From an uncultured Pelagibacteraceae bacterium (GTDB taxonomy: Bacteria; Pseudomonadota; Alphaproteobacteria; Pelagibacterales; Pelagibacteraceae): 64,000 bases of DNA. Of the stretch, positions 1 to 64,000 are shown piece by piece. Where the stretch lies: assembly GCA_902520335.1 (NCBI GenBank), contig CABYNS010000001.1, forward strand, positions 159,604 through 223,603, written 5' to 3'. The notes under the pieces are model-generated. The model had not been told where the DNA came from. It searched no databases and was given only the letters and a program-made list of their open reading frames with translations. The translations under genes and the position numbers were made by a program. Numbering within the stretch: the first letter of the stretch is position 1; each line of letters begins with the position of its first letter.

Positions 1-1478
1 AAGGTGTTTTAGGACTTGGAGGGATTATTGGTGGCACAAGATCTGGTACAGAATTTAATACAAAAAATATATTACTAGAGTCAGCATATTTTGAACCTGG
101 ATCGATAAGAAATACTGCAAAAAAATTGAATCTTGATACAGATGCAAAGTTTAGATTTGAAAGAGGTATAGATCCGCTATCAATCGAGGAGGGTTTAAAT
201 AAAGCTGCAAAATTAATAAAAGAGATTTGTGGTGGTGAAATTAGTAAAATTGATATTCAAAAAACAGAAACTTACAAAACAAAAAAAATTACATTTGACC
301 CAAATATTTTTGAAAAAATATCTGGCTTTAAAATTTCTTTTAAAGAAATGATTAAAATTTTAGAGGGTCTTGGTTTTGAGGTAAAAAAGGATAAGAAAAG
401 TTTCAAATTAGCTATTCCCGCATGGAGACCGGATATTTCACAGGAAGTAGATATCGTTGAAGAGTTGCTAAGAATAAGTGGTTATGAAAAGATAAAATAT
501 ATAGAGCCAATTAAACAAAGAAAAAAGTCTACTTTAAACAAATTTCAGAAATTATTTCATTTTTTACAAAGATCAGTAGCATCCAAAGGTTATCTGGAGG
601 CAATCACTTGGTCGTTTACTGATAAACGTTATAATGATTATTTCAGAGATACAAAAAAAGAGATAAAGATTATTAATCCTATTAGTTCAGAATTAGGAGT
701 TTTAAGAAATTCAATTTTTTCAAATTTAATAATGCATATTAATAAAAACCTCGATAGAGGTTTTAAAGACTTATCAGTTTTTGAAATAGGCCCTAGTTTT
801 TATGGTTCTAATCCTGGCGAACAAAATACTGTAGTATGTGGTTTGACAGTGGGTAAAAAATCTAGATTGTCTTGGATTGAAAAAGATAGAAACGTAGATG
901 TATTTGATGTGAAAAGAGATGTTGTTCAAACTTTAGTTGAGGCTGGTTATGACTCTCAAAATTTTTTTATTGATAACGAAACACCCAGTTATTATCACCC
1001 CGGAAAATCAGGAAGATTGTTTTTAGATAATGTAAAAAATCAAATAGCTGCATATTTTGGAGAAATCCACCCAAATATTTTAAAACAGATTGATATGAAA
1101 ACAGAGTCTGTAGTTGGTTTTGAGATTTTTATGGAAAATTTAAAATTACCTGAAAAAACCCTTAAAGATCTAAAAGAAAAATTTTCATTTTCAGATTATC
1201 AAAAATCCGAGAGGGATTTTGCATTTATTGTAAACAAAGATGTGAGGGCCCAAGATTTGATAGAAACTATTTCAAGTGTAGACGAAAGTTTAATAAAAGA
1301 TATTAGAGTTTTTGATGTTTATGAGGGTGAGAATATTCCTGAAAATCAGAAATCGATAGCAATTAGTGTAACGATACAATCATCGGAAAGAACCTTAAAT
1401 GAGAATGATTTAGAAAAAATTAATGATTTGATAATCAAGTCAGTTGAAAATAAAACTGGTGCAAAAATTCGATCTTAA
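1..1478 (+). CDS. pheT: Phenylalanyl-tRNA synthetase beta subunit (5' truncated by window edge)
   Basis: Frame is open from the window start ([11 protein letters not shown]...); RFERGID, B5 and C-terminal anticodon-binding domain ([15 protein letters not shown]) are typical of PheT. The supplied start at 126 is an internal TTG. Confidence 0.93.
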
Positions 1479-1485
1479 TATTTAA

Positions 1486-3291
1486 ATGAACACTATCGAC
1501 AATATAAGAAATTTTTCAATTATTGCGCACATTGATCATGGTAAATCAACAATTGCAGATAGGATAATTCATAAATGTGGTGGTTTAACAGAAAGGGAAA
1601 TGAAAGCTCAGGTTTTAGACTCTATGGATATTGAGAGAGAGAGGGGAATAACAATTAAAGCCCAAACAGTTAAGCTAAATTATAAAGCCAAAAATGGAAA
1701 AGAATACATATTAAATATAATAGATACCCCAGGACATGTTGATTTTAGTTATGAGGTCAGCAGATCTCTTTATGCATGTGAGGGTTCCATACTTATTGTT
1801 GATAGCACCCAAGGTGTTGAAGCCCAAACATTAGCTAACGTTTATCAAGCCCTCGACACTAACCATGAAATAATTCCTGTTTTAAATAAGATTGATTTAC
1901 CAGCATCAGATTTAGAGAGAACCAGTAAACAAATTGAGGATGTAATTGGTATCGATACTGAAAATGCTATTTCATGTTCAGGAAAAACTGGGGAGGGGAT
2001 CGATGAGATATTAGAACAAATAATAAATAGATTACCTGGACCAAAAGGTGATTTAGAACAGGATTTAAAATGTTTATTAGTAGATAGTTGGTATGACACA
2101 TATCTTGGGGTAGTTATATTAGTAAGAGTTATAAATGGAAAGATTGCTAAAAATATGAAAATAAAAATGCTTTCAACTAATCAAGATTATGTAGTTGAAA
2201 AAGTTGGTGTATTCACACCCAAACCAAAAGATATCAATGAATTAAATGCTGGTGAGATTGGTTTTATTACAACCGGAATAAAGGTTTTATCTGATACAAA
2301 AGTTGGAGACACTATTTGTGACGCTTCTAAGCCATCAGTAGATCCATTACCCGGTTTTAAACCAAGCAAACCTGTTGTTTTCTGCGGGCTATTTCCAGTC
2401 GATAGTTCAGAATATCAAAAATTAAAAGATGGACTAGCAAAACTTCAATTAAATGATGCAAGTTTTTCATTTGAAGCAGAGTCATCATCTGCTCTTGGCT
2501 TAGGTTTTAGATGTGGTTTTTTGGGATTACTTCATCTTGAAATTATTACAGAAAGATTAGAAAGAGAGTTTGATGTAAATTTACTAACAACAACTCCGGG
2601 TGTTGTTTACAAAGTAAATTTGAATAAAGGCAATACAATTGATTTACAAAACCCGTCAAGTTTACCTGACCCCACATTAATTAAATCAATCGAAGAGCCT
2701 TGGATAAAAGCTACAATTATAACACCAGATCAATATTTAGGTTCAATTATAAAATTATGCCAAGATAAAAGAGGCATTCAAACTAATTTAACCTATTCAG
2801 GCAACAGAGCAGTTTTAAGCTATGAGCTACCTTTAAACGAAGTAGTTTTCGACTTTAATGATAGGATAAAATCAATGACTAGCGGATATGCAAGCTTTGA
2901 TTACGAAATCATTGATCATAGAGAGGGTGACTTGGTAAAACTAGGAATTCTAGTTAATACTGAACCAGTTGATGCATTAGCAATGATGATTCATAGGGAC
3001 TTTGCGCAAAGAACAGGAAGAGAGGTTTGTGAAAAATTAAAAGACTTAATCCCAAGACATAATTTTATGATACCAGTTCAAGCCGCAATTGGAGGAAAGA
3101 TTATCGCAAGAGAAACAATTAAAGGTTTCAAGAAAGATGTTTTGACAAAAATTCATGGAGGTGGAGCCACAGATAGAAAAAGAAAACTTCTTGAAAAACA
3201 AAAAAAAGGTAAGGCAAGATCCAAGCAGTTTGGGAGAGTCGAAATACCACAAGAAGCATTTATTGGAGTGTTAAAAATTTCTAAAGATTAA
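1486..3291 (+). CDS. lepA: Elongation factor 4 (LepA)
   Basis: [38 protein letters not shown], and the LepA C-terminus [24 protein letters not shown]. Confidence 0.97.
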
Positions 3292-4378
3292 TTTTATCAT
3301 TGATAATTTTTAAATATCTTTTATTCAAATGAATTTTAAAAGGAAAATTTTTATCACTATTGTCAGGTTTTGTTTTTATCCTAAAGTATCTGAGTTTTAA
3401 AATTTTGCTAATTCTCTCGCATTTTTTATTTGGATGATCAGCAGGTATAATTTCAATAACTTTTGTACCTGGCTTACAAAATATTATATTTGTAAGTGCT
3501 GCTCCATGAGCACCTAATATGATTGAGGAATTTCTAAAAAGATATATCTGCTTTTCCTGAGAAAGTCTTTCTGGCTTGTAGATTCCGAATCTATTTTTTT
3601 TAAGCCAGTCATTTAAAGAGCCTTGATTGAAGATTTTACAGTGATTAAATCTAGAGGTTGATCTATCTAAAAAAACTTTTTTAAAAGAATTAAATTTTTT
3701 AGATTTATTCAAAAAAATTTTTCTATTGATAAGTATTACCCACTTTGGGATTTTTTTCACTTCATTTTGAATATAACCTTTTTTATACCAGGGATGATCA
3801 ATACATATTATTTTATCTGCAGAAATGTGTTTATATTTTGAGCTATCAATTAATTTTTTTTTTGAAATACCTAAAATCTCAAATATTTTAATTTGCCATT
3901 TTTGTGGTCTAGAAACATAATAAAAACTTATTTTTTCTTTTATCTTTTTCTGTGAAATATATATTTTTGGGATTATATCAAATATGAAATGAAAATAATT
4001 ATTCCCACTACCTCCCTGAGATAAATTCAGAACAGTGCCAGGAAATTTTTTTATAAACGACGTTGTTCCTTTTTTTAATACCGAGTTATATTTGATGTTT
4101 TTTAATCTTCCATTTATTTGTTGAAAAGATAGTTTTGGTAATAAAAAATTATTTTTAATAACAGCGACATTCTCGTTATTATCTGTAAATATTCTTGCTT
4201 TTTTAACAATGTAAAATTTGTACTTTTTATTTTCGAAATTTCTGATTTTAGGATCGTTGATTTGTGATATTTCAACGACAGAAGAAAAATTTTTTTTTAT
4301 TATTATTTTACCATGAATATGTTCAAAAACTTTTGATCTTAAATTTTTATAATATGATTTTATTTTTTTCTTAATCAT
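3281..4378 (-). CDS. Glycosyltransferase family 61-like (DUF563) protein
   Basis: C-terminal [24 protein letters not shown] motif typical of the GT61/capsular glycosyltransferase family. Confidence 0.7.
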
Positions 4379-4380
4379 TT

Positions 4381-5430
4381 ATGATAAAGAATAATTATAT
4401 TATGGGTGAAGTAATAAAATGGGGAATAATTGGACTTGGAAATGTAGCTCATGAGTTTGCAAAATCATTTTATAATACAAAAAATGCTAAGTTAATAGCA
4501 ATTGCAAGTAAATCAGAAAATAAATTATCAAAATTTAAGGCTAATTTTAATATTGATACAAACAATTGTCATAATGATTATGAAAAATTACTAAATAATA
4601 ACAAAGTAGATATAGTTTATATAGCTTTACCAAATAGTTTACATTATGAATGGGTAAAAAAATCATTAGATTTTAAAAAGCACATTCTTGTTGAAAAGCC
4701 AGCATTTATAAATTCACAAGAAACCCAAAGTATTTTTAATCACCCTAACTTTGATGACTTTTTTATAGGAGAGGGTTTTATGTTTCGATATCATCCTCAA
4801 ATAATGAAGATAATTGAGCTATTAAAGAATGACAGTATTGGTCAAATTATTTCAATGCAGTCCTCGTTTGGAAAAAATTTGTTATCAAAAAAACGTTTTT
4901 TTGGACTCTTTAATTCAAGTAAATTTGATAAAAAAAAAAGATTTTTTTCTAAATCATTAGGTGGTGGAGCCATATTAGATCATGGTTCATATACTGTTTC
5001 TATGAGCTTGTTAATTGCATCTTTATTAGATGGTGTGGATATTGAAAATTTCGACTTATCTGAAGGAAAAAAAAAGAAAGTAGAAAATATTGATGTAGAA
5101 AGTTCTGTAAAATTAATTTTTGACAAAAAATTTCAAGCGGAAATTACTGCATCTTTTTCGAGAGATATTGGATATTCCACGACAATAAATGGCAAGAATG
5201 GAAAAATATTAATTACCAATACTTGGAATTCAGATGAGGGTGAAATAATTTTAATTAATGATAAGAAAAAAAATTTTAAAATAAAAAATGAGAAAAATAT
5301 TTATTCCAGGGAAATTGATGAAATTAGTAATGATATCTTAAATAATAAAAATGAGGCAAGTTTTCCAGGCACTAATAAAAAAGATATATTAATAGGTAGC
5401 AAAATTTTGGATAGATGGATAAATGAGTAA
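4381..5430 (+). CDS. Gfo/Idh/MocA family oxidoreductase
   Basis: N-terminal Rossmann motif WGIIGLGNVAHEFAKSF, then IALPNSLHYEWVKKSLDFKKHILVEKPA. Start may be the internal Met (MGEVIKWG). Confidence 0.85.
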   Translation: MIKNNYIMGEVIKWGIIGLGNVAHEFAKSFYNTKNAKLIAIASKSENKLSKFKANFNIDTNNCHNDYEKLLNNNKVDIVYIALPNSLHYEWVKKSLDFKKHILVEKPAFINSQETQSIFNHPNFDDFFIGEGFMFRYHPQIMKIIELLKNDSIGQIISMQSSFGKNLLSKKRFFGLFNSSKFDKKKRFFSKSLGGGAILDHGSYTVSMSLLIASLLDGVDIENFDLSEGKKKKVENIDVESSVKLIFDKKFQAEITASFSRDIGYSTTINGKNGKILITNTWNSDEGEIILINDKKKNFKIKNEKNIYSREIDEISNDILNNKNEASFPGTNKKDILIGSKILDRWINE

Positions 5431-6229
5431 AAATAAATTTATTGATTGTGTTACTTTCTTTGATAACAATTTTATGTTTAATCTTAGGTATAATGTTCTT
5501 AAAAAATATATTGATTATTTTGTTATTTGTGAGTCCAAATATGATCATAAAAACAATATAAAAAAATTAAATTTTGATTTTAGAGATTACGACTCAAAAA
5601 AAATTAAGTATATTATTTTAGATAAACCATTTCCCAATAATATTGATATATGGAAAAATCAAGCCATTCAAAGAGAATTCATTTTAGAACACATAACTTT
5701 TGCTCAACCAGATGACTATGTTTTTTTCTCAGATCCTGATGAAATTCCAAATCCACAAATATTTAAAAACTTCAATTTAGTAAAAAAATACGGAATTTTT
5801 TATCAAAAATGTTTTAATTATAAATTTAACCTCTACAATCCTTATGAAACACCTTGGGAGGGTACAAGAGTCTGTAAAAAAAAAAACTTAAACTCTATAG
5901 ATTATATGCGTCAAAAAATTAAATCAAAGAACCTCAAATATAATTTTTTAAGATTTGATAAAGAAAAAAGTATACAAATTTATGAAAATGCTGGTTGGCA
6001 TTTTAATAATATTATGGAGCCTAATGAAATATCTCTTAAACTTAAGACGTTTGCTCACATAGAATTTAGTGATAGCAAGTTCTCAGATATTGATATAATA
6101 AAATCAAAAATTGATAAAAAAGTTGATTTATTCAATAGAGGACATCAATATAAGAAAGTTGCCTTAGATCAAACTTTTCCAAAATATCTTTATGATAATT
6201 ATCAATTATATAAAAAATTTATTTTGTAA
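5423..6229 (+). CDS. Glycosyltransferase family 17-like protein
   Basis: [37 protein letters not shown] and [10 protein letters not shown] resemble GT17 (beta-1,4-mannosyl-glycoprotein GlcNAc-transferase type) proteins. Confidence 0.75.
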
Positions 6230-6232
6230 TCT

Positions 6233-6322
6233 GGAGAGGTGGCCGAGTGGTTGAAGGCGCACGCTTGGAAAGCGTGTAAAGGGGAAACTCTTTCATGGGT
6301 TCGAATCCCATTCTCTCCGCCA
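6233..6322 (+). tRNA. tRNA-Ser(GGA), CCA encoded
   Basis: Cloverleaf with acceptor GGAGAGG/CTCTCC, loop containing GGA, long variable arm, canonical T-loop TTCGAAT, 3' CCA. Confidence 0.95.
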
Positions 6323-6324
6323 TC

Positions 6325-6353
6325 AAATAAGCTTTGGTATATAAAGCTTATTT
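6325..6353 (+). terminator. Hairpin downstream of tRNA-Ser (possible terminator)
   Basis: AAATAAGCTTT-GGTATAT-AAAGCTTATTT: perfect 11-bp stem with 7-nt loop; weak T tract follows. Confidence 0.5.
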
Positions 6354-6383
6354 AAGATTTTAATTAGAAATTTGTAATTATAA

Positions 6384-6414
6384 TTGAGCAATTTTTACCA
6401 AAAAATGTTATAAT
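6384..6414 (+). promoter_or_regulatory. Putative sigma70-type promoter for gyrB
   Basis: TTGAGC, 19-nt spacer, TATAAT at 6409-6414, just upstream of the ATG at 6438. Confidence 0.4.
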
Positions 6415-6428
6415 TTTTTTTTCCTTAA

Positions 6429-8495
<2,067 letters not shown>

Positions 8496-8498
8496 ATT

Positions 8499-9779
8499 AT
8501 GAAGTTTTTTGAAACTTCAAAATTTCATACTTTAAAGAAATCCACTTATATTTCTCTAAGATGGATTGGTATAATAGGCCAGTTAATTTCAGTTTATATT
8601 GTTTATTTTTTTTTTAATTTCAAATTTAATTTTATTTTATCAAATTTAGTTATTTTTATTGGAATTTTAAGCAATTTTTATTTGATTTTTATTTATAATA
8701 AAACTCAACTTTCTGACAGATCAGCACTAATTTTTTTGATGATCGATATCTTTCAATTAGGGTCACTAATATATTTAACAGGGGGAGTCGTAAATCCCTT
8801 CATGATTTTTTTGTTAATTCCTAGTGTATTTGCATCCTCTAACTTAGGTATTAGAACTAATTTATTTCTTGTTATTACAACAATATTGATGATTGCTTTT
8901 CTGACATTTTATTCAAAAGATTTACCTGCGCCATTAAATGATCATTTTCATGTTGACCCTTATTATTTTTATTCAATTCCAATCGCCTTTATAATTGCTT
9001 TAATTTTTTTAAATTATTTTGCGATTGTATTTGGCTCAGAGTCTAGAAAAAGAAAAGAGGCATTAAGCAAAATGGAGGAAATAATGGCCCAAGAGCATGA
9101 GATGTTATCTTTAGGGGGACAGGCAGCAGCAGCAGCTCATTCTCTTGGAACTCCATTGTCCACGATTAAAATTATCTCACAGGAGTTAAAACAACAGTTA
9201 AAGGACCGTAAAGAACTGACTTCGGACATAGAATTATTATCAAGTCAGGTTGAAAGATGTAACCAAATTTTGAAAAGGTTGTCTTTAAATCCTATTGGAG
9301 AAGATGATTTTATAGATGAGGACTTAAATTTTGAAAAATATATAAACCAAATTGTTAACTCATTCAAAGAAACAAGTAATAAAAAATTTATCTTAAATTT
9401 TGATCAAGATGCTAGCCCAAGAAAAATTCCAAAATCAATAGAGATTATATATGGTTTGAGAAATTTTATTGGAAATGCAAATAAATTTGCTAAAGAAAAA
9501 ATATTTATAACTCTAAAAAGTAACAATGAATATACTGAAATTACTATCGAAGATGATGGCGAAGGATATCCTGGTGAAATATTGTCAAAAATAGGTGAAC
9601 CGTATTTAAGATCACTTAAGAATAAAGATAAAAACCAATCAGGTTTAGGTCTAGGAATATTTATAGGTAAAAACTTACTTGAAAAAAATTTTGCTTCTTT
9701 AAATTGTCAAAATTCTAAAACAAGAACTGGGGCTGAAGTGAATATAAGATGGAAAAACCAAGATTTAAAAAAAATTTAA
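8499..9779 (+). CDS. regB: RegB/PrrB-type redox-responsive sensor histidine kinase
   Basis: Multi-TM N-terminus, GGVVNPF (RegB GGxxNPF motif), H-box [14 protein letters not shown], conserved Cys in QVERCNQIL, ATPase G-boxes [12 protein letters not shown]. Confidence 0.8.
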
Positions 9780-11575
9780 TGTAATTTTGCTTTTTTATCA
9801 AATAATGAGCTTAATTGGGAAATCATTACATCACCGAGTTCATTTACATCAGTGATCTTGATTGCTCTTTTATAATATCTAGAAACATCATGACCAATCC
9901 CTATAGCTAAAATTTCTATTTCAGATTTATCCTCTATAAACTTAACCATTTTTTTCAAATGTTTCTCTAAAAAATCTCCTGAATTTACTGATAAGGTCGA
10001 GTCATCAACTGGCGCACCATCTGAAATTACCATTAAAATTTTTCTTTCCTCTTTTCTTTTCTTTATTCTATTGAAAGCCCATGTTATAGCCTCCCCATCT
10101 ATATTTTCTTTTAGCAAACCTTCTTTTAACATTAGCCCAAGGTTATCTTTTGCCTGCCTCCAATGAGTATCAGCTCCTTTATAAATAATATGTCTTAAAT
10201 CATTCAATCTTCCAGGTGTCTTTGGTTTATTATTTTTATTCCATAACTCTCTACTTTGGCCACCTTTCCAATTTTTTGTTGTAAACCCTAATATCTCTAC
10301 TTTCACCGAACAACGTTCTAAAGTTCTAGATAGAATATCAGCGCAAATAGCTGCAATTGTAATTGGTCTACCTCTCATTGAACCCGAGTTATCAATTAGA
10401 AGTGTTACTACAGTGTCCTTGAAGTCTAAATCTTTTTCCTTCTTAAAAGATAATGAATTATATGGATCCATTATAATTCTTGGTAACTTTGAACTATCAA
10501 GTAATCCTTCTTCCAAATCAAACTCCCAAGCTCTATTTTGTTTTGCCAATAATTGTCTTTGAAGTTTATTAGCAAGTTTAGTTATAACATCTTGAAAACC
10601 AATTAATTGTTGATCTAAAGCTTTTCGAAGTTTATTTGCTTCATCTGCGTTTTCAAGATTTTCAGCTTTCGTAATTTCATCAAACTGTGTAGTAAAAATT
10701 TTATAATCTACGTTAGAGTCTTTTAAATTTTTTTTTTGAATAACTTGCTCAGAGTTTTGCTCCTCTGATTCTGTATCTACAAGTTGTTCATCTAATTTAT
10801 ATTCATCAATGTTACAATCTGAATCTAAACTTGCTTCTGTTTCATCTTGCTTGTCAGGATCTTTTTTGTCCTCATCCTCACTATCATCATTTTCACTTGA
10901 CTGATTTTCTTGATTATCCTCTGGGTTTTCATCTTTTTTTTCCTCATTTTCCTCTGATTGAAAAATGTCCATTTCTTGTAATATCTGGGAAAACTTAGAA
11001 CTATAAACATTTTGATCTTCTAAATTTTGTTTAAAAAATTCTATATGTTCAAAAATTGATTTATCAAAATCTTTTTCCCAGAAGTTTAACATTTTTGATG
11101 TTAATGCATTGAGTTTGATATTATGGAAGTTTTTCAGCATATATAATTCAAAAGCTTCAACTACAGATACATCATCTTTGGATTTAATTTGATCTTTTCT
11201 TTTGTAATTAATTAATTGAGTATAGTTATCTCTTAAATTTTTATCTATTCCTTTTAACATTTTTGACCCCAATTTTTCATATCTTATTTTCTCTGTAATT
11301 GTATAAAGTGATTTACATGATGAGCTGGATGGTAAATTTTTCTTAAATATTGACTCATTAGAAAATTTTTTTTTAAGAGCTTTCGAATCTGTTTCTGCTC
11401 TAGCCTTAATAAAATCGTTTTTTGAATTTAAATTTTCTAGTTCAATTAAATCTTGTTTTTCAGAATTTTTAATATTTTTTTTAAGATTGATATTCAAATC
11501 ATCTGAGATTACCCTTGCTGTAGAGGATAGCGCTTGTCTAAGCTTTTCTTTTAAACTCTCAGTTTTGTTATTCAT
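9776..11575 (-). CDS. cobT: Cobaltochelatase CobT-like (acidic linker plus VWA domain)
   Basis: Acidic low-complexity central region, then VWA MIDAS motif DNSGSMRG; directly downstream of cobS. Confidence 0.88.
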
Positions 11576-12549
11576 TAAATTTGAATATTTAATAAGGACT
11601 CTGGTAATTCCTCACCAAAACATCTTTGATAATACTCTGCAATTATATTTTTTTCAATTTCATCACATTTATTTAAAAACGTCACTCTAAAAGCATAACC
11701 TGTATCTTTAAAAATTTCTGCATTTTCAGCCCAGTGCAAAACGGTTCGTGGACTCATTACTGTAGATATATCTCCAGCTATAAATCCCTTTCTGGTTAAT
11801 GACGCAACTTTAATCATATTTGAAACCTTTTCTTTGCCTTTCGTATTATCTAAGCCTTTATTTTTTGCCAAGATTATCTCCATTTCTTTATCAAGACTAA
11901 GATAATTTAAAGTTGTAACAATATTCCATCTATCCATTTGTCCTTGATTTATTTGTTGCGTTCCATGGTAAAGTCCTGTTGTGTCTCCTAAACCAACAGT
12001 GTTAGAGGTTGCAAATAATCTAAAAAATTTATTTTGTTTAATTACTTTATTTTTATCTAAAAGAGTAAAATTACCTTCTGCTTCAAGCACTCTCTGGATA
12101 ACAAACATCACATCAGGTCTTCCTGCATCATACTCATCAAATACTAAAGCCACAGGGTTTTGTATGGACCAAGGCAAAATCCCTTCATTAAATTGTGTAA
12201 CTTGCTTACCATCTTTTAAAACAATCGCATCCTTACCTATCAAATCTATACGACTTATATGACTGTCTAAATTTACTCTGATGCATGGCCAATTTAACCT
12301 TGCAGCGATTTGTTCTATGTGAGTAGATTTTCCTGTTCCATGATAACCTTGAACCAGAACCCTTTTGTTAAAAGCAAAACCTGAGATAATTGCCAAAGTA
12401 GTATCACGATCAAATTTGTAATTTTTATCAATTTCTGGCACATATTCGCTTTTTTTAGAAAATGCATCCACCTCCATATTAGAGTCTATTCCAAAAGTCT
12501 GTTTTATTGAGAGTTTTATGTCAGGTTGGTTACTTATATCTGGTGTCAA
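11575..12549 (-). CDS. cobS: Cobaltochelatase CobS-like AAA+ ATPase
   Basis: [63 protein letters not shown]. Confidence 0.9.
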
Positions 12550-13067
12550 TTTTTTTCTCTATAAGTATTTTTTAATTGGGTGTAAGCCAAAGTTATTGAT
12601 TTAAGTTTTTCTTCAAATTTTTTGTTACCAGAATTCATATCAGGGTGAAATTTTTTAACAAGTATTTTAAATTTATCATAAATTTTTTCCCATTTAGACC
12701 CTACTGAAATACCTAATATTTCAAATGCTTTGATATCTTTGTGATTATATCTAAATTGTCCCATGTGATTAAAATCACTTTTTAACTTTTCTTTATCAAG
12801 GTCATCTCTCAAAGTATTGTTCCACAAGACTTTAAAGAAGTTATCTGAAGAACTAAAACTTTGCGTAGGTTTATGCCAAACCATATCTGATTTTAAAAAG
12901 TCAATTACTTGATCATCATTCATGCCTGAAAAATAATTCCAATTCTTATTGAATTCTTTGACATGATTTAAACATAACAATCTAAATTTTTTACTATTAT
13001 CTTTTTCAACTGGTGCTTTATATTCACCAATTTCATTGCAATTATCCCAGTCACAGATATTTTTCAT
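12546..13067 (-). CDS. DnaJ-domain protein
   Basis: C-terminal J-domain [31 protein letters not shown] (HPD motif). Confidence 0.82.
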
Positions 13068-13083
13068 GATATACTTATATCAA

Positions 13084-13344
13084 ATGAATATAGATGAAAT
13101 AATCACAAACGTAAAAAAAAAAATAAAAAAAAATATTAATATCGAAAATATTTTAATTGAAGATAAAACATTTTTACATAAAAATCATACAGGACATGAA
13201 AGTAATAAATTTCATTTAAAAATAACTATCAAGTCTGAAGAACTAAAGAAATTAAATAAAATTGAAAGTAACAAAAAAATTTATAAAATATTAGAAGTGG
13301 AATTAAAAAATCATATTCACTCTCTGCAAATTTTAATTAAATAA
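13084..13344 (+). CDS. BolA family protein
   Basis: H-TGHESNKFHLKI motif. Likely start is the internal Met at 13084, not 13036. Confidence 0.8.
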   Translation: MNIDEIITNVKKKIKKNINIENILIEDKTFLHKNHTGHESNKFHLKITIKSEELKKLNKIESNKKIYKILEVELKNHIHSLQILIK

Positions 13345-14439
13345 TCTCTTTTCTAAAAAAAGTTTTATAGTAGTATTAGAAAATTCTTTTTCAATTATTG
13401 GACCACCAATTTTTCTAATAAGCATTAGCTTGATATTTTTTGAATTATTTTTTTTATCCCTCATCATAAAGGATATGATCTGATTAATTTTTTTTATAGT
13501 AAAATAATTTTGAATAGAATCTGGAAAATGAGAATTATTCAGATGTTTAATCGCAGAATTAAATTCTTTAAAGGTAATCAACTTTTTATTATGACTAAAT
13601 TCAAACGCTGATTTCATACCTAGAATTACTGCCTCTCCATGATTTAATCTTTTAGAAAAATTTAAACTTGCCTCGTATGCATGAGCAAAAGTATGACCAA
13701 AATTTAAAATTTTTCTAAGATTCTTTTCTTTCTCATCCTTTTCAACTATTGATTTTTTGACTTTACAACTTTCATAAATAGATTTTTCAATAGTTGGAGA
13801 CTTAAGTTTAAGTATTTCATTAATATTTTTATCCAAAAAATTATAAAATTTTTTATTTGCAATTAATGCATGCTTTACTATTTCAGCGTAACCACAAACT
13901 ACTTCTCTAAAAGGAAGACTTTTCAAAAAGTCTACATCACTTATAACAATTTTGGGTTGATAAAAACTTCCAATTAAATTCTTACCTTGTGATGTGTTAA
14001 TACCTGTTTTACCACCAACAGATGAGTCAACTTGTGATAGCAATGTTGTTGGAATATTTACAAACTTTAAACCTCTTTTGAATAAACTTGCAGCAAAACC
14101 TGTCACATCACCAGTAATTCCTCCTCCAATAGATATTAAACAGTCATCTCTTGAAAAATTTTTCTCAAGTAAAACATCTAAAATTTTACTAACATTTTTC
14201 TGATTTTTATTTTTCTCATTGGCATTGTAAATAAATTTGTAAAGCTCATATTTCTTAAGAGAGTTTACAATTTGTTTGATATATCTATTTGGAATATTTT
14301 TATCTAAAACTAAAAAGCATTTTTTAAAGCTAATAGAATTTTTTTTTAATATTTGTGACAAATTAGAAATTAAATTTCTACCAATTATAATAGGATATTT
14401 CTCAGAATTAGTTTTAACTATCAGTTTAATTGGCTTCAT
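13333..14439 (-). CDS. aroB: 3-dehydroquinate synthase
   Basis: GGGITGDVTGFAASLFKRGLKFVNIPTTLLSQVDSSVGGKTGIN, LNFGHTFAHAYE, HGEAV. Confidence 0.96.
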   Translation of the reverse strand: MKPIKLIVKTNSEKYPIIIGRNLISNLSQILKKNSISFKKCFLVLDKNIPNRYIKQIVNSLKKYELYKFIYNANEKNKNQKNVSKILDVLLEKNFSRDDCLISIGGGITGDVTGFAASLFKRGLKFVNIPTTLLSQVDSSVGGKTGINTSQGKNLIGSFYQPKIVISDVDFLKSLPFREVVCGYAEIVKHALIANKKFYNFLDKNINEILKLKSPTIEKSIYESCKVKKSIVEKDEKEKNLRKILNFGHTFAHAYEASLNFSKRLNHGEAVILGMKSAFEFSHNKKLITFKEFNSAIKHLNNSHFPDSIQNYFTIKKINQIISFMMRDKKNNSKNIKLMLIRKIGGPIIEKEFSNTTIKLFLEKRLFN

Positions 14440-14938
14440 AAATATCTATGATTTTCTTTGCAATTTGTTGTTTTGTAAAATTTTCACAATCTATTTTGTA
14501 TAGTGCTTTAGAATAATTTATAGAACGTTTTTTTATCATTTCTATCAGTTCATTTTTAGTAGAATTAACTGCTAATGGTCTCTTTTTGCTGTTTTTAATC
14601 CTATTAATCAATGTATCGATATTCCAATTAAGCCAAAATGATAAGTGACTTTCAAGAACCTCATTCTTAATTGACCTAGTTATAAATGCTCCTCCACCAA
14701 GTGCGATTACACCTTTTTTACTTTTTAAAATATTAAGAGTTATTTTTTTTTCGATATCTCTAAAAGAGTTCTCTCCTTTTATTTCAAAGATTTTTGATAT
14801 TTTCATTTTTTGATCATTTTCAATTAATTTATCAATATCAAAAAAGTTAAGATTTAGTTTTTTTGAAACTATAGAGCCAATAGAGCTCTTTCCAGAACCC
14901 ATCATCCCGATAAAAACTAAATTTTTCTTCGATTTCAT
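14426..14938 (-). CDS. aroK: Shikimate kinase
   Basis: KNLVFIGMMGSGKSSIGSIVSKKLNLNFFDIDKLIE, GVIALGGGAFI; start trimmed to Met at 14938. Confidence 0.93.
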   Translation of the reverse strand: MKSKKNLVFIGMMGSGKSSIGSIVSKKLNLNFFDIDKLIENDQKMKISKIFEIKGENSFRDIEKKITLNILKSKKGVIALGGGAFITRSIKNEVLESHLSFWLNWNIDTLINRIKNSKKRPLAVNSTKNELIEMIKKRSINYSKALYKIDCENFTKQQIAKKIIDIYEAN

Positions 14939-14995
14939 AAGTTTCTTTATTGAAAAAACACAAATATGTCTTAATTTGAAATTAATTAAATCTAT

Positions 14996-15175
14996 ATGCA
15001 ATTTACTCGAAAAACAAGTTATAGCAAAAGTATAATTAGATTAATAATAAAGTTATTTGTAATCGCAATTGTATTAATTGGAATAGTTTTTCTTTTAAAT
15101 AAATTAGATTTCCCAGCACCAAAAAAAACAATTGAAAAAATAATCTCTAATGAAAATTTTAAAATTGTTAAATAA
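14996..15175 (+). CDS. Small single-TM protein, 59 aa (not in supplied ORF track)
   Basis: ATG...TAA encoding MQFTRKTSYSKSIIRLIIKLFVIAIVLIGIVFLLNKLDFPAPKKTIEKIISNENFKIVK; overlaps the next CDS start by 26 nt. Confidence 0.6.
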   Translation: MQFTRKTSYSKSIIRLIIKLFVIAIVLIGIVFLLNKLDFPAPKKTIEKIISNENFKIVK

Positions 15176-16922
15176 AACTTATTTATCAATTCTAATTATT
15201 TTTTTCTTTTCAATAGTTAATTCTTCTTCACAAGAGGAACCTGTGGATATATGGAATATTGATGAAAAGCAAATTCAAGAAAATTCTGAAAATAAGGAAT
15301 TAATTTCAATTTCAGAAAGTGAACTTGAAACTGAAAAAATTGATGTTTTTAATATGCAAACTAAAGATAGATCTGATTCAATCAAAGTTGATGAAACTTT
15401 AAATTCGAAAGAAATTAAAATAATAGGTCTCTACGATCCTGAAGATTTTGGATTAAAAATTGATATGTGGTCAAATTCTAATGGTGATCAATTAAAATAC
15501 CTTTTCTCTAATTTAGCTAGAATAAACCTATCACGAGATGCTTCAGAACTTATGAATATTGTTTTATTAACTAATGCTTATTATCCCAAAAAAAATATTA
15601 GTGAAAAAGATTTTTTAAAAATCAAATCAGATTGGTTGATAAAACATAATAATTTAGAGCTGATAGAGGAGTATTTAATCAAGAATGATATTTTAAACTT
15701 ACACCCTAAACTAAGTAAATATCTAGTTGATAAGTATTTATCTGAGTCTAAGCTTAATAAAGCTTGTAAAATCTTTTTAAATAATTCAGAACCAATAAAA
15801 AATGATTATTTGTCAAAGTTTAATATCTATTGTTTGATAAACAATGGAAAAAAAGATGAAGCGCAATTAATTTTTGATTTAAAAAAAGAATTAGGTTTTA
15901 ATGATCAATATTTTGAAAATAAATTAAATCATCTTTTTGGATATACAAATGAAATTGATAAAACTATTTCTGAAAAAAGTATCCTAGAGTTTCATTTGGC
16001 CCATAAAACAGACCCAGAATTTTCCTTTGAACCAAAAGAAAATACTAATCCACTAATATGGAAATATTTAGCTACTTCAAATTTATTATACCAGACTAAT
16101 GAAATTGACTTGGATGAATTAGAAAAAATTGAACTAATTGAGTATGCCACACACAACAAGAATTATCTTGAAGATGATTTATTTCAAATTTATAAAAGAT
16201 TTCAGTTTACGATTGATCAATTTTTGAATGTTAAAACAGTATTCAAATCCTTAAACAATATTGAGAGTAGGGCACTTTTATACCAAACTGTATTACTAGA
16301 ATCTGACATAAATAGAAAAATAGAGTTAATGAAACTTTTAAAAGAAGTATTCATCAAGGATAAAATTGGTAATGCTTTTGAAGAAAAACTAAAAGATCTG
16401 TTACAAGATATTGAATTAGATCAAATTTCATCAAAGCATACTAGTTTTTATTTAGAAAATATTAATACTGATGAAAAAAAACAGAATAAAATAAAGTATA
16501 ATGATGATATTTTGCATCAATCAAAACTTATAAAATATTTTAATGGAGATTATAATCAGACAAAAATAGAAAAAGATCTCAACAATTTTCTTAAAAAAAT
16601 AAAAAAGGATAAAAAGTATTCAATTTCAAAAAAGGATATCATTTTAATCGAGTCATTAAAATCAGATGGAATTAAAATTGATAAAAAATATGACAATTTA
16701 TACAAAATTCAAGACTCTGAAATGCCAACAGATATTCAAGTTATGATCAATAATAATGAGTCAGCTTCAACAATTCTCAGAATTATAGAGGTTATCGGTC
16801 AAGATGAGCTGAGTACTTTAGATGAGGATACCCTATTTTTTATAATAAGTGCACTTAATCAATTAAACATAGACACTTTACGAAATAAAATTCTATTAAA
16901 AGTTCTTCCTTTAAAAGTTTAA
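15150..16922 (+). CDS. Hypothetical exported protein with signal peptide, predominantly helical
   Basis: Long ORF; N-terminus MKILKLLNKTYLSILIIFFFSIVNSSSQ reads as a signal peptide; no family recognised. Confidence 0.75.
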   Translation: MKILKLLNKTYLSILIIFFFSIVNSSSQEEPVDIWNIDEKQIQENSENKELISISESELETEKIDVFNMQTKDRSDSIKVDETLNSKEIKIIGLYDPEDFGLKIDMWSNSNGDQLKYLFSNLARINLSRDASELMNIVLLTNAYYPKKNISEKDFLKIKSDWLIKHNNLELIEEYLIKNDILNLHPKLSKYLVDKYLSESKLNKACKIFLNNSEPIKNDYLSKFNIYCLINNGKKDEAQLIFDLKKELGFNDQYFENKLNHLFGYTNEIDKTISEKSILEFHLAHKTDPEFSFEPKENTNPLIWKYLATSNLLYQTNEIDLDELEKIELIEYATHNKNYLEDDLFQIYKRFQFTIDQFLNVKTVFKSLNNIESRALLYQTVLLESDINRKIELMKLLKEVFIKDKIGNAFEEKLKDLLQDIELDQISSKHTSFYLENINTDEKKQNKIKYNDDILHQSKLIKYFNGDYNQTKIEKDLNNFLKKIKKDKKYSISKKDIILIESLKSDGIKIDKKYDNLYKIQDSEMPTDIQVMINNNESASTILRIIEVIGQDELSTLDEDTLFFIISALNQLNIDTLRNKILLKVLPLKV

Positions 16923-16945
16923 AAATTAGTTTATTTATTTATCTA

Positions 16946-17470
16946 ATGAGCATTAAAGATATAATTACAGTTCCTGATGAAAATTTAAAAAAAATCTCAG
17001 AACCATTAGAAAAAGTTGGCGCTAACGAAAAAAAACTTATTAATGATTTATTTGATACAATGTACGCCTCAAAAGGCATCGGATTAGCTGCAGTACAAAT
17101 AGGTATCCTGAAAAGAATTTTAGTAATTGATATATCTACTAAAGATGAAAAGAGGGAGCCTCTAAGTTTCATAAATCCTGTCATTAAAAAAGTTAGTAAT
17201 GAAACCTCAATCTATGAAGAGGGTTGTTTATCAATTCCAGATACATTTATAGAAATTGAAAGGCCAAAAATTTGTGAAGTGGAGTATATTGATATAAATG
17301 GAGAAAAAAAAAATTTAAAATGTGATGGTCTTTTATCAACCTGTTTACAACATGAAATAAATCATTTAGATGGAAAGTTAATAATTGACCACTTATCAAA
17401 ATTAAAAAGAGACATCATCATTAAAAAAATTTCAAAAACAAAAAAAAATCCTGACAGAATATTAGTTTAG
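16946..17470 (+). CDS. def: Peptide deformylase
   Basis: GIGLAAVQIG, EEGCLSIP, QHEINHLDGKL. Confidence 0.96.
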   Translation: MSIKDIITVPDENLKKISEPLEKVGANEKKLINDLFDTMYASKGIGLAAVQIGILKRILVIDISTKDEKREPLSFINPVIKKVSNETSIYEEGCLSIPDTFIEIERPKICEVEYIDINGEKKNLKCDGLLSTCLQHEINHLDGKLIIDHLSKLKRDIIIKKISKTKKNPDRILV

Positions 17471-17472
17471 AA

Positions 17473-18405
17473 ATGCCTAAAAAAATTATCTTTATGGGTA
17501 CTCCCATGTTTGCAGTTCCAATATTGAAATCTCTATATCAAAATGGTTTTCCAATAAATTTGGTTTATACACAACCACCTCAAAAATCTCACCGAGGTCA
17601 GAGGATAAATAAATCACCAGTTCAAGGTATATCGGAAACTTTAAATATAGAATTCAGATCTCCACAAAACTTGAAAAACAACACAGAGGAATATGATTTT
17701 TTAAAAAAAATGGATGCTGATCTTGCAATTGTTGTAGCCTACGGACAAATAATTCCTAAAGAATTTTTAAGTTTAACAAAAAAAGGTTTTATAAATATTC
17801 ATGCATCTTTACTTCCAAAATGGAGGGGTGCCGCACCCATTCAGAGAGCTATTATGAATTTAGACACAGAAACAGGGATCAGTATAATGAAGATTAATGA
17901 AGAATTAGATAGTGGACCTGTAAGTAATACTTACAAAATAAAACTTGACCAAAGTCTCAATGCAAAAGAGGTCTCAGAAAAACTCGCTCTAATAGCAGCA
18001 GATAAAATTTTAGATGTTGTAGATGAAATTTTTGAGGGTAAATCAAATTTTGTTGATCAAGATAATTCTAAAGCCACTTATGCAAAAAAAATTACTAAAA
18101 ATGAGGGACAAATAGACTGGGAAAGTGATGCTTTAAAAATAATTGGAAAAATTAATGGTTTATACCCCTCCCCAGGAGCTTTTTTCAATTTTAATGGCCA
18201 AAGATATAAAATTTTAAAAGCAGAAATCGGAAACGGGACTGGTAAAAATGGTGAGGTTATTTCAGACGATCTTGAAATAGCGTGTGGAGGTGAAAAATCT
18301 ATTAAAGTTTTTGAAATACAGAGAGAGGGAAAAAAGGTTCAAAAAATAGGAGAGTTTATGCTCGGATCCCAAATCAGAAAAGGCTCAATCATATCTAATG
18401 TTTAG
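17473..18405 (+). CDS. fmt: Methionyl-tRNA formyltransferase
   Basis: IIFMGTPMFAVPIL, NIHASLLPKWRGAAPIQRAI. Confidence 0.96.
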   Translation: MPKKIIFMGTPMFAVPILKSLYQNGFPINLVYTQPPQKSHRGQRINKSPVQGISETLNIEFRSPQNLKNNTEEYDFLKKMDADLAIVVAYGQIIPKEFLSLTKKGFINIHASLLPKWRGAAPIQRAIMNLDTETGISIMKINEELDSGPVSNTYKIKLDQSLNAKEVSEKLALIAADKILDVVDEIFEGKSNFVDQDNSKATYAKKITKNEGQIDWESDALKIIGKINGLYPSPGAFFNFNGQRYKILKAEIGNGTGKNGEVISDDLEIACGGEKSIKVFEIQREGKKVQKIGEFMLGSQIRKGSIISNV

Positions 18406-19138
18406 ATATCAAATATTGATAGAATATGTAGGTACCGATTTTAGAGGTTGGCAAGTTCAGACAAAAGGTAAAACTATACAAGGTCTTATTCAAGAGAGAA
18501 TTTCTAAATTATTAAAAGAAAAAACTATTTTATTTGGTGCTGGAAGACTAGATAAAGGAGTACATGCGCTTGAACAATCTGCTCATTTTGAGTGTAAAAA
18601 AAAAATTGAAAATTTGAATAAATTTACCAAATCTTTAAATCATTTTTTAAACAAGGAAATGATTACAATTATTAAAATTAAAAAAAGAGGTAAAGATTTT
18701 CACGCAAGATTTTCTGCAAGAATGAGAATATACAAATATATAATAATTAATCGTTTAAGTAGACCTGTAATAGATAAAAATAGAGGATGGCACATTATTA
18801 ATAAACTCGATTTAGAAATAATGAAAAAAGCTTCAAAAAAATTAGTTGGTACCAAGGATTTTTCTACTTTTAGAGCTTCTAGTTGTAGAGCCAAAAGTCC
18901 AATTAAAACTATGAAATCAGTTAAAATAAAATCTAGAAATGATAAAATAGAAATAGAATTTCAATCTCAATCTTTTCTACAACAACAAGTAAGATCAATG
19001 GTTGGTTGTTTAAAATATGTAGGTGAAAAAAAATGGACTTTAAAAAAATTCAATTTTGTTATGAACTCAAAAAAAAGGATTTTGTGTGCACCCCCAGCAC
19101 CACCTGAAGGACTTTATTTAGCAAGAGTTATTTATTAA
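18398..19138 (+). CDS. truA: tRNA pseudouridine synthase A
   Basis: EYVGTDFRGWQVQ, GAGRLDKGVHAL, FLQQQVRSMVG, APPEGLYL. Confidence 0.95.
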   Translation: MFRYQILIEYVGTDFRGWQVQTKGKTIQGLIQERISKLLKEKTILFGAGRLDKGVHALEQSAHFECKKKIENLNKFTKSLNHFLNKEMITIIKIKKRGKDFHARFSARMRIYKYIIINRLSRPVIDKNRGWHIINKLDLEIMKKASKKLVGTKDFSTFRASSCRAKSPIKTMKSVKIKSRNDKIEIEFQSQSFLQQQVRSMVGCLKYVGEKKWTLKKFNFVMNSKKRILCAPPAPPEGLYLARVIY

Positions 19139-19609
19139 TTTTTTCCTGTTACTCATTGCAAACTTTTTATTTATTCTCCATCTAGACTCTGCTCTTACAA
19201 TATAACCACAGCAATTTTTTGAACCACATTTGCAAGGAAATTGTTTATAATCTTTATCATAACCAAATCCATAATCACACGTAAACTCTTCTCCTTTTTT
19301 AATATCACGAATTGCAGTAATCCATACTTTTAGACCTTTGCCATTATAATCACAGTTATTATTACAACTATGGTTTATTAGACCTGCGATATTCCATGGA
19401 AAATCTCCATCGAGAGTATATTTTTTATTTAATGTGAATAAGTAAATAGGTTTTTTATTATCAAACTTAGTTGACTCATCTACCTCTTTATTTGTAATAA
19501 TTTTGCCAACGTAATTTATTATTTTTGTTCCCTCTTTAATATCACGCACAGCATAAAGACCTCGTCCTTTCTTATCAATTTTAGATCTTTTAATTCTATA
19601 AAGTTTCAT
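19118..19609 (-). CDS. SET domain protein (putative lysine methyltransferase) with post-SET cysteines
   Basis: GRGLYAVRDIKEGTKIINYVGK, GLINHSCNNNCDY, GEEFTCDYGF, CKCGSKNCCGYIV. Confidence 0.88.
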   Translation of the reverse strand: MKLYRIKRSKIDKKGRGLYAVRDIKEGTKIINYVGKIITNKEVDESTKFDNKKPIYLFTLNKKYTLDGDFPWNIAGLINHSCNNNCDYNGKGLKVWITAIRDIKKGEEFTCDYGFGYDKDYKQFPCKCGSKNCCGYIVRAESRWRINKKFAMSNRKKLINNSC

Positions 19610-19639
19610 GTGAGAGATTTATTATTTACTTAGTTTAAA

Positions 19640-20563
19640 TCAATTGAATTCTATAAGTGCGTTAACATGTTCATTAGCACTTTCAGATAACGCATTTAAA
19701 TCATAACCACCTTCAAGAATAGAAATAGCTTTCCCTTTGGTAAACTCGTTGGTAGCAGCTAAAGTTCTTCTGGTAATTTCGTAGAAATCTTTTGATTTTA
19801 ATTTAAATTGAGCCAAAGGATCATCTTCATGAGCATCAAAACCTGCTGAAAATATAAGAAAATCAGGTTTATAATTGACTAATCTATCTAAAACTCTATC
19901 GAATGCATTAAAGTATTCTTCAGAGTTTGTACCTGCCGGTAAAGGTATATTTAAAGAATTATTAAAGTCACCCTTATCTTTGTCTGTACCTCCTCCGGGA
20001 TAAAAAGGATACTGATGTGTTGATATATATAACGATTTTTTGTTATTACGCATGACATCATAATTTCCATTTCCCCAATGCACATCGAAATCTACACATG
20101 CTACTCTCTTATATTTATAATTTTTAATCAAATAATTAGTGGCTACCCCAGCATTTGATATACAACAAAATCCCATTGCCTTATCCTTTTCTGCATGATG
20201 TCCAGGAGGTCTTGCAAGACAAAATGCGTTCTTAAACTCTTTATTTTCAATTCCATCTATTGCCCTAATTGTCGAACCAGCAGCTTCAAATATTGCCTTT
20301 TTACTGTCTGGTGATATGACGGTATCGCCATCTAAAAACTTTAGACCTTGTTGAGGAAAGGAATTATTTAAGTTACGAATATATTCTTTTGAGTGCGTCA
20401 TTGCCAATACATCATCAGGCACACTACTTGGTTTTTCCCAAATCAGATCTCTTCTTTTTTTTAATTTTTCTTTTATTGCAATTACTCTTTTAGGCTGCTC
20501 AGGATGGCCGTTACCAGTGTTATGTTTTTCATAAGAATCAGAATTTATAATCGCTGTACTCAT
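19640..20563 (-). CDS. Histone deacetylase family (AcuC-like) deacetylase
   Basis: NTGNGHPEQPKR, ARPPGHHAEKDKAMGFCCISNAGVA, VDFDVHWGNGN, FSAGFDAHEDDPL, LEGGYDLNAL. Confidence 0.92.
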   Translation of the reverse strand: MSTAIINSDSYEKHNTGNGHPEQPKRVIAIKEKLKKRRDLIWEKPSSVPDDVLAMTHSKEYIRNLNNSFPQQGLKFLDGDTVISPDSKKAIFEAAGSTIRAIDGIENKEFKNAFCLARPPGHHAEKDKAMGFCCISNAGVATNYLIKNYKYKRVACVDFDVHWGNGNYDVMRNNKKSLYISTHQYPFYPGGGTDKDKGDFNNSLNIPLPAGTNSEEYFNAFDRVLDRLVNYKPDFLIFSAGFDAHEDDPLAQFKLKSKDFYEITRRTLAATNEFTKGKAISILEGGYDLNALSESANEHVNALIEFN

Positions 20564-21717
20564 TTGAAATAATTTTTTAAAATGCTTTCATAAATTTTAG
20601 TTAGATTTTTTAAATCTTTTAAAGATACAGCCTCATCTACTTTGTGCATAGTTTTTCCAACTAAACCAAATTCAAGACCAGGACATATTGTTCTTATAAA
20701 TCGCAAGTCTGAAGTTCCACCTGTTGTAGATAATTTTGGTTTCAACTTAGTTATCTTTTTAACTATATTTTGTATCATAAATGTAGTTTTATTAGGCTTT
20801 GTTAAAAAAGCTTCACCAGAAACTCTGTAGTCAATTTTAAATTTTGATTTATGTTTTTTAGATATTCTTTTAAAAATTTTGTTGAGCACTTTTTTGAGAG
20901 AATTAGAGGAATGTTTGTTGTTAAATCTTATATTAAATGTTGCTTCAGCTGTTGCTGGAATAACATTATCTGCAGTATTACTTATATTAATCTTAGTTAC
21001 TTCCAAGTTTGTAGGCTGAAAGTCTTTAGTCCCTTTATCAAACTTAATTTCTTTTAATTCCTTTAAAATATCAACAATTATGGTTGAGGGATTATTTGCT
21101 CTAGAAGGATATGCAACATGACCTTGATGACCAATTATAGTCAATTTCCCAGTCAAACTTCCTCTACGTCCAATTTTAATCATCTCACCTAATTTATTTG
21201 GATTAGTTGGTTCACCAACAAGACAAAAATTTATCTTTTCTTTTCTTTTTTTTAAATATCCTACAACTTTTTTAGTACCATTTATTGCTTCACCCTCTTC
21301 ATCTCCAGTGATTAATAAACTAATTGATCCATTAAATCTTTTATTTTTTAGTAAAAAAGTGCTTACAGCAGAAACAAAAGCTGCAACAGAACTTTTCATA
21401 TCATTTGCACCTCTTCCAATTAAATGACCTCGCTTGATAGACGGTCTGAATGGATTAGTTGTCCAGTCTTTTATGTTTCCTGGAGGCACAACATCTAGGT
21501 GACCTGCATAACAGAAGTTTGGACTTTTACTTCCGAACCTTGCATATAAATTTTTAACAGGCTTAAAGCCCCTTTCTTTAAATTCAAGTATTCTTGTTTT
21601 GAAACCAAGTCTTTTCAATTTTTTTTCTAAAAATTTCATCACTCCAGCATCTACAGGAGTAATTGAAGGAAATCTAATTAGCTCTTTAGCTAATTGTAAC
21701 TCGTTTAAAGTTTTCAT
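20560..21717 (-). CDS. dapE: Succinyl-diaminopimelate desuccinylase
   Basis: AGHLDVVPPGNIKDWTTNPF, GRGANDMKSSVAAFV, TGDEEGEAINGTKKV, STTGGTSDLRFI. Confidence 0.94.
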   Translation of the reverse strand: MKTLNELQLAKELIRFPSITPVDAGVMKFLEKKLKRLGFKTRILEFKERGFKPVKNLYARFGSKSPNFCYAGHLDVVPPGNIKDWTTNPFRPSIKRGHLIGRGANDMKSSVAAFVSAVSTFLLKNKRFNGSISLLITGDEEGEAINGTKKVVGYLKKRKEKINFCLVGEPTNPNKLGEMIKIGRRGSLTGKLTIIGHQGHVAYPSRANNPSTIIVDILKELKEIKFDKGTKDFQPTNLEVTKINISNTADNVIPATAEATFNIRFNNKHSSNSLKKVLNKIFKRISKKHKSKFKIDYRVSGEAFLTKPNKTTFMIQNIVKKITKLKPKLSTTGGTSDLRFIRTICPGLEFGLVGKTMHKVDEAVSLKDLKNLTKIYESILKNYFK

Positions 21718-21718
21718 T

Positions 21719-22546
21719 TTAGTCTCGCAAAAGGTCGTTTATAGAAGTTTTTGACCTTGTTTTTTCATCTACCTGCTTAATTATTACAGCACAGTACAAC
21801 GATGGTGCAGCCGAATTATTTTTGTCTGGCAAAGAACCTGGAACAACAACTGAGTACGGTGGAATTTTACCATAAGTGATATTTCCGGTTTTTCGATCGA
21901 CTATTTTAGTGGATTGACCTATATACATACCCATACTTAAAACTGAACCTTCCCCAACAATCACTCCCTCAACAACTTCTGACATAGCTCCAAGGAAAAC
22001 ATTATCCTCGATTATGGTAGGTAAAGCTTGTGCAGGTTCTAAAACTCCACCAACTCCTGATCCTGCTGAGATATGGCAATTTTTTCCGATTTGGCAACAG
22101 CTACCTGCTCTTGCAAATGTATCTATCATTGTTCCTTCGTCAATATAAGCTCCAATATTCACATAGCACGGCATTAAAACAGCATTTTTTCCAACAAATG
22201 ATCCTTTTCTAACTGGAGAATTAGGAACCATTCTAAAGCCAGCTCTTTCATGATCTTCTTTCGACCAACCCGCAGTTTTACCTTTTAATAAGTGAGATTT
22301 ATCATACCAACTACTGTAAGGACCATTTAAGTTTTCCATTGGATAAATTCTAAAACTTAGCATAATTGCTTTTTTTAGGTGTTGATGAGTTACCCATTCT
22401 CCATTTATTTTTTCAGCAACTCTTGATTTACCATTATCCAAGTCATTTATTACTTGATTGATTGCATCCTTTAAAGACTGATCAGAATTTGGATTTACTT
22501 GATCTTTGTTTTCCCAAGCATCATTTATAATTTTTTCTATAGACAT
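21719..22546 (-). CDS. dapD: Tetrahydrodipicolinate N-succinyltransferase
   Basis: Left-handed beta-helix repeats; GAYIDEGTMIDTFARAGSCCQIGKNCHISAGSGVGGVLEP. Confidence 0.95.
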   Translation of the reverse strand: MSIEKIINDAWENKDQVNPNSDQSLKDAINQVINDLDNGKSRVAEKINGEWVTHQHLKKAIMLSFRIYPMENLNGPYSSWYDKSHLLKGKTAGWSKEDHERAGFRMVPNSPVRKGSFVGKNAVLMPCYVNIGAYIDEGTMIDTFARAGSCCQIGKNCHISAGSGVGGVLEPAQALPTIIEDNVFLGAMSEVVEGVIVGEGSVLSMGMYIGQSTKIVDRKTGNITYGKIPPYSVVVPGSLPDKNNSAAPSLYCAVIIKQVDEKTRSKTSINDLLRD

Positions 22547-22549
22547 AAT

Positions 22550-23242
22550 TTAGTGACTTTTTAATAACCTTATTTCCTTAAGAAATAAAGACAGATTTTC
22601 AATTTTATGAGAAATATAATCTTTATCAGAATCCATCTTACCAAAATGTTCATCATTAATTAACCAAACGGTTGCACATCCTCTTTCATAACCAATACTC
22701 AGGTTTTTTGCGATATCTTCTATATAAATGGTTTCTTTTGGATTTAATCCAAATTTTTTAACCATTAAATCAAAAGTTTTAGCCTCAGGTTTTGGCACAT
22801 ATCCGGCATCTTTAATATCAAAAATTTTATCTCTTCCAAAGAGATCATATACTCCTAGATGGGATAAAATATTTTTAGCATGTTCGGCGCTCCCATTTGT
22901 AAAAATAAATTTTTCCATATCTAATTTTTCAAGCTCGTTTCTCATAATCTTATCCTCTTTCATAAATGAAAGATCTATTGTGTGGACATATTTTAGAAAT
23001 TCTTCAGGGGGTATATCATGATGTATCATTAAACCATTTAAACTAGTATTGTATTTATAAAAATAATCAGTCTGTAATTTTTTTGCTTCTTCCATATCTA
23101 TTTTTAGTCTCTCAGATATGAACTTCGTCATTTTTTGTGATACTTGGCCAAACACTTTTTCTAAAGAGTAGTTATTGTGTTTACCATAACAAACTCCATC
23201 AAGATCCAACAGAAGATATTTCATCTCTTTAAAATTTTTCAT
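22550..23242 (-). CDS. HAD-family pyrimidine 5'-nucleotidase-like hydrolase
   Basis: YLLLDLDGVCYG, FIFTNGSAEHAKNIL, YIEDIAKNL; Rossmannoid HAD motifs. Confidence 0.8.
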   Translation of the reverse strand: MKNFKEMKYLLLDLDGVCYGKHNNYSLEKVFGQVSQKMTKFISERLKIDMEEAKKLQTDYFYKYNTSLNGLMIHHDIPPEEFLKYVHTIDLSFMKEDKIMRNELEKLDMEKFIFTNGSAEHAKNILSHLGVYDLFGRDKIFDIKDAGYVPKPEAKTFDLMVKKFGLNPKETIYIEDIAKNLSIGYERGCATVWLINDEHFGKMDSDKDYISHKIENLSLFLKEIRLLKSH

Positions 23243-24087
23243 TTTCTAATCAAAGTTCCAGAGCCCTTGTCGGAAAAAATTTCAAATAATATAGAGTGTT
23301 GTTTTCTACCATCAATTATTCCAACTGCTGTTACTCCATTATTCACAGCATCCAAACAAGTATTAATTTTAGGTATCATACCTTCGGTAATTGTATTATC
23401 CTCAATCATTTTCAAAATTTCCGATGAAGAGATTTCGTTAACTAGTTTTTTGCCTTTATCTAAAACTCCCTCGACATTAGTCATTAATAGCAATCTTCTA
23501 GATTTTAATGACTTTGCAATTGCACCTGCAGCTGTATCTCCGTTGATATTATATGGATGATTGTCATTTCCCAAACCTAATGGTGAAATTATTGGGACTT
23601 GTTTTTTATTAAGAATTTTCTCAATTAAATTGTTATTAATTTCATTAGGTATCCCCACAAAACCAAGCTCTTTAGACTCTGGAGTTACTTTAATGATATT
23701 ATTTTTTTTTGTATGGATTGAAATAGCATCAGTTCCAAATTTTCTCAAAGAGTCAACAATATCATTATTAAAATCAATTAAAACTGACTCAACAATGTTT
23801 ATAATTTTTTTATCAGTCACCCTTAAACCTCTAATAAATTTTGATTGAATATTTGATTTGTCTAGTTCTCTTTTTATTCTTGGACCTCCTCCATGAACAA
23901 CTGTAAAAGAAATGCCTAATTTATCTAGTATATTTATATCTGTTATAAAATTATCAAAGATTTTTCTGTCTATAAAAACATTTCCTCCATATTTTATTAC
24001 GATGAGATCATTTTTATATTTTTCTATGTATTTTGAAACCTCAGTTATTGGTGGTCCATCTTTGGGAAGTATTTTTTTTAAATCCAT
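23239..24087 (-). CDS. argB: Acetylglutamate kinase
   Basis: VIKYGGNVF, VVHGGGPRIKREL, NINGDTAAGAIAKSL, GGTVAVGIIDG-like C-terminus. Confidence 0.93.
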   Translation of the reverse strand: MDLKKILPKDGPPITEVSKYIEKYKNDLIVIKYGGNVFIDRKIFDNFITDINILDKLGISFTVVHGGGPRIKRELDKSNIQSKFIRGLRVTDKKIINIVESVLIDFNNDIVDSLRKFGTDAISIHTKKNNIIKVTPESKELGFVGIPNEINNNLIEKILNKKQVPIISPLGLGNDNHPYNINGDTAAGAIAKSLKSRRLLLMTNVEGVLDKGKKLVNEISSSEILKMIEDNTITEGMIPKINTCLDAVNNGVTAVGIIDGRKQHSILFEIFSDKGSGTLIRK

Positions 24088-24115
24088 TATTTATTGTCGT
24101 ATGATAATTAATTTT

Positions 24116-25795
24116 TTAAGTGACAGTCTTAACGGTTGTTCTTTTCATAATGAATACTTGTTGAGCCATAGTGAGTATATTATTTACAGTCCAATAGATT
24201 ACCAAACCACTAGGAAATGGTGCTAATATTACGGTCAAAAAAAGTGGAAAGAACATAAATATTTTAGCTTGCATAGGATCAGTAGGAGCGGGATTTAATT
24301 TTTGTTGTACCCACATAGAAACTCCCATTGCAACAGGCCAAGCACCAATCATTAAAAATGATGGCACATCATAAGGTAGCAGTCCAAATAAATTGAACAA
24401 ACTTGTGGGATCACGTTCACTTAAATCATGAATCCAACCATAAAAAGGCATATGTCTCATTTCAATTGTAACAAATAAAACTTTATATAAAGCAAAAAAG
24501 ACCGGTATTTGAACAAGAATTGGAAGACAGCCAGACATTGGGTTAACTTTTTCTTTTTTATACAAAGCCATCATTTCTTGTTGTAATTTCATTTTATCAT
24601 TCTTATGAAGTTCTTTTAATCTTACCATTTCAGGGGTAAGTGCTTTCATTTTTGCCATGCTTCTAAAAGAAAAATTTGCTAAAGGAAAGAAAACTAAACG
24701 AATACAAATTGTTATAGCTATAATCGCTAATCCATAATTACCAAGCAGTTTGAAAAAATAATCAATTCCAAAAAACAAAGGTTTAGTTATGAAATATAAG
24801 AAACCCCAATCAATAACCAAGTCAAATTTATCGATATTTAAATTTTTTGCATAACCATCAATAATATCTACTCTTTTAGCAGCAACTATAATTTGTAAAT
24901 TTTCTTCAATAGAATTGTTTGGACCTAATTCAAGCGGTTCAGTTGCGATAAAATTAGCCCTAAATTTATCCTTATAATCAAAGGTTGTTTTAAATTCTTT
25001 ATTTTGTGGAGGTATTAATGATGTAATCCAATATTTGTCACTTATACCTAACCAACCTTTTTGAGCAGTTTTTGCAAATTTTTTTTCTTGAATATCGTCA
25101 TAATCTTTCTCAATTAACTCATCATCTAAAGTCGCAATTAACCCTTCATGAAGAATCAAAAAGTCTATTATGTCTGGGATCTCATTTCTTATAATTTGAC
25201 CGTAAGAATAAAAGTCATATTTCTCATTTGTTTTGTTTATAACTCTTTGCTTGATTGAAAATAGATATTTATCATCTAAAGAAATTTCTTTTTCAAAAGT
25301 AATTCCTTGATCATTTGTCCAAGATAATTTAACCGAAGAATTCTCAGTTAATTTTTTATTTCCATTTATAGACCAAATAGTCTCTGATGTAGGAATATCT
25401 ATATTTTTATCTGAGGTTACAAATCCACTTTCAATCAAATAACCCTCTTTAATATTTCTTGGCCCTAACAGAGTTATTTTTTCTTCACCATCAAGTTCAA
25501 CATTATAATTTTTGAAAGTTAAATCATCTATTGCTGCGCCTTTTAAAGATATCGAACCGATTACGTTAGAATTTTCAAATTCAACTCTCTCACTTTCGGT
25601 TAATGCATCTTTTCTCGAAATTTCAATAAAAGTATCTTTTTGTTCTAAGCTTGGTGTATCAGTATTTTGTTCAATTTTTTCTTTCTCAGCTAGGTTTTGA
25701 TTTGTTGTTGATTTTTCAGGAACAAAAAATAATGAATATAAAACAATTACCGCTGAGGATAATGCTATAGCTGCTATTGTATTTTTTGAGTCCAT
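24116..25795 (-). CDS. yidC: Membrane protein insertase YidC/Oxa1
   Basis: FFPLANFSFRSMAKMKALTPEMVRLKELHKNDKMKLQQEMMALYKKEKVNPMSGCLPILVQIPVFFALYKVL. Confidence 0.96.
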   Translation of the reverse strand: MDSKNTIAAIALSSAVIVLYSLFFVPEKSTTNQNLAEKEKIEQNTDTPSLEQKDTFIEISRKDALTESERVEFENSNVIGSISLKGAAIDDLTFKNYNVELDGEEKITLLGPRNIKEGYLIESGFVTSDKNIDIPTSETIWSINGNKKLTENSSVKLSWTNDQGITFEKEISLDDKYLFSIKQRVINKTNEKYDFYSYGQIIRNEIPDIIDFLILHEGLIATLDDELIEKDYDDIQEKKFAKTAQKGWLGISDKYWITSLIPPQNKEFKTTFDYKDKFRANFIATEPLELGPNNSIEENLQIIVAAKRVDIIDGYAKNLNIDKFDLVIDWGFLYFITKPLFFGIDYFFKLLGNYGLAIIAITICIRLVFFPLANFSFRSMAKMKALTPEMVRLKELHKNDKMKLQQEMMALYKKEKVNPMSGCLPILVQIPVFFALYKVLFVTIEMRHMPFYGWIHDLSERDPTSLFNLFGLLPYDVPSFLMIGAWPVAMGVSMWVQQKLNPAPTDPMQAKIFMFFPLFLTVILAPFPSGLVIYWTVNNILTMAQQVFIMKRTTVKTVT

Positions 25796-26034
25796 TATTT
25801 TTTTAATTTAATTTCTTTTTTAACTGGATCAAATCCACTTTTACCCCATGGATGACATGATATAATTCTTTTAAAACTAAGCGAAAGACCTTTAAAGAAG
25901 CCGTAAGTTTTGAGAGCCTCAATAGCATATTCAGAACAAGTCGGTAGGTATCTGCACGAGGGACCAATTAAAGGACTTATCAAATATTTGTAAATTTTGA
26001 TAAATTTGATCAAAGTGTACGTAAAAATATTCAT
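25795..26034 (-). CDS. yidD: Membrane protein insertion efficiency factor YidD
   Basis: [39 protein letters not shown]. Confidence 0.94.
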
Positions 26035-26375
26035 TTTTTTATTTTATTAAATTCTTGAAACAAGGTTTCTTTTATTTTTTTAAATTCATTATTTAGCATA
26101 GTTGGCTTAGCAATAACAAGATATGAATAATTAAGATTTATTGATATTTCCTTGGATGCGTCGTTCATAATGTTTCTGAGTCTTCTTTTTATTTTATTCC
26201 TCTTAACTGCATTTCCAATTTTTTTCTTAGTTACGAATGAAATATTTAATTTTTTTTTATCTTTATTATTAAGAACACCAAAAAATATAGTAGCATATTT
26301 GTTTGATATTTTTTTATTTTTGAGAAGGCTTTTAAATTCCTCGTTTTTTGAAAGAGCAAGTATTTTGCTTTTCAT
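26031..26375 (-). CDS. rnpA: Ribonuclease P protein component
   Basis: [24 protein letters not shown]; between rpmH and yidD. Confidence 0.9.
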
Positions 26376-26378
26376 TAT

Positions 26379-26519
26379 TTAACCAGAAACAGTTAAAGAT
26401 TTTCTGCCTCTAGCTCTTCTTCTAGCTAAAAGTTTTTTACCACCTTTTGTCTTCATTTTTGATCTAAACCCGTGTTTTCTAGCTCTTTTTATTTTAGAAG
26501 GTTGATATGTTCTTTTCAT
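26379..26519 (-). CDS. rpmH: 50S ribosomal protein L34 (not in supplied ORF track)
   Basis: Reverse strand reads [46 protein letters not shown], 46 aa. Confidence 0.97.
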
Positions 26520-26611
26520 AAAAGTAATTTAAATTTATTTAAATTTCGATCTTTATAATAATTAAATATATAAATAGCAAATATAAGATTTTATAAATAC
26601 GATAGTTAATA

Positions 26612-27334
26612 ATGGAAAAAACTAAAAAAATTAAATTATTTGTCGGATTATCTTATCTAACTCTAATAATTGTATTTTTATTTTTGTTTTTTTCAAAATT
26701 TAGTCTTCAAGAAATAACCTCATATGATTTTATAAGAGATAATAGATTATATTTTAACGAAATTAAAAGTTCTAATTTATTTTTGGTATTCATTATTTTT
26801 TTGTTTTTTACAATATTGTGGGTATTCCCTTTTTTAGGATTCGGATCACCAATTTCATTACTTGGAGGATTTCTTTTTGGTCCGTGGCTTGGTACGGTGG
26901 TTGTTGTCTTGGGTTTGAGTGTGGGAGCAACTTTTCTATATATGTTTGGCAACTATTTTTTAAAAGATTTTATAAAAGAAAATTTTCTGAACAGATTTCA
27001 AAAACTCGAAACTAAATTCAAAAATTCAGAATTTATTTATTTATTGATTTACAGGTTTATAGGGGGAGTTCCATGGCAATTAAGCTGTCTTTTACCAACT
27101 CTTTTTAATGTAAGAGTATCTAACTTTTTTTTTGCAACATTAGTTGGAATTGTTCCTCAAATTTTTTTAGCTGTTTCGATTGGTAGTGGACTTGAAAAAA
27201 TTATTCAAAATAATTCACAAATTCCTAGTATAACCGATGTAATTTTTTCTCCTGATATATATATACCTATTTTAGCATTTATATTTTTAGTCCTGATAAC
27301 AATTTTTCTAAGAAAGATATTTTATAAAAATTAG
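26612..27334 (+). CDS. TVP38/TMEM64 (SNARE-associated/DedA-like) family membrane protein
   Basis: GGFLFGPWLGTVVVVLGLSVGATFLYMFGNYF and YRFIGGVPWQLSCLLPTLFNVRVSNFFFATLVGIVPQ. Confidence 0.82.
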   Translation: MEKTKKIKLFVGLSYLTLIIVFLFLFFSKFSLQEITSYDFIRDNRLYFNEIKSSNLFLVFIIFLFFTILWVFPFLGFGSPISLLGGFLFGPWLGTVVVVLGLSVGATFLYMFGNYFLKDFIKENFLNRFQKLETKFKNSEFIYLLIYRFIGGVPWQLSCLLPTLFNVRVSNFFFATLVGIVPQIFLAVSIGSGLEKIIQNNSQIPSITDVIFSPDIYIPILAFIFLVLITIFLRKIFYKN

Positions 27335-27408
27335 TGGTGCTCCCACCCTGTACTGACCAGGGAACTAGTCCTTACCAAGGACTTATTATACCATTTAACT
27401 ACAGGAGC
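27335..27408 (-). tRNA. tRNA-Thr(GGT), CCA encoded, atypical T-loop
   Basis: Reverse strand GCTCCTG TA GTTA AATGGTA TAAT A AGTCC TTGGTAA GGACT AGTT CCCTG GTCAGTA CAGGG TGGGAGC A CCA. Confidence 0.85.
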
Positions 27409-27508
27409 AATTATTACAAATTGTATTTTATTAATAATAATGCATTTTTTCAAATTATTGCCTTAATTTTTTACGTAATATGATTTATATCTAGTAAGGA
27501 AAATTTTT

Positions 27509-27706
27509 ATGGGTATTCATTACGATTATAAATCTACAAAAGGTGCTAAACTGATGGAGAAGCAAGCTAAAAGGGAGAGAAAACTGGCTGAAAAAAAAGC
27601 TAAACGTTTAGCAAAAGAAGGTGGCAAAAAAATTGATGAAGAGAAAGTTTTAGACACGTCTAAACCAATTACTTTAGATTTTCTAACAAATCCAAATAAA
27701 AAATGA
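27509..27706 (+). CDS. Small hypothetical basic protein (65 aa)
   Basis: ORF MGIHYDYKSTKGAKLMEKQAKRERKLAEKKAKRLAKEGG...; consistent position and translational coupling with next small ORF. Confidence 0.65.
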   Translation: MGIHYDYKSTKGAKLMEKQAKRERKLAEKKAKRLAKEGGKKIDEEKVLDTSKPITLDFLTNPNKK

Positions 27707-27804
27707 TTATAAAAAATAAAAACGAGCGATTAAGTTTAGCTCTAAGAAAAAATTTAAAAAAAAGAAAACTTTTTCAAAAAAAAAATAAAAAGAAAAGTAA
27801 TTAA
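27703..27804 (+). CDS. 33-aa highly basic mini-protein (not in supplied ORF track)
   Basis: [33 protein letters not shown]; overlaps the upstream stop (ATGA) and the downstream dcd start (TAATG). Confidence 0.65.
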
Positions 27805-28364
27805 TGTCTATCCAGCCTGATACTTGGATAAAAAAAATGTGCAAAGAGCACAACATGATAGAGCCATTTCTTGATCATCAAATTTCTGATGGAAAGATAT
27901 CCTATGGATTAAGCAGTATGGGTTATGATGTAAGAATTTCTGACGAATACAGAATATTTACAAATGTAAATAGTTCTTTAGTAGATCCTAAAAATTTTTC
28001 CGATGATAATTTCATTAAAAGAAAGGGGCCATATTGTATTATCCCACCTAATTCATTTGCTTTAGCAAAAACTATTGAATATTTCAGGATCCCAAAAGAT
28101 GTTTTATGTATTTGTGTTGGAAAAAGTACTTATGCTAGGACCGGAATTATTTGCAATGTAACTCCAATCGAAAATGAATTTGAGGGAAACATTGTGATTG
28201 AGCTTAGTAATACAACTCCCAATCCAGCAAAAATTTACTCTTATGAGGGTATCGCGCAATTTTTATTTTTTAAATCAGATACACAACCGGAAACAACATA
28301 CAAATCTAAGAATGGAAAATATCAGGGTCAGACTACAATTCAAGTTGCTAAAATTAAAAAGTAA
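27804..28364 (+). CDS. dcd: dCTP deaminase
   Basis: [52 protein letters not shown]. Confidence 0.95.
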
Positions 28365-28367
28365 ATT

Positions 28368-29633
28368 ATGGATAAGTTTTCTATCGAAGGCCCTTGCAGA
28401 ATAAAGGGTAAAGTAAAAATTTCAGGTTCAAAAAATTCCTCACTACCAATTTTAGCCGCAACACTGCTTTTTGATCAACCCGTTGTAATTAAAAATTTGC
28501 CAAAAGTTAAAGATATTGACACAATGTTACGTCTATTAAAATCCCTTGGTTCAAAAATAATTTTATCCAAGGATAAAAGGGTCGCAAAAATACACAACAA
28601 GAATAAGATAAAAACCTTTGCAAGTTACTCTCTTGTAAAGACTATGAGGGGATCGATTTTAGTATTAGGACCTTTAATTGCAAAATACCATAAGTCAAAA
28701 ATATCCTTACCAGGTGGCTGCTTGATTGGGGCAAGACCAATCAATTATCATTTAGATGCTTTAAAAAAACTTGGAATGAATTATATTTTAAAAGATGGAT
28801 ATATTTTAGCAAAATCTAAAGGTAAATTAAATGGAAAGGTTTTAAGGTTTCCAAAAATTAGTGTAGGTGCAACAGAAAATTCTATTATTGCAGCATGTTT
28901 GGCTAAAGGGACTACAATTTTAAAAAATTGTGCTGTTGAGCCAGAAATAAAGGATCTTACAAATTTTCTGAATTTAGCTGGAGCAAAAATTACTTGGAGT
29001 GGAAGAAAATGTAAAATTATTGGAGTAGATTCTCTGAATAGGACGGAGTATTCTGTTATGCCTGATAGAATTGAAGCAGGCACTTTTTGTGTTGCTGCTA
29101 CAGTTGCAAAAGGAAATTTAGAAATAATAAATTTTGATGCTAAGATAATTAAAACAGAGCTAAATTTGTTAAAAAAATTTGGTGCAAAAATTAAAATTAA
29201 AAACAAAAAAATTTTTATTAAAGGTCCTGAAAATATTAAGTTGATCAAGAATATCAAAACAAAAGAATATCCAGGAGTATCTACTGATATGCAATCACAA
29301 CTAATGGTTATTATGTGCCTTGCTAATGGAAAAGGATCTATAACTGAAAATATTTTTGAAAATAGATTCATGCATGTTGCTGAACTTCGTAGACTTGGTG
29401 CAAAAATAAATATTAATAGAAATCAAGCTACAATCGAGGGGAATACGAAGTTTATTGGTGCTGAGCTTATGTCCAGTGATTTACGAGCTTCAGTCTCTCT
29501 TGTTTTAGCGGCAATGGTTTCCAAAGGTAAATCAACAATAAATCGAATTTATCATTTAGACCGTGGCTACGAGGATATTGAAAATAAACTTAAAAAAATT
29601 GGGGTAAGAATTAGAAGACAAAAAAATGGGTAA
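28368..29633 (+). CDS. murA: UDP-N-acetylglucosamine 1-carboxyvinyltransferase
   Basis: GKVKISGSKNSSLPILAATLL, GGCLIGARPINYHL, GATENSIIAAC, MPDRIEAGTF, DLRASVSLVLA. Confidence 0.96.
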   Translation: MDKFSIEGPCRIKGKVKISGSKNSSLPILAATLLFDQPVVIKNLPKVKDIDTMLRLLKSLGSKIILSKDKRVAKIHNKNKIKTFASYSLVKTMRGSILVLGPLIAKYHKSKISLPGGCLIGARPINYHLDALKKLGMNYILKDGYILAKSKGKLNGKVLRFPKISVGATENSIIAACLAKGTTILKNCAVEPEIKDLTNFLNLAGAKITWSGRKCKIIGVDSLNRTEYSVMPDRIEAGTFCVAATVAKGNLEIINFDAKIIKTELNLLKKFGAKIKIKNKKIFIKGPENIKLIKNIKTKEYPGVSTDMQSQLMVIMCLANGKGSITENIFENRFMHVAELRRLGAKININRNQATIEGNTKFIGAELMSSDLRASVSLVLAAMVSKGKSTINRIYHLDRGYEDIENKLKKIGVRIRRQKNG

Positions 29634-30021
29634 ATATCTAGCAAAGATTATTGCAAACGATCAAGAGGGTTTACAAATGATATCTGCATGTATTGCTGGC
29701 TCAAAAACAAAAGTTAGTGGTATAAAATATTTATCAACAAACAAAGTTTTTTTAATATCCATCGAAAGAACCAAAGTTGAGTCAGATCAAATAAATAAAA
29801 GAATCAACAGTATTTGTAGGTTTGACTTCGTTGATAAAGTTAAATCAAAAAATATTGATCAATTTGACAAAAAAATTATTCTAGAGTTAATAGGTATCGA
29901 TTATTTGAAAAATAAAGATGATTATGAAATAAATTTAATTTTTAATAAAAATAAACACATTGTTTTGATTACCGAAACAATTGAAGTACGATTAGAAGAT
30001 CAAAATGAAATTAAAGAATGA
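29626..30021 (+). CDS. DUF2948-like hypothetical protein
   Basis: Short ORF between murA and hisD, the position of DUF2948 proteins in alphaproteobacteria; family by synteny and weak resemblance. Confidence 0.6.
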   Translation: MGKYLAKIIANDQEGLQMISACIAGSKTKVSGIKYLSTNKVFLISIERTKVESDQINKRINSICRFDFVDKVKSKNIDQFDKKIILELIGIDYLKNKDDYEINLIFNKNKHIVLITETIEVRLEDQNEIKE

Positions 30022-31301
30022 AAATATTAAGTAACAAAAATAAAAATTTTGACAAAATTTTAGAAACTTTTTTAAGTCGAAGAAAAGCAAAATTTCAGAT
30101 CAATTCTGTCTCAGTTTCCAAAATAATTAATGATGTAAAAAAAAATGGTGATAAAGCATTATTGAAATATGAGAAAAGATTTAATCAAAATAAAAAAATA
30201 AAACCAAACTTTAAAGAGATAAAAAAATCTATAAAAACATTAAATCCAAAAGTAAAAAAAGCTATAGATAATGCATATTCTCGAATTTACAAATTTCATT
30301 CTTTGCAAAAATTTAAGAATATTTCATACACCGATAAGTTAAATAATAAACTTGAGTATAAATATTTGCCAATAGAGTCAGTTGCAATATATGTTCCTGG
30401 ATCAACGGCATCTTATCCTTCAAGTGTTCTAATGAATGCAATTCCGGCAAAAGTTGCAGGTGTAAAACGAATTGTAATGATAAATCCAGGTTATAAAGGA
30501 AAACAAAATCCTGCAGTTTTGTATGCGGCTAAAAAATGCAAAATAAATGAAATTTATTCTATTGGTGGTCCATCTGCTATTTCTGCAGTTACTTATGGAA
30601 CTAAAAAAATTCCTAAGGTAAATAAAATTGTAGGTCCTGGTAATATCTATGTTGCAGCTGCTAAGAAAGAAGTTTTTGGTGATGTTGGTGTTGAAGGAAT
30701 GATAGCTGGCCCATCCGAAATTACTATAGTTGGAGACAATTATTCAAAACCAGACTGGATTGCAAGTGATCTAATTGGTCAGGCAGAGCACGATGAACTT
30801 GCTCAATGTATTTTAATTTCCAAAAGTAGGGAATTAATTGAAAAAGTTAAGGTAGAGATTTTCAAACAATTGAAAAAAATCCCCAGATTATCTATTGCAA
30901 AAAAAAGTTTACTAAGTAATGGAATTTTAATTCATATAAATTCAGATAAAAAAATTATTGATGTTGTGAATAAGATCGCACCTGAACATTTAGAATTAAA
31001 TGTAAAAAACTATAAATCTTTCGTAACAAAAATAAAGAATGCTGGATCTATTTGTTTAGGAAAATACGCTGTAATGGCAATGACCGATTATAACATAGGA
31101 TCCAATCATATACTGCCAACTAATGGATCAGCAAAATTTTCAAGTGGCATAAGTGTTAATGAGTTTTACAAAAGAATTTCTTATATAAACTTATCAAAAA
31201 AGGGTATTGAAAAGCTTGGACCATCAGTTATAACTCTTGCAAATTATGAGGGGTTGGCAGGACATGCTCAATCTGTAAAAAAAAGAATTAGGAGAAAATA
31301 A
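30018..31301 (+). CDS. hisD: Histidinol dehydrogenase
   Basis: [78 protein letters not shown]. Confidence 0.97.
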
Positions 31302-31303
31302 AT

Positions 31304-31519
31304 TTGTCAAAACAAGACTTACTTGAATTCAAAGGTAAAGTAACTGATTTGTTACCTAATGCCATGTTTCGAGTTCAATTGGAAAATGGTCATGTAGTAA
31401 CTGCTCACACAGCAGGCAAATTAAGAAAAAACAGAATTCGAGTGTTGCAAGGTGATAATGTGACTGTAGAGATGACGCCTTACGACCTTACTAAAGGCAG
31501 AATAATCTTTAGGGGTTAA
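31304..31519 (+). CDS. infA: Translation initiation factor IF-1 (TTG start)
   Basis: [60 protein letters not shown]. Confidence 0.97.
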
Positions 31520-31525
31520 TTTTTT

Positions 31526-31600
31526 GCCTCGGTAGCTCAGGAGTAGAGCAGAGCCCTGAAAAGGCTTGTGTCGGAGGTGCGAATCCTTCCCGAGGCACCA
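31526..31600 (+). tRNA. tRNA-Phe(GAA), CCA encoded, atypical D- and T-loops
   Basis: GCCTCGG TA GCTC AGGAGTA GAGC A GAGCC CTGAAAA GGCTT GTGTC GGAGG TGCGAAT CCTTC CCGAGGC A CCA. Confidence 0.93.
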
Positions 31601-31675
31601 CCAAAACATCTTGAAATTAATATACAAAGAAATTAACTTCTATCCTAAATAAACAACAAAAGGACGAGTAAAAAA

Positions 31676-31888
31676 ATGAGTACAATTCAAGGAAAAGTAA
31701 AATGGTTTAATGGTAAAAAAGGCTATGGTTTCATTGAAAGAGACGATAAAGAAAAAGATGCCTTTGTTCACGCCAGCGCAGTAAAAGCTGCAGGAATGAG
31801 ATTTCTTAATGAAGGAGATAAAGTAGAATTTACTTTAGAGGATGGTCCAAAAGGCCCTTCAGCTGTAAATTTAAAAAAACTGGATTAA
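31676..31888 (+). CDS. Cold-shock domain protein
   Basis: [31 protein letters not shown] (RNP1/RNP2). Confidence 0.95.
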
Positions 31889-31902
31889 TTTAAATATTTT
31901 AC

Positions 31903-31944
31903 AAGGGCGTTTTCTTAATAAATAAGAATACGTCCTTTTTTTTT
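31903..31944 (+). terminator. Rho-independent terminator of cold-shock gene
   Basis: AAGGGCGTTTTCTTA-ATAAA-TAAGAATACGTCCTT followed by T tract. Confidence 0.85.
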
Positions 31945-31984
31945 AAGGGTTGAATAATTTTAATTTTTGTCTAAAACGCTGCTT

Positions 31985-32086
31985 ATGTATAAAAATGAGA
32001 TTAATTACATAACAATCTTAGGTACTCAAAGACTTGCTTTTAGAGGAACTAATAGAGGTGTGCACGCTCATTTCCATGCTGGCTAA
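31985..32086 (+). CDS. Putative His-rich leader ORF (33 codons; not in supplied track)
   Basis: ATG...TAA encoding MYKNEINYITILGTQRLAFRGTNRGVHAHFHAG; stop codon lies in the loop of a GCTGGC/GCTAGC hairpin. No clear SD. Confidence 0.35.
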   Translation: MYKNEINYITILGTQRLAFRGTNRGVHAHFHAG

Positions 32087-32155
32087 AGCTAGCGAATAAT
32101 CACTTATATTATAATTTTAAATAACAACAAAATAAGATAAAACAAAAAAGGATAT

Positions 32156-32229
32156 GCCTTGATGGTGAAATAGTATCACGTCGGTTTGTGGATCCGAAGT
32201 CGTAGGAGCGTAACCTACTCAAGGTACCA
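32156..32229 (+). tRNA. tRNA-His(GTG), CCA encoded, no encoded G-1, U72/A73
   Basis: GCCTTGA TG GTGA AATAGTA TCAC G TCGGT TTGTGGA TCCGA AGTC GTAGG AGCGTAA CCTAC TCAAGGT A CCA. Confidence 0.9.
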
Positions 32230-32233
32230 AAAA

Positions 32234-33631
32234 ATGAATAAAGAAAATAAATTAATTCCTGGATTACCCTCAGGTTTTGAAGATAGATGGAATAAAAAAT
32301 TACTTCTCAAAAAAAGACTATTAAGGGTTATTGAGAAAAATTTTATTAAATATGGATTTGATCCATTGGAAACACCATCATTTGAAATTAGTGAAAATAT
32401 AGGCTCCTTTCTTACAGAGGATGAAAATAATCCTATGTCTGACGTGTTCACTTTTGATGATGGTGAAAAGAATATTACTTTAAGATATGATTTATCAAGC
32501 CCACTTGCTAGATTTGTTGCACAAAATAATCAAGAGCTTCCTTCAATATATAAAAGATATGCAATTCAAAATGTATTTAGAAATGAAAAATCTGGAAATG
32601 CAAGGTACAGGGAATTTACTCAAGCAGATTGTGATATAGTTGGAAACGTTAATTCTGCACAAGCTAATGCCGAGCTGTGTAATTTGATCTCAAATGCATT
32701 GATAGATTGTGGTTTAAAAAAAGATCAGTTTACAATTAATGTCAGTAATAGAAAAATTGTTCAAGGTTTAATCGAGGATTTGAAGATTGAAAAAGATAAA
32801 CAAATTAAAGTAATGAGAGCAATAGATAAACTCGATAAACCAGGTTTTGGTTTAAAGGGTGTCGAAGAATTATTGAAAAAAGAGAGAAAAGATAAAAGTG
32901 GAGCTATAACAAAAGGAGCAAACTTAAGTGATGAACAAGCTTCAAAAATCTTAAATTTTTTAAGGATTGAAGATTTGAAGGAACTTAAAGAAAATTTTAA
33001 AAATCCTATTACTCAAGAGGGTATTAAAGAATTAGAGGAATTATTTGAATTTTTGAATTTTGGAAATTATTCCGACCAAGTAAAAACAAATTTTACGATA
33101 GTTAGAGGTCTAGATTATTATGATGGGTTTTGTGTTGAAACCAATCTAAATTTTAAAGCAAAAAATATTAAAGGTAAGGAAGTTGATATTGGAAGTATTT
33201 GTTCAGGTGGACAGTACAATCAATTGATTTCAAGATTTAAGGGTGTAGATATTCCAGGGACAGGTGTCAGTATTGGTGTTGATAGATTGCTATTTGCAAT
33301 GATGCAATTAAATCAAATAGAAGTTGATACACAAAATCCAGTTATTGTTTGTGTAATGGATGAAAAATATTTAAAAAATTATTACGAAATTCTGAATAAT
33401 TTAAGAAAAAATAATATCAATTCAGAAATATTTTTGGATAGTAAAAAAAATCTAGGTAAGCAACTTACTTATGCTGATAAAAGAGAATGTCCAGTCGCAG
33501 TTATCTGCAGTGAAAATGAATTTAAAGATAATAAAATAACATTAAAAAATCTACTAGGAGTCAAAGGGGAGAATAACCAAATTACATTTCCAAAAGAAAA
33601 TTTAATAAATGAAATCAAAAAATTTATCTGA
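32234..33631 (+). CDS. hisS: Histidyl-tRNA synthetase
   Basis: LRYDLSSPLARFVA, YRVFRNE-like motif 2 (NVFRNEKSGNARYREFTQADCDIVG), RGLDYYDGF, GVSIGVDRL. Start set at 32234 because the track start lies inside tRNA-His. Confidence 0.94.
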   Translation: MNKENKLIPGLPSGFEDRWNKKLLLKKRLLRVIEKNFIKYGFDPLETPSFEISENIGSFLTEDENNPMSDVFTFDDGEKNITLRYDLSSPLARFVAQNNQELPSIYKRYAIQNVFRNEKSGNARYREFTQADCDIVGNVNSAQANAELCNLISNALIDCGLKKDQFTINVSNRKIVQGLIEDLKIEKDKQIKVMRAIDKLDKPGFGLKGVEELLKKERKDKSGAITKGANLSDEQASKILNFLRIEDLKELKENFKNPITQEGIKELEELFEFLNFGNYSDQVKTNFTIVRGLDYYDGFCVETNLNFKAKNIKGKEVDIGSICSGGQYNQLISRFKGVDIPGTGVSIGVDRLLFAMMQLNQIEVDTQNPVIVCVMDEKYLKNYYEILNNLRKNNINSEIFLDSKKNLGKQLTYADKRECPVAVICSENEFKDNKITLKNLLGVKGENNQITFPKENLINEIKKFI

Positions 33632-34667
33632 CAAAATCCTTAGCTCAGTTCAGTCTAAAGGATTTAAATATATTGAATTACCATCAGTTATTGAGACTAA
33701 TCATATAGTTCAAAGATCTGGTGAAAGTTTTAGAAAATTTATTTTTTCATTCACAGATCAGACAGGTAATGAATTATGTTTAAGACCTGACCTTACCATT
33801 GCTTCTTGTCTTAGATATTTAAAAAACAATTTAAAGGGCAAAGAAAAAATATTTTATAGCGGACAGGCCTATAGAAAATCTCAAAATAAAAAGGACTCTA
33901 TAATCCGAAATCAAGTTGGTTTTGAGATTATAGGATCAAAAGATGAAAAAAATGATGACAAAGAAATAATAAATACATCACTTAAATCACTAAAAAATTT
34001 AAAATATTCAAATGGCACACTCACTATTGGAAATGTGGAAATTTTTAATCTTCTAATATCTAAATTAGATATACCGAAAAGATGGAAATTAAGACTTACA
34101 AGACATTTTTGGCGAGAAGATTATTTCAGTGATTTACTAAAAAGATTAGAGACAAATTCTGATGTAGATCCAACTATTGTTGAAGTTGATAAAAGACGAT
34201 ATTTAAAAATGTTAAAGGATAATCAATCATCAATTGTTGCAGGTAGAACATTAAAAGAAATTTTAGAAAGGTTTGATAAAAAGATTAAGGATCCAAGAAG
34301 AGCAAGTAAAGGAAGTAATACATCGAAAATCATTAAAGAGTTTCTAAAAATTAAATGTCCAATAAATAAAGCTGCAAAGGAATTAAATAAATTTTTTAAA
34401 AAACATAAAATAAACCTTTTTGTTGATCAGAAATATTTTCCTGTCTCAAAAAATAAAATATCTAAATTGAGTGTGGTTTTTTCATCAGCCTTTGGTAGAC
34501 AATTGGAGTATTACACTGGCATAGTTTTTAAAATAGATATCAAATTAAAGTCGAAAATTATTAATTGTTGTAATGGTGGTCGTTATGACAAATTAATTTC
34601 TGATCTTGGTTCAAAAAAAAAAACACCAGCTGTTGGAGCAGCTTTTAATTTAAATTATCAATCATGA
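33609..34667 (+). CDS. hisZ: ATP phosphoribosyltransferase regulatory subunit (HisRS paralogue)
   Basis: LCLRPDLTIASCLRYL, FYSGQAYRKSQ, class II fold; between hisS and hisG. Confidence 0.85.
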   Translation: MKSKNLSDKILSSVQSKGFKYIELPSVIETNHIVQRSGESFRKFIFSFTDQTGNELCLRPDLTIASCLRYLKNNLKGKEKIFYSGQAYRKSQNKKDSIIRNQVGFEIIGSKDEKNDDKEIINTSLKSLKNLKYSNGTLTIGNVEIFNLLISKLDIPKRWKLRLTRHFWREDYFSDLLKRLETNSDVDPTIVEVDKRRYLKMLKDNQSSIVAGRTLKEILERFDKKIKDPRRASKGSNTSKIIKEFLKIKCPINKAAKELNKFFKKHKINLFVDQKYFPVSKNKISKLSVVFSSAFGRQLEYYTGIVFKIDIKLKSKIINCCNGGRYDKLISDLGSKKKTPAVGAAFNLNYQS

Positions 34668-35350
34668 AAAATTTAATTAATATAGGAATACCAAGTAAGG
34701 GACGGTTAAGAAAAGATGTTTTAAAAATTTTTACTAAAAAAAGATTAAAGCTTATTTCTGAGCGAGGGGAAAGAGATTTGATAGGTTCAATAAAAAATAA
34801 ATTAAACATAAAAATTTTATATTTGCACGCTAGAGAAATTATTGAAAGATTAGGAGACGGTTCTTTAGATATTGGCTTTTCTGGTTTTGATTTATTAAAA
34901 GAAAGTGAGATAAATACCCAAAACAAAATAAACGTTGTTAAAAAACTTGATTTTGGAAATGCTAATCTAGTTGTAGCTATACCTGATCCTTGGATTGATG
35001 TTCAAACAATAGCTGACCTAGAAGAAATTGCGTTTGAATTTAGAGATAAAAAGAAAAAAAGATTAAGAGTTGCAACTAAGTATCCAAATTTAACTAGGGA
35101 TTTTTTATTTTCTAAAGGTGTTACCCAATTTAAATTGGTTGATAGTTTAGGAGCAACTGAAGCTTACCCTTTTACTGGTTCAGCTGAATTAATTACAGAC
35201 ATAACATCTACGGGTGAAACTCTTAGAGCGAATAACCTACGTATATTGAAAGATGGAGAAATCTTAAAATCTCAAGCTTGTATTTTTACTTCAAAAAAAA
35301 ATAGTAAAAAAAAAGGTTTAAAAAATTTTGTTAAATTACTTTCTAAGTAA
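34664..35350 (+). CDS. hisG: ATP phosphoribosyltransferase, short form
   Basis: IGIPSKGRLRKDVLKIF, RVATKYPNLTRDF, VDSLGATEAYPFTGSAELITDITSTGETLRAN. Confidence 0.94.
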   Translation: MKNLINIGIPSKGRLRKDVLKIFTKKRLKLISERGERDLIGSIKNKLNIKILYLHAREIIERLGDGSLDIGFSGFDLLKESEINTQNKINVVKKLDFGNANLVVAIPDPWIDVQTIADLEEIAFEFRDKKKKRLRVATKYPNLTRDFLFSKGVTQFKLVDSLGATEAYPFTGSAELITDITSTGETLRANNLRILKDGEILKSQACIFTSKKNSKKKGLKNFVKLLSK

Positions 35351-35467
35351 TTTATCTTTAAAGTATATGAGAATAATTTTGATGATATCAAAATTTCTTA
35401 TTATTACATAAGTAGCTATTAGAACCCCTATTTCAAAAATAATTTTTAAAATAAGATATAATTCCAT
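35336..35467 (-). CDS. 43-aa small membrane protein (not in supplied ORF track)
   Basis: Reverse strand MELYLILKIIFEIGVLIATYVIIRNFDIIKIILIYFKDKLLRK; AAGGGA 5-6 nt upstream of ATG; overlaps hisG 3' end by 15 nt. Confidence 0.5.
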   Translation of the reverse strand: MELYLILKIIFEIGVLIATYVIIRNFDIIKIILIYFKDKLLRK

Positions 35468-35497
35468 AAAAATCCCTTATAATACAAGTTACGAATC

Positions 35498-36589
35498 ATG
35501 GACACAATTTTATTAATAATTTTGATTTTAATGTTTGGAGCAATCCTGGCTATTTTGTATTTAAATATAAAGTCTAAGAAAGAGAACAGAGCTGATGAGA
35601 CTAATGAAATAGCAAATTTGAATGCGGAAATTATTAGATTAAAAGATAGCTTAAACTCTACAATCAATACATCTCTGAGTTCTATGTCTACTTCATTTAA
35701 CTCTTTATCAACTGGGGTTACAAAGGATATGACCGAAGCACTTACTAAAGTTGATGAGAAGGTTGGTAATTTTAATGAACAAGTAAAGCTTTTAAATCAA
35801 AGTCAAGAGGGAATTACTAAAATTTTAGCAGGGGTCAAAAAATATGGAACTCTAGCTGAGTATTCTTTGGATGCTCTAATTAAAGATTTATTACCTGCAT
35901 CTCAATATATGACTAATGTCAAAATGAAAGAAGATACAAGTGAAAACGTAGAATTTGCAATCAAGCTTCAAGGAGATGTTTTGGTTCCGGTAGACTCTCA
36001 TTTTCCAGTAGAAAAATTTAAGGCAATTACAGATGCGTACGAGGCAGATGATAAGAAAGCAGTTGCTGATGCTAGAACAAAATTAGCAAGTGCATTTAAG
36101 GTTAAAGCAAAAAGTGTTATGGAAAAATATATTGTTCCACCTAAAACTTCAAATTTTGCAATAGTGTATGCTCCTACAGAAAGTCTTTATAAAGAATTAA
36201 CTGAGTATCAAGACCCGAGCACTAAAGAGCTATTAACCCAAGAATTAATGAAAAAATATAAAATAGTAATTTGTGGCCCAAATACTCTTTCAGCTTATTT
36301 ACAGTCTTTACACATGGGCTTTCAGTCTCTTAAAATCTCAAAACACGCAACAGAGATTTATGATCATTTAAAAACTATTAGTACGAGATTTTCTAGTCAT
36401 TTTGATAATATTTATAAATTAAGAAAAAAACTTGAAGAGGCCATGACGGTTGTTGATAGTTTTGGAAAAGATGCAAGATCAATAACTAGAACTTTGGAAA
36501 ATATAAAAGATCCCGAGCAAGTTGAAAAAGCTGTTCTAACAGAGAACGTTGAGAGTTTTGTTGAAAGAAATAAACAAGTCAAAAAATAA
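35498..36589 (+). CDS. rmuC: DNA recombination protein RmuC
   Basis: N-terminal TM, coiled coil, then QGDVLVPVDSHFPVEKF, FAIVYAPTESLY, CGPNTLSAYLQSLHMGFQSL. Confidence 0.9.
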   Translation: MDTILLIILILMFGAILAILYLNIKSKKENRADETNEIANLNAEIIRLKDSLNSTINTSLSSMSTSFNSLSTGVTKDMTEALTKVDEKVGNFNEQVKLLNQSQEGITKILAGVKKYGTLAEYSLDALIKDLLPASQYMTNVKMKEDTSENVEFAIKLQGDVLVPVDSHFPVEKFKAITDAYEADDKKAVADARTKLASAFKVKAKSVMEKYIVPPKTSNFAIVYAPTESLYKELTEYQDPSTKELLTQELMKKYKIVICGPNTLSAYLQSLHMGFQSLKISKHATEIYDHLKTISTRFSSHFDNIYKLRKKLEEAMTVVDSFGKDARSITRTLENIKDPEQVEKAVLTENVESFVERNKQVKK

Positions 36590-36626
36590 TTTCTTTTTTC
36601 AGATAATACCGACTATAAGAAATCAC

Positions 36627-37313
36627 ATGCGTTGGAACAAAAAATATGATTATCCTAAAAGTTCAAGAGCAACAGAAGATGGAATAAGAAGATATGTGTT
36701 AGGTGAAGCTAAATTACCTAGTGTAACATCAATACTTGATGCAACAAAGTCAGAGGAAGATAAAGCAGCTTTGGCTAACTGGAGAGAGAGAACCGGTCAC
36801 AAAGAAGCTGAAGCTATTACAAAGGCAGCAAGTAGCAGAGGTTCTCAGATGCACAGCTATTTAGAGTCTTTTCTTTTGGGAAGAGAAAATTTGAGTTTTT
36901 TTGAAGACAATGAGCAATATAAAAAAATGGCAAAAGAAATTATTGATAAAGGTTTAACAAATAGATTAGAGGAAATATATGGCGTGGAGGCCACTATGCA
37001 TTATCCTGATAGATATGCAGGAACAGCAGACTGCGTCGGTGTTTATGAAGGAAAAGAAACGATAATTGATTTTAAGCAGTCCAATAAACCAAAAAAAGCA
37101 GAATACATAGATTCTTGGTTTTTACAAACTGCTGCCTATTCTTTAGCACACAATGTTGTTTACAATTCAAATATCAATACATGTGTTATTTTAGTTTGTA
37201 CAGTGGATAATTTATTTCAAGAGTTTAAAATTCAAGGGCCTGAACTAATAACATATCAAAATTTGTTTCTGGGTAGATTAAAAAAGTTTAATGAAATGAA
37301 TAATTTAGTTTAA
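36627..37313 (+). CDS. PD-(D/E)XK exonuclease, phage-exonuclease/MGME1-like
   Basis: LPSVTSILDATK, SSRGSQMHSYLESFLLG, YAGTADCVGVYEGKETIIDFKQSNKPK, LQTAAYSLAH; start set at Met 36627. Confidence 0.75.
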   Translation: MRWNKKYDYPKSSRATEDGIRRYVLGEAKLPSVTSILDATKSEEDKAALANWRERTGHKEAEAITKAASSRGSQMHSYLESFLLGRENLSFFEDNEQYKKMAKEIIDKGLTNRLEEIYGVEATMHYPDRYAGTADCVGVYEGKETIIDFKQSNKPKKAEYIDSWFLQTAAYSLAHNVVYNSNINTCVILVCTVDNLFQEFKIQGPELITYQNLFLGRLKKFNEMNNLV

Positions 37314-37319
37314 TAAAGA

Positions 37320-38756
37320 ATGGATAAGATTGTAATTTACGATACTGAAACTACGAATTCAACAATATGGGGATCCATAATTGAAGTTGGGGCTGTTGTA
37401 GTTGATAAAAATTTAAAAGAAATTGGAAAGTTGAATATAAGAGGACGAATGCCAGAAGGTGAGGTGCCAAGTGCAAAGGCTTTACTTGTAAATTCAACTA
37501 GTATTGATTTATTAACTAAAGGTAATTACTCACATTATGATTTTTTAGGTGTTGTTGAAAACTTTTTTTCAAAATGTGCCCCTGCAATGTTTATTGGTTG
37601 GTCAAATTTAAATTTTGATCGGAGAATGTTCCACTTTAATTTTTTTAAGGGCAATCGCTATCCTTACGCTACTCACTCATCACCTAATAGTGAACATGAT
37701 GGATTACATATAGCTAGAGCAGCTCAAACTTTAAATTCTGAAACTTTAAAAACAGAATTAACGGAAGCAGGAAACCCAAGCCTAGCACTAGAATCTTTAT
37801 CAAGGATGCAAGGCTTCGACACTTCAGCAAGCCACACTGCCTACGTTGATGCTCAAAATTCATTGAAAGTACTTCGAATTATTAAAGATAAACATAAAGA
37901 AAATTGGGAAACATTTTTAAAAACATCAACTAAAACAAGCGTAGAAACGTTTTTAAAAAATGAGGGCATATATTCTATTTTTGAAAATGTGAAGGGTAGA
38001 AATATGATGTATCTCACTAGCACACTACATCCAAATCATTGTTTTCATCCATCTTACGCATCGTGGGGATATGTTTGGGATTTAAGAAGAGATCCAGAAC
38101 CGCTATTAAACTTACCAATAAATCAATTGAGAGATATATTAAAAAAATATAGTCCCAAGGCTTTAAGAGTTTTGAAAACTAATAAAGCTCCAGTAATTTT
38201 GGATAAAGAGTTTGCCTTAGAACAAAAACCTTATTTAGACTTGGATTTAGAAACTATAAAAAAAAGAGCACAAATGGTCAGAAATAATGAAAATTTTTGT
38301 AAAAATATACAAATTATAAATAGAGAGGCAGCAGAGGAAAAAGAGCAAACAAAAACTCAGGAAGATCTATTACCTGAAGAAACTTTGTATGAAAAATTTA
38401 TTCCAAATAAAGATACTGCTCTTTTTAAAACCTGGCATAGTTCATCTTGGGAAGATAAGTTGAGATTACTAGATAAATTTCAAGACAAAAGATGTAGTTG
38501 GTTTGGTCAAAAAATAATTTATCAAGAAGCCCCTCAAATTTTGCCACCTGATTTATATAAAAATATTAAAAGTGAAATTGCTAGACGTATATTAAGTAAG
38601 AATAAAGAGAAATGGCAAACGGTAAATATGGCATATAATGAGATCGACTATTTGAGAGATCAAGCAGATAAAAGAGATGATAAAAATGAATTAAATAAAC
38701 TAGACGAAATAAATGATTTTATTATGTCTATTGAAAAGAAATATGAAATTGCCTAG
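37320..38756 (+). CDS. DEDD-type 3'-5' exonuclease, exodeoxyribonuclease I-like
   Basis: YDTETTNSTIWGSIIEVGAVVVD, FIGWSNLNFDRRMFHFNFF, HTAYVDAQNSLKVLRII. Confidence 0.75.
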   Translation: MDKIVIYDTETTNSTIWGSIIEVGAVVVDKNLKEIGKLNIRGRMPEGEVPSAKALLVNSTSIDLLTKGNYSHYDFLGVVENFFSKCAPAMFIGWSNLNFDRRMFHFNFFKGNRYPYATHSSPNSEHDGLHIARAAQTLNSETLKTELTEAGNPSLALESLSRMQGFDTSASHTAYVDAQNSLKVLRIIKDKHKENWETFLKTSTKTSVETFLKNEGIYSIFENVKGRNMMYLTSTLHPNHCFHPSYASWGYVWDLRRDPEPLLNLPINQLRDILKKYSPKALRVLKTNKAPVILDKEFALEQKPYLDLDLETIKKRAQMVRNNENFCKNIQIINREAAEEKEQTKTQEDLLPEETLYEKFIPNKDTALFKTWHSSSWEDKLRLLDKFQDKRCSWFGQKIIYQEAPQILPPDLYKNIKSEIARRILSKNKEKWQTVNMAYNEIDYLRDQADKRDDKNELNKLDEINDFIMSIEKKYEIA

Positions 38757-38790
38757 TTGACTTTAATAAACAAATTAATAGAAAGGGTTT

Positions 38791-39108
38791 ATGCTTATAG
38801 ATTTTAAGGATGAAGATTTTGAAAACAAAATTAAAAGTGAAGACGTTTCGGTAATCCAGTTTAGTGCAGCTTGGTGTGGGCCTTGTAAGTCTTTAAAACC
38901 AATTATGGACAAGCTTGCTGTTGAGTATAAAGACAAGGCTGGTTTTTATTACGCTGATATAGAAGATGGTGGTATTAATACTGGAAGTGCTGCTGGAATA
39001 AGAGGTGTTCCAACAGTGATAATCTATAAAAAAGGTGTCGAGATTGATAGAAAAGTTGGTGGCGTACCAGAAAGCCATATGAAAGAGTTTTTAGAAAAAA
39101 ATATCTAA
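38791..39108 (+). CDS. Thioredoxin
   Basis: FSAAWCGPCKSLKPIMDKLA, GIRGVPTVIIYKKG. Confidence 0.93.
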   Translation: MLIDFKDEDFENKIKSEDVSVIQFSAAWCGPCKSLKPIMDKLAVEYKDKAGFYYADIEDGGINTGSAAGIRGVPTVIIYKKGVEIDRKVGGVPESHMKEFLEKNI

Positions 39109-40376
39109 TTTAAGTTTAATATTTCGCCAGCTAAATACAAAGATCCAGTAATTATTAAGATATCATTTTCTTTAAGCAATAAATTTTTAATTGCTCTCTC
39201 AATATCTTCTTCATATTTAACATTTTCAATATTCTTAAATTTTTCTTTTAATTTTTTACCACTGATTGCGTTTGGTTGATTTGGGATATCAACGGTGGTT
39301 AGAGATGATATATCTTTAAAGTAACTAATATACTTTTCATGATCTTTATTAGACATCATTCCTATAATAAAATGCTTATTACAATCTAAAGTTTGGAGAT
39401 ACTCATTTAAAACCCTAGCACCATCCTCATTATGACTTCCATCTAACAATAATTGGTTATTTTTGATTAGATCTTTAATTTTTCCAGACTTTATTTCTTG
39501 TAATCTGCCAATACTCTCAATTTTGGTAATTGCATTTTTTATATCATCATCCTTAATTTCTAAATTTAGTTGTCTTATTGTTGCTATTGCTGTTGAAATA
39601 TTTTCTAATTGAAATTGTCCAAGAATATTTGGCAACGGTAGTTTTAAGCCACCAAATTTATCCTCATAATAAAAGAAACCATTCTCTCCAATAGAATAGC
39701 TAAAATCTTCGTTAAAAAACAATTTTTTGGATGAATTTTTTAAAATTGTTTTCTTAATGTATTTAGTTGTATTTATTAAGTTTTGTTTAGATACAATTAT
39801 GTTTGAATTTAAAAGTGATGATGTTTTTTCAAAAACAATTTTTTCTATCGTTCGCTTACCTTCTGGCAGCCAGTCAAGATGATCTTTACTAATAGAGCAT
39901 ACTACACTTGCAAGGTTATTTTTTAGTATATTAGTGGCATCGAATCTATGAAATAAACCTGCTTCAATCAAATTGATATTATTAGTGTATTGTGCAGCTT
40001 TGTAAAAAAAACAAGCAGTTAAAATTTCAAAAAATGTGATTGGTTCATTTTTGTTTATTTTTTCAACTTCTTCAAAAATATCTGCTAATTTTTCATCTTT
40101 CAATTGTTGATTATTAAAAATAAATCTTTCATTAATTCTTTGAATATGGGGACTTGAATAAACATTACATTTAATATTTGCTTCTTTTAATATTGAGAAG
40201 ATAGCGTTTATTGTAGATTGTTTTCCATTAGTACCAACCACAGAAATTGCTTTTATTTTATCTTGAGGATTACCTAATCTTTCACAAAGAGTTTTTATAC
40301 GATTTAAGCTTAGATCTATTTCCTTAGGATGCAGCTTTTGTAAGCGACTGAGTATTTTCTGTAGTTTCATTTTCAT
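39105..40376 (-). CDS. folC: Folylpolyglutamate/dihydrofolate synthase
   Basis: LHPKEIDLSLNRI, VVGTNGKQSTINAIFSIL, ISKDHLDWLPEG, LLDGSHNEDGARVL. Confidence 0.92.
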   Translation of the reverse strand: MKMKLQKILSRLQKLHPKEIDLSLNRIKTLCERLGNPQDKIKAISVVGTNGKQSTINAIFSILKEANIKCNVYSSPHIQRINERFIFNNQQLKDEKLADIFEEVEKINKNEPITFFEILTACFFYKAAQYTNNINLIEAGLFHRFDATNILKNNLASVVCSISKDHLDWLPEGKRTIEKIVFEKTSSLLNSNIIVSKQNLINTTKYIKKTILKNSSKKLFFNEDFSYSIGENGFFYYEDKFGGLKLPLPNILGQFQLENISTAIATIRQLNLEIKDDDIKNAITKIESIGRLQEIKSGKIKDLIKNNQLLLDGSHNEDGARVLNEYLQTLDCNKHFIIGMMSNKDHEKYISYFKDISSLTTVDIPNQPNAISGKKLKEKFKNIENVKYEEDIERAIKNLLLKENDILIITGSLYLAGEILNLN

Positions 40377-41247
40377 CAGTGCTTATATCAGAATTTTTCT
40401 TTAACAATATTGATAATAAAGTTCCTATTTTTTCTGATAAATCTTTTCTTTCGACAATAAGATCTACAAAAGCAGGATTTTTCTCAACACGTTGAAAACC
40501 TTCAGGTAATTCTTCTTTAACTGTTCCCTGGATGACACGGGCCCCGGCAAAAGCCAAAAGAGCACCTGGTTCCGCAAAATGTATATCACCAAGCATAGCA
40601 TAAGATGCAGTGATTCCACCTGCTGTGGGATCAGTAATACAAACTAAGTATGGCAAATTTTTTTTTTTAAGTTCATTTATTGCAAGTGTTGTCCTAGTCA
40701 TTTGCGATAGTGAAATTAAACTTTCCATCATCCTCATTCCGCCACCAGAGCTAACACATAAAAATGGTGTTTTATTTTCAATTGCATGTTGAATACCATA
40801 TAAAAATGCCTCTCCTTCAGCAGCTGCCATTGATGCTCCTAAAAAATCAAAATCAGACGCGACAGCCGTTATTTTGATATCATTAATCGATCCACTAACG
40901 ACCATCATTCCACAATCCATCCCCGTTTTTTTTCTAGCACTTTTTAATCTATCTTTATAAGATTTTGAATCACTCCACTCTAAAGGATCATCTTTTGGAA
41001 TTGGCGTTTTAAATATTTCATAATTATCTTTTCCAAATAGGATATCGAATCTTTGTTTTGGTTTTATCCTATGGTGTTTATTACATTCAGGACAAACCCA
41101 AAGATTTATCTCTAAATCTTTTTTCAAAATTGGACCTTTGCAACAAGAAGTCCAATCACTATTTGCAATTTCCTCTTTAGAGGCTCTCTTATGGATTGCA
41201 GATTTTATTTTTTCACCTGCTTTAATAATTTTGGTAATCCAGTTCAT
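40324..41247 (-). CDS. accD: Acetyl-CoA carboxylase carboxyltransferase subunit beta
   Basis: CxxC zinc ribbon (SCCKGP..WVCPECNKHHRI), SSGGGMRMMESLISLSQM, DPTAGGITASYAMLGDI. Confidence 0.95.
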   Translation of the reverse strand: MNWITKIIKAGEKIKSAIHKRASKEEIANSDWTSCCKGPILKKDLEINLWVCPECNKHHRIKPKQRFDILFGKDNYEIFKTPIPKDDPLEWSDSKSYKDRLKSARKKTGMDCGMMVVSGSINDIKITAVASDFDFLGASMAAAEGEAFLYGIQHAIENKTPFLCVSSGGGMRMMESLISLSQMTRTTLAINELKKKNLPYLVCITDPTAGGITASYAMLGDIHFAEPGALLAFAGARVIQGTVKEELPEGFQRVEKNPAFVDLIVERKDLSEKIGTLLSILLKKNSDISTDENETTENTQSLTKAAS

Positions 41248-42044
41248 TTTATTTTATTTTTTAATCTACTTACTAACTTACCTACATTTATGACAGGATT
41301 TTGTCTACTTTTTAAACTCTTGGTAATTTCTTTACAAATAGCACTCCCAACAACTAATCCATCAGCAGATTTAAGCTTACTAATTGTTTTTTCTGTAATT
41401 CCAAAACCAATTACAGTCTTTTTTCTGGGATTAATTCTTTTTATTTTTTTATAATTTTTAAGTATTTCGTGTGGTGATACTTTAAGTTTTCCTCCAGTAG
41501 TACTTAGCATTGAAATAAGATAATTCATTTCATGAGAGTCTTGTATAATTCTTTTTAGTCTTTTATTTGTTGTTGTAGGTGACAAAAGTTGAATAAAACA
41601 GATTGACTTATCTTTACACTTTTTTGCAAAATTTTTGTTCTCAGGCCAAGGCAAATCTACAACTATTAATCCATTTACTCCTGAAATTTTACATTTTTTT
41701 AAAAAATTGTTCTCACCATACTGAAAAATCATATTGTAGTATCCCATTAATATAATTGGTTTAGATTTTTCTAATTTCTTAAAGTCCTTAACAACTTGAA
41801 AGATGTCATTAATTTTTATTCCATTTTTGATAGCTCTATAAGCACTAGTTTGAATTTGGCTCCCATCCGCAACAGGAGTGTTGTGAGGAACACCTACTTC
41901 TAGAATATCAGCATTTTTAGAAATTGATTTTAATATTGATAAAGATTGTTTTTTTGAGCTATCACCTGCAACAGTATAAGTTAATAAAGCTGGTCTGTTT
42001 TCCTTATTTGCTTTTTTCAATGCTATACTAATTGGATTTGACAT
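41244..42044 (-). CDS. trpA: Tryptophan synthase alpha chain
   Basis: ILEVGVPHNTPVADGSQIQ, PIILMGYYNMIFQYG, GLIVVDLPWPE. Confidence 0.95.
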   Translation of the reverse strand: MSNPISIALKKANKENRPALLTYTVAGDSSKKQSLSILKSISKNADILEVGVPHNTPVADGSQIQTSAYRAIKNGIKINDIFQVVKDFKKLEKSKPIILMGYYNMIFQYGENNFLKKCKISGVNGLIVVDLPWPENKNFAKKCKDKSICFIQLLSPTTTNKRLKRIIQDSHEMNYLISMLSTTGGKLKVSPHEILKNYKKIKRINPRKKTVIGFGITEKTISKLKSADGLVVGSAICKEITKSLKSRQNPVINVGKLVSRLKNKIK

Positions 42045-43272
42045 ATTTCTTTCCTAATTTTTTTTCTATAATTCCCTTATCTTTATATGCATCTCCACAA
42101 CTATTAACTACAATGATAGTATCCTTGCTAAACTTTTTTGCTTCTTTAATTGCAACAGAAAAAGCATGACTTGGTTCAAGAGAAGGTTTTAATTTTTCAA
42201 ATTTCGTTACAAGTTTGTAAGCGATTAAAGCTTCTTCATCACTTGCAGCTGTATATCTTGCTCTCTTTGTGTCTTTTAAAAAACAATGAAGAGGAGAAAT
42301 TCCAGGATAATCAAGTCCTGCAGAAATTGACTCAGTCTCTTCAATTTGGCCATCTGAATTTTGATTAACGTATTGAGCTGCACCATGAAGGATACCAATT
42401 TTAGAACCATAAGTTAATGGTGCTGCATGCTTTTTGCTTTCTGCAGGCCCTCCAGCTTCTACACCAATAAACTCACATTGATTTTTATCATAATCCATAA
42501 ATTCGTTCCAAAATCCAAAACTTGAGCTTCCACCCCCAACACAATTATATAATTTTAGTTTTTTTGGAATTGAACCAAATTTATCAATCAATTGATCTTT
42601 CAACTCTCTTGAGATTTGGCTAGTACTCCATCCACAGATACGAACAAACACAGCTGGTCCTACAGTACTTCCTACACACATAGCTGTTGTATCACAATTA
42701 GCAACCCAGTATCTCATACATTCAGAGACAGCATCCACAAGCGTCTGACTTCCAGAATTAACTGGTATGACTTCTGCTCCATTTTTTTTTATAGCTTTTA
42801 CATTTGGCTGTTGTCTCGAAATATCTTTTGCACCCATAAATATTTTACATTTAAGGCCAAATTTTTTAGCTGCCATACTTAACATCTTCCCTGCATAGCC
42901 TGCTCCGGTATCACCAATAATAACTTTTTTACCAGAACGTTTTGCAAGCAAACAATGAACGGTAGCATTATAGATTTTGTGCGCTCCTCCGTTAGCGTCC
43001 GATACAACTTTTGACCAAATTTGAGCTCCTCCTACATAATTAGTCAAATTTTCTAATTTAATAAAACGCGTAGGGACACCAATCCAATTTTTAAAATATT
43101 TATCCCTTTCATTAATAAAATTTTTATCTTTTTTAAGCTTATTAAATAATATTTCCAAGTCTTCTATTGGTTTTTTCAATGTTTCAGGAACGAAGTTTCC
43201 TCCGAATTTTCCACCCCAAAATCCAAGTTTATCTCCTTGATCAATTACTGGAATACCTTTTTTTAATTTCAT
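42028..43272 (-). CDS. trpB: Tryptophan synthase beta chain
   Basis: GGKFGGNFVPETL, NGGAHKIYNATVHCLLA (PLP Lys), VGGGSSSFGFW, GVEAGGPAES, SAGLDYPGISP. Confidence 0.93.
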   Translation of the reverse strand: MKLKKGIPVIDQGDKLGFWGGKFGGNFVPETLKKPIEDLEILFNKLKKDKNFINERDKYFKNWIGVPTRFIKLENLTNYVGGAQIWSKVVSDANGGAHKIYNATVHCLLAKRSGKKVIIGDTGAGYAGKMLSMAAKKFGLKCKIFMGAKDISRQQPNVKAIKKNGAEVIPVNSGSQTLVDAVSECMRYWVANCDTTAMCVGSTVGPAVFVRICGWSTSQISRELKDQLIDKFGSIPKKLKLYNCVGGGSSSFGFWNEFMDYDKNQCEFIGVEAGGPAESKKHAAPLTYGSKIGILHGAAQYVNQNSDGQIEETESISAGLDYPGISPLHCFLKDTKRARYTAASDEEALIAYKLVTKFEKLKPSLEPSHAFSVAIKEAKKFSKDTIIVVNSCGDAYKDKGIIEKKLGKKYVKSN

Positions 43273-43892
43273 ATTTTTGTAAATAAATTTAACAATTTAT
43301 CAATTTTACCAATATCTTTTTTTCCATTTTTATCTTCTAGCGCTCCACTTAAATCGACTATAAAGCTTTTATTTCTAAAATTAGGAATATCATCTATTTG
43401 AATATTTCCTGCAATCATTTTATTTAATTCATTAGGTACACTATCAAGTAAGCTATGATCAAAACTCTCAGATTTATGATAACCTTTTGAGTCAAAGAGA
43501 ACAATGTCTGATATGTTAGAAAAATCTTTATATTTAATTACATCCTCTTTATTCGAAACTGTAATTGCTGTGATTATTTTTTTTTTATATCTAAGTTTAA
43601 TTTCTTTTGTTCTTTCTGGGCTAACGTCATAAAGTTGATAATAATCAAAATTTAGCTCTTTTATTTTTTCTAGAGTCTTATCTGTAGGGCTTACTAGAAC
43701 TGAGATAAATTTAACTTGTTTTTTATCAACATTAATCAAATTTTTTAATTTATCGTATTTTACAAATCTCTGACTTTTTTCATAATTTGTGATGAAACCA
43801 ATCATGGTTAACGCAGGTCTATTATTATGATTTAAAATGTAATTAAGAGTTATAGGATCTGAGACCCCACAAATTTTCAAACCTTTTATCAT
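43269..43892 (-). CDS. trpF: Phosphoribosylanthranilate isomerase
   Basis: KGLKICGVSDPITLNYI, FVDLSGALEDKNGKKDIGKI; operon with trpBA. Confidence 0.85.
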   Translation of the reverse strand: MIKGLKICGVSDPITLNYILNHNNRPALTMIGFITNYEKSQRFVKYDKLKNLINVDKKQVKFISVLVSPTDKTLEKIKELNFDYYQLYDVSPERTKEIKLRYKKKIITAITVSNKEDVIKYKDFSNISDIVLFDSKGYHKSESFDHSLLDSVPNELNKMIAGNIQIDDIPNFRNKSFIVDLSGALEDKNGKKDIGKIDKLLNLFTKI

Positions 43893-44563
43893 TGACTTAA
43901 GTGATCAATAAGTGTTTGAATATTCTTCTTTATATCGCCCTTAGTAATATTTCTCCCTATTACAAGAGAATGAGCTCCATTTATAAAAGCTTGTTTGGGA
44001 GTCTGAACTCTTTTTTGGTCATTGTTTTTATTGTTTAGTCTTATTCCAGGAGTTATAATTTCTTTTTTAAATATTTTTTTTACTATCTTTACCTCTTGTG
44101 CACTGCATACAATAGCATCCAAGTTAGCTTTTTTTGCTAATTTTGCTTGGTGTAGGACTAATTTTTTAACATCTTTGTTAAATCCAATTTCTTTCAACGC
44201 TTTGTTATCTAAAGAGGTAAGGATGCTCACACCGACTAGACGTATCGATCCAGAAACTTTCTTTGCTGCTTTGAGAGCTTGTAACCCAGCACTTATGTGT
44301 ATTGTTAAATAATTTACTTTTAAATCTTTAATTGCTTTGATCGCAGACATACAGGTATTTGGTATGTCATGTAGTTTTAGATCTGCAAAAATAATTTTTT
44401 TTTTAAGTTTTGATACAAAATTTCTACCATGTTTAGAATTTAAAAACTCTAAACCAAATTTATATCCAATTTTAAGCTTTGTATTAGATGTATGTTTTAT
44501 TATTTTTTTTATTTGAGAAATATTAGTGCTATCACAAGCAACAAATATTTTATTATTTTTCAT
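43889..44563 (-). CDS. pyrF: Orotidine 5'-phosphate decarboxylase
   Basis: KIGYKFGLEFLNSKHG, FADLKLHDIPNT, ITPGIRL, VIGRNITKGD. Confidence 0.93.
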   Translation of the reverse strand: MKNNKIFVACDSTNISQIKKIIKHTSNTKLKIGYKFGLEFLNSKHGRNFVSKLKKKIIFADLKLHDIPNTCMSAIKAIKDLKVNYLTIHISAGLQALKAAKKVSGSIRLVGVSILTSLDNKALKEIGFNKDVKKLVLHQAKLAKKANLDAIVCSAQEVKIVKKIFKKEIITPGIRLNNKNNDQKRVQTPKQAFINGAHSLVIGRNITKGDIKKNIQTLIDHLSQ

Positions 44564-44843
44564 TATTCAAAATTTTAAACAAATCTTTAGACATTTTGAA
44601 GTTAATTGTTTTTTTTTCAGGAGTGTCAATTTTTTCGTTAGTTTTTGGATTTCTAGATATTCGGGCTTTTTGAATTTTGCTAGAAAATACCCCAAAACCT
44701 CTCAGTTCAACTCTTTCTCCTCTTTTAAGACTTTTTTTTATTTCACTTAAAATTATATTCACAAATTTCTCCAGATCTTTTTTCAAAAAATTTGGGTAAT
44801 TTTTCGAGAGTTGTTTTAAGAGGTTAGATTTTACTATAGCCAA
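44553..44843 (-). CDS. ihfB: Integration host factor/HU family DNA-binding protein
   Basis: IKKSLKRGERVELRGFGVFSSKIQKARISRNPKTNEKIDTPEKKTINFKMSKDL; next to rpsA. Confidence 0.9.
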   Translation of the reverse strand: MAIVKSNLLKQLSKNYPNFLKKDLEKFVNIILSEIKKSLKRGERVELRGFGVFSSKIQKARISRNPKTNEKIDTPEKKTINFKMSKDLFKILNNEK

Positions 44844-44859
44844 TTTTGTTTAAAAATTT

Positions 44860-46584
44860 CTATTCCTTTTTATTTTTTTTATCGAGATCCTTTGATAGTG
44901 ATGAAAAAGGAAGGTTTTTACCAGAATTCTCAGCACCATATTTTTCTAAAGCTTCTTTTTTTTCTAATTCTTCTAATAATTTTATACTTAAAGTTGCCTT
45001 TCTTTTATCTAAATCTAAATCAGATATAGCACAATCAATCCTCTCTCCTCCTGTAAATCTTGATGGTCTCGCGTCTGCAGCATTAATTGCAATCTGATTT
45101 TTTTTGATAATAAAGTCCATTTCACATTCCTCAGGCCTTACAACTAGGCCTTTGTTATCAGATGAAATAATTTTTACAGTAATAACCTGATTTATTTTTT
45201 TGTCTTTGAACCAATCAAATGGATCAGGTTGAGTTTGTCTTAATCCCACCCTTATTTTTTGATCAGAAGATTTAATCTCTAAGACTTTTACTTTAATTTT
45301 ATCACCCTTTTTATATTTTTTAAGTTCATCCTCCCCATTATTAAGGTATGTTAAATCATTACAATGTAAAAATGCATCAACCTCTAAATTTTCTACATTT
45401 AAAAATAATGAGTATTCATTTTTGTTCACAACTACCCCTTCAACAATTGTTCCAATAGGGAATTTTTTTTCAAAAACTTCAAAAGGATTTTCTTTTGTAA
45501 GTCTATGTGAAATTGCTACTCTTCTTTTGTCTTTATCAATTTCTGTTATTACACAATTAATCTCATCACCAACTTTAAACATTTTTTTTGCAGACACATT
45601 TTTTTTAGTCCAACTTAGTTCACTTGAATGCAATAGAGTTGTTAAACCTGGCTCTAATTCACAAAATGCACCAAAGTCCATAATTTTTACAACTTTTACT
45701 TTATAAACTTTTTTTAATTCATAATTTTCTATATGCTCAAAAGGATCTGGAGATAATTGTTTAACAGAGCAACCTACTTGAAGTTTTTCTTTATCAACAC
45801 TGATAACTTTTAAGTCGTGTTTCTCTCCAATATTAAAAACTTCGTCAGGGTGATTTACTCGACTATATGAAATTTCTTGAAGATGAACTAATACGTCTAA
45901 TTCATTATTAACATTAAAAAAGCATCCGAAGGAGCTGTAACCTTTTACTTCAGCGCCCTTAATTATATCTCCAACTTTGTATTTATCTATTATTTTAGCC
46001 TTGTCTTCTTTTTTGAATGAAGAAATTATTTCTCTTCTCGATACACAAGCATTTCCTCTAATTTTATCTAATTTAATTAATGCAAATTTTTGTGGCTCAT
46101 TTATAAGATGACTTATGTCTTTAAGTGGTTTATCACTTATTTGAGACCCCGGTAGGAACATTAATGAGCCTGAATCTAAATGTTCTACAATACATCCACC
46201 TTTACATTTTGAAACAATTTTACCCATAATAGGTTCTTTTTTTTCATAAGCTTCAACAAGTTTATCCCACCCTTTAATTTTAAGCGCCTTACTAGCTGAG
46301 ACAATTACTTCTCCATTTTTATCCTCAATCTTTTCTAATAAAACTGAAATAGTCTCACCTACTTTTATATTAACTGATAAGCCCATACTTTTAAGTTCAT
46401 TTATATCAAGAACTGGTTCACTTTTTAAACCTTCAACAAATAAAAAAACAAATTTCTCAGTTATTTTGTTTATTTTACCCTCAATAATCTTACCTTCTTC
46501 AATGGTATTTTTTGAGAGTTGACTGTTTAATAATTTTTCAAATTCTTTAGAAGCAGGGTTTGAAAGGTCTTTATATATTTCCAT
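44860..46584 (-). CDS. rpsA: 30S ribosomal protein S1
   Basis: Tandem S1 domains (e.g. VVKIMDFGAFCELEPGLTTLLHSSELSW); start trimmed to Met at 46584. Confidence 0.95.
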   Translation of the reverse strand: MEIYKDLSNPASKEFEKLLNSQLSKNTIEEGKIIEGKINKITEKFVFLFVEGLKSEPVLDINELKSMGLSVNIKVGETISVLLEKIEDKNGEVIVSASKALKIKGWDKLVEAYEKKEPIMGKIVSKCKGGCIVEHLDSGSLMFLPGSQISDKPLKDISHLINEPQKFALIKLDKIRGNACVSRREIISSFKKEDKAKIIDKYKVGDIIKGAEVKGYSSFGCFFNVNNELDVLVHLQEISYSRVNHPDEVFNIGEKHDLKVISVDKEKLQVGCSVKQLSPDPFEHIENYELKKVYKVKVVKIMDFGAFCELEPGLTTLLHSSELSWTKKNVSAKKMFKVGDEINCVITEIDKDKRRVAISHRLTKENPFEVFEKKFPIGTIVEGVVVNKNEYSLFLNVENLEVDAFLHCNDLTYLNNGEDELKKYKKGDKIKVKVLEIKSSDQKIRVGLRQTQPDPFDWFKDKKINQVITVKIISSDNKGLVVRPEECEMDFIIKKNQIAINAADARPSRFTGGERIDCAISDLDLDKRKATLSIKLLEELEKKEALEKYGAENSGKNLPFSSLSKDLDKKNKKE

Positions 46585-46730
46585 TAAATAAGTCTTAATT
46601 TTTTTAAAAAACAACGAACTTTTAGATAAAATTATGATTTTAATCAAGATTGAATTTTAAAAAATTCTGCTAAATAACATAATAAACACAATGAAATCTC
46701 AATTTTTCCTCTCAATTTAATACTAAAATA

Positions 46731-48056
46731 TTAATATTTCATTTTTGCACCAAGATAGTTCATCTTTTCCAAGAAAGATGGAAATGAGGTGTTAATCGAC
46801 TCCCTATCATGAATTTGCCACTTACCTCCAAATGTAAGCGCAGCAACTACACTGGTCATAAAAACTCTATGGTCTTTTAAAAAATTTTTGATTACAATTT
46901 TTTTTTTTACTTCAATATTCGGATTACCGTAGATTTTAATACTATTATTTGTAACAAAATTTTTAATTCCTATTTTGTTTAATATTTTTGATCCCCATTT
47001 TAATCTTGGACTTTCTTTTTCATTCAATTCTGATAAATTTTTAAAGTAAGATATTCCATCAGCTTTAGCTGCTATTAAGAATATTAATAAAAATTCATCT
47101 ATTGCGGCACTATTAAATTTAATTGGACAATTAATAGATTTAAATTTTTTTGAGCTGTGAATTAACAAATCTGCAATACGCTCTCCTTTATAAATTCTTT
47201 TATTTAATAACTTAATTTTAACATTCATCATTTTAAGTATGCTTAAAATTCCTGTTCTTGAAGGATTAATATTAATATTATTGATTTTCAATTTTGAATT
47301 TTCTGACAACGCTGTCAAAACAATAAAAAATGCACTAGAGCTAATATCTGCTGGTATTCTGTAGTTTATTGAGGGTATCTTTTTTTTGCCTTTAATTCTA
47401 ATGAGGTCATAGTTTTTTTTTTTATCAATTTTAATAGGTAATTTTAAATTTTTAAAAAGTAACTCACTATGGTCTCTCGATTTTTTTGCCTTAATAGTTG
47501 TTTCTCCTTTAGTGTTTAATGCCGCAAGCATAACTGCACTTTTGCATTGAGCAGATCCTCTTGTTTCAGTGTAATTAATAGGTAATGGATTATTAGTACC
47601 GTTGATATGTATTGGAAGCTTTCCAGAATTTGTTTTAAATTTTGCCCCAAATTTTTCTAAAGGCTTTGAAACTCTCAAAAAATCTCTTTTAGATAAACTT
47701 TTATCACCTCTTAATTTTATACTATCTTTACTGTGTACTAAAAGCCCCATTATTAATCTTCCTAATGTTCCAGAATTTCCAGCATTTAATGATAAATTTT
47801 TTTTATATTTATATCCATTTAATCCCACTCCTAATATTTCACAAAATTTCTTTGTTAATCTCACTTTTACTCCAAGTTTCTTAAGACACCTTAAAGTGTT
47901 CAGAACATCCTCTGAGGTTAGTAAATTATACGATTTACTTTTATAAGGTGATTGAGAAGCTAAAAGTGCCCATCGAATAGATAAACTCTTGTCCCCTGAT
48001 GTAGTTATATTTTTATTAAATTTTTTAATTTTTTTTTGTATTTTAACAGAAGACAT
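46731..48056 (-). CDS. aroA: 3-phosphoshikimate 1-carboxyvinyltransferase
   Basis: NAGNSGTLGRLIMGLL, GDKSLSKRDF, TRGSAQCKSAVMLAAL, KESPRLKWGSKIL, DHRVFMTSVVAAL. Confidence 0.94.
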   Translation of the reverse strand: MSSVKIQKKIKKFNKNITTSGDKSLSIRWALLASQSPYKSKSYNLLTSEDVLNTLRCLKKLGVKVRLTKKFCEILGVGLNGYKYKKNLSLNAGNSGTLGRLIMGLLVHSKDSIKLRGDKSLSKRDFLRVSKPLEKFGAKFKTNSGKLPIHINGTNNPLPINYTETRGSAQCKSAVMLAALNTKGETTIKAKKSRDHSELLFKNLKLPIKIDKKKNYDLIRIKGKKKIPSINYRIPADISSSAFFIVLTALSENSKLKINNININPSRTGILSILKMMNVKIKLLNKRIYKGERIADLLIHSSKKFKSINCPIKFNSAAIDEFLLIFLIAAKADGISYFKNLSELNEKESPRLKWGSKILNKIGIKNFVTNNSIKIYGNPNIEVKKKIVIKNFLKDHRVFMTSVVAALTFGGKWQIHDRESINTSFPSFLEKMNYLGAKMKY

Positions 48057-48058
48057 CT

Positions 48059-48835
48059 TTAATTTATTTTGAAAGAGTCTCCAAAATATGCGTTTTTTGC
48101 ATCAATATTTTTAATAAGGTTATTAGGTGTATCTTTAGCAATTACTTTTCCATTTGATAAAACAATCGCTAAATCAACACAAGATAATAAATCTCTTGCC
48201 TGATGATCACATAAAATTATTGAAATATTGTTTTGGGTCTGTAAATCAACAATAATTTGTTGTAGATTTTTTATTGTCATAATGTCCAATGCAGCGAAAG
48301 GTTCATCTAATAATAAAATTCTAGGATTGCTTAACAAAGCTAAACATATTACTAAACGCTTTTTTTGCCCTCCAGATAAAAATTCAGCTTTTATATTTTG
48401 TAAAGACTCAAGTTCAAATTTTGAAATTAATAAATTTATTCTTTCATCCCTCAGTTTTTTATCATCGATTACCATTTCGCTAATTGCTTTTAAATTCTCT
48501 CTTAGAGTGAGATCATAAAAATACCCTCCATTTTGTGGTACATAACCAATTTTATATTTTTTAGTCCTTTGAAATATAGGTTCGTCAGTAATATTTTTAC
48601 TATCGATAAATATTGAACCGTAACTTGGTCTTAATAATCCTATAATAATATTAAAAATTGTTGATTTTCCGACACCATTTGGGCCAAGTAATCCAAGAAT
48701 TTCTCCTTGATTCAAACTAAAATTTAGATCTTCAAATATTTTTCTTTTTCCAAAGTAAATTGATATTTTGTCTAATTTGATGATTTCCTTTTTTGTCTTG
48801 AAATTTTTGATTCGAAATTTTTTAATTATAGCCAC
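48059..48835 (-). CDS. lptB: LPS export ABC transporter ATP-binding protein
   Basis: Walker A GLLGPNGVGKSTIFNIIIG, FLSGGQKKRLVICLAL, LLLDEPFAALD; adjacent to lptC-like gene. Confidence 0.9.
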   Translation of the reverse strand: MAIIKKFRIKNFKTKKEIIKLDKISIYFGKRKIFEDLNFSLNQGEILGLLGPNGVGKSTIFNIIIGLLRPSYGSIFIDSKNITDEPIFQRTKKYKIGYVPQNGGYFYDLTLRENLKAISEMVIDDKKLRDERINLLISKFELESLQNIKAEFLSGGQKKRLVICLALLSNPRILLLDEPFAALDIMTIKNLQQIIVDLQTQNNISIILCDHQARDLLSCVDLAIVLSNGKVIAKDTPNNLIKNIDAKNAYFGDSFKIN

Positions 48836-48837
48836 AA

Positions 48838-49419
48838 TCAGTATTTACCTGTAATTTGAATATTATCATTTTGATTAACCATTGAGATTTTCATTTTTTT
48901 TTTTAATAAATCTAGCTCGACTTTATCTGCATATATCTTTGTATTTCTATTCATATAATGAACATTCTCAATTATTTCTATTAAATTTTTGCTGAAATTG
49001 AGTTTTACTATCTCTGATTTGATCAATTGATCACCATAATCAATGCTTACAGTTTTTTTAAATATTGTATCATTATTTCTTTTGTTATAAATAGCCTCAT
49101 CGGAATTAATTTTGATAATATTGTCATCCTGACGAATTATCTCAGCATTGACTTTAAAAAGAATTACATTTTCTGTCTTATCTTTTACAAATTCTGCAGA
49201 TTCAGCTTTGATTATATATGTATTACCGACTAAATCTTGAGATATATATTTCAATGTTTCAATTAAATTAGAATTTTTAGTTTTTTTATCAGAATAATAA
49301 TTATTTATTTTTTTTTCCGCTATCTTCTCATTTTCACTAAAAAATTTTTTATAAAAAATTATTGAAGAAAAAATCAATAAAATTACCAATGAATACTGCA
49401 AACTTTTTTTTTTATCCAT
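48838..49419 (-). CDS. lptC: LptC-like LPS export protein
   Basis: Single N-terminal TM, beta-rich periplasmic domain, adjacent to lptB and kdsD. Confidence 0.65.
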   Translation of the reverse strand: MDKKKSLQYSLVILLIFSSIIFYKKFFSENEKIAEKKINNYYSDKKTKNSNLIETLKYISQDLVGNTYIIKAESAEFVKDKTENVILFKVNAEIIRQDDNIIKINSDEAIYNKRNNDTIFKKTVSIDYGDQLIKSEIVKLNFSKNLIEIIENVHYMNRNTKIYADKVELDLLKKKMKISMVNQNDNIQITGKY

Positions 49420-49423
49420 TTAA

Positions 49424-50407
49424 TTAATAAATTTTATTTTCAAGAATATTATGAACATGTATGATACCAATTGTATTTGTTTGTTTCTTTTCATCATAAA
49501 CACATAAGCATGTTATTTTTTTCTCATTCATTATCGATAAAGCTTTGGTTGCCAGTGTATTTTTTTCAATTTTTATTGGGTTTTTTGTCATTACATTTTT
49601 AACTTTAAGTGAATTAAGATTAATATTTTTTGAATTTAATTTTCTAATTTGACCATCAGTAATAATTCCAGTTGTTTGTTTTTTTTTATTTCTGATTATT
49701 AAAGTTCCTAATTTTTTTTCAGTCATAATCTTAAGTGCTTTTTTCATCAAAATATTTTCATTAATAAAAGGTATTTTATTATGTGTTAACATCAGATCCT
49801 CCACAGTTTTTAATTTTTCTCCTAAGCTTCCTGATGGATGAAATTTTTTAAAGTCTAAATTGTTAATTTTTTTTTTTTTAAGAGTTGATACTGCTAAAGC
49901 ATCCCCAATACTCAGTTGATTGATTGTACTTGATGTTGGTACCATGTCTAGTCCAGCTTCTTTAACTTCTGGGGTTATCAAACCAATGTCACTATTTTTA
50001 TATAAGTCGGAGTTTTTTTTTGAGGTTATGCCAATTAATAAAATCTTATTTCTATTAGCATAATTAATTATATTTTTTAATTCAATTGAATTACCTGAGT
50101 AACTTATTAAAATTAAGATATCTTTTTTAGTGATACTTCCCAAGTCACCGTGTGAACAATCACTTGCAGACAATGAAAAAGACGGTGTTCCAACGGAGGA
50201 AAGAGTTGCAGATATTTTATTAGCTATTATTCCACTTTTCCCAACTCCACATAAAATAACTTTTGATTGACAATTTACAATTGCATTAACAGCTTTATCA
50301 AAATTTTTATTTAAAGATTTTTTTAATTTTTGGAGAGCTTTGATTTCTAAACTTATAACACTTTTAGCTATAGCATTGTAATTCATTTTTTTCATTAATG
50401 TGCCCAA
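49424..50407 (-). CDS. kdsD: Arabinose-5-phosphate isomerase (SIS plus CBS domains)
   Basis: CGVGKSGIIANKISATLSSVGTPSFSLSASDCSHGDLGSI, GDALAVSTL, FHPSGSLGEKL, tandem CBS; Met at 50392 possible start. Confidence 0.9.
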   Translation of the reverse strand: MGTLMKKMNYNAIAKSVISLEIKALQKLKKSLNKNFDKAVNAIVNCQSKVILCGVGKSGIIANKISATLSSVGTPSFSLSASDCSHGDLGSITKKDILILISYSGNSIELKNIINYANRNKILLIGITSKKNSDLYKNSDIGLITPEVKEAGLDMVPTSSTINQLSIGDALAVSTLKKKKINNLDFKKFHPSGSLGEKLKTVEDLMLTHNKIPFINENILMKKALKIMTEKKLGTLIIRNKKKQTTGIITDGQIRKLNSKNINLNSLKVKNVMTKNPIKIEKNTLATKALSIMNEKKITCLCVYDEKKQTNTIGIIHVHNILENKIY

Positions 50408-51006
50408 ATATCTTCTTTGAATAAAGCAAGATCAAGCTCAACTCTTGTTTTTAAAAATTTTAGACATTCTTGATAAAGTTCAATTCTATTTTCTCTCACT
50501 AATATTTTATTTAGTTCTTCATTAATTTTATGAAGATATATTACGTCATTAGCACAATACTTGAGCTGACCTTGAGAAAGTTCACCACCAAAATCTGAAG
50601 TTTGAAACTGTTTGCTAATATCAATATTGATGAATTCTTTGATTAATGTTTTTAATGAATGGTTGTCAGAAAAAGTACGTGCAATTTTTGATTGGATTTT
50701 GGTACACTCAACATTACTAACTTCAGTTTTAAGGTAATACTTAATATGAGCCAAATCACTACGAGCATAGTGAAAGATCTTTTTAATATTTTTGTCAGCT
50801 AATAATTTAATCAAATTAGGTGCGTTGTATTTACCTCTATCAAATTGGACTATGTGAGCATCTAAGTTTCCTGATGAAATCTGAATTAAACATAATGGGT
50901 CTCGTCTAACATTAAGTCCCATAAATTCACCGTCCACAGCTATTGTATTGCCCAAATTTAGATTCTCAGGTATATCAGCTTTATATAACTGTATATTATT
51001 ACTCAT
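50395..51006 (-). CDS. rnd: Ribonuclease D-like 3'-5' exonuclease
   Basis: AVDGEFMGLNVRRDPLCLIQIS, FHYARSDLAHIKYYL, KYCANDVIYLHKI (DEDD). Confidence 0.88.
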   Translation of the reverse strand: MSNNIQLYKADIPENLNLGNTIAVDGEFMGLNVRRDPLCLIQISSGNLDAHIVQFDRGKYNAPNLIKLLADKNIKKIFHYARSDLAHIKYYLKTEVSNVECTKIQSKIARTFSDNHSLKTLIKEFINIDISKQFQTSDFGGELSQGQLKYCANDVIYLHKINEELNKILVRENRIELYQECLKFLKTRVELDLALFKEDIWAH

Positions 51007-51022
51007 TTTAAAACATATATAT

Positions 51023-51988
51023 ATGAAAGCAAAAAATTGTCTAATTTTTGGTGGAAGTGGTCAGATTGGAAGTAACTTAATTAGAAAACTTGCTAAAAAT
51101 AACCTTAGAGTAACAGTAGTAACAAGAAATATTCATCAAAAAGGCCTCAGAATAAAAACCCAGGCTAATGCAGGATTTATTGATATTCAAGAGTCAAAAA
51201 TTTTTGATGAAAAAAAAATTGAAAAACTATTTAGCACTGCTGATTATTGTATAAATTTGATAGGAATTTTATATGAGAAAAAGAATGGAAATACTTTTAA
51301 AAATATTCATACAGTTTTCCCTACACTTTTAGCCAAACTGTGTAAAAAACATAATTTAAAACATTTTGTACATGTTTCAGCTTTAGGTATTAATGAAGCC
51401 GTGGATTCAAAATATGCAATCTCAAAACTGAAAGGAGAAAAAGGTATACTAAGTAATTTTTCGAAAACTACAATTTTACGACCTTCTATAGTTTTCTCAA
51501 ATTCAGATAATTTTAGTACTCAATTTATGACACTATTAAATAGATTACCAATTTTTCCACTTTACTATGGTGGTAAAACCAAATTTATGCCAATACATTG
51601 TTCCGATCTAACAGATGTTATTCACCATGTATTACAAAATGATATTCAATCTCAAATCATTGAATGTGTTGGTCCTGAAATTCTTTCGTTTAAAGAAATT
51701 TTAGAGACTCTTCTTCATTTAATAGGAAAGAATAGAATTTTAGTACCCATGCCATTAGTTTTAGCAAATTTATCTGCTAAATTTTTTCAATTACTTCCTA
51801 ATCCACTTTTGACCGAGGATCAACTTAGATTGTTAAAATATGACAATATTACTTCTGGAAAATATAAAACAAACAAAGAAATAGGCTTACCAAGTAAACT
51901 TTTTTTTAAAGATGAGGTAAAAAAATATTCTTACATGTGGCGAGATGGGGGACAATTTTCGACTGAAAAATATGATTTGAATGATTAA
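51023..51988 (+). CDS. NDUFA9-like NAD-dependent epimerase/dehydratase family protein
   Basis: CLIFGGSGQIGSNLIRKLAKNNLRVTVVTR, YAISKLKGE, TILRPSIVFS; start set at Met 51023. Confidence 0.8.
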   Translation: MKAKNCLIFGGSGQIGSNLIRKLAKNNLRVTVVTRNIHQKGLRIKTQANAGFIDIQESKIFDEKKIEKLFSTADYCINLIGILYEKKNGNTFKNIHTVFPTLLAKLCKKHNLKHFVHVSALGINEAVDSKYAISKLKGEKGILSNFSKTTILRPSIVFSNSDNFSTQFMTLLNRLPIFPLYYGGKTKFMPIHCSDLTDVIHHVLQNDIQSQIIECVGPEILSFKEILETLLHLIGKNRILVPMPLVLANLSAKFFQLLPNPLLTEDQLRLLKYDNITSGKYKTNKEIGLPSKLFFKDEVKKYSYMWRDGGQFSTEKYDLND

Positions 51989-52006
51989 ATTAGACAGACA
52001 ATTTAA

Positions 52007-52504
52007 TCATACGGCAGTGATTTTTTTTTCATTATACTCTTGAGTTTCTTCTTTATCACCAGAATCTTCTTTTTTTCCTTTCGGTTGATAAGCATATAAC
52101 AAATGCAATTTACAATAAGAAAACTCTTTCAGTGATGTTCTTCCACAAAAGTAGAATGATTTTTCATTGGGATGACCAATAGGCCATTTGCAAGAATTTT
52201 CATCTAATTCTTCGAGCTGTTTAGGATTTTCAGGTTCAAAGTCTTTCTCTATTATTAAAGATTTAAATCTACTTTTCCTTCCTTTTCTTGAGTTATCTAT
52301 ATTATTTTGATTATTTAATTTGAAGTTATTATTTGTTTTTGACGCCGACCTAGCTTTAATTTTTGCAGACAAGTTAAGCCTGTGAGCTTTTCCTATTACA
52401 GCATTCCGACTAATACCACCAATTATTTCAGCAATCTGACTAGCAGTATTGCCTTTACCCCATAATTCTTTTAGTTTTTCAACTTTTTCGTCATTCCAGC
52501 TCAT
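52007..52504 (-). CDS. gcrA: GcrA family cell-cycle regulator
   Basis: MSWNDEKVEKLKELWGKGNTASQIAEIIGGISRNAVIGKAHRLNLSAK and C-terminal CKWPIGHPN...FCGR..YCKLH. Confidence 0.94.
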   Translation of the reverse strand: MSWNDEKVEKLKELWGKGNTASQIAEIIGGISRNAVIGKAHRLNLSAKIKARSASKTNNNFKLNNQNNIDNSRKGRKSRFKSLIIEKDFEPENPKQLEELDENSCKWPIGHPNEKSFYFCGRTSLKEFSYCKLHLLYAYQPKGKKEDSGDKEETQEYNEKKITAV

Positions 52505-52573
52505 AAAACATCAATATAATGTGTTATATTATATTATAGATACTATATAGGCTTCAATATAAAAAAATAACAA

Positions 52574-52595
52574 GTTAATAATTTAAGTTATTAAC
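52574..52595. repeat. 22-bp inverted repeat in gcrA/argD divergent intergenic region
   Basis: GTTAATAA-TTTAAG-TTATTAAC: perfect 8-bp arms. Confidence 0.7.
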
Positions 52596-52674
52596 AAAAA
52601 TTATAAAAAGTTTTCTATCTATACTTGTATGAATTTATTCTAGGAATATAGAAGTATATAATTAGTATTTTTTT

Positions 52675-53841
52675 ATGAGCTATTTAGTAAAAAACTATAA
52701 CAGAAAAAAAATTTCCTTTAAGTATGGAAAAGGAAGTTATTTATATTCAAATAAAAATGTAAAGTTTTTAGATTTTGTTCAAGGTATAGCTGTAAATTCT
52801 TTGGGTCATTCACATCCGCAACTTGTCAAAACAATAAATAAACAATCAAAAAAGCTTTGGCATGTTTCAAATGCTTTTCAAATTCCAGAGGGAGAAAAAT
52901 TAGCGAAAAAACTTTGCCAAAAAACATTTGCAGATTTTGTAATGTTTCAAAATAGTGGAGCTGAGGCTACAGAAGCAGCAATAAAAGTAGCTAGAAGATA
53001 TTTTTACTCTATTGGACAACCAAATAAAAATAGAATTTTATGTGTAAAAAACTCATTTCATGGGAGAACTTTAGCCACAATTTATGCTAGTGGATCTAAA
53101 AAAATGACTGAAGGATTTGGTCCGAAAATAACAGGATTTGATCATTTTAGATTTGGAGATCACAAATCGCTCAAAAAAAAAATTACAAAAAAAACTGCAG
53201 CCATAATGGTTGAACCTATCATGGGCGAAGGAGGTATTAAGGTAATACCAGACTGGTGTTTAAAGGAATTAAGAAAATTGTGTAATAAGAAAAAAATATT
53301 ATTGATTTTAGATGAAGTTCAGTGTGGTGTCTCAAGAACAGGTAGTTTTTTTTCATTTGAAAAGTCAAAGATTAAACCTGATATTGTCCCAATTGCAAAG
53401 GGAATAGGTGGCGGATTTCCACTAGGTGCTGTTTTAATGAGTAAAAAAGTTGCCTCTGGAATGGTACCTGGAACTCATGGCTCCACTTTTGGTGGTAATC
53501 CTCTTGCTATGGCTGTTGGGAACGCAGTAATGGATTTGGTTTCAAGTAAAAAATTTTTAAAAAATATCAAAAATTTATCAAAATATTTTCTACTTGAATT
53601 AAAAAACATTAAAGAGTCATATCCGCATATAATTAAAAGTATAAGAGGAAGAGGTTTTTTAATAGGTATTCAACTACATAAAGATCAAACAATTTTTATT
53701 AAAAAACTCATGGAAAATCATTTGCTTACTATTAGAGCTTCAGAAAATGTTATTCGTATACTTCCCCCGTTAAATGTAAAAAAAAATGAATTAGATCTTG
53801 CATTAAAGATCATTAATAAAGTTTGTAAAGAACTTAATTAG
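52675..53841 (+). CDS. argD: Acetylornithine aminotransferase
   Basis: FVMFQNSGAEATEAAIKVARRYF, ILDEVQCGVSRTGSFFSFE, PIAKGIGGGFPLGAVL, GTHGSTFGGNPLAMAV. Confidence 0.94.
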   Translation: MSYLVKNYNRKKISFKYGKGSYLYSNKNVKFLDFVQGIAVNSLGHSHPQLVKTINKQSKKLWHVSNAFQIPEGEKLAKKLCQKTFADFVMFQNSGAEATEAAIKVARRYFYSIGQPNKNRILCVKNSFHGRTLATIYASGSKKMTEGFGPKITGFDHFRFGDHKSLKKKITKKTAAIMVEPIMGEGGIKVIPDWCLKELRKLCNKKKILLILDEVQCGVSRTGSFFSFEKSKIKPDIVPIAKGIGGGFPLGAVLMSKKVASGMVPGTHGSTFGGNPLAMAVGNAVMDLVSSKKFLKNIKNLSKYFLLELKNIKESYPHIIKSIRGRGFLIGIQLHKDQTIFIKKLMENHLLTIRASENVIRILPPLNVKKNELDLALKIINKVCKELN

Positions 53842-53842
53842 A

Positions 53843-54772
53843 ATGAAAAATTTTATAAACTTAAAAGATATTCCGGTAAGTGACTTAAAAAAAATCCTTA
53901 TTGATGCAAAAAGACGAAAAAAACTGAGAAAAAAATTAGATAATCTTCAGATTGACAAAGGGGCACCGTTAAAAGGAAAGTTATTAATACAAATGTTTGA
54001 AAAATCTAGCCTGAGAACTAGATTGAGTTTTTATTTAGCAATTAAGCAACTGGGTGGTAGCACTTTAACACTTAGACCAGATGAACTTCATTTGTCAAAG
54101 GGTGGAGAAAGCATTCAAGACACAGCGAAAATTTTATCTAATTTTGGAAACGCTTTTATGCTTAGAACCGATAGTGATGAAAAATTAGAGGAATTTAAAA
54201 AATATATATCTATACCTATTATAAATGGCCTAAGCCCTAGTTCCCATCCTACCCAAATTTTATCAGATATTTTTACTGTGGAGGAAATTAAAAAAAAAAC
54301 AATATCAACCTTGAATATTACTTGGATAGGTGACTCTAATAATGTTTTAAATTCCTTAATTGCTGCCTCAATAAAGTTTTCATTCAAACTGAGTATTGGA
54401 TGTCCAAATAAATATAAACCAAGTAAAAAAATAATTAGATATATTGAAGATAATAAAAATAAAATCCACTTTTTTAATGATGCAAAGAAAGCAGCAAAAG
54501 GAGCAGATGTTATTTTTTCGGATAAAGTAATTTCTATGAATGATAAAGTGAATAAATTAAAAAAATTGAATCAATTTCAAAAATTTAAGATAAATAAAAA
54601 ATTAATGAGCTTTGCAAAAAAAGATTGCATTTTTCTTCATTGCTTACCTAGAGGTAAAGAGGTAGATGATAATGTTTTCTTGAGCAAACAATCAAAAGTA
54701 TGGCAACAAGCTCTTAACAGGGTCCATGTTCAAAAATCTATATTACTTTATTGTTTTGGAAAATTAAGGTAA
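53843..54772 (+). CDS. argF: Ornithine carbamoyltransferase
   Basis: FEKSSLRTRLSFYLAIKQLGG, HPTQILSDIFT, LHCLPRGKEVDDNVF. Confidence 0.93.
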   Translation: MKNFINLKDIPVSDLKKILIDAKRRKKLRKKLDNLQIDKGAPLKGKLLIQMFEKSSLRTRLSFYLAIKQLGGSTLTLRPDELHLSKGGESIQDTAKILSNFGNAFMLRTDSDEKLEEFKKYISIPIINGLSPSSHPTQILSDIFTVEEIKKKTISTLNITWIGDSNNVLNSLIAASIKFSFKLSIGCPNKYKPSKKIIRYIEDNKNKIHFFNDAKKAAKGADVIFSDKVISMNDKVNKLKKLNQFQKFKINKKLMSFAKKDCIFLHCLPRGKEVDDNVFLSKQSKVWQQALNRVHVQKSILLYCFGKLR

Positions 54773-55306
54773 TGGCAATGGATTATCTGAATTTTGATTC
54801 AAGTACAAAATAACAGAGGCTCTATCTTTTTCTTTTCTTAACCCAGCGAAAGCCATTTTTGTTCCTTTAATCCATTTAGCTGGTTTAACTAGGTACCCGT
54901 TAAGTTCTTCAAAAGTCCAGGCTTTTCCGTAGGCTGCAAGAGCTTTAGAATATTTATAATCACTTACAGCACCCACATCTCTACCAACGACATTATACAA
55001 TGCTGGACCAATATTATTTTTTCCACCTTTTACAATAGAGTGACATGCAGCACATTTTTTAAAAACCTTTTCTCCAGTGGCAATATCTCCCATAGCGATT
55101 AGTGTGGCGATATCAATCTTATCTTCGGTTGCTTGTGAACTTGTTTCCGAACTTGCAACAGTAGTCTGCCCTACCTCAACTGAGTAACTAGGTGTTTCAG
55201 GCTTTTCAACATGAAAGATAACATTTGAAAGCTTTCCAATACCTATTATTAGAAGTGCTACCATTAATATTGCAGCTATTATTTTATTTAGCTCGAAAGA
55301 ATCCAT
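54764..55306 (-). CDS. Membrane-anchored class I c-type cytochrome (CycM-like)
   Basis: N-terminal TM; GEKVFKKCAACHSIVKGGKNNIGPALYNVVGRDVG; C-terminal KGTKMAF. Confidence 0.92.
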   Translation of the reverse strand: MDSFELNKIIAAILMVALLIIGIGKLSNVIFHVEKPETPSYSVEVGQTTVASSETSSQATEDKIDIATLIAMGDIATGEKVFKKCAACHSIVKGGKNNIGPALYNVVGRDVGAVSDYKYSKALAAYGKAWTFEELNGYLVKPAKWIKGTKMAFAGLRKEKDRASVILYLNQNSDNPLPLP

Positions 55307-55412
55307 TTCTTAAAATTATTTTGAACATATAGCACTATAAATATAAAATTGCTTATATTTTTAATGTACATTTTTGCCTCTATTTATATTGTAATGAAAA
55401 ATAGAAAGAAAA

Positions 55413-56147
55413 ATGAAGACATTAGTTATAATTCCTTCTAGGTTATCAGCATCAAGATTACCTGGCAAACCTTTGCTGAAAATTAATGGATTATCTATTA
55501 TTTCTCATGTTTACAAAACTGCTCTACAGGCTGATATTGGAGAGGTATTTGTTGCTGCAGAAGATCAAGAAATTGTAGAAGATGTAAGAAAGAATGGTGG
55601 AGAAGCAATCCTAACAAGTAATAATCATAAATCAGGAACTGATAGAATTTACGAAGCATTGGTTAAGCTAGGTAGAAAAGATGCAGAATTAGTGATGAAT
55701 CTACAGGGAGACGAACCATTGATGAATGTTGAGGATATTCAAAATTTAAATAGCAACATGATCAAGACCGAGCGTGATTTAGGAACCTTGGCAGCAAAAA
55801 TCAATGATAAAAAAATTTTTGAAAATCATAATATTGTTAAAGTAATTACGGAAGAAAGTTTAGATCATTCAAAATTCCCTCGAGCATTAAATTTTATGAG
55901 AAAATTAGACAATGAAAATAGTCAGACTTATCATCATTTAGGAATTTACTGTTATAATGTAGAAATCTTGAAAAAATTTATTTCTTTCAAACAGTCTCAA
56001 AATGAAATTCAAAATAGATTAGAGCAGTTAAGAGCATTAGATAATAATATAAATATTAACGTAGCTCTTGCAAAATCATCACCAATTGGAGTAGATACTG
56101 AAGAGGATTTTATGGCTATAAAAAAAATTATGGAATATAAGTCTTAA
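55413..56147 (+). CDS. kdsB: 3-deoxy-manno-octulosonate cytidylyltransferase
   Basis: VIIPSRLSASRLPGKPLLKINGLSIISHV, VMNLQGDEPLM, GVDTEEDF. Confidence 0.95.
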   Translation: MKTLVIIPSRLSASRLPGKPLLKINGLSIISHVYKTALQADIGEVFVAAEDQEIVEDVRKNGGEAILTSNNHKSGTDRIYEALVKLGRKDAELVMNLQGDEPLMNVEDIQNLNSNMIKTERDLGTLAAKINDKKIFENHNIVKVITEESLDHSKFPRALNFMRKLDNENSQTYHHLGIYCYNVEILKKFISFKQSQNEIQNRLEQLRALDNNININVALAKSSPIGVDTEEDFMAIKKIMEYKS

Positions 56148-56983
56148 TGAGTAAAATTTATTTTCAAGGAACTTTTGGGGCTTATTCACACTTAGCCGCT
56201 TTATCTATTGATTCTAAAGCTGAAGTTGTGCCTTGTAAAACTTTTGATGATTGTTTTGTCCAAGCATCAAAAGATACAAATTCAAAAATTATAATTCCAG
56301 AGTCTAATAGAATTACTGGTAACATTGGAATTGAATATTTAATATTCGAATACAGATTAAACATTTATTCAGAGTATTTTCAAAAAATAGAACATAATTT
56401 ATTGGGGATATCTGGAACTAAAGTTTCAGAGATCAAAGATGTTTATTCTCATGCCCAAGCACTTTCACAATGTTCAAAATTTATAAAATCTAATAATCTC
56501 ACTGAACATGTAAGAGCTGACACGGCTGGATCTGCAGAGATGGTTTCAATAAGCAAAGATAAATCTAAAGGTGCAATAGCCTCTTCATTAAGTGCTAAAA
56601 CATATAATTTAGAAATTATAAAAAATAATATTGAGAATGAGAAAGGAAATTTAACAAGATTTCTTGTTATGGGTAAAAAAATATTACAACCTGAATTTAG
56701 TGGAAAAAAATATATTACTTCTTTTTTATTTAAATTAAAAAGTAAACCTGCAGCCCTGTATCAATCTTTAGGTGGGTTTGCTATTAATGGAGTAAATCTA
56801 ACAAAGTTGCAGAGTTATCCTGAAAAAAATTCTTTCGACTCTTTTTTCTTTTTATGTGATTTAGATGGTCATATTGAAGAGCCAAGAGTACAAAAATCAC
56901 TTGAAGATTTAGGATTACATTGCCAAGATTTTCACGTTCTAGGTGTTTTTGAAGCTGACAAACAGAGAGAAATAAATAAATAA
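56147..56983 (+). CDS. pheA: Prephenate dehydratase
   Basis: YFQGTFGAYSHLAAL, IIPESNRITGNI, VYSHAQALSQC, GNLTRFLVMG, C-terminal ACT domain. Confidence 0.92.
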   Translation: MSKIYFQGTFGAYSHLAALSIDSKAEVVPCKTFDDCFVQASKDTNSKIIIPESNRITGNIGIEYLIFEYRLNIYSEYFQKIEHNLLGISGTKVSEIKDVYSHAQALSQCSKFIKSNNLTEHVRADTAGSAEMVSISKDKSKGAIASSLSAKTYNLEIIKNNIENEKGNLTRFLVMGKKILQPEFSGKKYITSFLFKLKSKPAALYQSLGGFAINGVNLTKLQSYPEKNSFDSFFFLCDLDGHIEEPRVQKSLEDLGLHCQDFHVLGVFEADKQREINK

Positions 56984-56989
56984 CTTTTC

Positions 56990-57019
56990 TTGTAGATAAG
57001 AAATTATTACTGTTATAAT
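56990..57019 (+). promoter_or_regulatory. Putative promoter of SRP RNA
   Basis: TTGTAG, 18-nt spacer, TATAAT; 6 nt before the RNA 5' stem. Confidence 0.55.
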
Positions 57020-57025
57020 AGTTTT

Positions 57026-57109
57026 GGAGGCTAGAGGTGGATGCTGCTTGAACCCGACCAGATCTTAACGGAAGCAGTCGTAAAGACAGTTTTTCAGGTT
57101 CTAGTCTCC
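57026..57109 (+). ncRNA. ffs: Signal recognition particle RNA (4.5S)
   Basis: Closing stem GGAGGCTAGA/TCTAGTCTCC and GGATGCTGCTTGAACCCGACCAG...ACGGAAGCAGTC domain; upstream of dnaX. Confidence 0.88.
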
Positions 57110-57117
57110 TCGTAAAT

Positions 57118-58761
57118 ATGAGCAACGATACAAAAGTATTAGCACTTAAATATAGACCACAAAATTTTGATGATCTTATTGGTCAAGATGTAGTTGCAGA
57201 AACTATAACAAATTCAATAGTGGCTAATAAAGTTCCTAATGCATATTTGTTCACTGGAATTAGAGGAGTTGGAAAAACCACTATAGCAAGAATAGTTGCT
57301 AAAGCACTTAATTGTAAAAATGAAGTTCAAAAAAATTGTCAAAATAAATGTGATAATTGTCAGGCGATAACTAATTCTAATCACATTGATGTTTTAGAAA
57401 TGGATGCTGCGAGCAGAACTGGTGTAGACGATGTTAGAGAATTAATAGAGTTTTCTAGATATGGACCAACTTCATCAAAGTATAAAATTTTTATAATTGA
57501 TGAGGTTCATATGTTGAGCAAACAAGCATTTAATGCCCTTTTAAAAACTTTAGAAGAACCACCAGAATATCTGAAGTTTATTTTTGCAACAACTGAAATA
57601 AAAAAGATTCCAGTTACAGTTATATCAAGATGTCAGAGATTTGATTTATCAAGAATTAAATCGTCTGAATTATTCAATTATATCAAAAATATTAAAGATA
57701 AAGAGGGAGGCAAAATCACTGATGATGCATTAAAATTAATAGTAAAAATTTCAGAAGGTTCAGTAAGAGATGCACTATCCTTATTAGATAGAGCATTGTT
57801 AACTTTAGACTCTAAAACTGAATTAGATTTAAAAACAGCACAAAAAATTTTTGGTTTTTTTGATAAATCACAATTAATCGATTTATTTGAATTTATTCTT
57901 AAAGGAGATGAGTTTAAAGTTATAGAGATTTATAGAAAAATTTATGACCAAGGTGTTGAGCCAAAAATCTTTATTAATGATTTCTTAGAATTACTTTATT
58001 ACTTTAAAAATATTAAGTCATTAACATTAGAAAGCACAAATTTCTCATTAAACGACCAAGAATTTCAAAAGATCAAAGATTTAAATAAAAATCTTGATCC
58101 GAGCGTATTGATTTTATTTTGGCAATTTACAATATCGACTCTTGATGAACTCGCTATAGTTTCAAATCAACATTTATCAATGGAGATGTTTTTGTTAAGG
58201 CTGATATATTTAAGTTCGATAAAATTGGAGAAAAATACAGATATAAATTCTTTAAGCGAAAATCCAGTTATAGATAAAGAAATTAATGATCAATCAAAAC
58301 CAATAAATCAAATTAAGAATATTTATCAAGAAGAAAAAAGTAAACCAGAAATTCATAAAGAAATTAAATCTGAAAAAAAAATATTTATTAATAGCTTGGA
58401 AAAGTTAATACAGACTTGTGTTGATAAAAAAGAAATTAAACTTAAGTATGAATTGGAAAAAAACGTTAATCTTGTAAAATTTGAAAAAAATATAATTGAG
58501 ATATCTTTTAATGAAAATTTAGATAAAAATTTTGTTAAAGAACTTTCCTCAAAACTTTTTGAATGGACAGGTGAGAGATGGATGATTTCATTTAGTCAAT
58601 TAAAAGGTGAAGTTTCAATGAAAGAAAAAAGACAAGAAATAAAGAAATCTTTAATAGAAGAAACAAAAAGTTCAAAAACTTATAAAGATGTATTAAAAAA
58701 TTTTCCTGACGCAGAATTAATTGATGTTAATTTAAATAAAGAAGATGAGCCTCATGACTGA
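57118..58761 (+). CDS. dnaX: DNA polymerase III subunit gamma/tau
   Basis: KYRPQNFDDLIGQDVV, FTGIRGVGKTTIARIVAKALNC, zinc CxxC motif, DEVHMLSKQAFNALLKTLEEPPE. Confidence 0.96.
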   Translation: MSNDTKVLALKYRPQNFDDLIGQDVVAETITNSIVANKVPNAYLFTGIRGVGKTTIARIVAKALNCKNEVQKNCQNKCDNCQAITNSNHIDVLEMDAASRTGVDDVRELIEFSRYGPTSSKYKIFIIDEVHMLSKQAFNALLKTLEEPPEYLKFIFATTEIKKIPVTVISRCQRFDLSRIKSSELFNYIKNIKDKEGGKITDDALKLIVKISEGSVRDALSLLDRALLTLDSKTELDLKTAQKIFGFFDKSQLIDLFEFILKGDEFKVIEIYRKIYDQGVEPKIFINDFLELLYYFKNIKSLTLESTNFSLNDQEFQKIKDLNKNLDPSVLILFWQFTISTLDELAIVSNQHLSMEMFLLRLIYLSSIKLEKNTDINSLSENPVIDKEINDQSKPINQIKNIYQEEKSKPEIHKEIKSEKKIFINSLEKLIQTCVDKKEIKLKYELEKNVNLVKFEKNIIEISFNENLDKNFVKELSSKLFEWTGERWMISFSQLKGEVSMKEKRQEIKKSLIEETKSSKTYKDVLKNFPDAELIDVNLNKEDEPHD

Positions 58762-59071
58762 TTTTTCAAAAATTTTAGATAAAGCAAAAGAACTTGAGTC
58801 TAAAATGAAAGAAAGTCAAAAAAAAATTAAGGAAATAAGAGTTGAGGGAGTTTCAGGTTCAAATTCAGTAAAAGTAATTCTTGATGGAGAGGGAGAGATG
58901 CAATCAATCAAATTATCAGAGGAAATCATGAAAGAAGATAAAACTATAATAGAAGATTTAATAGTTGCTGCTCACAATAGCGCTAAGTCACAACTAAAAA
59001 CAAAAACAGCTGAAGAAATTTCAAAAGCAACAGGTGGACTTGGGATACCTGGATTTAAGTGGCCACTATAG
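58754..59071 (+). CDS. YbaB/EbfC family nucleoid-associated protein
   Basis: Coiled N-terminus, DGEGEMQSIKLSEEI, KATGGLGIPGFKWPL; between dnaX and recR. Confidence 0.9.
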   Translation: MTDFSKILDKAKELESKMKESQKKIKEIRVEGVSGSNSVKVILDGEGEMQSIKLSEEIMKEDKTIIEDLIVAAHNSAKSQLKTKTAEEISKATGGLGIPGFKWPL

Positions 59072-59074
59072 TAA

Positions 59075-59686
59075 ATGCAAAATATCTCAGAGATAGAAGA
59101 ACTTATTAAGTTGATATCAAAATTACCAGGTCTAGGACCTAAATCAGCAAAAAGAATTGTTTTAAAATTAGTAAATAACAGAAATGAGCTTGTAAAGCCA
59201 TTGGCGAATACGTTGGCTCAAGTTTATAAAAACGTTGTGAGATGTAATTTATGTGGCACCTTAAAGTCTAATTTAGCCGGGTGTTCAAATTGTGAAAATA
59301 CAAAAAATAAATTTACAAAAATTTGTGTAGTTGAAGATATTGCTGATCAGTGGTCGATAGAAAATTCAAATATTTTTCAGGGTTATTTTCATATTTTAGG
59401 TGGAACGATTTCATCTGCTGGTAATAAAAAAGAAGATTTATTAATCAATTCTTTGATTGAAAGAGTAAAGAAAGAAAAAATTGATGAAGTTATTTTAGCA
59501 ACTAGTGCAACAGTAGAAGGACAAACAACGGCATTTTATATACAAGATAGTTTAAAAGATACAAATGCTAAGATTACAAAATTAGCGCAAGGTCTGCCAG
59601 TTGGTGGTGAAATAGAGAGTCTTGATGATGGTACTTTGCTTTCTGCTTTTAAAAATAGATCTAAATTAAACTCTAATTCAAGTTAA
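59075..59686 (+). CDS. recR: Recombination protein RecR
   Basis: LPGLGPKSAKRIVLKLV, zinc finger CNLCG..CSNCEN, Toprim VVEDIADQWSIE, GYFHILGGTIS. Confidence 0.95.
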   Translation: MQNISEIEELIKLISKLPGLGPKSAKRIVLKLVNNRNELVKPLANTLAQVYKNVVRCNLCGTLKSNLAGCSNCENTKNKFTKICVVEDIADQWSIENSNIFQGYFHILGGTISSAGNKKEDLLINSLIERVKKEKIDEVILATSATVEGQTTAFYIQDSLKDTNAKITKLAQGLPVGGEIESLDDGTLLSAFKNRSKLNSNSS

Positions 59687-61834
59687 TTTTTTTTTTAATC
59701 GATTTAAATGTAATAGTGGCTCAGTGTATCCTGAAGGTTGATCTTTTCCTTTTAAAATAAGTTCACATGCAGTTTGAAATGCTATGGACCTATCATAATC
59801 AGTGCTCATTTTAATATAATTTCGATCACTCTCATTTTGTTTGTCCACAATCTTTGCCATTTCTTTCATTATTTCTATGACTTGTATCTTTGTTGTAACA
59901 CCGTGATGTAACCAGTTTGCAATATGTTGAGAAGAAATCCTTAAGGTTGCCCTGTCTTCCATCAACCCAACATTGTTTATGTCTGGTACTTTAGAACAAC
60001 CTATACCTTGATCAATCCATCTTACAACGTAACCAAGTAATGTCTGAGCAGAATTTGAGATTTCTTTATTAATTTCATCAACTGACCAATTCGGTCTGTC
60101 TGCAATAGGAATAGTAAGTAGATCATCGATATTTGCCTTTTCTCTTTTGGCTAATTTTTTTTGAACATCAAAAATATTAATTTCATGATAATGTAAAGCA
60201 TGAAGAGCTGCTGCAGTTGGAGATGGAACCCACGCACAATTTGCTCCCGCTTTAAGATGACCAGTTTTTTGATCTAACATATCTTTCATCTTATCAGGCA
60301 TAGCCCACATTCCTTTACCTATTTGAGCTTTACCTGAAAAGCCACAGGCTAAACCTATATCAACATTGTTATTTTCATAAGCCCCAATCCATTTTGAGGA
60401 TTTCATATCACCCTTTTTAATCATTGGTCCTGCTTCCATTGATGTGTGCATTTCATCACCTGTACGATCAAGGAAACCAGTATTAATAAAGAAAACTCTA
60501 TGTTTTAAGGTTCTGATACACTCCTTAAGATTTGATGAGGTTCTTCTTTCTTCGTCCATAATTCCAATTTTGCAGGTGTATTTTTTTAATTTAAGTATCT
60601 CTTCAACTTTAGTAAAGATTTCATTTGTAAATGCTGTTTCGTCTGGACCATGCATCTTTGGTTTTACAATATATATTGAACCAGTTCTTGAATTTCCTTT
60701 TTTTTTAATATCCTGAAGAGCTGCTGCAGTTGTTATAAAAGCATCCATCAATCCCTCTGGAATTTCACTTCCATCTTTCAATATTATTGAGGGATTAGTC
60801 ATCAAATGACCAACATTCCTAATTAATAAAAGACTTCTACCATGTAATTTTAATCCTTTTCCTTCTTTTGAAATGTAACTTCTGTTTGGATTCAGTTTTC
60901 TCTCTAATGTTTTTCCCTCTTTTACAAACCGTGTGATTAGATCACCCTTCATTAATCCAAGCCAATTTCTATAACAGCTCACTTTATCTTGAGCGTCCAC
61001 TGCTGCAACGCTGTCTTCATTATCACATATTGTTGAAACTGCAGATTCTAATATTATGTCACTTATTCCTGCATGATCCTGCTGAGCACTAAAAGCTCTT
61101 GGATTTTTAAGTATTTCAATATGAAGGTTATTATTTTTTAATATTATTGCGGATGGGTTATCTGCTTCACCTCGATGACCAATAAATTTACTTGCATCTT
61201 TCAAGGTTGTCACATCAATACCTTTTAAAATTTTTAAATCTTTATCCTGAATTGCAATTCCTGTTATTTTTTTCCAGCTAAAATCCTTTAAAGCAAAATA
61301 TTTGTCTAAAAATTCTCTACCATACTTAATTACAATCTCTCCTCGTTCTGGATCATATCTTTCTGAAGTGCTATCTTCAGATGCTTCGATTACATCAGTA
61401 CCATACAAACTATCGTACAAACTCATCCATCTTGCATTAGCAGCATTCAAAGCGTAACGAGCATTCATAATTGGAACAACTAATTGAGGTCCAGCTATTG
61501 TAGCGATCTCTTCGTCAATATCACTTGTTTCAATTTTAAAATCAGGTCCTTCATCTTTTAAATAGCCTATTTCTTTTAAAAATTTTTTGTATTCTTTAAT
61601 TTGAATATCTTTTCCTTTGTTATCAATGTGCCATTTATCAATTTTTTTTTGAAGTGTTTCTCTAAAATCAATCAGTTCTTTATTTTTAGTAGCCAGTTCA
61701 TGAACTACTTTGTCAAAATCTTTCCAGAATTTTTCTGGGGAAATATCAGTGCCATCAAATAATTCATTATTTACGAAATGTAATAATTCTTCTGATACCT
61801 TAAGATTGCTAATAGAATGATATTTTGATGTCAT
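59678..61834 (-). CDS. glcB: Malate synthase G
   Basis: IVKPKMHGPDETAFTNEIF, GIMDEERRTSSNLKECI, FINTGFLDRTGDEMHTSMEAGPM, GANCAWVPSPTAAALHALHYH. Confidence 0.97.
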   Translation of the reverse strand: MTSKYHSISNLKVSEELLHFVNNELFDGTDISPEKFWKDFDKVVHELATKNKELIDFRETLQKKIDKWHIDNKGKDIQIKEYKKFLKEIGYLKDEGPDFKIETSDIDEEIATIAGPQLVVPIMNARYALNAANARWMSLYDSLYGTDVIEASEDSTSERYDPERGEIVIKYGREFLDKYFALKDFSWKKITGIAIQDKDLKILKGIDVTTLKDASKFIGHRGEADNPSAIILKNNNLHIEILKNPRAFSAQQDHAGISDIILESAVSTICDNEDSVAAVDAQDKVSCYRNWLGLMKGDLITRFVKEGKTLERKLNPNRSYISKEGKGLKLHGRSLLLIRNVGHLMTNPSIILKDGSEIPEGLMDAFITTAAALQDIKKKGNSRTGSIYIVKPKMHGPDETAFTNEIFTKVEEILKLKKYTCKIGIMDEERRTSSNLKECIRTLKHRVFFINTGFLDRTGDEMHTSMEAGPMIKKGDMKSSKWIGAYENNNVDIGLACGFSGKAQIGKGMWAMPDKMKDMLDQKTGHLKAGANCAWVPSPTAAALHALHYHEINIFDVQKKLAKREKANIDDLLTIPIADRPNWSVDEINKEISNSAQTLLGYVVRWIDQGIGCSKVPDINNVGLMEDRATLRISSQHIANWLHHGVTTKIQVIEIMKEMAKIVDKQNESDRNYIKMSTDYDRSIAFQTACELILKGKDQPSGYTEPLLHLNRLKKKLT

Positions 61835-61932
61835 GTGGAAATATTTAAACCCTAGTTTGTTTAAGTCAAATACATAATAGTATCATAGACATTTTATTGT
61901 CATTTTCCTTATATAAGTATAATCATATTAAT

Positions 61933-63030
61933 ATGAAAAATTATTTAAATTTTGAAACAGATATAAAAAATCTTGAAAATGAATTAGAAAAATTAAAAGA
62001 TCCTTTTAATCAAGAAGGGTTGACAGAAGTTGATACAAAAAAAATTTCTAAAACTCAGCAAGAAATAGATGAGAAGCTAAGAAATATTTATGAGAATTTA
62101 GATCCCTGGCAAATTACATTAGTTGCAAGGCACGAAGATAGACCTAAATCGAAGTTTTTAATTGATAGCTTGTTTGAAGATTTTATTCCATTGGAGGGTG
62201 ATAGATATTATGGAGAAGACAAATCAGTTATCACAGGTTTTGCAAAATTTAAAGGTCAATCTGTATTAGTAATTGGTCAAGAAAAGGGTGAAAATTTAGA
62301 AACTAGAATTGAGAGAAACTTTGGTATGATGAGACCAGAAGGTTATAGGAAAACAATTAGATTAATGGAACTAGCTGATAGGTTTAATATTCCAATTATA
62401 TCTTTTATAGATACTCCAGGTGCATATCCAGGAGTGGGAGCAGAGGAAAGAGGACAAGCAGAAGCAATCGCCAAGTCAATCGAGTGTTGTATGAAACTTA
62501 AAGTCCCAACTTTAGCTATAGTAATAGGTGAAGGTGGTTCAGGTGGAGCCATAGCTCTTGCATCGTCAAATAAAGTTTTAATGCTTGAAAATGCTATTTA
62601 TTCAGTAATATCACCTGAGGGATGTGCAACAATATTGTGGAGAGATCCAAAAAAAATGCTCGATGCTGCAAAAGCAATGAAACTATCTGCTCAAGACTTA
62701 TTAGAGCTAAATATTATTGATGAAATAATTCCAGAACCTTTAGGTGGTGCTCATAGAGACAGAGATATGATTTTAGAGAATATAAAAAATTCTATTTCTC
62801 AAAATTTAGATTTTTTTAAAACCTTAACTTCTGAAGAAATTCTTAATCATAGAAAAGATAAATTCTTAAAAATTGGAAGAAGCAAAGGATTTGTATCTAG
62901 CACTGAAAGTTTAAGCGCGATTCAAACTTCTGGATTAGATTTAAAAGAAATAATTAAATCCAAAAAAAATATTGCAACTGCTGTAACATTGGTAGTTATT
63001 ATAGCTGCTCTGACTTTATTTATTTTATAG
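61933..63030 (+). CDS. accA: Acetyl-CoA carboxylase carboxyltransferase subunit alpha, with hydrophobic C-terminal tail
   Basis: FEDFIPLEGDRYYGEDKSVI, GMMRPEGYRKTIRLMELADRF, DTPGAYPGVGAEERGQAEAIA, GEGGSGGAIAL; start set at Met 61933. Confidence 0.95.
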   Translation: MKNYLNFETDIKNLENELEKLKDPFNQEGLTEVDTKKISKTQQEIDEKLRNIYENLDPWQITLVARHEDRPKSKFLIDSLFEDFIPLEGDRYYGEDKSVITGFAKFKGQSVLVIGQEKGENLETRIERNFGMMRPEGYRKTIRLMELADRFNIPIISFIDTPGAYPGVGAEERGQAEAIAKSIECCMKLKVPTLAIVIGEGGSGGAIALASSNKVLMLENAIYSVISPEGCATILWRDPKKMLDAAKAMKLSAQDLLELNIIDEIIPEPLGGAHRDRDMILENIKNSISQNLDFFKTLTSEEILNHRKDKFLKIGRSKGFVSSTESLSAIQTSGLDLKEIIKSKKNIATAVTLVVIIAALTLFIL

Positions 63031-64000
63031 AGCTCCACAACATTTCTTGAATTTTTTACCAGATCCACAGGGACAAGGATCATTTCTACTTGTTTTTTTA
63101 CCAAGTTCTTTAAATTTTTCTTTTAATTGTCTCTGGTTTATTTTTTCAGTTGGTTCATTGTAAACTTTAAGATTCATCAATATTTTTACATAATCTAGTT
63201 TTAATTTGTCTAGTAAATTAGAAAATAAATCAAAAGCTTCTTTTTTATATTCTATAAGAGGATCTCTTTGTCCGTATGATCTAAGACCCACAACCTGTCT
63301 TAATTGTTCTAAGTATTGGATGTGTGATCTCCAATTAAAATCAATGGATTGTAAAAGAATTCTTTTTTCTATTTCTTTTGATTGATTTTCACCGAGAATT
63401 TTAGATCTTTCTTCTCTAGCAAATTTGAATTTTTCAAAAATTCTCTCTCTTAGTTTTGTATCACTCAAAGATATTAATTCATCATATTCATCATCGTTTA
63501 AACTTTTTCCAAAAATAGTCTTCAATCTATTGTTTAACTCATTATTTTTAGGATTCGATAATTTTTGAGTTTTTAGACTTATTATATTGTCCACTATTTC
63601 TGATAAAAAACTATCTGAATAATCAAAAATTTTTTCACTATCCATAGCATCTTTTCTTTGTGAAAATATTACATGTCTTTGATCATTTAAAACATTGTCA
63701 AATTTTATAAGGGTTTTTCTAATATCAAAATTTCGTGCCTCAACTTTTTGTTGTGCTCTCTCTAGCGCTTTATTTATCCATGGGTGATCTATACTTTCAC
63801 CATCTTTCAAGCCAAGTTTTTGAAGGATACTGTTCATAGACTCAGATCCAAAAATTCTCATAAGATCATCTTCTAAACTTACATAAAAAATAGAGCTTCC
63901 CTCGTCTCCTTGTCTACCCGATCTTCCTCTTGCTTGATTGTCTACTCTCCTAGATTCCATTCTTTCAGTTCCAATAACAAATAAACCTCCTATAGATTTA
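63025..64000 (-). CDS. secA: Preprotein translocase SecA (C-terminal part; continues beyond window)
   Basis: GTERMESRRVDNQARGRSGRQGDEGSS..., C-terminal SEC-C zinc motif NDPCPCGSGKKFKKCCGA. Confidence 0.96.
   Translation of the reverse strand, partial: KSIGGLFVIGTERMESRRVDNQARGRSGRQGDEGSSIFYVSLEDDLMRIFGSESMNSILQKLGLKDGESIDHPWINKALERAQQKVEARNFDIRKTLIKFDNVLNDQRHVIFSQRKDAMDSEKIFDYSDSFLSEIVDNIISLKTQKLSNPKNNELNNRLKTIFGKSLNDDEYDELISLSDTKLRERIFEKFKFAREERSKILGENQSKEIEKRILLQSIDFNWRSHIQYLEQLRQVVGLRSYGQRDPLIEYKKEAFDLFSNLLDKLKLDYVKILMNLKVYNEPTEKINQRQLKEKFKELGKKTSRNDPCPCGSGKKFKKCCGAL

Follow-up and report, generated by a model that had tools for sequence, protein, structure and literature searches.

The locus described here raises a simple question: what is a nuclease of phage or mitochondrial type doing between two bacterial end-processing nucleases in the streamlined genome of a Pelagibacter strain? 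SAR11 bacteria outnumber all others in the ocean. The window (the whole 64,000-nucleotide stretch of DNA analysed) comes from a SAR11 Pelagibacter genome of 1.06 Mb, which is 90% complete and divided over 27 contigs (G000). In it, three genes lie side by side on the forward strand. The first, rmuC (35498..36589), encodes a 363 aa protein matching PF02646 (E 8.3e-49; 166.7 bits against a cut-off of 26), in which direct reading of the sequence reveals a hydrophobic N-terminal segment followed by a coiled-coil-like region. The second, hereafter exo (36627..37313), encodes a 228 aa PD-(D/E)XK exonuclease of MGME1/phage type, identified by phrog_298, a phmmer search of the PDB, Foldseek and a residue map. 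The third (37320..38756) encodes a 478 aa exoI/sbcB-like DEDDh 3'-5' exonuclease (PF08411, E 3.5e-16). What the initial annotation gave of coordinates, reading frames, shared strand and order, with rmuC before exo and the ExoI-like gene 6 nt after it, is correct to the nucleotide, and profile searches confirm the three families.

The usual left-hand neighbour of the cluster is hisG (34664..35350, forward strand; named from sequence and position). To the right lie a conserved thioredoxin-like gene, trx (38791..39108, forward strand; PF00085, E 3.9e-21), which bounds the variable interval described below, and a folC-like gene on the reverse strand (39105..40376; named from sequence), a right-hand anchor conserved across SAR11. 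The gaps are 37 nt between rmuC and exo, 6 nt between exo and exoI, and 34 nt between exoI and trx. From this spacing alone, the genes may form an operon; promoter scans at the cluster performed no better than chance, and terminator scans were likewise uninformative. The exo start at 36627 is backed by an N-terminal methionine and a following motif that align across SAR11 copies, and is favoured over a longer, TTG-started reading frame (from 36549) that overlaps rmuC.

Sequence searches and structure prediction agree on the family of the exo product. Firstly, exo matches the phage 'exonuclease' profile phrog_298 (E 3.7e-48, residues 6–217), while its match to PF12705 (18.7 bits) falls under the cut-off of 22 bits. 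Secondly, a phmmer search against all PDB chains, with matches accepted to E 10, gives four hits, each of them human MGME1 (E 2e-12 to 3e-11), and the A1 profile of SAR11 and phage proteins scores human MGME1 at 84 bits. Thirdly, the nine best PDB matches of an AlphaFold model of exo (mean pLDDT 93, pTM 0.89; built from 20 SAR11 sequences, SAR11 rows only) are all MGME1 in Foldseek (TM 0.75/0.86). The next match is RecE (TM 0.49), and the remaining matches to E 1e-3 lie at TM 0.45 or below.

The resemblance to human MGME1 extends to the active site. Residues H76, E121, D135, D148, K150, Q167 and Y171 of exo correspond to human H180, E223, D238, D251, K253, Q271 and Y275, and the first five are invariant in 52 SAR11 and phage rows. 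In MGME1, mutation of H180, E223, D238 or D251 lowers activity, and K253 lies in the active site (PMC6237815). The two proteins also share equivalents of T134 and W152 and a similar core length. They differ in that identity is 26%, exo sits on a bacterial chromosome with different partners, and its short length (with the motif starting near residue 30) leaves no room for a mitochondrial presequence. Other nucleases with the PD-(D/E)XK superfamily core, namely RecE, Cas4 and the C-terminal nuclease of AddA/RecB, are weaker structural matches (AddAB and Cas4 at TM about 0.3–0.45). Unlike a RecB/AddA nuclease, exo stands alone, with no fused SF1 helicase, and it matches TIGR02784 at an E value of only 0.13. 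Nor does it contain the four-cysteine Fe-S cluster of the Cas4/AddB type; its only cysteines (136, 186 and 191) fall outside the invariant set. Judged by sequence and model, exo is thus a T4-like phage/MGME1-type exonuclease and not a RecB nuclease. The initial annotation had leaned the same way, and neither the profile nor the structure searches point to a different nuclease family.

The ExoI-like protein carries the expected DEDDh motifs (DTE at residue 8, NFD at 98, H172...D177), has a C-terminal PF08411 domain above cut-off, and matches both the PADLOC model RTasSbcB (5.2e-55) and exonuclease I in the PDB (E 1.6e-14). Since its score against the NCBIfam exodeoxyribonuclease I model (110 bits) falls below the cut-off of 260 bits, we class it by sequence as a divergent ExoI-like member, and do not call it an equivalog.

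Within the window's genus, Pelagibacter, exo is carried by 148 of 159 genomes and missing from 11; genomes and MAGs being incomplete, absence calls, which are made from profiles, were judged at the level of groups and from single-contig genomes. Outside Pelagibacter, the only occurrence of exo in the order is on one contaminant contig. This 3.4 kb contig (C25; L155) is assigned to G087, a genome of another family, but its genes are close to those of Pelagibacter (identities of 86% for folC, 98% for trx, 97% for exoI and 98% for exo), and it is likely to reflect binning contamination. Across 399 Pseudomonadota genomes, a SAR11 and phage profile gives a single match at E 1e-10: the window's own genome. 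The matches to phrog_298 in the class are otherwise mainly nuclease domains of AddA-sized proteins, and two stand-alone-looking matches from outside SAR11 (G495 and G340) do not match the A1 profile.

Among phages, on the other hand, relatives of exo are widespread: in 920 phage records, they occur in pelagiphages, cyanophages, jumbo phages and Ackermannviridae. These phrog_298 exonucleases, which include pelagiphage HTVC027P gp27, HTVC023P gp85 and the cyanophage exonuclease T4-like GC 325, belong to the same family over their full length and share the invariant residues, with identity to exo reaching 43% in the two pelagiphages. What sets the SAR11 gene apart is its setting; it is chromosomal, near-fixed and placed beside rmuC and exoI, whereas the phage copies have no ExoI neighbour and adjoin genes of recombination, which encode UvsY, UvsW, endonuclease VII and SF2 helicases and, in cyanophages, PhoH/gp33.

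The phylogeny is in line with this distribution. In a 53-row tree, the SAR11 copies form one clade (99/97) within a SAR11 and pelagiphage clade (97/97), itself placed within other phages. The same topology is recovered (99/99 and 97/96) when human MGME1 and the longest phage rows are removed and the tree is rooted on the T4-like group. A single capture from a phage is the most likely origin of exo. The direction of transfer, from phage to host, is suggested by the wide phage distribution and the narrow host distribution of the family; support for nesting of the SAR11 copies within pelagiphages, as opposed to a sister relationship, is weak (48/26).

If exo was captured, the locus it entered appears to have been in place already. 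In nine genomes of other SAR11 genera, exoI and an adjacent rmuC occupy the trx–folC region with no exo. In Pelagibacter, no more than 2.5 kb separate exo from exoI in any of the 90 loci with enough flanking sequence (the two share a strand in 86), and rmuC is detectable in 80 of these. The initial annotation had raised the question of whether the three genes are conserved together beyond this genome; across Pelagibacter, they are. The cluster is conserved in close SAR11 loci, while order and content vary in deeper Pelagibacter lineages: the window lineage has rmuC-exo-exoI, four genomes (G026, G209, G046 and G107) have exo-rmuC-exoI, one (G235) has exo-exoI-rmuC, and in three (G040, G082 and G159) exo accompanies a divergent exoI on the opposite strand. 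Among closer relatives in the window lineage, exo dN/dS is 0.014–0.045, similar to or lower than that of hisG, with dS near saturation for farther pairs. By these ratios, strong purifying selection acts on exo, and the gene is no phage remnant in decay. Conservation of the cluster, the constant proximity of exoI and the low dN/dS together speak against a chance arrangement.

Two further observations concern the cluster's composition. The rmuC gene at the locus is ~60–100% identical to that of the window in some SAR11 lineages and only 19–31% identical in others, including within Pelagibacter, which suggests replacement by divergent versions; our search for literature on Pelagibacter and RmuC found nothing. 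One genome without exo (G201) carries a different PD-(D/E)XK nuclease, Cas4/RecB-like, between rmuC and exoI (L234:4488-5306), as if the slot had been refilled.

The reading that we favour, and hold to be probable, is that exo is a domesticated phage exonuclease, retained in Pelagibacter for DNA-end processing in recombination and repair. The proposed series of events is as follows: (i) a Pelagibacter ancestor would have acquired an MGME1-family PD-(D/E)XK exonuclease, its donor being a tailed phage akin to present-day pelagiphages, (ii) the gene would have settled in the hisG-trx-folC interval beside the pre-existing rmuC-exoI pair, and (iii) it would then have become a conserved, strictly selected Pelagibacter gene. 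By analogy with MGME1, its product would be an exonuclease of the two-metal kind that prefers single strands and cuts back flaps and single-stranded ends, probably favouring 5' ends (the polarity of MGME1 itself is debated in the literature). It may work next to the 3'-5' ExoI; polarity, substrate and the partnership with ExoI and RmuC are all inferred. Under this reading, a phage gene for DNA metabolism has become fixed in a host genus whose genome is streamlined, and a phage-derived exo beside ExoI and RmuC offers a concrete, testable candidate for SAR11 end processing.

A role for exo as a single-strand trimmer in recombinational repair is proposed because SAR11 lacks AddA and RuvC, and the window lineage lacks RecJ. 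In profile searches, AddA is absent from all 27 SAR11 genomes tested and above cut-off in all four other alphaproteobacteria; RuvC is absent from all 15 SAR11 genomes tested, with or without exo (including G000, G001, G003 and G005); and RecJ was not found in G000 or in the single-contig genomes G003, G015 and G020. Exo could thus take on 5' end processing, a task that falls to RecJ or AddAB in other bacteria. The recombination genes beside the phage homologues speak for the same role. It is not a specific replacement for AddA or RuvC, since SAR11 genomes without exo also lack both. Neither does exo track the loss of RecJ: RecJ is patchy within Pelagibacter (present in G005, G013, G026 and others), and among 15 SAR11 genomes, some have both genes and some neither (Fisher p 0.31). 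Frequent recombination is reported for SAR11 Ic and P. ubique even though both are without RecBCD and RecF (PMC12374537). A bolder version of our reading is that the phage MGME1-type 5' exonuclease, ExoI and RmuC form a rebuilt pathway that stands in for AddAB and RecJ, and perhaps for some of the steps that depend on RuvC, helping to explain the frequent, promiscuous recombination of SAR11. We regard this version as tentative, and would give it roughly one chance in four.

Divergent Pelagibacter loci (L247-L258, for example L247, L248, L249 and L254) reveal a second side of the region: here, the hisG-trx-folC interval is a variable hotspot. The exoI–folC part reaches ~15 kb and encodes HSP70-like, PDZ-TerB, DUF2130 and LRR-like large proteins, together with a second RmuC and a 1.1-kaa RecB-like nuclease/RNase H/SF1 helicase. 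Genes of 1000+ aa, 515–530 aa and 377–380 aa in these loci were considered as type I restriction genes; Pfam ruled this out, identifying them as RecB-like nuclease/RNase H/helicase, HSP70-like and RmuC. The hotspot is possibly a defence island.

This content gives rise to an alternative explanation, in which the cluster is an anti-phage module and RmuC, ExoI and the captured phage nuclease together degrade invading DNA. Several observations fit: the hisG–folC interval differs greatly among deep Pelagibacter lineages and contains the genes listed above; ExoI and the second RmuC are hit by RTasSbcB and RTasRmuC, models for proteins associated with defence RTs; a helicase protein matches the MkoA/MkoC models; and ExoI is very divergent in sequence between lineages. 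Moreover, an RmuC domain drives the Shield (ShdA) anti-phage system (PMC10270631); Shield and the defence-RT-associated RmuC/SbcB draw on the same protein families, RmuC and SbcB, as the window cluster. However, no reverse transcriptase was found among the Pelagibacter interval proteins scanned, and in PADLOC exo itself has a weak Cas4 match but is assigned to no system. The trio of the window lineage also differs from typical defence genes: its arrangement is stable and its conservation strict, it evolves slowly, and almost all genomes have it. We therefore consider a defence role unlikely, though worth keeping in mind.

Two other functions can be proposed for exo, and both seem to us very unlikely. 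A jumbo-phage survey (PMC7824862) places AUZ94847.1, the Atu_ph07 homologue, in the RecB family and likens it to archaeal resolvases, and exo could, in principle, be a Holliday-junction resolvase standing in for the RuvC missing from SAR11. Yet its fold matches that of MGME1, which is an exonuclease acting as a monomer, and the residues for catalysis and DNA contact are retained; RuvC is also absent from SAR11 genomes that have no exo; and in pelagiphage HTVC027P, an endonuclease VII-type resolvase gene overlaps the exo gene, so this phage has no need of exo for the task. Alternatively, exo might remove flaps or primers with a DNA polymerase, as MGME1, whose active site it shares, does with Pol gamma. 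Against this, polymerase I with its 5' nuclease domain is kept in 15 of 15 SAR11 genomes, and the neighbours of exo are end-processing nucleases rather than replication genes.

Finally, the initial annotation held that the gene is relevant to the origin of mitochondrial MGME1, implying that the enzyme is of ancient alphaproteobacterial descent, was preserved in Pelagibacter and passed to mitochondria by inheritance as MGME1. Although MGME1 is the nearest solved relative of exo and a union of the SAR11 and human proteins is not rejected (p 0.21), this origin is extremely improbable: exo is confined to one SAR11 genus and nested inside a phage family, other sampled SAR11 genera (which carry rmuC-exoI without it) and nearly all other Pseudomonadota lack it, other alphaproteobacterial matches are mostly AddA nuclease domains, and human MGME1 scores as highly with viral proteins as with SAR11 ones. 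The best topology has no clade that unites SAR11 and MGME1 to the exclusion of phages; in it, human MGME1 (the sole eukaryotic row, with a branch length of 2.8 changes per column) stands beside the T4-like phages, a placement that is not firm (96/65). Exo thus tells us little about whether MGME1 arose in alphaproteobacteria, and it points to phages as the group in which to seek kin of the mitochondrial enzyme. In the openly licensed literature on MGME1 with phage or origin, we found no paper tying MGME1 to the phrog_298 phage family.

Two minor observations concern ExoI. As judged by PF08411, it is rare in the class Alphaproteobacteria (8 of 142 genomes), and three genomes with ExoI (G254, G269 and G276) gave no AddA-type match in the class-wide phrog_298 search, a possible inverse pattern. 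In divergent Pelagibacter genomes (at L252:4273-5412, L253:7803-8942 and L257:5611-7092), a gene encoding a Peptidase_S24 (LexA/UmuD-like) domain precedes the divergent exoI on the opposite strand, a hint of damage-linked control.
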